Positions 1-35,088 of a stretch of DNA of 35,088 bases are shown piece after piece. The DNA comes from Phycisphaerae bacterium. GTDB taxonomy: Bacteria > Planctomycetota > Phycisphaerae > UBA1845 > PWPN01. Where the stretch lies: the NCBI GenBank assembly GCA_012729395.1, contig JAAYDF010000175.1, forward strand, positions 1 through 35,088, written 5' to 3'. The translations under genes were made by a program, and so were the position numbers. The notes under the pieces were generated by a model, which saw only the letters and a list, made by a program, of their open reading frames with translations, was not told where the DNA came from and did no database searches. Positions within the stretch are counted from its first letter, which is position 1. Every line of letters begins with the position of its first letter.

Positions 1-3
1 ACT

Positions 4-79
4 GGGTGGCACTGGTCTGTACCCAGACCAGTGGTTGTCCGTGTTTGGCCACGGGTCGGAGTACCGACCCATGCCACCC
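4..79. repeat. Nested palindromic repeat, cloverleaf-like
   Basis: Three inverted repeats are nested here. The outer arms GGGTGGCA (4-11) and TGCCACCC (72-79) are perfect complements. Inside lie a 10-bp hairpin CACTGGTCTG (10-19)/CAGACCAGTG (24-33) with a 4-base loop and a 7-bp hairpin GGGTCGG (53-59)/CCGACCC (64-70) with loop AGTA. The outer arm and the first hairpin share two bases, so they compete or stack. The first hairpin resembles the CACTGCTC/GAGCAGTG hairpins near 14054, 23138 and 23240, so this is probably a member of a dispersed repeat family rather than a unique RNA gene. Confidence 0.6.
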
Positions 80-194
80 TCGATACTTCGCTTTTGGCAA
101 CTTGCCACTGAACGGCGGATGCACCCGCGGCCGGGTTGGCCATAGCGTTGCCCAGTGGATAGGGCCCTGAGTTCCCGATGAAGCGAGGAGGGCC

Positions 195-488
195 ATGAGC
201 ACGGGTGTGAATCGGCGAGAGTTTCTGCGGCAGGAGGCGGTGGGTGCGGCGGCGGCCAAGGCGGGCCACGGCGGCGGCGATTACTTCGTCCTGCGCGACT
301 TCGCCGAGATGGTACGCACGGATCGTGAGCCCTGGGCCGACGTCTACGATGGTGCCAGTTGGAGCGTCGTCTACCATTGCTCGCGGGAATCGATCGATCG
401 GCAGGGAGCGTCGGTGGAGGTACCTGACTTCACCAACGGCCGCTGGAAAGCCGCGACCTGGCGGCAGGATCACGATCGGCCGGCGTGA
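195..488 (+). pseudogene. Remnant of Tat-exported Gfo/Idh/MocA oxidoreductase (internal deletion)
   Basis: The open frame encodes 97 residues and has a strong ribosome site (AGGAGGG at 186-192). The first ~22 residues carry a twin-arginine motif (NRREFLR) and an alanine-rich stretch typical of Tat-exported Gfo/Idh/MocA proteins. From about residue 26 the sequence jumps to what looks like the C-terminal tail of the same family: HGGGDYFVLRDFAEMVRT, then DVYDGASWSVV, then VEVPDFTNGRW. The Rossmann domain (GxGGRG), the EKP motif and the substrate domain, about 300 residues, are absent. The junction is in frame, which suggests an internal deletion that removed the catalytic part of a ~420-residue enzyme. 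A hairpin (482-487/492-497) covers the stop codon. It is unlikely to be catalytic; whether the short peptide is still made is unknown. Confidence 0.7.
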
Positions 489-735
489 GAACACGCCTTC
501 GTTACAGGGGGCATGGAGGAGGGTACAGGAGGTGTCTGTCCGTGAGCGGCCGGACAAGACAAGAGCGGTGCGGCAAAGCAGGCAGCGGAGGGAGCGAACA
601 CAATGGCGTCTAATCCGAATGGCGTTGGCGACACTCCTCGGATGACCCAAATTGCGGATTGCGGAGCCCGACTATACGCTGAGGCTTTGTCAGGGAGTCA
701 TGCGTACAGACTGCGTAACCAGGAGGCCCTGTTCC

Positions 736-2643
736 ATGTTCAAGACTTGTATCGGCGGCATTGTGTGCTGCGCCGCCCCGGCGATTCTGGCCGTCGCCTT
801 GTCGGCGACGAAAACGACCTTGGCGGCGGAACCGATCCGGGATGAGTTTGCCTTTCTGCCGCCCGACGCCGTCCACTTCACCGGCTGGTTGGAGGACTGC
901 ATCCAGAACTCGATCATCCACTGGAACAAAGGCGTGGTGCCCTACGCCGGCTTCGTCGAGATGTACCGCACGGGGCGCAAACTCTTCGCCCAGGGCGAGA
1001 TGTGGGGCAAGGCCGTGCGCTCCGGCTCCATGTTCTACCGATACACGCAGGATCCCGAGTTGAAGCGGATCCTGGCGGCTACCGTCGCCGACCTGCTGAC
1101 CACCAGGCGGGCCAACGGCAGCATCAGTTGTTCCGACGTGTCCGCCCAGCCGGATGGACCGGGCGGCGAGTTGTGGGAGCGCAAGTACGTCCTCCTTGGC
1201 CTCGATTGTTACTACGAGCACGTGGAGAAAGATCCCCACGTTCTGCGGGCCATGATGGAACTGGCCGATGTCACCATCGACCAGATCGGACCTCCCCCCA
1301 AGGTTCGCATCGTCGATCAGGGCTGGAGCCCGAACCACATCGAGTCGAGCACCATCCTCGAACCCATCATGCGGCTCTACAAGCGGACCGGCGAGCAACG
1401 CTACCTGGATTTCGCCAAGTACATCGTCGAGGTCGAAGGCGGCGCCAAGGACCATCGGATCATCGAGGACGCCTTGAACAACAAGGAGCCCTACAAGATC
1501 GGCGGCGTATATCCCAAAGCATACGAGATGATGTCGCTGTTCGAGGGCGTGGTCGAATACTACCGGGCCACCGGCAATGAGCGCTGGAAACAGGCGGTAC
1601 TGAATCTCTATCGCAACATTCGCGAGAAGGAGATCACGATCATCGGCAACGGCGGCGGCGACCAGCCCTACCACCCCGCGGTGCTCGGCGAGGCCTGGGA
1701 CAACACCGCCCTGGAGCAGGCCAATCCGGACATGCGGCGAATGATGGAGACCTGCGTCGGCGTTACCTGGGTCAAGTTGTGCAGCCAGATCCTACGGCTG
1801 ACCGGCGATCCCTCCGCGGTCGATGATATCGAGCGGTACGCGTACAACGGATTGATCGGGGCGATGAAACCCGCCGGCGACGGCTTCAGCTACGTCAACC
1901 TGCTCAACGGTGTGAAGACGAACCCGGAAGGGTGGGGAGCGGTCATCCATGACGTGTACGTCACCTGCTGCAATCTGAACGGCCCGATGGGGCTGGCCTA
2001 CCTGCCGCTCGTGGCGGTGATGAACTCCCGGACGGGGCCGGTGGTCAATCTCTACGAGCCCTGCATTGCCGCCTCGTTGACGCCGGCCGGCCGACCGGTC
2101 CGCCTCGAAGTGGCGACGGATTACCCGCGGTCGGGCAAGGTCATGATCCACGTCAAGCCCGAGATCCCGGAGCGTTTCTCCATTCGGGTGCGCATCCCCG
2201 CATGGAGCGCCTCGACTACCCTGAAAGTCAACGGTGAGACGTTCCCCGTGGTGGCCGGCACATATGCCGACCTCGCGCGCGCCTGGACTGCCGGGGACGA
2301 GATCGAGTTGATGGTGGACATGCGCTGCCGGTTGCTCGACTCACCTCGGGGCAGCAACCGGGCGGGAGACAATCACCAGGCCCTGGTTCGTGGCCCGATT
2401 GTGCTGGCCAGGGACGAGAACCTCGATCCCGACTATGACAAGCCGGTTACCATCGTCGGCAAAGCCGGCTACGTGGACGTTACCGCCGTCCCCACGACTC
2501 TGCCGACCACGCGCATGCAATTCCTTGTCCCCACCGCGGACGGGGGTTCCATCCCCATGGTGGATTATGCCACGGTGGACAACTGGAACGGGAAGCGCAT
2601 CTGCACCTGGCTTCCCAAGCCCCCGGCCGGTGCGAAGCCGTGA
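736..2643 (+). CDS. GH127 beta-L-arabinofuranosidase (DUF1680 family), secreted
   Basis: The protein has 635 residues from an ATG at 736, preceded by AGGAGG (721-726); an in-frame start 84 bases upstream lacks such a site and would push the signal peptide inward. Residues ~1-31 form a signal peptide (hydrophobic IGGIVCCAAPAILAVALSA). The rest matches glycoside hydrolase family 127: an (alpha/alpha)6 barrel followed by beta-sandwich regions (RIPAWSASTTLKVNG near 510). In the characterised bifidobacterial enzyme HypBA1 a Cys nucleophile sits on a zinc site made of Glu338, Cys340, Cys417 and Cys418. Here METC places Glu338 and Cys340 at the same numbers, and TCCN gives Cys411-Cys412, so the catalytic zinc-thiolate centre is complete. 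The expected action is release of beta-L-arabinofuranose from glycans outside the cytoplasm. Substrate is inferred from family only. Confidence 0.88.
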   Translation: MFKTCIGGIVCCAAPAILAVALSATKTTLAAEPIRDEFAFLPPDAVHFTGWLEDCIQNSIIHWNKGVVPYAGFVEMYRTGRKLFAQGEMWGKAVRSGSMFYRYTQDPELKRILAATVADLLTTRRANGSISCSDVSAQPDGPGGELWERKYVLLGLDCYYEHVEKDPHVLRAMMELADVTIDQIGPPPKVRIVDQGWSPNHIESSTILEPIMRLYKRTGEQRYLDFAKYIVEVEGGAKDHRIIEDALNNKEPYKIGGVYPKAYEMMSLFEGVVEYYRATGNERWKQAVLNLYRNIREKEITIIGNGGGDQPYHPAVLGEAWDNTALEQANPDMRRMMETCVGVTWVKLCSQILRLTGDPSAVDDIERYAYNGLIGAMKPAGDGFSYVNLLNGVKTNPEGWGAVIHDVYVTCCNLNGPMGLAYLPLVAVMNSRTGPVVNLYEPCIAASLTPAGRPVRLEVATDYPRSGKVMIHVKPEIPERFSIRVRIPAWSASTTLKVNGETFPVVAGTYADLARAWTAGDEIELMVDMRCRLLDSPRGSNRAGDNHQALVRGPIVLARDENLDPDYDKPVTIVGKAGYVDVTAVPTTLPTTRMQFLVPTADGGSIPMVDYATVDNWNGKRICTWLPKPPAGAKP

Positions 2644-2799
2644 CCGGGCGAGAAATTGCAGCTCTCAGGTCTTGATGTGGAGCCCACCCAAGAGGCAGGC
2701 TGTGGCGGGTCGAGCGGGCCACGCCGCCAGGGTGGCCGCCACGGGTGTGGTGTGGGTGTGGCATCGGCGTCTCGCCGGTGTGGGCGCTCAGCATATGCC

Positions 2800-2825
2800 G
2801 GTCGTCGCGCGAGGCGACCGCTACG
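2800..2825. repeat. Degenerate copy of the GTAGCGGTCGCC palindromic repeat
   Basis: GGTCG...CGACC arms flank a short GC-rich loop and are followed by GCTACG, the reverse complement of the core shared with copies at 9855, 12479, 20054 and 21419. It lies between the converging GH127 and FapA-type genes. The surrounding 2644-2914 interval holds no convincing gene. Confidence 0.45.
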
Positions 2826-2914
2826 CTGAAGTGCAAGACGATGCGGAGTAGGCAGAAAGGAACTACCTTCAGATAGGCACAGCTTTTATGGGGCGGGCAG
2901 GGCGAAGGCCGGTC

Positions 2915-4369
2915 CTACGGCTTCTCGTCCGGAGTGTCGGGCACGTAGTCGTAGGTCGGCATGGTTGTCACCGAGCCCGAGCTGCGGTCAACGATGCAGA
3001 TCTCCTCGACGCGGTTGACGACGCGGCGTTCAACCTTGATGGGCCCTTTTCGCTCTTTGCGGAAGACGGTCATCTTGTTGCCGAAGATGATCTTGACGCC
3101 GGGGTAGATGATCGAAGTGATGAACAGGCTGGGTGTCTCCGTGGGGCCGCGCGAGGCGATCATCTTCTGCTTGTCGGCTTCCTCGGCTCGCACCTGGGCG
3201 TCGATCTCATCGGCCTGATACATCAGTTCGGTGGCCCGTTCCCGCTGCTGCGGGTTGAGCCGCTTGAGTTGGCTGAGTAGCGGCTGGATCTTCTCGCGGA
3301 TTTTGGCGGCCGCCTCCCGCTTCTTACGGAGGATCTGATCCACCTGGGCGGCCTCGACCAGAGCCGCTGGGTCGAGCCCTATCGCTACCTCCGTTTTGCG
3401 ATAGACGTCGTTGCCGAGCACCTTGATTTCCCCGCCTTCGCGAGCATAAGCGTAGCCACCCAGCAGAACGCCGCGCGGAAGCATGAGCCGCCCGTTGGTG
3501 TGGAGATGACTGTTGAGGCTTTGCCGGGTGACGATGATGTCGCCGTCGGCTTTCAGGTTGGCTTCGTCGCAGAACTTGGTGCGAATCTGCCCACGGGCCA
3601 CCACCTGTCCCTGGCTTCGAGCCGCGATGCCGCCGTTTACCTCGACGTCGGTGCCTGCCTCGACCGTGGCCGCCTCGATCGCCCCGCGGACGCTGATGCT
3701 CTTATCCGATCGTACCGTGAACGTGTCCCGCACTGTACCCTGGATCAACACGTCGGTCGGCGACTCGATGTTGCCCGTGGAGAAGTCCACGTCCGTTCGG
3801 ATCTCGACGACGGCCAGTACGCTGATCTGCTGTCGCGTCAGGTGGATTTTGCCAGCCGCGGTGGCGAGGATGGTTCGACCATCCTCGGCGAGTTTGACGT
3901 TCTCGCCAAGCTGGACGGATGTGCCGCCCATGGTGCCGGCCATTGGTTTGCCATGCACGTCAACGCCGGGCTGCGCGGGCTCCTCCGCGAAGTACGTCCC
4001 TACGACCTCGCCTTCGCCCACTGTGCGAATGTGGCTTTGATAGAAGTCCGTCCGTCCGTCTTCGGCGTGTGCGTCCTTGTCGTTTTCGTCGGCGGCCAAC
4101 TCGATGTGAGCAGGGACGCCCTGCACAGCCGGCTTGCCTTCCGCCAGCAGGAAGCGATCCCGCGGAAGTTGCTTCGTTTCCGCCAACGCGAGAAGCTGCT
4201 TCACCCGCTCGCGGACCTCCTCCGTGATTGGAACGTTGTGTTCCTGGAGGGCCGTGGCGATGTTATCTTCGGTCAGACTCTCTGCTGGTGTCCGGCGAAG
4301 GATCAATTCGGCGCGCAAACGGTCTTCTGAGATTTCAATCGGAATGGCGTGGTGGACCGCTGTGGCCAT
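2915..4369 (-). CDS. FapA/DUF342 family protein
   Basis: A 484-residue cytoplasmic protein without signal peptide, started at ATG 4369 with AGGAG six bases upstream. The central part (about 130-330) has the repetitive short-strand pattern of the DUF342/FapA right-handed beta-helix, e.g. GTYFAEEPAQPGVDVHGKP, then repeats of the kind DVLIQGTVRD, SISVRGAIEA, DVEVNGGIAA, DIIVTRQSLN. Residues ~345-415 form a charged helical, probably coiled-coil region (REAAAKIREKIQPLL). A C-terminal beta segment (SIIYPGVKIIFGNKMTVF) is also typical. FapA-family members are linked to polymer assembly and polar localisation, including flagellar regulation in Vibrio. Its neighbour upstream on the same strand is a CheX-like protein 110 bases away, so the two may be co-transcribed. 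The exact role here is not known; no flagellar gene is in the window. Confidence 0.82.
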   Translation of the reverse strand: MATAVHHAIPIEISEDRLRAELILRRTPAESLTEDNIATALQEHNVPITEEVRERVKQLLALAETKQLPRDRFLLAEGKPAVQGVPAHIELAADENDKDAHAEDGRTDFYQSHIRTVGEGEVVGTYFAEEPAQPGVDVHGKPMAGTMGGTSVQLGENVKLAEDGRTILATAAGKIHLTRQQISVLAVVEIRTDVDFSTGNIESPTDVLIQGTVRDTFTVRSDKSISVRGAIEAATVEAGTDVEVNGGIAARSQGQVVARGQIRTKFCDEANLKADGDIIVTRQSLNSHLHTNGRLMLPRGVLLGGYAYAREGGEIKVLGNDVYRKTEVAIGLDPAALVEAAQVDQILRKKREAAAKIREKIQPLLSQLKRLNPQQRERATELMYQADEIDAQVRAEEADKQKMIASRGPTETPSLFITSIIYPGVKIIFGNKMTVFRKERKGPIKVERRVVNRVEEICIVDRSSGSVTTMPTYDYVPDTPDEKP

Positions 4370-4479
4370 GATCTTCTCCTGCCCATCGACCCCCTATCGC
4401 ACTGAGGTTGCGGCTCCGATCTTCGTGAGCCATCGTGTCTCGCGGCCGGGCCTCAACCATCGACCGGGGTCGGGATGCG

Positions 4480-4983
4480 TTAAGCACCCGCTTGCGCGGC
4501 AACCGGTGGGGCGGTCGCCTTCTTCTCCACCTCCATAGCTACCTCAACGTGGAACCTGCCGATGTCCGCGTCGCAGGGCAAGGCCAGTCGAGGGCTTTGC
4601 CGCGACTGGGAGATGACGTGCTCACGGCCGATGATCACGCTGGGCAGTGAGATACTGACATTGAGCCCGTCGAGCTTGGCTTTTGCCTGGCCGGCCACCA
4701 TGTTGGCCAGTTCCCCAATCGCGTCCCCAAAGTCCGGGTGCCGTTCTGTCAGCTCGATGCCGGCGAATCGCTCCGCCGCCTTGATGGCCGTGTCCATCGA
4801 GAAGGTCAGTACCACGCAGCCGACCGCGTCGCCTGAAAGGCCAATCACGGCGGAGACATCCGCGTTGGGCTCGGCCTGGGGAGAGATGATGAACGGCCGC
4901 CCCACGTTGACGTCCGTGGCTACCATCATCTGGAATACGTTCTTGACCGACGCGATGAATGGGTTGATGTAGCGTACGTCCAT
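4480..4983 (-). CDS. CheX-like chemotaxis phosphatase-family protein
   Basis: The predicted protein has 167 residues and starts MDVRYINPFIASVKNVF, the usual opening of CheX-type proteins. A TTG nine bases upstream is a poorer start, since the GGAG site would be only two bases away from it. The family signature Asp/Gly-Glu-x-x-Asn is present: Glu91 and Asn94 in GELANMVAGQAK, the pair that in CheX/CheC/FliY acts on phospho-CheY. The IGLSGDAVGCVVLTF strand motif (47-61) and ISLPSVIIGRE (111-121) also fit. A low-complexity Ala/Pro tail follows residue 152. The expected function is dephosphorylation of a CheY-like receiver, or a receiver-binding role outside chemotaxis. It probably forms a transcription unit with the FapA-type gene downstream. 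Confidence 0.82.
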   Translation of the reverse strand: MDVRYINPFIASVKNVFQMMVATDVNVGRPFIISPQAEPNADVSAVIGLSGDAVGCVVLTFSMDTAIKAAERFAGIELTERHPDFGDAIGELANMVAGQAKAKLDGLNVSISLPSVIIGREHVISQSRQSPRLALPCDADIGRFHVEVAMEVEKKATAPPVAAQAGA

Positions 4984-5434
4984 GATTGCCAAGTCTCCGG
5001 TTCATTTGGGCCGGCGCAGCGCGCGTACCGTCATTGATCACACCGGCTCAGATCGTCCCCACAACCCATTGCGTTCATCGGTTCATTCCGCTAATCGCTA
5101 TACTTGCGCCATTCTGCCCCGTGATGATGTGCCCGCCGGCCGCCGAAACTGCATAGCGACGCGTTTGGGGCGAGACTATCGGACCAGCGTCGCTCGATTC
5201 CGACGCCGTCCACACGCCTGATGAAGAGCCCGCAGCCGCCCGTCGATAACAGGAGCGTGGGCCGCCCTATGCGCATGGGAGGGCACGCCGCGGCAACCTG
5301 GTGTTGCCGCACCGACCGTCATACGCCAGCCGTTCCGACGCACTGAGCGCCGGGCACAGGGGCAGCGGCCAGGTCATTCGCGCGCGAATGGAGCGGTGTC
5401 CGCTTTCCCAGGGCCTGCCAGACCGGAGAATCGT
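4984..5434. other. Intergenic region between divergent cheX-like and AAA ATPase genes
   Basis: No gene is supported in these 451 bases. It must hold the promoters of both divergent genes, but no clear -35/-10 pair stands out. A perfect 8-bp hairpin, GCGGCAAC (5290-5297)/GTTGCCGC (5303-5310) with loop CTGGT, lies about 125 bases before the ATPase start and could be part of its leader; it has no T-run and is not a typical terminator. Confidence 0.4.
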
Positions 5435-6778
5435 ATGAATACCGCGTCTTCATTGCTCATCGCCCGGAGTCACCCCGCAGCCAACGCCCCGGCGGCCAAC
5501 GCCGTCGCACCCGACAAGCCGGCCCCCTTTCGCCCGCGGCCCCCGGCCAGCCTGGCCGAGGCCGGCCTGACCGATTCGATGGTCGATGCCATTATCTTCA
5601 AGTACCTTCAGGTGGTGGGCTCGGCGAGCGGTGCCAAAGTGGCGGGGATGCTCGCTTTGCCGCACCCCCTTATTGTCGAACGCCTCGCCGATCTCAAGGG
5701 CCAGCAACTGCTGGGTTACGTCGGCGCCGCCAGCATGGGCGACTTCACCTACACGCTGACGGACGCCGGTCGTGAACGGGCTCGCAAGTGCATGGAAGAG
5801 TCCCTCTACATCGGGTCAGCACCCGTCCCACTTAGCGCCTACGTCGAAAGCGTCAAGGCACAATCCATCACCTCGGAACGCCCCGACGAGCAAGTGCTCC
5901 GCGAAGCGTTCGGCGACCTGCTGATCAGCGACCGGATGTTCGCCACACTGGGCCCGGCGATCAACTCCGGCCGCGGCATGTTCCTTTACGGGTTCCCCGG
6001 TAACGGCAAGACCAGCATCGCCGAACGTATCACCCGTTGCTTCGGCTCCGAAGTCTTCATGCCGCGCACCCTCCACGTCGACGGCTTTCTCATCAAGCTC
6101 TTCGATGCCGAGATCCACGATGAGATCCCCACGCCGCGAAACAGCATCCTCAAGGCCGACCAGATCGACGAACGTTGGGTACGCATTCGCCGGCCGACCA
6201 TCGTCACCGGCGGCGAACTGACCATGGATGCCCTCGAGGTCCGCTACAACGCCACAACCCGCATCAGCGAGGCCTCGACGCAACTTAAGAGCAACCTCGG
6301 CACGCTGGTCATTGACGACTTCGGCCGGCAACGCATGAACCCCTTCGAGCTCCTCAACCGCTGGATCGTGCCGCTCGAGAAACGTTACGACTTCCTCGCC
6401 TTGGCCAACGGCCAGAAGATCCAGGTGCCGTTCGACCAGCTCCTCATCTTCTCGACCAACCTCGAACCCCGCGACCTGGTGGATGAGGCCTTCCTCCGCC
6501 GTATCCCCTACAAGATCAACGTCGTCGATCCCACCGAGGAGGAGTTCCGCGAACTCTTCCGCGTGATGTCCGAACGACTCGGGATCGCTCACGACGGCGA
6601 GGTCGTGGACTACGTCATCGAGGAGTACTACCGCAAGACCGAGCGGCCGTTCCGCTGCTGCCAGCCTCGTGACCTGATCACCCTGGCCATCAACCAGTGC
6701 CGCTATCTCGACCAACCGCCCCGTATGACGCGGGAGAGCATCGATTTCGCGGCCGGCGTTTACTTCACGGTGATGTGA
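5435..6778 (+). CDS. AAA family ATPase with N-terminal winged-helix-like domain
   Basis: A 447-residue cytoplasmic protein. The start is ATG 5435, with GGAGA six bases upstream; an in-frame GTG at 5396 lacks a site and was not used. Residues ~1-40 are Ala/Pro-rich and probably disordered. About 45-125 looks like a winged-helix module (MVDAIIFKYLQVVGSASGAK, then LADLKGQQLLGYV). The ATPase core has Walker A GFPGNGKTS at 186-194, Walker B LVIDDFG at 291-297, a sensor-1-like FSTNLEP near 339 and a paired Arg in FLRRIPYKI near 355 as candidate arginine finger. The order wing-then-AAA suggests a nucleic-acid or partner-binding regulator or loader. No partner protease or effector gene is adjacent, so the substrate cannot be stated. 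Confidence 0.75.
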   Translation: MNTASSLLIARSHPAANAPAANAVAPDKPAPFRPRPPASLAEAGLTDSMVDAIIFKYLQVVGSASGAKVAGMLALPHPLIVERLADLKGQQLLGYVGAASMGDFTYTLTDAGRERARKCMEESLYIGSAPVPLSAYVESVKAQSITSERPDEQVLREAFGDLLISDRMFATLGPAINSGRGMFLYGFPGNGKTSIAERITRCFGSEVFMPRTLHVDGFLIKLFDAEIHDEIPTPRNSILKADQIDERWVRIRRPTIVTGGELTMDALEVRYNATTRISEASTQLKSNLGTLVIDDFGRQRMNPFELLNRWIVPLEKRYDFLALANGQKIQVPFDQLLIFSTNLEPRDLVDEAFLRRIPYKINVVDPTEEEFRELFRVMSERLGIAHDGEVVDYVIEEYYRKTERPFRCCQPRDLITLAINQCRYLDQPPRMTRESIDFAAGVYFTVM

Positions 6779-6871
6779 CCGCCATATCGGCAGGATACCG
6801 CCCCGCCCCGGCGTCCGAGAATCCTTTGAGGGCGCGACGGAAAACCGTCACACCTGCCCCCGGTCGTCGAC

Positions 6872-6904
6872 TTGACAACGGCCCTCCGTTGGTACATATT
6901 ACCA
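6872..6904 (+). promoter_or_regulatory. Promoter with overlapping PerR-like operator before perR
   Basis: TTGACA (6872-6877) is separated by 17 bases from CATATT (6895-6900), a good sigma70-type arrangement. A 15-bp inverted repeat, TGGTA-CATAT-TACCA (6890-6904), covers the -10. It has the 7-1-7 size of the Bacillus PerR box, although the bases differ. A repressor bound here would block RNA polymerase, which fits autoregulation. The in-frame TTG at 6872 is the -35 box, which supports the downstream ATG at 6917 as the real start. Confidence 0.6.
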
Positions 6905-6916
6905 TCACGGCAAGCG

Positions 6917-7462
6917 ATGGATTCGGCCACGACGCATGAACGACTCGCTCAGTTTCGGCGCATGTGCCGCGAGCATGGGTTGGTGGCGACGGTTCAGCGC
7001 CAAGCGGTCTTTGAAACGCTGCTCGAACGTGAGGATCACCCGACGGTTGATCAGGTGTACGAGCGGCTTGCAGAGCGAGTCCCCGGCATTTCACGCACCA
7101 CGGCTTATCGCATCTTGGACACGTTCGCACGCTTGGGATTGGTCACTCGCATCTGTCATCCCGGCTCGGCAGCCCGATTCGATCCCAAGATCGGCCGGCA
7201 TCACCATCTGTTCTGTGTGAGCTGCGAGCGGATCATCGATATCGAAGACGATCGCCTGGATCGGATCCAGTGGCCGGATGTCAGCGCCTGTGGATTCGAG
7301 ATTCAGGGGTTTGACGTCCATTTCCACGGCCTGTGTGCCGACTGCCGTTCTCGGCAGGGTAAGAAGGGAGGTGGTGCGGTACGACCAAGCAAGCAGCCAA
7401 AGGCACGGAAGTCCGTGCCTCGGAACAGATCATCCAATCTCCCGAGGAGGACCAAACCATGA
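6917..7462 (+). CDS. perR: Fur-family regulator, PerR type (peroxide sensor)
   Basis: A 181-residue protein with the Fur winged helix (HPTVDQVYERL, then ISRTTAYRILDTFARLGLV) and dimerisation domain. Every key residue of Bacillus subtilis PerR is present with a constant +4 offset: metal ligands His41, Asp89, His95, His97 and Asp108 (PerR 37, 85, 91, 93, 104) and structural zinc Cys100, 103, 140, 143 (PerR 96, 99, 136, 139). Asp rather than Glu at the 104 position is the feature associated with peroxide sensing in PerR. The C-terminus carries about 38 extra residues rich in Lys, Arg, Pro and Ser, absent from typical PerR. Its stop codon overlaps the start of the next gene (ATGA), so the two are translationally coupled. 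Likely targets are the peroxidase and ferritin genes downstream. Confidence 0.88.
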   Translation: MDSATTHERLAQFRRMCREHGLVATVQRQAVFETLLEREDHPTVDQVYERLAERVPGISRTTAYRILDTFARLGLVTRICHPGSAARFDPKIGRHHHLFCVSCERIIDIEDDRLDRIQWPDVSACGFEIQGFDVHFHGLCADCRSRQGKKGGGAVRPSKQPKARKSVPRNRSSNLPRRTKP

Positions 7463-8871
7463 GGACACCGCCAGTACGCAGGTATCTGGGGCTTGTCACG
7501 ACCACGGTCTTGGTGACTTTGAGCGTCGCGATTGCTCTCTCTCTAACGCAAGCATGGGCCGAGCAGCCCTCCAGCTACTCTCCAGTGGTGATCAAGGAAA
7601 GCCTCGACACGACTATTGCCCGCATGTCGGCGGAGAAACCGGCGATCATGCAACGGCAGATGGACTTGCTGAAGGAACGGTACGACCTCGCGGATCGCGC
7701 CGCGGACAGCGTGACCATGTCGCGCGGCAAGGCGGTGCAGGCCGGCATCAGGGTCAGGCTGCCGGCTGGCATGACCTGGGAGAAGCTCGCCGCGATGAAA
7801 CCCGAGGAAATCCGCGAAAAAGGCTTGTTTCCCAAGGGTTTCCTGCCCTTGCCGCACCCCAATCATTCGGAAGGCGGCATGGTCTTTCCCCAGCACCACA
7901 TTGACGAGATCAAAGCTCAGGAAGATCGTGACCTGACCCGGTTTGACATGGACTACGATTTGCCGGCCCATCTGCTGCCTGAATACCCGCCCGCGATTTT
8001 CCTGACCACCCGCCCCGACTTGGGCGATGTCAGTCAAGGCAAGGTCGTCACCATCATGAATTACTACGAGCTGTTCAACGGGATCCTCAATCCCAAGCAG
8101 CTCGAAGGTTTGCGGTTGCTGGTGACGCCTTTCCCGCAGCAGCAGTTCAACCAGACCGAGGATCGGCGGTCGGCCAGGCCGCATCGCGGGGTGACCTGTT
8201 TCGACTGCCACGTCAACGGCCACACGAACGCGACCACGCACTTGGTGGGCGACATCAGGCCGCAGGAGTTCCGGCACGGTCTGGATACTCCGCCCTTGCG
8301 GGGTGTGAACGTTCAAAGGCTATTCGGCTCGCAGCGGGGCCTCAAGACCATCGAGGACTTCACCGAGTTCGAGCAGCGGGCCGCCTACTTCGACGGCGAC
8401 CCGGTCATCGCCACGAAGAAGGGCGTCAATGTGCTCGACCGCGGCAGTCAGGTGCATTTCATGGCCGAGTTCCAGGCTCTCTTGGATTTCCCGCCGGCAC
8501 CGAAACTGGATGTGTTTGGCCGGCTTGATCCGGACAAGGCGACCGAGTCCGAGCTGCGCGGCGAAGCGGTGTTCTTCGGCAAGAGCCGTTGTGCCGAGTG
8601 CCACCCGGCCCCGTACTACACCGACAACTTCATGCACAACATGCGCACGGAGCGTTTTTTCAAACCCCAGATGATCAACGGGCGGATGGCGAGCGCAGAC
8701 GGTCCGATCAAGACCTTCCCGCTGCGCGGGCTCAAGGACTCGCCACCGTACCTGCATGACCGTAGACTGTTGACCATCGAGGACACGGTTGAGTTTTTCA
8801 GTCTGGTTACCGGGGTGAAGCTGACCGAGCAGGAGAAGAAGGACCTCGTGGCGTTCCTGCGTTGTCTGTGA
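7459..8871 (+). CDS. Di-haem cytochrome c peroxidase-like protein, exported
   Basis: A 470-residue protein with an N-terminal signal peptide (about residues 1-34, core TTTVLVTLSVAIALSL). It has two c-type haem sites, CFDCH at 247-251 and CAECH at 378-382, and downstream motifs of the MauG/cytochrome c peroxidase group (TFPLRGLKDSPPYLHDRRL, then TIEDTVEFFSLV). It is longer than classical bacterial cytochrome c peroxidase (~340 residues), with ~210 residues ahead of the first haem. The likely role is periplasmic reduction of hydrogen peroxide with electrons from a cytochrome c, but a MauG-like oxidase cannot be excluded. Its start overlaps perR by four bases with a good site (GAGGAGG) inside the perR end, and bacterioferritin follows 202 bases later. 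Confidence 0.8.
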   Translation: MRTPPVRRYLGLVTTTVLVTLSVAIALSLTQAWAEQPSSYSPVVIKESLDTTIARMSAEKPAIMQRQMDLLKERYDLADRAADSVTMSRGKAVQAGIRVRLPAGMTWEKLAAMKPEEIREKGLFPKGFLPLPHPNHSEGGMVFPQHHIDEIKAQEDRDLTRFDMDYDLPAHLLPEYPPAIFLTTRPDLGDVSQGKVVTIMNYYELFNGILNPKQLEGLRLLVTPFPQQQFNQTEDRRSARPHRGVTCFDCHVNGHTNATTHLVGDIRPQEFRHGLDTPPLRGVNVQRLFGSQRGLKTIEDFTEFEQRAAYFDGDPVIATKKGVNVLDRGSQVHFMAEFQALLDFPPAPKLDVFGRLDPDKATESELRGEAVFFGKSRCAECHPAPYYTDNFMHNMRTERFFKPQMINGRMASADGPIKTFPLRGLKDSPPYLHDRRLLTIEDTVEFFSLVTGVKLTEQEKKDLVAFLRCL

Positions 8872-8892
8872 GGCCGGCAGCCGCGAGCCCGG

Positions 8893-9024
8893 CAGAGCCG
8901 CGACCACAGCAGAGCCGCGACCGTCAGGGAGCGGTTCCTCGCTGAGGAGGACCGCTTCCTGACGGGCGCGGCTCTGAAGAGGTTCCTTGCTGAGGAGGAC
9001 CGCTTCCTGACGGGCGCGGCTCTG
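8893..9024. repeat. Hairpin repeat (CAGAGCCGCG family), copy 1 with duplicated arms
   Basis: Arm 8910-8935 (CAGAGCCGCGACC...AGCGGT) pairs with 8951-8976 (ACCGCTTCC...CGGCTCTG) over 26 positions with about two mismatches, around a 15-base loop. A fragment of the left arm recurs at 8893-8904 and a full right arm at 8999-9024, so arms have been duplicated in place. The same repeat occurs at 22799-22867. It fills most of the gap between the peroxidase and bacterioferritin genes and would form a strong stem in a read-through transcript. Confidence 0.8.
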
Positions 9025-9073
9025 AGTGGGTTGCTGTGTAGTTTGGAATATGTGAGTCAGAGAGGAGTACAAC

Positions 9074-9568
9074 ATGGACCGGAAGAAGAGCATCGAGTTG
9101 TTGAACAAGGCGGTGGCCGACGAGTTGCAGGCGGTACATCAGTACATGTACTGGCATTTCCACCTGGACGACCAGGGCTTTGGCCCGCTGTCCGGGTTGC
9201 TGCGGCGGGTGGCGATCATGGAGATGGGGCACGTGGAGAAGCTGGCCGAGCGTATCCTCTTCCTCAAGGGAGACGTGGATATGGTCGTGGCCGCACCGGT
9301 CGAGCGGATCACTGAGGCGGAAGCCATCGTCGCTCGGGCCGCGGAGATGGAGCAGGGGGCGGTCGAGGTTTACAACAACTTCGCTCTCGAGTGCAGCAAG
9401 CACGCGGACTCGGCTTCGAAGCAGTTGTTTGAGACCTTGGTCAACGACGAGGAGGCCCACTTCGACGAGTTCGACAAGCAACTGGACAACATCAAGCGAT
9501 TTGGCCCGAACTACCTGGCGTTGCAGTCGTTCACGGCCGCGCCACCGGAGGGTGAGGCGGGCGCATAA
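9074..9568 (+). CDS. bfr: Bacterioferritin
   Basis: A 164-residue four-helix ferritin-like protein with AGGAG nine bases before ATG 9074. The ferroxidase residues match Escherichia coli bacterioferritin with a constant -1 offset: Glu17, Glu50, His53, Glu93, Glu126 and His129, plus Tyr24. The haem-ligand Met52 of E. coli Bfr corresponds to Met51 here (MEMGHVEK), so inter-subunit haem binding is possible. Length is close to the usual ~158, with a short Gly/Ala/Glu tail. Its function is to oxidise Fe(II) and store iron as a mineral in a 24-subunit shell in the cytoplasm, limiting peroxide-driven radical formation. It lies downstream of the PerR-type regulator and the peroxidase and is probably in the same stress response, though the 202-base repeat-filled gap may hold its own promoter. 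Confidence 0.88.
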   Translation: MDRKKSIELLNKAVADELQAVHQYMYWHFHLDDQGFGPLSGLLRRVAIMEMGHVEKLAERILFLKGDVDMVVAAPVERITEAEAIVARAAEMEQGAVEVYNNFALECSKHADSASKQLFETLVNDEEAHFDEFDKQLDNIKRFGPNYLALQSFTAAPPEGEAGA

Positions 9569-9622
9569 AGCCGTGCCGGCGGTCTGAGCCGCTCGCCGTG
9601 CGATCAGAAGCGATTGTTGCAG

Positions 9623-9644
9623 TGGCCGCCGATTCCGGCGGCCA
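9623..9644 (+). terminator. Rho-independent-type terminator after bfr
   Basis: TGGCCGCCG (9623-9631) and CGGCGGCCA (9636-9644) form a perfect 9-bp stem with loop ATTC, followed by a T-rich stretch (TTTGCTTT). It sits 55 bases after the bfr stop codon. Confidence 0.65.
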
Positions 9645-9710
9645 TTTGCTTTGGGTGTAACTCGCTGGACGCCTGGCTCCTGCGGCAAAATGGCGAATGC
9701 CCAAGGCCCA

Positions 9711-9820
9711 ATGACCAGTCAATGACCAAACCCGAAGCCAGAACGCCAACCGCGGGCGGGGACGTTCGTCATTGGTCATTCAGACTTCATTGGTCATTGG
9801 GGCTTCGCCATTGGTCATTT
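9711..9820. repeat. Cluster of TGGTCATT/AATGACCA repeats
   Basis: Five copies of an ATTGGTCATT-like word occur in both orientations: ATGACCA 9711, AATGACCAA 9721, ATTGGTCATT 9771, CATTGGTCATTGG 9788 and CATTGGTCATT 9809, with GGGGCTTCG between the last two. The low-complexity pattern is unlike the flanking coding DNA. The 9569-9910 interval contains this cluster, the bfr terminator and one palindromic element, but no gene. Confidence 0.65.
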
Positions 9821-9854
9821 CGTCCGCGGATCGCAAGCTGCGCCCATTTGCTTT

Positions 9855-9913
9855 TCACGAACGACGCCGGTCGCCACGGGGGGCGACCGCTACGCCATGC
9901 GTGAACTGCTCTA
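9855..9913. repeat. Palindromic element (TAGAGCATTTCACG family), short copy
   Basis: The outer parts TTCACGA (9855-9860 region) and CGTGAACTGCTCTA (9900-9913) are inverted, and the inner arms GGTCGCC (9869-9876 region) and GGCGACC (9882-9888 region) form a hairpin, followed by GCTACGCC. The right end differs from the copy ending at 12593 (CGTGAAATGCTCTA) at one base. Its last three bases, CTA, are the stop codon TAG of the minus-strand gene that ends here. Confidence 0.7.
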
Positions 9914-11089
9914 TCGCGCCTCGCGTGAGGCGTAGCGGCAAGCCTGGCGGATCCACTCGAGCCGTGTCAGCGGGAGAAGGCCGTAGTTGTAGATATTCGC
10001 CGAGCGGATTCCCTGCTCGACGGCGCTTCGCATCATGGCGACGAGTTCCGCGGCGTCCGAGCAGGGCGGTGTGCAGGCGCTCAGTCCGACCTCGACCCGC
10101 GTGACGTCGCCGGTGTCGGCCGTCGCCGCTCGCACCGCCGTCGCCAGCCGTTGCGGATCGTTGACGTAGCAGGGGGCCAGCAGGGCATCACATGTCGCCG
10201 CCAGTTCGGCGAAGTCGGTTGCCCCCCACAGCGGCGGACCGCTGCGATGCACGATCAGGCGGCACGGGCATGTGGTTCGGATCAACTTGATCAGCGAGGT
10301 CACCTGCTTGCGGCGCCAGTTGGCATAAGCGGCCAGGGCCGGCTCGCGGTCGAGCAGCTCGTCCGGCTCTGTGGCCAGCGGCTCGCCCGATGCAAGAACA
10401 CCTTCCAGATAGCGGGTTGCCACTTTGGCCGCCTCCGCCACGTCCACGCCTTCGCGGGTGGCCAACTGCCGACACGATTCGCAGAAACACAGCCCCCGCA
10501 GCCAATCGCCGGCCGGCCCGCAGGCGAACCCCTCCTTCTCGTGATGATGGGCATGGAGGTCCGTCGGGAAGCTTGCCCGCTCGAGCTCGATGGCCTCGAA
10601 ACCGTAATGCGTGCCCAGATCCTCGACCATCCCGCGCAGGCACTCGCGCACATCCAGATTGCTCGGGCACAGCCACGCCGGGCTGACCGCCCCGAACACG
10701 TCCTTCACTCCGCCGGCCGGATAACGCTCGACCATCGCCGAGCCATGGCAGCAGACGTGCCATGCACGCAGCGTCAGACCTCGCTTGGTGCACGCCTCGG
10801 CCACCGCCGCGAGCGGGTTGGTTTTGCGCAGCCACTGGGCCACCACCGGCCGCATGCGCGTCGATGCATAGCAGGCACCCTGCGGTTGGAATTGTGACCC
10901 GCCGGCGGAGATGAACCGCCGTGGACCGTTTGACGCGTGCGAGCGGAGTTGATCCACGCGGTGGTAATTCGTCGCCACGCTGATTCCGGTGATGCCCGCT
11001 TCGCCCTGGAGTCGATCCAGAACTCCGTCGATCCCCTCGTCGACCAAGTCCCACAGGTAGCACCATAGATGAGTCTGAAAGGTTGCCAT
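9911..11089 (-). CDS. Unknown protein, possible TIM-barrel glycoside-hydrolase-like
   Basis: A 392-residue protein without signal peptide, starting at ATG 11089. I do not recognise a characterised family. The pattern of strands ending in acidic or aromatic residues (GISVATNYH near 35, LRAWHVCCHGS near 107, EAIELERASF near 165) is what one expects of an (alpha/beta)8 barrel related to glycoside hydrolases; Glu168 or Glu170 could be catalytic. A Cys cluster CFCESC (201-206) after a run of His (AHHHEK) could bind metal. Other ends include CRLIVHRSG and LSACTPPC. The last codons and the stop (TAG 9911-9913) merge into a palindromic repeat, so the natural C-terminus may have been altered. It is transcribed divergently from the ion transporter gene. 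Confidence 0.6.
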   Translation of the reverse strand: MATFQTHLWCYLWDLVDEGIDGVLDRLQGEAGITGISVATNYHRVDQLRSHASNGPRRFISAGGSQFQPQGACYASTRMRPVVAQWLRKTNPLAAVAEACTKRGLTLRAWHVCCHGSAMVERYPAGGVKDVFGAVSPAWLCPSNLDVRECLRGMVEDLGTHYGFEAIELERASFPTDLHAHHHEKEGFACGPAGDWLRGLCFCESCRQLATREGVDVAEAAKVATRYLEGVLASGEPLATEPDELLDREPALAAYANWRRKQVTSLIKLIRTTCPCRLIVHRSGPPLWGATDFAELAATCDALLAPCYVNDPQRLATAVRAATADTGDVTRVEVGLSACTPPCSDAAELVAMMRSAVEQGIRSANIYNYGLLPLTRLEWIRQACRYASREAR

Positions 11090-11096
11090 CGCCGCA

Positions 11097-11126
11097 GTGA
11101 TACGCCACACCTGCCCGCCAAGTCAA
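11097..11126 (-). promoter_or_regulatory. Candidate promoter giving a leaderless transcript
   Basis: On the minus strand TTGACT (11121-11126) is 18 bases from TATCAC (11097-11102). The expected start of transcription, about seven bases further, falls on or next to the ATG at 11089. No ribosome site precedes that ATG, so a leaderless mRNA is possible. This is an inference from spacing only. Confidence 0.4.
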
Positions 11127-11263
11127 CCCGGGGCGAAATGTCGGCAGGCGTTGCCCAGGGAACCTACAGCGGCCGCATCCTTCGTTTGCACGGATAAAAC
11201 CGTCTGCTCTCGCTACGCCCCGCTTGAGTTCGCCGCCCGAGGCAGGTATGAATAGCCGCGCAT

Positions 11264-12481
11264 ATGGACACCATGGTGCTGATTGTCTTTGGTTTCGTCT
11301 ACCTGGGCATGATCCTCGGCCGCATTCCTGGTTTGGCCCTGGACCGCACCGGCGTTGCTCTGCTTGGCGTCATCGTCTTGCTGGCGACGGGGCGAGCCAC
11401 GACCGAGTCGGCTTGGTCCGCGGTGGACGTCGGCACCATGGCTTTGCTCCTCGGCTTGATGATCGTCTCGGCCCAGTTTCGCCTCGGCGGCTGCTACGCC
11501 CGGATTGCCCGCGCTCTGGCTGAAGCCGACGTGTCTCCCTCGATGTTGCTCGCTTTGCTCATCGGGATCACCGGCCTGCTCGCGGCTGTGCTGTGCAACG
11601 ACATCGTCTGCCTGGCCATGGCCCCCGTGCTCGTCGAGGGCTGCGAACGCCGCAAACTCAACCCCGTGCCTTTCCTGCTCGCTCTGGCGTGTGCCTCAAA
11701 CGTGGGATCGGCGGCCACGCTCATCGGTAATCCGCAGAACATCCTGATCGGGCAGAAGCTGCAAATGCCGTTCGCGGGCTATCTAGTCATGGCCTTGGTG
11801 CCATCGATCCTCGGTTTGGCGGCCATCTGGTGGGTGATTGGCCATCTGGCCCGCGGGCAATGGCATAAGGATATGACGCCGACGCCGGCTGAGGCCCCAC
11901 CCTTCAACGTGTGGCAGACGGGCAAAGGGGTGACCGTTCTGGCGACTCTCATGGCCGTCTTTCTGTTTACTGCTTGGCCGCGCGAGCTGTGTGCCCTCGC
12001 GGCCGGCGGCCTGCTGATGACCAGCCGCCGCCTTGCCTCGCGACGTATTCTGGCCCTGATCGACTGGCAGTTGCTCGTGCTCTTCGTGGGACTGTTCGTG
12101 GTCAACGACGTACTCGCCTCGTCGGGTACCCTGGGAGAACTTTTTGCCATTCTGCGGTCCGGCGGGCTCGACTTGGGCCGGCCGGTGCCGCTCTTCGTGA
12201 CCACCGCTGTGCTGTCCAATCTCGTGTCCAACGTGCCCGCTGTCATGCTCCTCCTACCCGTCGCAAGCCATCCTTTGGCTGGCGCCATCTTGGCGCTCTC
12301 CAGCACGCTCGCGGGGAATCTCCTCGTCGTCGGCAGCATCGCCAATATCATCGTGATCGATCAGGCCGCCCGCATGGGCGTGACCATCACCTGGCGCGAT
12401 CACGCTCGCGTCGGAATCCCCGTGACCCTGCTGACCTTGGCGATCGCCGGTGCGTGGCTGGTCGCGTGGTCTCTCGTTTAG
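11264..12481 (+). CDS. ArsB/NhaD-type ion transporter (IT superfamily permease)
   Basis: A 405-residue integral membrane protein with about 10-11 hydrophobic segments. The signature SNVGSAATLIGNPQNILIG (about 145-163) is characteristic of the ArsB/NhaD branch of the ion transporter superfamily, and a second inverted-half copy is seen as SNLVSNVPAVMLLLP (about 316-330). The family includes arsenite exporters, Na+/H+ antiporters and dicarboxylate or phosphate permeases; no arsenic gene (arsR, arsC, arsA) is adjacent, so the substrate is open. The ATG at 11264 lacks a clear ribosome site. The stop codon TAG (12479-12481) is the first three bases of a palindromic repeat. Confidence 0.8.
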   Translation: MDTMVLIVFGFVYLGMILGRIPGLALDRTGVALLGVIVLLATGRATTESAWSAVDVGTMALLLGLMIVSAQFRLGGCYARIARALAEADVSPSMLLALLIGITGLLAAVLCNDIVCLAMAPVLVEGCERRKLNPVPFLLALACASNVGSAATLIGNPQNILIGQKLQMPFAGYLVMALVPSILGLAAIWWVIGHLARGQWHKDMTPTPAEAPPFNVWQTGKGVTVLATLMAVFLFTAWPRELCALAAGGLLMTSRRLASRRILALIDWQLLVLFVGLFVVNDVLASSGTLGELFAILRSGGLDLGRPVPLFVTTAVLSNLVSNVPAVMLLLPVASHPLAGAILALSSTLAGNLLVVGSIANIIVIDQAARMGVTITWRDHARVGIPVTLLTLAIAGAWLVAWSLV

Positions 12482-12593
12482 AGCATTGCACGATTCATTG
12501 TAGCGGTCGCCCCCCGTGGCGACCGGCGTATTCCTTGCGAGTTCGCGGGTCACCAGGGGCGGCGGCCGCTACGCCATTGCGTGAAATGCTCTA
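12479..12593. repeat. MITE-like palindromic element, copy 2
   Basis: The left end TAGAGCATTGCACG (from 12479) and right end CGTGAAATGCTCTA (to 12593) are inverted copies with one mismatch. Internal GTAGCGGTCGCC and its degenerate complement (GGCGGCCGCTACGCC) continue the palindrome. There is no open frame inside, so it is non-autonomous. It abuts the next copy through a shared CTAG at 12591-12594. Its first three bases are the transporter stop codon. Confidence 0.8.
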
Positions 12594-12738
12594 GAGCATT
12601 TCACGATTCATTGTAGCGGTCGCCCGCTCCGCCGCGGCCTACGTGGCGTGGCGGACAGGCGGAGGCGACCGGCGTGTCTGTTGAGAATCCAGCGTCCTCC
12701 AGAGCCGGTGGCCGCCACACAACCTCGTGAAACGCTTA
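12592..12738. repeat. MITE-like palindromic element, copy 3 (divergent right end)
   Basis: The left end TAGAGCATTTCACG (from 12592) continues with GATTCATTGTAGCGGTCGCC, as in copy 2. The right end is a diverged inverted copy, CGTGAAACGCTTA (12726-12738), one base shorter. The middle holds an unrelated GC-rich stretch with its own inverted repeat around 12630-12670. Its last three bases (TTA) form the stop codon of the minus-strand gene that ends at 12736. Confidence 0.7.
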
Positions 12739-13761
12739 GGGGGCATCCACAAGCCGCACGATCTGGTTGAGCTTGGGCAGTGACATGTAGATGTCGTTGC
12801 CGTCCGCGGAGATGGCAAGCTCGTCGTCCTCCGACGTTTCCGCGGTGGTGTACCCGACGCCGAAGGTCATGGTCTGATCCGCGGGGGAGAAAATCAGCAC
12901 GCCGTTCAGCTCGCTGCCGCTGGCCAGATTGTGCCGGGCACGCATGACCAAGTCGCCATTGTTCCCGACGATGAACGAGTGGATACCGTACCGTTCGCTG
13001 CCGGGCACGAAGGTGGGGCTGCCATCGGTGGCGATGGTCTGCAAACCGGGAATTGTGTTCGCCAGCGTACCTCGGGAACTGTACAGGACGGGTCCCGGCC
13101 CGAAGGCCAGGTGGTGTGCGTTGCGATTCGTCGTGCCAAGCAAGGGGTTATTGACCCGGGTGACCGCTCGATCGCCCTCGACGTCGATGGCGGCGAGTCT
13201 GGAGAAGGTGGTTTCCTGCCCGACGAGCAACTGCCCGGGCTGGATCTGCTCGCCGACGAAGTCATCCGGCACGATGGTCATGGTCTCCGCCTTGATGTTC
13301 GACGAGGAGGTGATCAGGCCGTTGAACGGCTGCGCATCCCCACCGGCGGGCGGAACGACGGCCAGCCTGACGCAGCAGCTTGAGCCGATCCAGAACTCAC
13401 CGCTTTCCGTGATGGCCAGTACGAGCGAATCGCTGCCGGTCCCGAAGATGGCGGGCGTGGCCAGATTCTCAGCGCCGAACGGCTGCATTTGCGACAGATC
13501 GTCCCCTTCGTCCAGAGGCCCGAACAGCCCTGTGCGGTTGACCGCGAAGAGTGCCCCGTCGGATGGGCGCAGGGCGATGCCGCTGGCCCCGCCCGTGTTC
13601 GTCACGTGGGCGATCGCCTGAAGCGTCTCGGTCTGGGCTGCGTTGCCCCCGTGGCCGGGATCGCCGGTATCGGGCGGCCCGACGGTCCCAGGGCACGTGA
13701 TGCCCAGGCAGACCAGCAGGCAGGTTGAACAGCCCCACACATGCAGCAGCTTTCTGTTCAT
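12736..13761 (-). CDS. Secreted protein of unknown function, beta-propeller-like
   Basis: A 341-residue protein started at ATG 13761, eight bases after AAGGAGG. It has a signal peptide (LLHVWGCSTCLLVCLGITC); the Cys after LGIT could be a lipidation site but the box is not canonical. A Gly/Asp/Pro linker (PPDTGDPGHGG) follows. The mature part repeats short segments such as ASGIALRPSDGALFAVNRTG, LVLAITESGEFWIGS, HHLAFGPGPVLYSSRG and DDELAISADGNDIYMS, spaced like blades of a YVTN/NHL-type beta-propeller, so it may bind a partner or ligand outside the cytoplasm. No catalytic motif is seen. Its stop codon TAA lies in the end of a palindromic repeat. Confidence 0.6.
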   Translation of the reverse strand: MNRKLLHVWGCSTCLLVCLGITCPGTVGPPDTGDPGHGGNAAQTETLQAIAHVTNTGGASGIALRPSDGALFAVNRTGLFGPLDEGDDLSQMQPFGAENLATPAIFGTGSDSLVLAITESGEFWIGSSCCVRLAVVPPAGGDAQPFNGLITSSSNIKAETMTIVPDDFVGEQIQPGQLLVGQETTFSRLAAIDVEGDRAVTRVNNPLLGTTNRNAHHLAFGPGPVLYSSRGTLANTIPGLQTIATDGSPTFVPGSERYGIHSFIVGNNGDLVMRARHNLASGSELNGVLIFSPADQTMTFGVGYTTAETSEDDELAISADGNDIYMSLPKLNQIVRLVDAP

Positions 13762-14184
13762 GGGATTGCCTCCTTGATGCGGCTGAAGGGACAGAGGATT
13801 TCGCCTGGACGGCAGCACGATACGGGAATTGCGTGCAACAAGCTCTCGGGGCAACCCACCTCGATCACCCGAGGAACTCATCTTCACCTGCGGTCAAAGG
13901 CTGTCGTCCGATTTCGCGGAATCAGCCCGGCTCGCCGGGAGCCCGTGGACTACCCACGGGCAGCATGCGCTCACTATATCCCCGGTTTCCGGCTTTTCCA
14001 AGAGCGAGAACAGGGCGCATTTTCTGTGTAGGGGCAGGCCTCATCCGTGTGGTACTGCTCTGTGAGCAGTGTTTTTTTGGGGGAGGGGCGCTGCTGACCC
14101 GGCAGTGGCACACGACAGTGCGTGCCAGGCCCGCCAGTCGCCACGTTTCGGTGGATGCACCCGCGGGAACAGCTCCAGTTTCGC
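13762..14184. other. Intergenic region with leader and repeat remnants
   Basis: No gene is supported. The left part is the leader and promoter of the secreted protein. The right part has a perfect hairpin ACTGCTC (14054-14060)/GAGCAGT (14064-14070) followed by a run of seven T, and then GCAGTGGCACACG (14103 region), the same words as in the 23.1-23.4 kb tandem array. It therefore appears to be a decayed copy of that repeat rather than a terminator, since no plus-strand gene ends before it. Confidence 0.5.
13973..14001 (-). promoter_or_regulatory. Strong sigma70-type promoter with long leader
   Basis: On the minus strand TTGGAA (13996-14001) is 17 bases from TATAGT (13973-13978). The predicted transcript has a leader of about 205 bases before ATG 13761. 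That leader contains a perfect 8-bp hairpin, GCCCGTGG (13941-13948)/CCACGGGC (13954-13961), and the smaller hairpin GGCTC/GAGCC (13929-13943), which cannot form fully together since they share bases. Confidence 0.6.
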
Positions 14185-16089
14185 TCACCTTGACTGGTCG
14201 CCAATCAACGAGCCGCGGACTTCAGCCCGAGCGGCCTTGGGCATCTCGGCCACGCCCGTGGTGCAAGGCCATACCGTGCGTGCCGAAGCCAGCGGCGTAC
14301 CGGGTAGGGCATGACTGGCCGGCTCGCCCTGCGGGTTGCGCATCGGGATTGGGCTGCTGGGTGCCTGCCGACGATAAGTGATGCCGCCGCGCCACAACCG
14401 CAACGCCCAGCCGAAAGTCCGTCGGATCGTTTGGGCCAGTCCGTACATGCCGATCATCTGCATGCCACTGTCGGCGAGATACAGTCTCGTGTTCGGCCGG
14501 ATAAGACCCCACGCAAGGCGAAGTGGATTATAGAAGTACATATAGGCGAGCATGATGTTGAACTGCTTGCGCCACGGTTGTGGGTGCGCGGACGCGACCA
14601 CGTAGTTGGCGTCGAGCATGTGCGGCTGGACTCGGCGGCCGTCGACACTGTCATACACCAGGCCCGAGGCAAAGGTGCTCTCGTAAAGCCGCGAGCCGGT
14701 GGCCGGCGTGATCATCAATACCTGAAGGCTGACCGCACCCGCTTTGCGCAGAAGCCGTACCTGGTTGAGTAGACCGTAGGGTTTGCCCCGCGTATAGAGA
14801 GGCTGCTCGTCGTGGTGCATCATCATGGGCATTGGGCAAATGCCATGCTGCTGCAGAAGCCGAAACGCCTCCGACGTGCTGTCCACGCTCTGGCCCTTCT
14901 TGACCAAGGTGGCGGTCATGTCCTCGACGCCCAGCCAGAGGGCTCGCACGCCGGCCGCACGCACGGTAGGCAGGTGCTCTCGCAAAGCCAGCGTATCGTG
15001 AACGGTCACTTCCGTACCCCAGCGGATACGTTTCCGCAGCTTGGTCCCGTTGACCTGGGCCTGGGCCAGCGACTCTAAAATGTCCAGTGTTCGCTCGCGA
15101 TTATTAAAGAAGTTGTCGTCCGCTCCAAAGAAGTAGCGGAACCCATATTCGGTATTCAGGCGACGGAATTCATCGACGATTCTCGCTCCACTCTTGACCC
15201 GGTGCTGGCGCTGGTTGTAGGCGGGAATGGGGCAGTAGGGACAGTTGAACTTGCAGCCGTAGGTCAGCACCAGCGAGACGATCGGGCTGTAGCGGCGAAC
15301 CAGGCGATCCGCCAATGGCTGCGAGCCAAGTGTGGGCGCGCGACTCGGGGGCTCGAGCAGACGGTAACCGAGGATCGGATGGGGCAGCTCGTCGAGGTCG
15401 CCCAGCAGCCGCTGCACGCCTGTATCGACCAGCTCCTCCACCAAGCCCTCCTTGTCGCCGCGGGCATACACCAGGCCCGGGATCTCGTCCAACATCCCGC
15501 CGTCCCGTGCGCGCCTGAACGCCGACCGCATCGGCTCGCCTTTCGCCCGGATCGAGAGCAGCAGCTCGATCAGACTCAGCAGAACGAACTCCTCGCCGGT
15601 GACCGCCACGTCCGCGCCCCAGCGGTGGGCCGGGTCGGCGTTGAAGACATCCCACGGCTCATAAATCGTCTTCGGACCGCCGGCGATGATCAGCGGGCGA
15701 TGCTCGGGATCGATGTGGCACGCGTCGCGAATCAGACCGTGGCACTGTGCCGAGTGAATCTGCATGCTCGACACCATGAACATGTCGGGCACGCGACCGT
15801 CCACTCGCATCCGCGACGGGCGAAAGTGCGGGTTCCATTGCTGCAGAACGATACGGGTGCGGGAGAAACCGGCATCCACAAGTGCGGAGCCCACCGCTCG
15901 GACGCCCGCGGGCGCCATCCGAAGATCCGCGAAGATGAAAGGAAGCATACGCGTGCGATGATCGAAAGCGCACGCCACCACGCTGGTCAGATCGTGCTTG
16001 GCTGACGCCCGGCGAAGCCGATCCCGCAAGGCTGTCAGCTCGCCAGGCTTGAGTAGCTCATCGCCGCGTCCACGGCGGGGAAGTTCCAT
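14185..16089 (-). CDS. B12-binding-type radical SAM protein
   Basis: A 634-residue protein started at ATG 16089; further upstream the frame stays open but codes Arg/Cys-rich sequence that does not look like protein. Residues ~50-230 look like the cobalamin-binding Rossmann domain common in this class (DMFMVSSMQIHSAQC, LIIAGGPKTIYEP, DVAVTGEEFVLLSLIELL), without the classical DxHxxG motif. The radical SAM cluster motif is CKFNCPYC, Cys279, Cys283 and Cys286, which binds the [4Fe-4S] cluster and cleaves S-adenosylmethionine. After the barrel come FFGADDNFFNNR, ALWLGVEDM and LQVLMITPATGSRLYE, as in B12-dependent radical SAM proteins. The C-terminal ~60 residues are low complexity. The substrate is unknown; methylation or ring rearrangement of a lipid or natural product is typical of relatives. 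Confidence 0.82.
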   Translation of the reverse strand: MELPRRGRGDELLKPGELTALRDRLRRASAKHDLTSVVACAFDHRTRMLPFIFADLRMAPAGVRAVGSALVDAGFSRTRIVLQQWNPHFRPSRMRVDGRVPDMFMVSSMQIHSAQCHGLIRDACHIDPEHRPLIIAGGPKTIYEPWDVFNADPAHRWGADVAVTGEEFVLLSLIELLLSIRAKGEPMRSAFRRARDGGMLDEIPGLVYARGDKEGLVEELVDTGVQRLLGDLDELPHPILGYRLLEPPSRAPTLGSQPLADRLVRRYSPIVSLVLTYGCKFNCPYCPIPAYNQRQHRVKSGARIVDEFRRLNTEYGFRYFFGADDNFFNNRERTLDILESLAQAQVNGTKLRKRIRWGTEVTVHDTLALREHLPTVRAAGVRALWLGVEDMTATLVKKGQSVDSTSEAFRLLQQHGICPMPMMMHHDEQPLYTRGKPYGLLNQVRLLRKAGAVSLQVLMITPATGSRLYESTFASGLVYDSVDGRRVQPHMLDANYVVASAHPQPWRKQFNIMLAYMYFYNPLRLAWGLIRPNTRLYLADSGMQMIGMYGLAQTIRRTFGWALRLWRGGITYRRQAPSSPIPMRNPQGEPASHALPGTPLASARTVWPCTTGVAEMPKAARAEVRGSLIGDQSR

Positions 16090-16743
16090 AACGCATATCC
16101 GTTGCAGGCACGCCTGCCCCCCTCGCTGGACCGGTCCGACCTGCCGCCTGCCCTGTGCTATTGCCCATCCAAGAGACCGTCGTCTCAACCCGAGAGGAAG
16201 GAGAGCCACGGGGACAAAGAAGCACGGCACACGGTGCCGGGCCTCAATGCGGCAGACCAACCAACCTCAAGTATAGCCGCATCCCCCCGCAGGGCATAGC
16301 CGCCGGCCCAAACTCATAGGGCAGTACCGCTTCGTCGCGTCCGCAGCCTGTGCCGAACCGCGCCCGCTACCGATACATCGCCGTGCCTGCCGCCGATGCC
16401 TCGTCGTGGCGACCACGATGCCTGGTTGCACTCACCGCCGATGGTCCATCGCGCCCGCCGCCCCCGCCGGCCGCTGGGAGGCGATCGAACCTCAATCGCC
16501 GGCCACGCACAGCGGTGCGGTCGCTACGGCCTGACGATCCCGGCCGGAAGCCTGTGGCAAGACAGGGCCGAGATTTGCATTCCAGTTTCGTCCTGGATAT
16601 CGCTATACTATTCTTCACGCGGTCGTGAAGCATACTGCGGTCACGGCCAAACCCCTGCGTGCGAGCTGATGACGGAGGGAATGCGGAATCAGGACACCAC
16701 GGTGCGTGTCTGATCGGACCTTTGTGAATCGAGTACCATCGCC
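16090..16743. other. Intergenic region between divergent radical SAM and oxidoreductase genes
   Basis: No gene is supported in these 654 bases. It holds a short palindrome GCAGGC-AC-GCCTGC near 16104, a degenerate GTAGCGACCGC-like core in the minus direction near 16520-16533, and a candidate promoter with palindrome at 16604-16630. Confidence 0.4.
16604..16630 (+). promoter_or_regulatory. Candidate -10 with palindromic operator
   Basis: TATACT (16604-16609) is a good -10 element; the -35 is weak. A perfect inverted repeat CTTCACG (16613-16619)/CGTGAAG (16624-16630), spaced by CGGT, covers the predicted transcription start. It lies 114 bases before the oxidoreductase start and would suit a dimeric repressor. 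Confidence 0.4.
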
Positions 16744-18045
16744 ATGAATCACCATCGTCAACCTACACGCCGCGTTTTCCTTCAGCAATCCGCCTTAGTC
16801 GCCGCCGGGGTCTGCCTCGGTAACCGCATCACCCGGGCGACCGGGCCATCACCGAACAGCACGCTCGGTATCGCCGTCGTCGGTGTGGCCGGGCGAGGTG
16901 CCGACAACCTGCACGGGGTCGCCCACGAGACCATTGTTGCCCTGTGCGATGTGGACGAGAGCCGGGCTGGCGGAGCCCGCGAGCAGTTCCCCAAGGCGAA
17001 GTTCTTTGCCGACTATCGCCAGATGCTCGATACCCTGGACAAGGACATCGACGCCGTCGTCATCTCGACGGCGGACCATACGCACGCGGCCATCGCCATG
17101 GCTGCCCTCAAAGCCGGCAAGCACGTCTATTGCGAGAAGCCGCTGACCCATTCCGTCTACGAGGCCCGGCAACTGACCGAGACGGCCGCCCGGCTCAAAC
17201 GCGTCACCCAGATGGGCAACCAGATCCACGCCGGTGGCAACTACCGCCGAGTCGTCGAACTCGTGCAGCGGGGCGCGATCGGCTCGATCCGCGAGGCTCA
17301 CGTCTGGTGCGGATCAGTCTGGGCGGGCGGCGAACGGCCAACCGATACCCCCCCCGTCCCCGAGGGCTTGCACTGGGACCTGTGGCTCGGCCCCGCTCCA
17401 TACCGCGCGTACCACCCGGACTACGTGCCCGCCAAGTGGCGCGGCTGGTGGGACTTCGGCGGCGGCGGGCTGGGAGACATGGGCTGCCACTACATGGACC
17501 TTGCCCACTGGGCCCTCGACCTCCGGCACGCCCGGGCTGCCGAGGCACAGGGACCGCCCGTTCATGCCGAACACGCCCCCGATAAGCTGACGGTTACCTG
17601 GGACTACCCCGCCCGGGGCGAGCAGCCGGCCGTCAAACTCACCTGGTACGGCGGACAGACACGACCGGGCGACGTCGCCCAAGGGCAGATCCCCGAGTGG
17701 GGGGCCGGCGTGCTCTTCGTCGGTGCCCGCGGCATGCTCCTCGCCAATTACGACGAGCACCGCCTGCTGCCGGAGAAGGACTTCGCCGACTTCCAACGGC
17801 CCGACCCCTTCATCCCTGATTCCATCGGGCATCACAAGGAATGGACCGAGGCCTGCAAGACCGGCGGGCCAACCACCTGCGGATTCGACTACACCGGGCC
17901 GCTGACCGAAACCGTCCTCCTGGGCAACGTCGCCTACCGCGCCGGCCGGCGAATCGAGTGGGACGCCGCCAACTTCAAGATTCCCAACGCCCCCGAGGCC
18001 ATGCGCTATTTGCGACGCCCATACCGTCAAGGTTGGAGTCTGTAA
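16744..18045 (+). CDS. Tat-exported Gfo/Idh/MocA family oxidoreductase
   Basis: A 433-residue NAD(P)-dependent oxidoreductase-family protein. A twin-arginine signal is at the N-terminus (TRRVFLQQSALVAAG, Arg9-Arg10), so it is probably exported folded with its cofactor. The Rossmann fold begins IAVVGVAGRG (about 43-52), the family EKP motif is Glu131-Lys132-Pro133, and the substrate domain shows GDMGCHYMDLAHWAL near 250, with the His expected in the active site. Relatives act on sugars, cyclitols or sugar acids; the particular substrate cannot be read from the sequence. Planctomycetes encode many such exported copies. The next gene is on the other strand, so it appears to be monocistronic. Confidence 0.88.
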   Translation: MNHHRQPTRRVFLQQSALVAAGVCLGNRITRATGPSPNSTLGIAVVGVAGRGADNLHGVAHETIVALCDVDESRAGGAREQFPKAKFFADYRQMLDTLDKDIDAVVISTADHTHAAIAMAALKAGKHVYCEKPLTHSVYEARQLTETAARLKRVTQMGNQIHAGGNYRRVVELVQRGAIGSIREAHVWCGSVWAGGERPTDTPPVPEGLHWDLWLGPAPYRAYHPDYVPAKWRGWWDFGGGGLGDMGCHYMDLAHWALDLRHARAAEAQGPPVHAEHAPDKLTVTWDYPARGEQPAVKLTWYGGQTRPGDVAQGQIPEWGAGVLFVGARGMLLANYDEHRLLPEKDFADFQRPDPFIPDSIGHHKEWTEACKTGGPTTCGFDYTGPLTETVLLGNVAYRAGRRIEWDAANFKIPNAPEAMRYLRRPYRQGWSL

Positions 18046-18268
18046 GGCCAAGGCTGTCTGTAACTCCAAGGCTGGAGGTGCGAGGGCGGAACCTGGCGGC
18101 CGCCGGGTGGCGATATCGCCTTCACGAGTGCCCGGGCCCGGATCGTCTGTGCCGGCCCGAGGTCTGCCGACGCGGCCCAGTCGCCCGACCGCACGGTAAC
18201 GCTGTCATGTCGGAAGGCCTCAAGGTGACAAACGCCTTGGCGCCTCTGTGACCCTTCGCGGGCACCGC

Positions 18269-18472
18269 TCAGAACTGCGGCCCCCAGGGCTCCAAGGAAC
18301 AGCTCGGCCAGTCGGCGTCGAAGCCGTTCGGCCCCGGCTCCGTCTGCTGTGAATCAGCAGCCCAAACGCTCAGCCCGCGAGCCGCCGCCTCCGACGTGCA
18401 ACCGTGAGTCTGCATCAGGCAACCACCAGCCAGTCCCATCGCCGTCAGAATCGTCAGCAGCTTGCGGGTCAT
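18269..18472 (-). CDS. Small secreted or lipid-anchored peptide (67 aa)
   Basis: A 67-residue protein with an excellent ribosome site (AAGGAGG seven bases before ATG 18472). Residues 1-18 are a short signal peptide (MTRKLLTILTAMGLAGGC); Cys18 follows LAGG, an imperfect lipobox, and another Cys at 25 follows THG. The remaining ~42 residues are polar with a C-terminal PSCSLEPWGPQF. I recognise no family. The gene stands alone between a plus-strand oxidoreductase and the first of three beta-propeller-like genes. Confidence 0.55.
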   Translation of the reverse strand: MTRKLLTILTAMGLAGGCLMQTHGCTSEAAARGLSVWAADSQQTEPGPNGFDADWPSCSLEPWGPQF

Positions 18473-18747
18473 GATAGACCTCCTTGGCTTCTGCGTTCCC
18501 GTGTTCCCCGGCCGCCCTTCGCGACCGCAACACCCTGAAGCACAGCATCCGCCATGCCAAGGCCGAGAAGGCCCCTGGCGGGCAGAAGAAAGACACCGGA
18601 ATGATCATATGGGGTATTATTACCCAGATGTGGGCTTTTTTTGGGGAGTCATCCACGGATGTGGCTGCCCATCCATCCCCAACGACCTGCGGTGACGCCA
18701 TCTCGCCACGCGAACAGCCACTCCTCTGGACGCTCCCCAGCGGCCCG

Positions 18748-19968
18748 CTACGGCTGCGTCGTCGGGACGGCGGGTTGCGGGGGCGAGTCCAGCGTGATCC
18801 AGTGCCAGAAGGTAAACCATTCCGCCATGGATCCGATGCGTTGCACGGGACCCGCGTCATTGATCATCGACCAGTCGGAGGCGTCGAAGAACCGAACAAC
18901 GAACTGTTCTTTGTCACGGTATATCCCGGCCACGTAACGTCCGCTCGGGGAGATGCGCGGAAGGCCGACCAGGGCAGTTAGAACTTCAATCTTCCGAGTG
19001 CGAAGATCCAGCTTTGCCGATCGGTGCTTCACCTCACCCTTCTCTGTTGTGACGCAATGGTTGCTCAGCAAAAGATAACTGTCGTCCGGCGCAACGGAGG
19101 TCGCCGTTCCCTGGGCCAACTTCTCCTCTTGACCCGTCCGGATGTCCACCCGATATGTAAAGGCGGGGTAAACCTTGGGTTGCAGTGTTTCTCCCGGCAC
19201 AGGGCCCTGGATAAAGTACACGTATTGCGAGTCTGAACTCCACTGGGGAGGAATGGCCTCATCTCCCAGCAATGCGGTTCTTCGTCCTGCGGGTTTGACC
19301 AGCTCAGCAACCCCGTTGTCCAGTGTCACCAGGGCGATGCCAAAATCTCGCACCGCCGGCGAGGCACGCATGCCTTCCGCATAGGCGTAGTAGAAGGCCA
19401 CCTTGCGCGAGTCCGGGCTCCACGAGAAGGCTGTCTGGTGCATGCCGTCCCCACCGTCCCAGTCGATCCAGTCCAGATCAAAGGTCCGCGTCGTCTGCTC
19501 ATGGTGCATGATCACACCGGAAGCACCCAGGAGCATAACCCATCCGCAGCCGTCGGGGGATGCCTCGAGAATCCTAATACCACCTCTCTGGGCGGCTAAA
19601 CGCTCAGTATCGATACCCGCCGGAAAGGGTGTCACGGTTCGCCCATCATTACGCAAACGGATCACGGAGTAAGTCGGCTTGCAGGTGACAGTAAGCAGCG
19701 AGTCGCCCGCTGCGACGGTGAGGAAATCCTTACCCACTAATGGAATCTCATCCTCCTGTGTCGCTAATTCCTGTCGCGTCCCGGTCGTTGGGGCGTATGC
19801 CGCGAGGACACGTTTCACATAGCGACGATCATCGCGACGGTGGCGGGCCGGCTGCTCGAGCACGGTCAGAAGCTCGGTGGGCGAGGTATTCGGGGAAGTG
19901 TCCACACCGGCAGCTGGCAACGCGGCCAAGGGGATGTGAATCGCAAGTAGGGTCAGGAGCAGGGTCAT
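18748..19968 (-). CDS. Secreted TolB/PD40-like beta-propeller protein, paralogue 1
   Basis: A 406-residue protein started at ATG 19968 with GGAGG seven bases upstream. The signal peptide is MTLLLTLLAIHIPLAALPA. The mature part has propeller-type repeats: FSWSPDSRKVAFYYAYAEGM, IPPQWSSDSQYVYFIQG, SVAPDDSYLLLSNH and PRISPSGRYVAGIYRDKE, each with the SPDG-like turn of TolB/PD40 blades. No catalytic motif is visible; a periplasmic binding or scaffold role is a guess. It is closely similar to paralogue 3 through the body (81 bases identical at 19063-19143 and 21783-21863) but shares its signal peptide with paralogue 2. The C-terminus PPQPAVPTTQP is common to all three. The stop TAG (18748-18750) lies in a degraded copy of the GTAGCGGTCGCC repeat. 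Confidence 0.65.
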   Translation of the reverse strand: MTLLLTLLAIHIPLAALPAAGVDTSPNTSPTELLTVLEQPARHRRDDRRYVKRVLAAYAPTTGTRQELATQEDEIPLVGKDFLTVAAGDSLLTVTCKPTYSVIRLRNDGRTVTPFPAGIDTERLAAQRGGIRILEASPDGCGWVMLLGASGVIMHHEQTTRTFDLDWIDWDGGDGMHQTAFSWSPDSRKVAFYYAYAEGMRASPAVRDFGIALVTLDNGVAELVKPAGRRTALLGDEAIPPQWSSDSQYVYFIQGPVPGETLQPKVYPAFTYRVDIRTGQEEKLAQGTATSVAPDDSYLLLSNHCVTTEKGEVKHRSAKLDLRTRKIEVLTALVGLPRISPSGRYVAGIYRDKEQFVVRFFDASDWSMINDAGPVQRIGSMAEWFTFWHWITLDSPPQPAVPTTQP

Positions 19969-20012
19969 CGTATGGCCTCCATCCTGCTGGTATCCACCTG
20001 TGGGAAGCTGTC

Positions 20013-20042
20013 ATGATACCACCATAACGCACCACGGTCCAA
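20013..20042 (-). promoter_or_regulatory. Promoter of paralogue 1
   Basis: On the minus strand TTGGAC (20037-20042) lies 18 bases from TATCAT (20013-20018). The same arrangement precedes the other two paralogues, which argues that it is functional. The leader would be about 38 bases. Confidence 0.55.
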
Positions 20043-20053
20043 GGCCGCCGTCC

Positions 20054-20127
20054 GCCGGTCGCCACGGCTCGACTGAGCTCGCCGAAGTCGGCTCGGCTGG
20101 CTCGCCGAAGTCGGGGGGCGACCGCTA
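20054..20127. repeat. GTAGCGGTCGCC palindromic repeat between paralogues 1 and 2
   Basis: GCCGGTCGCC (20054-20063) and GGGCGACCGCTAC (20116-20128 region) are inverted arms. Between them GCTCGCCGAAGTCGG is present twice, making this copy longer than the one at 21419. CTA at 20125-20127 is the stop codon of paralogue 2. Confidence 0.75.
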
Positions 20128-21333
20128 CGGCTGCGTCGTCGGGACGGCGGGTTGCGGGGGGGCTTCCAGCGTGATCCAGCGATAATCGGTGAACCAGTCG
20201 CTGAGCCCTCCGGCACGGGGTATTGGATTGCCGACCGGTTGCCAGTCGGAAGTGCTGTAGAACTGCAGATCGCGGTTCACGCCTGGGGGCGGCGCCGGAG
20301 GGGTGAACGTTCTCACCAGATCGACCGCGAATTTGCCGCTCGGGGAAATCTCGGGGAACACCAGTCCCCTGGGAAGGTGTCTGATCTCTCCGGTCGCGAG
20401 CATCGTCTGTGCCGTCACCGTGGCCGGGTGATTGTCCCGCTTAAACTGAAGCCGCGTCAGGACGTATGTATCGTCAGGGGCGACATCGAGGAAGGTGCCG
20501 GAAGCGACCTGTGAGGTGTGTTGGGTCTCGAAATCGTAGCGGTACGTCGCGGACAAAGGCTCGTAGTACTCCTCACCGGGCGGCGTGGGGATGCCGTCGG
20601 TATAGTACAGATAACGCCCGGATTGACTCCATCCGATCAGTATGTCCTTGGCATCGCCATGCTCCGGCGTCCCGAAGGCCTCCCCGGCGGGCAGGATTAC
20701 CTGGAGTGCGCCTTGGGTCGTCAGAACCGCCACTCCGTGCTTCTGGATGTACAGATCGTCGTGGTTGGGATTGGTGACGTAATAGAAAGCGACCCGGGTC
20801 GAATCCGGGCTCCAGGATAGCGGGCGGCAGAGATACCAACGGTGAACGACCTCGATGACCGTGGAACGGTCGCCTATCGCCAGGATCCGCTTGCTTCCAC
20901 CTCGACCCCCGGGAAGGACTGGCGGGCTTCGATAGTCGGCGACCAGCCATTGGCCATCGGGCGAAACCGTCAGTGTGTCCAAAGAAACCTGCGTGTTTGG
21001 AATGAACTTCTCGAACAGTTTGAAGGGTAACTCGGACGCAGGGCCACCGGCTACGGTTCGCGGCCCTTCTCTGCTGGGCTTCCCGACTCGCTTGACCGCT
21101 ACCAGTTGTCCGGAGCGATCAAGCAAGGCCCCGGAGAACACCTGCTCGGGACCCTCGATTTCGAGCATGAACTCGGGTTCCCGCAGCGGAGCACTGCGGA
21201 CAAGTTGTAGGTGCAGCCGCTCAGTACTCAGTGCGATCGGGCTGACAAACCATTCCTCTGCGTCGTCGGCCTCTCCTGCCGGCAACGCGGCCAAGGGGAT
21301 GTGTATCGCAAGTAGGGTCAGGAGCAGGGTCAT
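20125..21333 (-). CDS. Secreted TolB/PD40-like beta-propeller protein, paralogue 2 (divergent body)
   Basis: A 402-residue protein started at ATG 21333. Its first 19 residues are identical to paralogue 1, and the upstream DNA is nearly identical, but the body is strongly diverged from both neighbours (e.g. LSWSPDSTRVAFYYVTNPNH, DVAPDDTYVLTRLQFK, EISPSGKFAVDLVRTF). The blade turns are conserved at the same places, so the fold is the same. The end PPQPAVPTTQP again matches the other two. This pattern, conserved ends with a diverged middle, points to sequence exchange at the ends or selection for a new ligand in the middle. The stop TAG (20125-20127) is part of the palindromic repeat. The function is unknown. 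Confidence 0.65.
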   Translation of the reverse strand: MTLLLTLLAIHIPLAALPAGEADDAEEWFVSPIALSTERLHLQLVRSAPLREPEFMLEIEGPEQVFSGALLDRSGQLVAVKRVGKPSREGPRTVAGGPASELPFKLFEKFIPNTQVSLDTLTVSPDGQWLVADYRSPPVLPGGRGGSKRILAIGDRSTVIEVVHRWYLCRPLSWSPDSTRVAFYYVTNPNHDDLYIQKHGVAVLTTQGALQVILPAGEAFGTPEHGDAKDILIGWSQSGRYLYYTDGIPTPPGEEYYEPLSATYRYDFETQHTSQVASGTFLDVAPDDTYVLTRLQFKRDNHPATVTAQTMLATGEIRHLPRGLVFPEISPSGKFAVDLVRTFTPPAPPPGVNRDLQFYSTSDWQPVGNPIPRAGGLSDWFTDYRWITLEAPPQPAVPTTQP

Positions 21334-21377
21334 CGTGTGGCCTCCATCCTGCTGGTATCCACCTGTGGGAAGCTATC

Positions 21378-21407
21378 ATGATACCACCATAACGGACCAC
21401 GGTCCAA
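21378..21407 (-). promoter_or_regulatory. Promoter of paralogue 2
   Basis: On the minus strand TTGGAC (21402-21407) lies 18 bases from TATCAT (21378-21383), the same spacing as at paralogues 1 and 3. Confidence 0.55.
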
Positions 21408-21418
21408 GGCCGCCGTCC

Positions 21419-21470
21419 GCCGGTCGCCACGGCTCGACTGAGCTCGCCGAAGTCGGGGGGGCGACCGCTA
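21419..21470. repeat. GTAGCGGTCGCC palindromic repeat between paralogues 2 and 3
   Basis: Arms GCCGGTCGCC (from 21419) and GGGCGACCGCTAC (ending 21471) are separated by GGCTCGACTGAGCTCGCCG and GG-rich sequence. CTA at 21468-21470 is the stop codon of paralogue 3. Apart from a missing internal duplication it matches the copy at 20054. Confidence 0.75.
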
Positions 21471-22688
21471 CGGCTGCGTCGTCGGGACGGCGGGTTGCGG
21501 GGGCGAGTCCAGCGTGATCCAGCGGCAGAAGGTGTACCATTCCGCCAGGGTTCCGGTGCCTTGTATCGGGCCGGGGTCACTGATCATCGACCAGTCGGAG
21601 GCGTCAAAGAAACGGGCGACGAACCGCTCTTTGTCTCGGCACATCGCGACCACGTAGCGTCCGCTGGGGGAAATGCGAGGAAGGCCGACCAGCGGAGGCA
21701 GAAGCTCAACCTTCCGGGTGCGGAGATCCAGCTTTGCCGATCGGCCCTCAACGTCGCCCTTCTCCGTTTTGACGCAATGGGCGCTCAGCAAAAGATAACT
21801 GTCGTCCGGCGCAACGGAGGTCGCCGTTCCCTGGGCCAACTTCTCCTCTTGACCCGTCCGGATATCCACCCGATACGTGAAGGCGGGGTGAACCTTGGGT
21901 TGCAGCTTCTCTCCCGGCACAGGCCCTTGGACGAAGTACACGTACTGCGAGTCCGAACTCCACTGGGGAGGAATGGCCTCGATCCCCAGCCATGCGGTCG
22001 TTCGTCCCGATGGTTTGACCAGTTCGACCAGGCCTTCGTCAAACGTCACGAGCGCAACACCGAAGTCTCGGATTGCCGGCGATGCACGCATACCTTCTGC
22101 ATAGGCGTAGTAGAAAGCCACCTTGCGCGAGTCCGGGCTCCAGGAGAAGGCCACATCGTTCATGCCCGTGCCCCCCTCCCAGTCAATCCATTTGAGGTCA
22201 AACACCCGCGTCGTCTGCTCATGGTGCATGACCACATCGGACATGCTCATATACGCTACCCATCCGAGAGCATCCGGAGAAGGCTCCATGACCCGAACCG
22301 CGTGACTGCGGGCAATCGCACGCTCAAGATCAGGCGAACTTGGGAAGGGGATCGCGGTCCGTTCATCGCCACGCACACGAATCACACAGGGGGTTGGCTT
22401 GAACATCAGGCTGAACATCGAGTTGCCCGATATGGCCGTGCACAGGTTCTTTCCTTCCCGGGGGATCGGATCCTCCTGTACTGTTAATTCCTGTCGCAGA
22501 CCAGTCAGTGGATCATACGCCGCCAAGACACGTTTCATGTACTGCTGATCGCCACGCCGTGACCACACAGGGCGCTCAAGTGAGGCCAGAAGTTCGGTCG
22601 GCGAGGCCTCCTGGCCGGCGTCCGCTCTCGTTAGCGGCGCGCCTGCAGATATCAGAATCGCCAGTAGGATTACGAATTGGGTCAACAT
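21468..22688 (-). CDS. Secreted TolB/PD40-like beta-propeller protein, paralogue 3
   Basis: A 406-residue protein started at ATG 22688 with GGAGG six bases upstream. Its signal peptide (MLTQFVILLAILISAGAPL) differs from that of paralogues 1 and 2, yet the mature body is very similar to paralogue 1: SPTELLASLERP, FSWSPDSRKVAFYYAYAEGM, SVAPDDSYLLLSAH, PRISPSGRYVVAMCRDKE. The shared C-terminus is PPQPAVPTTQP. Start-to-start spacing between successive genes is 1365 and 1355 bases, as expected for tandem duplication. All three have separate promoters, so they can be expressed independently. The function is unknown. Confidence 0.65.
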   Translation of the reverse strand: MLTQFVILLAILISAGAPLTRADAGQEASPTELLASLERPVWSRRGDQQYMKRVLAAYDPLTGLRQELTVQEDPIPREGKNLCTAISGNSMFSLMFKPTPCVIRVRGDERTAIPFPSSPDLERAIARSHAVRVMEPSPDALGWVAYMSMSDVVMHHEQTTRVFDLKWIDWEGGTGMNDVAFSWSPDSRKVAFYYAYAEGMRASPAIRDFGVALVTFDEGLVELVKPSGRTTAWLGIEAIPPQWSSDSQYVYFVQGPVPGEKLQPKVHPAFTYRVDIRTGQEEKLAQGTATSVAPDDSYLLLSAHCVKTEKGDVEGRSAKLDLRTRKVELLPPLVGLPRISPSGRYVVAMCRDKERFVARFFDASDWSMISDPGPIQGTGTLAEWYTFCRWITLDSPPQPAVPTTQP

Positions 22689-22729
22689 GTGGCCTCCATG
22701 CTGCTGGCATCCACCCGTGGGAGGCGTTC

Positions 22730-22759
22730 ATGATACCACCATAGCACACCACTGTCCAG
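22730..22759 (-). promoter_or_regulatory. Promoter of paralogue 3
   Basis: On the minus strand CTGGAC (22754-22759) lies 18 bases from TATCAT (22730-22735). The -35 has one change relative to the other two copies. Confidence 0.5.
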
Positions 22760-22798
22760 GGCCGTGGTCCGCCGGTCGTGAGGGAGTGGTCGTTCAAG

Positions 22799-22867
22799 CA
22801 GAGCCGCGACCGTGAGGGAGCGGTAGCTCAGGAAAGGAAGAACCGCTTCCTGACGGGCGCGGCTCTG
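22799..22867. repeat. Hairpin repeat (CAGAGCCGCG family), copy 2
   Basis: CAGAGCCGCGACC...AGCGGT (22799-22824) pairs with ACCGCTTCC...CGGCTCTG (22842-22867) at 23 of 26 positions around an 18-base spacer. The right arm is the same as that of the copy at 8951-8976; spacer and left arm differ slightly. Confidence 0.8.
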
Positions 22868-23111
22868 CTGGATGTCGGCGGGCGGAGGAATAGGCGGATC
22901 TCGTTTCCACGGGTTTCGCGTCGGCCGGCTGCGCCGTCGCGCCGCTCCACCCGTGGCCACAGCCCTTCGCTCCTCCGGAGCGGAATCGAACACGCCAAGC
23001 TTGCCGATTCTGTCGCGGACCTTGCCGCGACCTGTTCGCTCCGCCACAGCGGGCGGGCTGCGGTGGTTGGAGCCTCATCGATGAGTGATGCGCGCTTGGC
23101 GGGTGGTGCTG

Positions 23112-23373
23112 GTGGCGAGTGAGGTTTGCACGCATGCACTGCTTACTGAGCAGTGGCACACGGGTGTGTGCTCGCGAAGTGGTGGCACACGGGTGAGTAC
23201 TCGCGAAGTGGCGTGAGTGGCGAGTGAGGTTTGCACGCATGCACTGCTCACAGAGCAGTGCCACACGGGTGTGTGCTCGCGAAGAAGTGGCATACGGGTG
23301 CGTACTCGCCAAGAAGTCGCACACGGGTGTGTGCTCGCGAAGCAGTGGCACACGAGTGCTTGTTCGCGGGGCG
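23112..23373. repeat. 29-bp tandem repeat array with 107-bp higher-order duplication
   Basis: Six copies of a 29-base unit beginning GTGGCACACGGGTG and containing CTCGCGAAG lie at 23153, 23182, 23258, 23287, 23316 and 23345, head to tail within each block. Each block is preceded by the same ~30-base lead (GGCGAGTGAGGTTTGCACGC...) at 23112 and 23219, 107 bases apart, and by a CACTGCT/AGCAGTG hairpin (23138 and 23240). There are no unique spacers, so it is not a CRISPR. The array ends about 110 bases beyond the ftsK stop codon. Confidence 0.8.
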
Positions 23374-23481
23374 ATGGTGCATGGATGCGCGTTGTCGTAG
23401 CGGTCGCTCTTGGCGGCGATAGGTGTGTGGCGGGGCTTGGCCTATCGTCCACGCGCAAGCACGAGTTCTCGTGGTCCGTGG

Positions 23482-26106
23482 TCAGTCGATATCGTCGTCG
23501 AAGATGTCGTCGGGGACGCCGTCGCCTTCGAGGGCCACACTGCGGATGCGGGCGGCTTCCTGCTCCTTCAAGGCCTGCCACTGCTCGGGGGTGATGAGCA
23601 CTTCGCGGGCCTGGCTGCCTTTGTACTCGCCGACGATGCCGGCGGCGGCCATCTCCTCGATGAGCCGGCTGGCCCGCGAGTAGCCGACGGTCAGCCGACG
23701 CTGCAGGAGGCTCACGCTGCCGCGGCGGGTCTCGAGCACCACCTCGACCGCTTTGTCGAACAGCTCATCACGCGGCCCGTCAGCGGTGATCTCCTGGTTG
23801 CGGATCTGGATGAGCTCGGGGTGGAACTCGGGCTGGCCGCGCTCTTTGAGCCAGGTGATGAGCGACTTGAGCTCGGAATCCTCGAGGTAGGTGCCCTGGC
23901 AGCGGAGCAGTTTGGCCGAGCCCGGCGGCAGGTACAGCATGTCGCCCTGGCCCATGAGCACCTCGGCGCCGATCTGGTCGAGCACGATGCGCGAGTCGAG
24001 CCGTGAGGCGACGCGGAAAGCGATGCGGCAGGGCAGGTTGCTCTTGATCAGCCCGGTGACGATCTTGGCCTCGGGCCGTTGCGTAGCCACGATGATGTGG
24101 ATGCCGATCGCCCGGCTCTTTTGAGCCAGACGCGACAGGTGCAGTTCGACCTCCTTGGCGGCCATCATCATCAGGTCGGCCAGCTCGTCGATCAGGATCA
24201 CGATGTAGGGCAGGTGCAGCGGGATCTGGGCCTCTTCCTCTTCGTTGGACGGCTGGAAGCGTTCGCGTTTTTCCTCGCGGGTCAGGCGGTTGTAGGCGGT
24301 GATGTTTCGCACGCCCGCCTCGGCGAGCAGGGCGTAACGCTCGTCCATCTTCACCGTCGCCCATTCGAGGATCTTCTCCGCCCGCTCCATCTCTGTCACG
24401 ATGGGGCACATGAGGTGCGGCACATCGCGGAACATGCTCATCTCGACCATCTTGGGGTCGACGAGGATGAGCTTGACCATATCCGGCCGCTGGGTCATCA
24501 GCAGCGAGGCGATGATCGAGTTGATGCACACGCTCTTGCCCGAGCCGGTGGTGCCGGCGATGAGCATGTGCGGCATTTTGGTCAGGTCGCCGACCAGAGC
24601 CCCGCCGCTGGCGTCTTTGCCCAGGAAGAGCGGCAGTTGCATCTTCTGGGTCAGCCCCCCGGACATGGTCATCAGCTCCTTGAGCCGCACCTTCTCCTTG
24701 TCGAGGTTGGGGACTTCGATGCCGATGGTGTTCTTGCCGGGGATAGGGGCGACGACCCGCACGCTGGGTGCCTTGAGGGCTCGGGCGATGTCGTTGGCCA
24801 GCGATGACACCTGGCTGACCTTGACACCCGGGGCCACCTGCACCTCGAACATGGTGATGACCGGGCCGGTGTCGATCTCGACGACCTTGCCTTCGAGGCG
24901 ATAGTCCAGCAGGCTCTGCTCGAGGATGCGGGCTTTCTCCCGCACCAAGGCTTCCTGCTGCACGCTGAAGGTGTACTCGGGCTCGTCAAGCAGCGAGATG
25001 GACGGGAACTCCCACGCGGCCAATTCGGTGGGGTAAGGTTTGGGTGGCACGACGGGGACGACCGCTTCGGGCTTGGGCGGCTGGGGAAAATTGACGATCA
25101 TCCGGGGCTCGGGGGCGGGCGCCGGCACGTCACAGTCCTCGTCTTCGTTCTCGTCTTCGCTTTCATCTTCGTCGTCGGCGTCCGGGGCGACGTCTGAGGG
25201 CGTCTCCGCGGTGGACTGGGTATCCTCCTGCTCATCATCCCAGGGCACGTCGTTGTCGGGTTCGTCGGCGGTGGCTACCTCGTTGGGTTCGGTCACTGCA
25301 TCCTCAGGTTGGTCGGCCACGGGCGGTTCGAGGACGGCTGTGGCGGCGGCTCGTTCTTTGGCGGTGGTTCGACGGCTGGGGTTGATGCGGATATCCGCAC
25401 CGGCAGCGCCTCTTCCGCGTCCACCCGCCGATCCGCCCGCCAGTGCGGGCTTGGCCGGCGATGCTCCGCCGTTCATCAAACGGCCGAAGAGGCCCGCCCA
25501 GCGTCGCACGCGGCCTTCCTTCGGCAGGCCGCGCCGCACCTGGTCGGTCAGATTCTGAATCTGATCGCGACGGGCTCGCAGAGCCTGCGGGATTCGCATG
25601 AGCAGCCCTTCGGAGGTGAACAGGAGCCCGACAAGCAGGCTGTATGCCAGGGCCGGCAAGGTCATCCACTTGATCGAGTCTTGCAGCCAATTGGCCACGA
25701 CGTAGCCCAGCACTCCCCCGCGAAGCTCAGGCCAAAGCGGTGGTTCGGAGGCGGTCAACAGGTGAGCGGTCGTCGAGGTGACGGCGATGAGCAGCGAGAT
25801 TCCCAGTACGCGTTGCCAGAGGGATGACAGACGTCCCTGCCTGGCGAGCACGCCGATGGCTAGCGTGATCCCCGCGACGGCGGCGTAGGCCCCGCTGCCG
25901 AAGTAGACGAACATATGGTAGGCGACCCACGCTCCCGCCCGCCCGGCGGCGTTGAGGGCGGGGTCGGGGTGCGGCCAGACGTGCGGGCTGGGCCAGTCGG
26001 TCGTATCGAAGCTGAGCAGGCCGATCCAGAGAAACGCGCAGACGATGAGTGAGAACAGGATCACGCAACCGCGAATGACCTGTCGTCGTTCCTGAAAGGT
26101 ACTCAT
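23482..26106 (-). CDS. ftsK: DNA translocase FtsK/SpoIIIE
   Basis: An 874-residue protein started at ATG 26106 with AAGGAGG upstream. Residues 1-170 contain about four membrane segments (e.g. CVILFSLIVCAFLWIGLLSF). A Pro/Ala/acidic linker follows (about 215-355), including DDEDESEDENEDED. The alpha/beta motor has Walker A GTTGSGKS at 518-525 and Walker B VILIDELAD at 636-644, and IIVATQRPE near 671. The C-terminal gamma winged helix (about 785-845, GSVSLLQRRLTVGYSRASRLIEEM) reads polar DNA motifs and activates XerCD in relatives. It acts at the division septum to pump chromosome ends apart. The end FDDDID is acidic. The gene appears to be monocistronic. Confidence 0.95.
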   Translation of the reverse strand: MSTFQERRQVIRGCVILFSLIVCAFLWIGLLSFDTTDWPSPHVWPHPDPALNAAGRAGAWVAYHMFVYFGSGAYAAVAGITLAIGVLARQGRLSSLWQRVLGISLLIAVTSTTAHLLTASEPPLWPELRGGVLGYVVANWLQDSIKWMTLPALAYSLLVGLLFTSEGLLMRIPQALRARRDQIQNLTDQVRRGLPKEGRVRRWAGLFGRLMNGGASPAKPALAGGSAGGRGRGAAGADIRINPSRRTTAKERAAATAVLEPPVADQPEDAVTEPNEVATADEPDNDVPWDDEQEDTQSTAETPSDVAPDADDEDESEDENEDEDCDVPAPAPEPRMIVNFPQPPKPEAVVPVVPPKPYPTELAAWEFPSISLLDEPEYTFSVQQEALVREKARILEQSLLDYRLEGKVVEIDTGPVITMFEVQVAPGVKVSQVSSLANDIARALKAPSVRVVAPIPGKNTIGIEVPNLDKEKVRLKELMTMSGGLTQKMQLPLFLGKDASGGALVGDLTKMPHMLIAGTTGSGKSVCINSIIASLLMTQRPDMVKLILVDPKMVEMSMFRDVPHLMCPIVTEMERAEKILEWATVKMDERYALLAEAGVRNITAYNRLTREEKRERFQPSNEEEEAQIPLHLPYIVILIDELADLMMMAAKEVELHLSRLAQKSRAIGIHIIVATQRPEAKIVTGLIKSNLPCRIAFRVASRLDSRIVLDQIGAEVLMGQGDMLYLPPGSAKLLRCQGTYLEDSELKSLITWLKERGQPEFHPELIQIRNQEITADGPRDELFDKAVEVVLETRRGSVSLLQRRLTVGYSRASRLIEEMAAAGIVGEYKGSQAREVLITPEQWQALKEQEAARIRSVALEGDGVPDDIFDDDID

Positions 26107-26534
26107 GCCGGGCGTTTCCTCCTTGATACGCTGAGGCTATGATAGCGGTCACAGCGCAGACTTCCACCGCGCCAGGTGGAGTTCGGGCAGCGCATACCGC
26201 GACCGCCGGGCCGGCGCCTGCCCACTGGGTATGATATCGGCGAGTGCGGACGAATGACTCCAGGGCATCTGCGGGCTGGTCTATCTGGCAACAGGACCAA
26301 GCAACGTACTGCTTCAGTTTGCATCCGTCGGGCGCTTCTGGCGAACAGGTTGACTCGGCCCTCGGGCGTATTGGTACCTCGCCGATTCTGGTGCGAGCCT
26401 TGCCGGGGTTGATTCCGCTTTGGGCTGGTAATGCTGGGCGTGTTGAGGTATACTCACACTCGAAAGGCTCCCGTGGCACGGCGGGGGCTGCTTTCTTCCG
26501 CCCAGAATTGGCGATTCCGACAAGGGAGGACGCC
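26107..26534. other. Intergenic region between divergent ftsK and microprotein gene
   Basis: No gene is supported here. A TATACT -10-like element is at 26449-26454, with only a weak -35 (TGGTAA at 26426-26431); it would start a transcript about 75 bases before the 36-residue frame at 26535. Confidence 0.35.
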
Positions 26535-26645
26535 ATGCTCATGTTGCTGGATTTCCTGAGTTATCTGGTGCTTGGTTTGCTGATCATCCCCGGTCTTTTT
26601 GAGTTTCTGCAGACTTCTTTGGGCGGTCTGCTGCCTGGGGGTTGA
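26535..26645 (+). CDS. Membrane microprotein (36 aa)
   Basis: A 36-residue frame started at ATG 26535 with GGGAGG five to six bases upstream. Almost all of it is one hydrophobic segment (LLDFLSYLVLGLLIIPGLF), followed by EFLQTSLGGLLPGG. It is likely a single-span inner-membrane peptide. It lies 300 bases before the large exported protein on the same strand. No family is recognised; small size makes this uncertain, but the ribosome site, hydrophobic run and clean stop argue for a gene. Confidence 0.5.
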   Translation: MLMLLDFLSYLVLGLLIIPGLFEFLQTSLGGLLPGG

Positions 26646-26944
26646 TCGTTTGCCGGCCGGGGCCGAGATGGTGCATCGGTCTTGGCCGGCTATGTCAGAG
26701 AGCGCTCGTGATCGTTTATCGAGGCCGGCAGGCATCGACTCGAGGAGCACATTGCGTGTTTCGGAGTTGAAGCCATCTCCTCTGTCGGCGAGTTGGCAAT
26801 GATAGAAACCCTGGCTTCTTGCCTGTGCGCTGTTTGGGCGTGTCGGTGCGGGAATCGGGAAAGAAACAGCGCCTCGCTGTGGTGGGCGTGCTGTTGATTG
26901 TGTTTGAACCACTCCGGCCGATTGAGCAAGAGAGGAGGTCCGTG

Positions 26945-29900
26945 ATGCGATTGCCTTGGATGATGGCGTGCTTGGTGTTGCCCTTTGCCTTGGTGGTATC
27001 TGCGGAGGATGCGGGACCGGCGGTGGGCGCGGAGGGCGGCCCGGCGAATACGGTCGTCATTAAGTGGCCGGACGGTGAGCCGAAACCGGCTGAAAGGACG
27101 TTCACTGCGCGTTTCACACCCGAGTCGTTGAAGGCCTTGCTTACGAACCGGTCGGAGTTGTTGCCGTTACCGCTGCAGCCGGAGTCCGAGCGGGCGGCCA
27201 TCGCGGCAGCCTTGGATCGTGTCGCGATGGGCGCGGTGGTGGAGCAGATGAGTGGCTTCCTGGCTCAGACGTTTGCGCAGCGATTCAATGCGGCGCAGGA
27301 TTTGATCGTATCGGCGGTGCCGCCGGAATCGCAGGTGACGGTGGACCTCTCCGATGTAGAGCTTGATCCTTACAAGGGGCCGCCCATTGTAGTGGCTGGT
27401 TTTGTGCTCCACGGGGTCACGGAGGCGGAGTATGTGGCCGTGGCTTGTCGCGTTTTCGAGGTATCGAGGCAGTTGGTCGAGTCGGGTGATCCATTGTTTG
27501 ATCGTACGTCGGCGGCGTACCTGACGGGGCTTGCCGAGGTCGAGGCTCAGCACCTGCGTGCCGACAAGCAGAAAGCGATCGCGATTGCCAAAGAGCGTGA
27601 AGAGGCCCGCAAACGTATCGGCGCGGCCTTGGGCATATACAACGAGGCGACGGGCGAGTTTTCCGGAGAGCCCGATTGGGCGAAGGAGTCGCGGCGGTTC
27701 TCGTACGTGGTCGACCCGCAGGAAGGCAAGTTCATCGATTTGCTGCTGCCCATGGTGGATCGGATCAACCGGGAGATGGAGTTGGCGGGCTTCCCGCCGC
27801 CCATGCCTTTGCAGAAGCCGGGCATACGCTTCGACAAGGACTTGGGCGACGTCGAGATTCTGCTGCCGCGGCCGATGATGAAGGATTTCCTTGCCGAGAC
27901 GGACGCCCTCGAGCAACGCATGGCGGAGAAGCTGATCATCAGCATCGAGGCGGTGCGACTGACGGATCGGGATATTGTCGAGGGGGCGTTGGCCGCCCGG
28001 CTCAACGTGGACGCTCAGGGGGCCCATGACGTCAAGCGCTACACGGCCGATTCGGTCATGCGGCAATTGGGCGTGAACTCGCTGCTGGCGGTTGCGAACC
28101 AGCAGTTGCAGATCAACACCTTGCAGGGGATCGCGGCGGGCGCGATTCCGGCGGGGATTCAGCCGGTGCAGATCACTCCTCCGGTCCTGCCGCCCATCCC
28201 GCTTCAGCCGAGTTACACCAGCGTGGGCTCGAACTTTGCGGTCGGGGCCGACGCCCTCTTCTTCGAACAGGGGCTGACGCAGACCTACGGCTTCAACTAC
28301 ATCAGCCCGGACGGTCAGGTGCACACCCTCGGGTTCGACGTGGTGGACAGCTTGCGGGAGTTGTGGAACCGCATCGAACGGAATTTGATTGTGCATAAGA
28401 TCAAGAAGGTGCCCACGCTGACCAAGTTCAACGTGCCGGTCGGGCCGGACAGCAAGACCTTCGAGGGGATCGCGGCGTTGATCTCGCAGGAAGATCAGCA
28501 GTTGATCGTCGCGACGGGGACCGGGGCGATCAGCCAGATCAGCGCGACGGCGGGCACGTGGCTGGTCATTCAGGATTTCAACATTGCTCCTACGCCGGGT
28601 TCGTCTACGGCGGTGACCGAGGCGGAGATTGAGGCGCTGCACGACCGGCTTTTGTTGACCATGTGGCTGCGTGATCCGCGTACGGACGTGGAGTTCAAGC
28701 GGTCGCTGCTGCAGGCCACAACGCGGGAAGATCTCCATGCAATGCTTACTGGCCATCTCGATGAGGTTCGCTCGAGTCCGATTCGTGAGGATCGCCTCGC
28801 CCGGACTTACAGTGAGGTGTTCAACGGTCGGCGGGTCGCGGCGGAGGAAGACGCGGGCGTGCAGAAGAAGGAGAGGAACTCGATCATCACGCTCAGCTTT
28901 TACTCCAGCCAGGGCAATATCGTCCAATCGCCCGGGGCGACGCAGTTGGGTTCAGCCAACGACTTGACCTCCTTTTCGACCGAGCTGACGCCCAATATGG
29001 TGACGCCGATCTCGTCGTTCGTCATCAAATCGCGGGAGGATGTGCGCGGCAGTTCTCCGATGCTGGGCCTGCGAAAGGGCGAGTCGAACAGCGAAACCAA
29101 GACCATGACCCATCTTCTGATCCGGGCGAGGTTCCCGACCAGCGAGCGGGAGGAAAGCGACCGCGACGAGGGCCGCCAACTGGGCTACTTCGAATTGCCG
29201 ATCGGGAAGGAGCCGCTCAGCGAGGTGTCGGTGCCGTTCCTTTCGAGTTCCGAGCATCCGTTGGAACGGTTAGCGACATTCCGGGTCGGCACGATGTTTG
29301 ATTCGCTGCAGGCGAACAAGGTGCGTAATCCGCTGCAGTTGCTGGATCCGAACATCTTGGAAGGCACAGTCTCACCGGCGGTTCACGAAGCGGCGATGAC
29401 CCGGCTCATGCTTGCCGCCCGGATCATCGCGGACGGCGACTCGCAGGATACGACCCTCGCGCCGCGGTTCCGACAACGGTTCATCACCGAGGTTCGCTCG
29501 CTGCTCGAATACGACCCCGATTTCTTTGATTCGCCGAACGTGGCTCTCCAGAATCTCGCGCACTGGAATGACGCCGACCGCATCCGCTTGGCCCTGAACA
29601 ATACACCCGACAGGTTTGCCCTCGATCGTCTGATCAACATGATCGACGAGTTGGGGGAACTGCTGGTGCCCGACGATTACGCGGGGCAGTACCTGGCCAA
29701 GTCACGCTACAAGCTCCTCAAGGGGCATTACATCGAACCGCTCAGCGAGGATGATGTGCGGGCGGTACGCCGTAATGTCGCCATTCACTACCTGCGTTTC
29801 TGCGAGACATACGGGGACGCCTTCATGGAAGGCATATCGACCTTGCTGGGGCTCGGATCCTATCGGGCAATGGATATCTGTCCGTACCGCAAGGCTACGT

Positions 29901-30115
29901 TGAACGGGTACGCCGATCTGGTCGTGTTCGACCGCAGCGGCAAGGCCATGGCCGATCAGCAGTTGTTCGAGGAAGCCCGCGGCAAGTTCCAGTTGTTGCG
30001 TGACGGCGGGATCAAGGGCGGCATGTTCGAGCCTTCGTACCAGGTGCTGGAGCACATGGATCGGCCGCACCGGGCGTATGTCATTCGTGGTGGCGAGGTG
30101 CTCGGCCGCAGCTGA
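26945..30115 (+). CDS. Large exported protein of unknown function (1056 aa)
   Basis: The start is ATG 26945, six bases after AGGAGG (26933-26938); upstream in-frame starts give no signal peptide at the N-terminus. Residues 1-20 are a signal peptide (MRLPWMMACLVLPFALVVSA). The mature protein has a charged helical stretch near 200-220 (ADKQKAIAIAKEREEARKR), a Pro/Gln-rich segment near 400-424 (GIQPVQITPPVLPPIPLQP), and a beta-rich middle (IVATGTGAISQISATAGTW near 520; NSIITLSFYSSQGNIVQSP near 650). The rest is predicted mostly helical, with FDSPNVALQNLAHWNDADR near 860. The central beta part faintly recalls secretin-type domains, but I cannot name a family. It ends nine bases from the end of the convergent GH43 gene. 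Confidence 0.7.
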   Translation: MRLPWMMACLVLPFALVVSAEDAGPAVGAEGGPANTVVIKWPDGEPKPAERTFTARFTPESLKALLTNRSELLPLPLQPESERAAIAAALDRVAMGAVVEQMSGFLAQTFAQRFNAAQDLIVSAVPPESQVTVDLSDVELDPYKGPPIVVAGFVLHGVTEAEYVAVACRVFEVSRQLVESGDPLFDRTSAAYLTGLAEVEAQHLRADKQKAIAIAKEREEARKRIGAALGIYNEATGEFSGEPDWAKESRRFSYVVDPQEGKFIDLLLPMVDRINREMELAGFPPPMPLQKPGIRFDKDLGDVEILLPRPMMKDFLAETDALEQRMAEKLIISIEAVRLTDRDIVEGALAARLNVDAQGAHDVKRYTADSVMRQLGVNSLLAVANQQLQINTLQGIAAGAIPAGIQPVQITPPVLPPIPLQPSYTSVGSNFAVGADALFFEQGLTQTYGFNYISPDGQVHTLGFDVVDSLRELWNRIERNLIVHKIKKVPTLTKFNVPVGPDSKTFEGIAALISQEDQQLIVATGTGAISQISATAGTWLVIQDFNIAPTPGSSTAVTEAEIEALHDRLLLTMWLRDPRTDVEFKRSLLQATTREDLHAMLTGHLDEVRSSPIREDRLARTYSEVFNGRRVAAEEDAGVQKKERNSIITLSFYSSQGNIVQSPGATQLGSANDLTSFSTELTPNMVTPISSFVIKSREDVRGSSPMLGLRKGESNSETKTMTHLLIRARFPTSEREESDRDEGRQLGYFELPIGKEPLSEVSVPFLSSSEHPLERLATFRVGTMFDSLQANKVRNPLQLLDPNILEGTVSPAVHEAAMTRLMLAARIIADGDSQDTTLAPRFRQRFITEVRSLLEYDPDFFDSPNVALQNLAHWNDADRIRLALNNTPDRFALDRLINMIDELGELLVPDDYAGQYLAKSRYKLLKGHYIEPLSEDDVRAVRRNVAIHYLRFCETYGDAFMEGISTLLGLGSYRAMDICPYRKATLNGYADLVVFDRSGKAMADQQLFEEARGKFQLLRDGGIKGGMFEPSYQVLEHMDRPHRAYVIRGGEVLGRS

Positions 30116-30124
30116 GCGCCTCAT

Positions 30125-31411
30125 TCACGGCTCCCGAGGCGTATAGCGGATGCCGCGGATCACACTGCCGTTCTGGTTGCGGCCGACATAAGATTGGCCG
30201 TCCGGAGCGACGAAGCAGGAATCAACCCAACGATCCTCGCCGCCGGCTCGGGGCCAGTGCAGCTTGAGCAGCTCACCGTCCCAAGCCCACTCGGAAGGGA
30301 TAGCTGCCGCGTTGATTCGCCCGTCGGGCCGCAGTTGGATGTACTCGTCGGCTCCGAAGTCCACCGCGTGTCGCCAGGTTCCCGCGAGGTCTGAGGAAGT
30401 GATGCGGCGAGTCGTTCGCGAGGGCAGCGAGTCGGCGTTGATCGGCTCGCCGACCACCGGCCAGCCGTCTGCCGTCCACAGCAGCGGGCGAATCTGCATG
30501 GTGGATACTCCGTTGGCACGCGCGTCGTACATGTGGTGCACAAGCAGATCGCCGGCGGGGTCGAGCCACACGCCGTGGTGACCGGGGCCGCGCCATTCGC
30601 CGTAGCCGGCCAGCACAAGCGTCCCGCCGCCATCGAGCATGGGCCGGCCGTGGAAATCGAGGTACGGGCCGGTGATCGCGCGAGACCGGCCGACAATGAT
30701 CCGGTAGTTGCTGGCTACGCCGCGGCAGCAGTGCTCGATGGACGCGAACAGGTAGTAGTGCTCACCCTTGCGAATCAGGAACACGCCCTCGATGGCCAGG
30801 CTGCCCGGCCGGGCCGCCACGGCGTGGATCGTCGCCCCGGCCACGGGTCGCGTCGCGGTGTCCCGATCCAGCCGCACGAGCTTGATCCCTGTCCAGAATG
30901 AACCAAAGGCCAGCCACGGCGCTCCTTCGTTATCGAGCACCAGGTTTGGGTCGATGGCGTTGTAGTCCATGCGATCGGGAAACGACTCGAGCACCTTGCC
31001 GTGATCGACCCATGCGAATTCCGGTCCGGCCGGGTCAAGCGTTCGGTTTGTGGCCAGCCCGATGCAAGATCGCTGGCTGCCTGGAGTGGATACCGAGTAA
31101 TAGAGGTGAAACCGACCGTTGTAGAACGCAATATCGGGAGCCCACACGTGGTTTGCATCGGGAATCTCGGCTTTGGCCCAGGCGGGCACGTCCTCATCGA
31201 ACACGCATCCGATCAGCTCCCAGTTCAGCAGGTCGCCAGACCGCCGCACAGGCACACCCGGCCCGGAGCAGAAGATGTAGTAGGTGTCGGCCTGGCGGAT
31301 GATGACCGGATCATGGACGTGCCGGATTGCCCCCTGTTGTGCCGCCAGAGGCGAGCAGCACGCCAGCATCAGCAAGCCCGGCAGGCGGCGTCGGATGCGT
31401 CGGTAACGCAT
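30125..31411 (-). CDS. GH43 arabinanase-like protein (subfamily 5 type), secreted
   Basis: A 428-residue protein started at ATG 31411 (AAGGGA six bases upstream) with a signal peptide of about 25 residues. It forms the five-bladed GH43 propeller: the three catalytic acids are Asp34 in VHDPVI (base), Asp154 in AIDPNLVLD (pKa modulator) and Glu208 in AIEGVFLIRKG (acid). HVWAPDIAFYNGRFHLYYS (88-106) and GSFWTGIKL (170-178) are typical of endo-1,5-alpha-L-arabinanases. A separate C-terminal beta domain (about 325-428, GTWRHAVDFGADEYIQLRPDG) resembles the extra domain of some extracellular arabinanases. The expected reaction is cleavage of alpha-1,5-arabinan. It is 40 bases downstream of another GH43 gene, probably in one operon. 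Confidence 0.85.
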   Translation of the reverse strand: MRYRRIRRRLPGLLMLACCSPLAAQQGAIRHVHDPVIIRQADTYYIFCSGPGVPVRRSGDLLNWELIGCVFDEDVPAWAKAEIPDANHVWAPDIAFYNGRFHLYYSVSTPGSQRSCIGLATNRTLDPAGPEFAWVDHGKVLESFPDRMDYNAIDPNLVLDNEGAPWLAFGSFWTGIKLVRLDRDTATRPVAGATIHAVAARPGSLAIEGVFLIRKGEHYYLFASIEHCCRGVASNYRIIVGRSRAITGPYLDFHGRPMLDGGGTLVLAGYGEWRGPGHHGVWLDPAGDLLVHHMYDARANGVSTMQIRPLLWTADGWPVVGEPINADSLPSRTTRRITSSDLAGTWRHAVDFGADEYIQLRPDGRINAAAIPSEWAWDGELLKLHWPRAGGEDRWVDSCFVAPDGQSYVGRNQNGSVIRGIRYTPREP

Positions 31412-31451
31412 GTGCTTCCCTTCTTTTGCACTGGTTGCGGTGGCCGGCACA

Positions 31452-32450
31452 CTACTGGGGCGGGTGCTCCTCGCTCAGCGGCCCGATCAGACTGCGCGGA
31501 ATGCGCAGCACCGTCCCATGCCGATGACCGGGCGGAAAGCTCATCTTCTTCGATACATCTTCCCAGGTCTTGAAGTCCCTGCTGCGCACCGCACCGTAGT
31601 AGTGCGGTTCGACATAGTGATCGAAGTAGACGTACCAGTAATCCGCGATGCGAATAGCTGACGGTCCCTCGACCCACGAGATGGTAAACGGTTCGGTGAG
31701 ATCGCGCCACGGGCCCTCGGCGGTGTCGGCGAAGGCCATGCGCAGGTGTTTGCGCACCGGCTTGAGTGTTTCGTCCTTGACCACCATGCCATAGCCTTTG
31801 TCCAGCTTCAGGAGCGTTGCGTCGATGCAGTTGAACCCGCCGTCGTAGAGCAGGCGGCTCGGCGAGAGCGTCTTGAAGTCGGTCGTTGTCGTGCAGTAGG
31901 CGCGATGGTTTGTGTCGCCCTCCGCGCTCCCTGCGGTCTCGCTGAACCGCCCGGGAATGGTTGAGGACCACACGATCACAAACCGCGAGTGGACTTCATC
32001 GTAGAAGATCTCGGGGGCCCAGACGTTGCGAGCCGTCGGCTCGTGCTCCATGACCGCCAGGCCTCGCTGCGGGGACCAGTGACGAAGATCGCGGCTGTGG
32101 GCGTAGCCGATGAGCAGCGGCGTGCCCCAGGACGTTGTCCACACCATGTGGAACATGCCGTCCGGGCTGTGGGTGATGCAGGGATCGCGCATCAGCGGCT
32201 TGTCGCCGACCTGGGGCGTCAGGAGCGGCTTGTCGCCGTTGAGCGGCGTCCATTGGTGCCCATCCTCGCTCCAGGCGAGGTACAACCCGTCCTCGCCGTT
32301 GCCGCGAAACGAGGTGAAGAGCAGGACTTCCTGGTCCCCCGCGGCGGGCGCCGATGCCGCCGGCTGCGTGCCGGGGACGGCATCATCCGCCGTCGTCACA
32401 CCAATCCACACCCCAACGAGGAATCCCGCAATCCAAAAGCTTCTATTCAT
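31452..32450 (-). CDS. GH43-like five-bladed propeller glycosidase, secreted
   Basis: A 332-residue protein started at ATG 32450 with a signal peptide (SFWIAGFLVGVWIGVTTA). The family arrangement of acids is present: Asp89 in MRDPCITHSPDG, Asp210 in CIDATLLK and Glu261 in VEGPSAIRI. Blade motifs GLYLAWSEDGHQWTPL and RNVWAPEIFYDEVHSRFVI also fit GH43 and related clan GH-F/GH-J folds. Substrate cannot be assigned, and some proteins of this shape are not enzymes. It lies between the oxidoreductase gene upstream and the arabinanase-like gene downstream on the same strand. Confidence 0.7.
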   Translation of the reverse strand: MNRSFWIAGFLVGVWIGVTTADDAVPGTQPAASAPAAGDQEVLLFTSFRGNGEDGLYLAWSEDGHQWTPLNGDKPLLTPQVGDKPLMRDPCITHSPDGMFHMVWTTSWGTPLLIGYAHSRDLRHWSPQRGLAVMEHEPTARNVWAPEIFYDEVHSRFVIVWSSTIPGRFSETAGSAEGDTNHRAYCTTTTDFKTLSPSRLLYDGGFNCIDATLLKLDKGYGMVVKDETLKPVRKHLRMAFADTAEGPWRDLTEPFTISWVEGPSAIRIADYWYVYFDHYVEPHYYGAVRSRDFKTWEDVSKKMSFPPGHRHGTVLRIPRSLIGPLSEEHPPQ

Positions 32451-32579
32451 ACCAACTCGCTTGTGCGTGATCCAGACGATCTCTGGGCGGTTGTTCTGGC
32501 CCATCCGCCTCGGCCTCTGCTCATCGGCCGCGGTGTGCGACGCACCGCAAGACGGCCGGCACCGACACGGCGGTTTCAG

Positions 32580-33881
32580 CTACAGACTCCACGGCTCGCG
32601 GTACTCTTTGGTCAGCAGCCGGGCCGCCTCGGGGTCGCCGGGAATGGTGTCCTTCTCGGCGTCCCAACGAATGCCCCGGCCGACGCGATACGAGATGTTC
32701 GCCAGGTAACCGTACGCGGTGGCTTGGTGGCCCGTTTCGGCATTCACACGTGGCTGCTTGCGAGAGCGCATACAGTCCAGAAAGTTGCGCTGGTGGAGGG
32801 GCGTGTCGTCGCCGACCGTCTTCTCCGTGTAGTGGGGCTTGCGCTCCGCCCGATCGGCTTCGTGGAACATCTCGAAGCCGTTGCGGTTGATCTGCAGGAC
32901 GCCCTGTGTGCCGACGAACTCGATTCCGTGGTCCATGTTGCCGTGTCGCCGCCAGCCGCTGTTGTGGTTGAGCGAGTAGCTCATCGTGTAGTGGCCGCAG
33001 TCGAAAACCGCCTCGAGCGTGTCCGGCGTGTCGCGAGCATCCTTGAGCACGTAGATCCCGCCGGTTGCGGCGACCGACTTGAGGTTGTATCCCAGGGCCC
33101 ACGCGACCACGTCGAAGAGGTGTACGCCCCAGGCGCAGGTCATGCCGCTCGAATAATCGAAGAAGAAGTAATAGCCAAAGTGGAACCTTGCGGGGTTGAA
33201 CGCCCGCTTGGGGGCGGGCCCCAGCCACATATCGTAGTCCACGCCCGCGGGGGCCTCGCCGTCGGGCGGGTTTCCGAGCCGGCCGCCCATCTCGTCGATG
33301 TTCCAGGCGTTCCAGGTGTGTACGGTGGTCACCTGCCCGATCTCGCCGGCTTTGATGCGTTCGACGGCGTTGATCCAGTGGGGCCCCGAACGCTGCTGCA
33401 GGCCGATCTGCACGACGCGGCCGTGCTTGCGGGCTTCGTTGGCGATGACCCGGCCCTCGTGGATCGTGTGCCCCGAGGGTTTCTCGATGTACAGGTCTTT
33501 GCCCGCCCGGATCGCCTGCACGGCGGGAATGGCATGCCAGTGACAGCAGCTCGTGATGAAGACCGCGTCGATATCCTTGCGGTCGATGAGCTTGCGGAAG
33601 TCCTTGTACCTCTCGGGTTTGGCGCCGAAGCCCGCGGCGTTCTGTGCCGCCCGATCGAGTTGGGCATCGTCGACATCGCAGATGGCGACCAGTTCGATGT
33701 CGGAGTGGTTCTTGAGGTCGTGGATGTGGGCGTTTCCCCGGCCACCGGTGCCGATGACCCCAAGCCGGATGCGGTCATTGGCTCCCAGTGCTCCCAAGGC
33801 CGGCCCCGCCGCCGATAGTGCGGCCGCCGTTGAAAGACTCGATTGAATGAATGTGCGTCGGGTGATGTGATGAGAGGACAT
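32580..33881 (-). CDS. Tat-exported Gfo/Idh/MocA family oxidoreductase
   Basis: A 433-residue protein started at ATG 33881, with AGGAG six bases upstream; the frame runs further but without a start site. A twin-arginine signal is present (TRRTFIQSSLSTAAALSAAG, Arg8-Arg9). The Rossmann domain has GVIGTGGRG (41-49), CDVDDAQLDR and the EKP motif Glu133-Lys134-Pro135. The C-terminal domain has CAWGVHLFDVVAWALGY near 250, with the expected His. The substrate is unknown. The order oxidoreductase then two GH43 genes on the same strand suggests work on a sugar released from a polysaccharide. Confidence 0.88.
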   Translation of the reverse strand: MSSHHITRRTFIQSSLSTAAALSAAGPALGALGANDRIRLGVIGTGGRGNAHIHDLKNHSDIELVAICDVDDAQLDRAAQNAAGFGAKPERYKDFRKLIDRKDIDAVFITSCCHWHAIPAVQAIRAGKDLYIEKPSGHTIHEGRVIANEARKHGRVVQIGLQQRSGPHWINAVERIKAGEIGQVTTVHTWNAWNIDEMGGRLGNPPDGEAPAGVDYDMWLGPAPKRAFNPARFHFGYYFFFDYSSGMTCAWGVHLFDVVAWALGYNLKSVAATGGIYVLKDARDTPDTLEAVFDCGHYTMSYSLNHNSGWRRHGNMDHGIEFVGTQGVLQINRNGFEMFHEADRAERKPHYTEKTVGDDTPLHQRNFLDCMRSRKQPRVNAETGHQATAYGYLANISYRVGRGIRWDAEKDTIPGDPEAARLLTKEYREPWSL

Positions 33882-33972
33882 AGACCGCTCCTGAAACGGA
33901 CCACGAAGAAAACTTACCGCGTACGATGGAGGCCCGATCGTACCAATCCTGCCGATCGAGGTCCACCGGTCG

Positions 33973-35088
33973 TCAGGGTTCGACCGCCCCGGCCGCCGCG
34001 TGGTGCTTCGTGATCTCATCAGCCGAAAGGGGACGATCGTAGATGGCCACCTCGTCGATTCGGCCTTCGAAGTTGGCGAAGCCGTCGTTCCGCCCGCCGA
34101 TGAACACCTGCTCGGTGGCGGGCGGATAGCTTGCTTCGGCTTGGCCTTCAATCTCCGCGAGCATGCTCCCGTTGAGGTACACCGTCACCTGTCGGCCGGC
34201 GCGCACCATCGCCACGTGGTGCCACGCCTTGGCGGGGATCTCCGTGTCGCCCACCAGCGTCATCTTGAGGGCATCGCCGTTGTAGAAGAGCAGTCGGCCC
34301 TGCCCGGTGGCCGTACCGCCGATGCCGAGGTGGTCGCCCGGCGCCCCTTGCACCCCGGCCGGGCCACGGGAGAAGAGGTAACCGGTGACGGGCCGAGCGT
34401 CCGCGGGCAGGTAGTCCTTGAACCACATCTCCACGCTGTACGTGTCGTTCAGCCCGGTGATGTGGGCGTTCACGCTTCCGCCCGCGAAATGCGGTGCGCG
34501 GTTGATCCGGTGCACATTGGCGTTGCCCCTGGCCGAGGGCCCTTCCAGGTAAAACGCGATGCCCGGATTGAAGACGCCGTCGTGTCGGTTGCCGCTCTCG
34601 TCGGTCGCCCGCGGCCCCTCGAACTCGTTGAACCGCCAGTAGGCCGCCGGTTTCGACGCCAGCACCGCTCGCGGATAATCCCCCAGCGGATAGTCGTCGC
34701 CGGTGAGCGTCCGCCGTGGCTGACCGGAGACAGTCTCCAGCAGATGGATCACCGCCTCGACGACCTTCGGCGCGGCCTCGACCTCCAAGCAGGCGGACCG
34801 TGCCCGCCACGTCGTGTAGCCCCCGAGCGCATGCTGCGCGGGCGGGGGAATGTAGCCGTGGTATCCGTTGGCCAGCTCGATTGTGAAGGTGGGGGCAAGC
34901 GGACTGAGCGCCTTGATCTGCAGGCCGGTAAGGCCAAACACTTCGCAGGAGACCGCCGCGATGCCCAGCTCGCCAATCCGCAGAGCCTGCAATGGCACCT
35001 CGCGCTCCGGCGGCACCTGGCTGAGTTGGATCTGCTCGCGGGCGTAGAGTTCCGGCAGGGTTCGCGGGAGTCGGTCCGCGAAGGTGGC
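33973..35088 (-). CDS. Ceramidase-like/LamG fusion protein, 5' end outside window
   Basis: The frame stays open to the right edge, so only the C-terminal 371 residues are visible. The first ~125 match the end of the neutral/alkaline ceramidase-like family in planctomycetes: ALRIGELGIAAVSCEVFGLT, SPLAPTFTIELANGYHGYI, ALGGYTTWRARSACLEVEAA. After a short link comes a LamG/concanavalin-like domain (SVEMWFKDYLP, AWHHVAMVRAGRQVTVYLNG, VFIGGRNDGFANFEGRIDEVAIYDRPLSADEI). LamG modules bind carbohydrate or protein, so the enzyme may be tethered to a surface. The last gene of the visible minus-strand group lies 92 bases downstream. Confidence 0.78.
   Translation of the reverse strand, partial: ATFADRLPRTLPELYAREQIQLSQVPPEREVPLQALRIGELGIAAVSCEVFGLTGLQIKALSPLAPTFTIELANGYHGYIPPPAQHALGGYTTWRARSACLEVEAAPKVVEAVIHLLETVSGQPRRTLTGDDYPLGDYPRAVLASKPAAYWRFNEFEGPRATDESGNRHDGVFNPGIAFYLEGPSARGNANVHRINRAPHFAGGSVNAHITGLNDTYSVEMWFKDYLPADARPVTGYLFSRGPAGVQGAPGDHLGIGGTATGQGRLLFYNGDALKMTLVGDTEIPAKAWHHVAMVRAGRQVTVYLNGSMLAEIEGQAEASYPPATEQVFIGGRNDGFANFEGRIDEVAIYDRPLSADEITKHHAAAGAVEP

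Follow-up and report, generated by a model that had tools for sequence, protein, structure and literature searches.

The window, meaning the whole stretch of 35,088 nucleotides that was analysed, is the entire contig C142 of a Phycisphaerae genome (G000; 5.74 Mb, 370 contigs). As the initial annotation had reported, six genes in it stop inside copies of palindromic repeats. According to the sequence and the ORF lists, TAG at 9911-9913 ends a minus-strand gene, TAG at 12479-12481 a plus-strand gene and TAA at 12736-12738 a minus-strand gene, and the TAGs at 18748-18750, 20125-20127 and 21468-21470 end three minus-strand paralogues. The annotation had ascribed all six to one repeat family, which has to be divided into two kinds. 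The stops at 9911, 12479 and 12736 are made up of the outermost bases of a palindromic element bounded by the TIR TAGAGCRWTTCACG, a MITE of about 113 bp with IS630-type ends. Those at 18748, 20125 and 21468 have no such TIR and lie inside GTAGCGGTCGCC, a core that is also present within the MITE; they belong to core-only REP copies.

The first MITE copy in the window (9846..9913, minus strand) is internally deleted, with a REP core inside at 9882-9893. Its right TIR (9900-9913, TAGAGCAGTTCACG) gives TAG to the minus-strand gene 9911-11089, and its left boundary was inferred by eye from a degenerate TIR (GCTTTTCACG). Beside this element, at 9688-9820, lies a third palindromic repeat (AATGACCA...TGGTCATT), which is also nested within a MITE copy elsewhere (L098:9556-9813). 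A 405-aa gene at 11264..12481 on the plus strand, transporter-like as judged from its hydrophobic sequence, ends at full-length MITE copy 1 (12479..12593, plus strand; TA-GAGCATTGCACG...CGTGAAATGCTC-TA, 115 bp including both TAs). Copy 2 (12592..12738, plus strand) follows in tandem and has the TA at 12592-12593 in common with copy 1. Its diverged right TIR (TAAGCGTTTCACG, minus strand) contains the TAA at 12736-12738 of the convergent minus-strand gene 12736..13761, so that both genes of the pair do end in the repeat, through copies 1 and 2. Joined together, the outer flanks of the pair would read CTCGTT-TA-GGGGGC, a single TTAG that would have carried overlapping stops for both convergent genes.

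The three paralogues, all on the minus strand, meet the second kind of repeat. Paralogue 1 (18748..19968) ends in a TAG within a degraded REP head (GTAGCGGGCC), and paralogues 2 (20125..21333) and 3 (21468..22688) end in TAGs within the GTAG heads of REPs at 20117-20128 and 21460-21471. A fourth member of the set lies on contig C37 (L039:690). The paralogues count as one event, a caveat that the annotation had itself raised, and the window thus holds about four independent ends. For comparison, another core-only REP copy (2796..2824, minus strand) lies between convergent genes, away from any stop.

Both repeats are dispersed through the genome. The TIR has 99 matches at up to two mismatches (reversed control, 6), and exact copies of the core GTAGCGGTCGCC number 176, some of them in arrays (control, 7). 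We gathered about 1.36 Mb around repeat matches, a sample that is therefore enriched in elements and from which only ratios between site classes were used, and called genes in it with a home-made Markov-model caller. A weight-matrix scan for the TIR returned 124 ends above 12 bits and none in a reversed control. The resulting set of 82 elements (L031-L110 and the window) consists of weight-matrix ends plus the 9911 copy, which was added by hand. Paired TIRs delimit elements of 74-258 bp, with a mode of 115 bp counting the TA at both ends. They have the marks of a MITE, being short, without a transposase of their own and numerous (82 in 1.36 Mb), and their interior holds two inverted GTAG-headed cores. 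L104 (1913-3629), considered as an autonomous copy between TIRs, was set aside, having no obvious transposase inside.

The flanks of the elements define the target. In the window genome 49 of 58 TA ends have a pyrimidine before the TA, and young copies (score ≥42) show TA in 26 of 28. We considered whether the TG/CA ends of older copies reflect a different target duplication and rejected this, given that young copies are mostly flanked by TA; we read these ends as decay. Duplication of the TA can be followed in a second dispersed repeat family (GTGTGGCACTGCTCTGTGAGCAGTG...), present in the window at 14012-14111 and 23136-23400, which is the MITE target in L042, L060 and L067: the elements sit within this repeat, and its other copies are contiguous across the site. 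The window copy at 14012..14111 keeps the empty site with a single TA, and where the site is occupied, in L060 and L067, TA stands on both sides of the element. The single TA common to the tandem copies 1 and 2 also fits a duplicated TA.

The same ends are found on an IS in a related Phycisphaerales genome of the same family (G008), whose 14-bp end TAGAGCATTTCACG is identical to the MITE TIR. At its 5' end, TAGAGCATTTCACGAAATAGCGTAGC precedes an ORF whose product begins MTYSMDLRERV. At the 3' end of the IS lies the coding sequence for part of a DDE_3 domain (E=2.4e-9), the end of a transposase, which places the IS in the IS630 family. Each of its 43 ends has CTA or TTA in front of it. Since a pyrimidine and TA precede the IS ends in every case and most MITE TA ends, the target is YTAR (CTAG, TTAG, CTAA or TTAA), with the TA duplicated. 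A few genes run into this IS and have their stops deeper within it, as young insertions would lead one to expect. At one G008 locus (L143:3-206, contig C101) the TGA stop of the IS630 transposase gene itself lies inside the IS TIR (CGTGAAATGCTCTA). A PF13358 search of the window's own assembly, which is broken at repeats, found no intact IS630 element with these ends; a DDE_3 match on contig C216 was discarded as a source, being a sub-threshold fragment without matching TIRs. A MITE often, but not necessarily, has an autonomous partner in its own genome, and in so fragmented an assembly the failure to find one counts for little. The transposase that moved the MITE would thus be of a type known here from a different genus.

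The reading that we prefer, with a probability of roughly 0.86, is that two mobile palindromic repeats, a YTAR-inserting IS630-type MITE and a GTAG-headed REP, leave TAG at native gene ends. The non-autonomous MITE would be, or would have been, moved by an IS630-family transposase, inserting at YTAR and duplicating the central TA. With an element that starts with G, YTA|R would become YTA-GAGC...GCTC-TAR, and wherever the TA is part of a native TAA or TAG, the gene would end in TAG at the same codon; YTAR being a palindrome, the other strand would be equivalent. Intragenic insertions elsewhere would be lost to selection. REPs with a GTAG head, presumably spread in association with a RAYT, would give TAG from that head where they lie directly against the native end of a gene.

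Location with respect to neighbouring genes bears on whether the copies also serve a function. Within 100 bp of a stop, 45% of YTAR sites are occupied in convergent regions, compared with 12% in tandem (p=4e-7) and 2% in divergent regions, a convergent bias that exceeds what target preference alone predicts. The copies may accordingly have been retained as bidirectional terminators or as stabilisers of mRNA 3' ends, their overlap with stops being incidental. This explanation is compatible with our preferred one, and we regard it as possible, if doubtful. The RNA fold of a window MITE copy is very stable (-74.2 kcal/mol, z -8.7), which would suit such a role; however, no U-tract was seen, promoter avoidance accounts for part of the location bias, and REPs in general show such a location pattern (PMC3733652). 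It is rather unlikely that the MITE spread owing to the combination of stop-compatible ends and the co-option of convergent copies as bidirectional terminators or insulators. The ends are stop-compatible in that YTA|G leaves every TAA or TAG functional whichever way the element points, including a TTAG on which two convergent stops overlap; co-option, if true, would explain the 45% occupancy of convergent sites.

A different account would have random insertion into old 3' ends shorten the genes, with the TAGs of the repeat being simply the first stops met. Two of the three frames entering an element do meet a TAG (TIR positions 1-3; core positions 23-25), so that an incoming ORF would often end there, but all the stops fall in one of them. 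In 23 of the 82 elements a gene stop coincides exactly with TIR positions 1-3, in none does a gene run on to the following in-frame TAG (offset 25), and none of the 82 is read through by a called gene. This single-frame spike (23/23 in one frame, 0 in the second) makes random truncation unlikely because an ORF entering in that second frame should have ended at offset 25. Furthermore, YTAR occurs in the last 100 codons of genes 90 and 107 times in two phases and never in frame 0; as an in-gene YTAR in frame 0 would be a stop, a junction in that frame marks a native stop.

Comparison with orthologues, which also argues against truncation, points the same way. The queries were two chimeric proteins, and stop positions were read from the aligned ranges and from the stops counted inside them; the orthologues are about 50-85% identical and some end in TGA, so that they inform on the position of the stop and not on the precise bases that each site had before insertion. 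Gene 11264-12481 ends ...LVAWSLV-TAG, and its orthologues L125 (...LVLRSLM-TAG) and L126 (...LVVRSLM-TAG), from another genus, stop at the same codon without the repeat; others have a TGA one to three codons away. For the L098 gene and a gene in L100, read from their C-terminal sequences as PurH and RtcB-like, and for the 9911 gene, relatives have their stops at that codon or no more than about two codons from it. A relative of the L037 gene stops within five codons, and in several genomes the alignments of the L059 gene extend as far as its final codon or one codon past it. In G008 the RtcB-like orthologue has a TGA at the same codon, from which it follows that the type of stop codon changes between genera. 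For the 12736 gene the protein search found no orthologue. Overall, orthologues lacking the repeat keep the stop position or have one within a few codons, an outcome that the annotation had named as speaking against its proposal, and in the MITE cases tested the majority stop at the same codon. Our reading accounts for this, because the insertion would have hit a native TAA or TAG and turned it into TAG in place. The annotation's second suggestion, insertion into old 3' ends that replaced native stops, therefore survives in part: native stops were replaced in place, and the genes have not been shortened. Truncation is very unlikely as a general explanation; it is conceivable for genes outside the orthologue comparison and for L041, which has a variable tail.

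The excess at stops that the annotation led one to look for is real in the 1.36 Mb sample: measured against all noncoding TA sites, the 23 stop junctions have p=8e-13. This all-TA null made stops look specially targeted. YTAR was adopted as the proper null after the IS ends had shown YTA in every case, and with it the excess over nearby DNA was gone: 25% of YTAR sites are occupied at stops, 21% in the next 100 bp downstream and 7% in other noncoding DNA, with no difference between the first two (Fisher p=0.51). There is no stop-codon targeting beyond the YTAR preference, and insertions reach stops because these contain the target within an insertion-tolerant region. That the element actively seeks out stops or the regions where translation ends, guided for instance by terminating ribosomes or by an RNA or protein signal, as the annotation's first suggestion would require, is extremely unlikely in spite of the 23 junctions, given this equal occupancy and an IS in G008 that has only 1 of its 43 ends at a stop. 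Our literature search on stop-targeting transposons found nothing relevant.

The properties of the MITE match those of known systems. A purified IS630-family transposase inserted almost only at TA, which was duplicated (PMC2170065), and for IS630 a preference for the TA of CTAG is described (Tenzen and Ohtsubo 1991, as cited in PMC2170065). The element resembles IS630-family (Tc1/mariner-like) MITEs in its TA duplication and in a TIR identical over 14 bp to that of a relative's IS encoding a DDE_3 transposase; unlike them, it has a wider target (YTAR) and holds two inverted REPs. Enterobacterial RU-1/ERIC elements are likewise small, palindromic and MITE-like, have TA ends with duplication and sometimes alter gene 3' ends (PMC2759123). 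Those cases extend or fuse with the protein, whereas the repeat described here re-creates the stop without shifting it to another codon. Re-creation of the stop is thus largely an ordinary outcome of known transposon chemistry, and what is spelled out here is the consequence of an IS630-type target for stop codons. A transposon with a stop-like palindromic target can occupy gene ends at no visible cost. For annotation, this means that a stop inside a repeat need not indicate a truncated gene, and a single-frame stop spike can reveal which target sequence a MITE prefers in a bacterium that has not been cultured.

The REP half of the phenomenon is already known. GTAG REPs that supply TAG to ORFs in other bacteria were reported in 2013, as were GTAG families in Planctomycetes (PMC3733652). 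In our data, the core-only copies start with GTAG, are imperfect GC-rich palindromes and often occur in arrays. Eight of them, about six independent, supply TAG to a gene, and relatives of the gene in one such case (L101) end within about two codons of the same place. They share with GTAG REPs and REPINs that have a RAYT the GTAG head, the imperfect palindrome, more than 100 copies, a bracketed RAYT and copies near gene 3' ends; they differ in that neither the sequence GTAGCGGTCGCC...GGCGACCGGCG nor this host is among those described in the passages of PMC3733652 consulted. That source also describes GTAG-15 dimers of A. variabilis in TATAGGA...TCCTATA, a REP dimer nested, as here, in a longer TA-ended palindrome; the sequence is another one, and a link to IS630 ends is not stated in that passage.

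L228 encodes a protein that may mobilise the core-only copies. Its RAYT (Y1_Tnp) ORF (1429-1953, minus strand) contains MPDHLHVLL and has a Pfam match of 22.4 bits, just under the 23-bit cut-off. Within L228:1353-1969 it is bracketed by two direct GTAGCGGTCGCC REPs (1353 and 1385, plus strand) and one inverted (1958, minus strand); bracketing of RAYT genes by inverted REPs has been described (PMC2817692). Another Y1_Tnp gene, at L204:1252-2360, is flanked on each side by diverged GTAGCGGCCGCC repeats that share one orientation and are not inverted.
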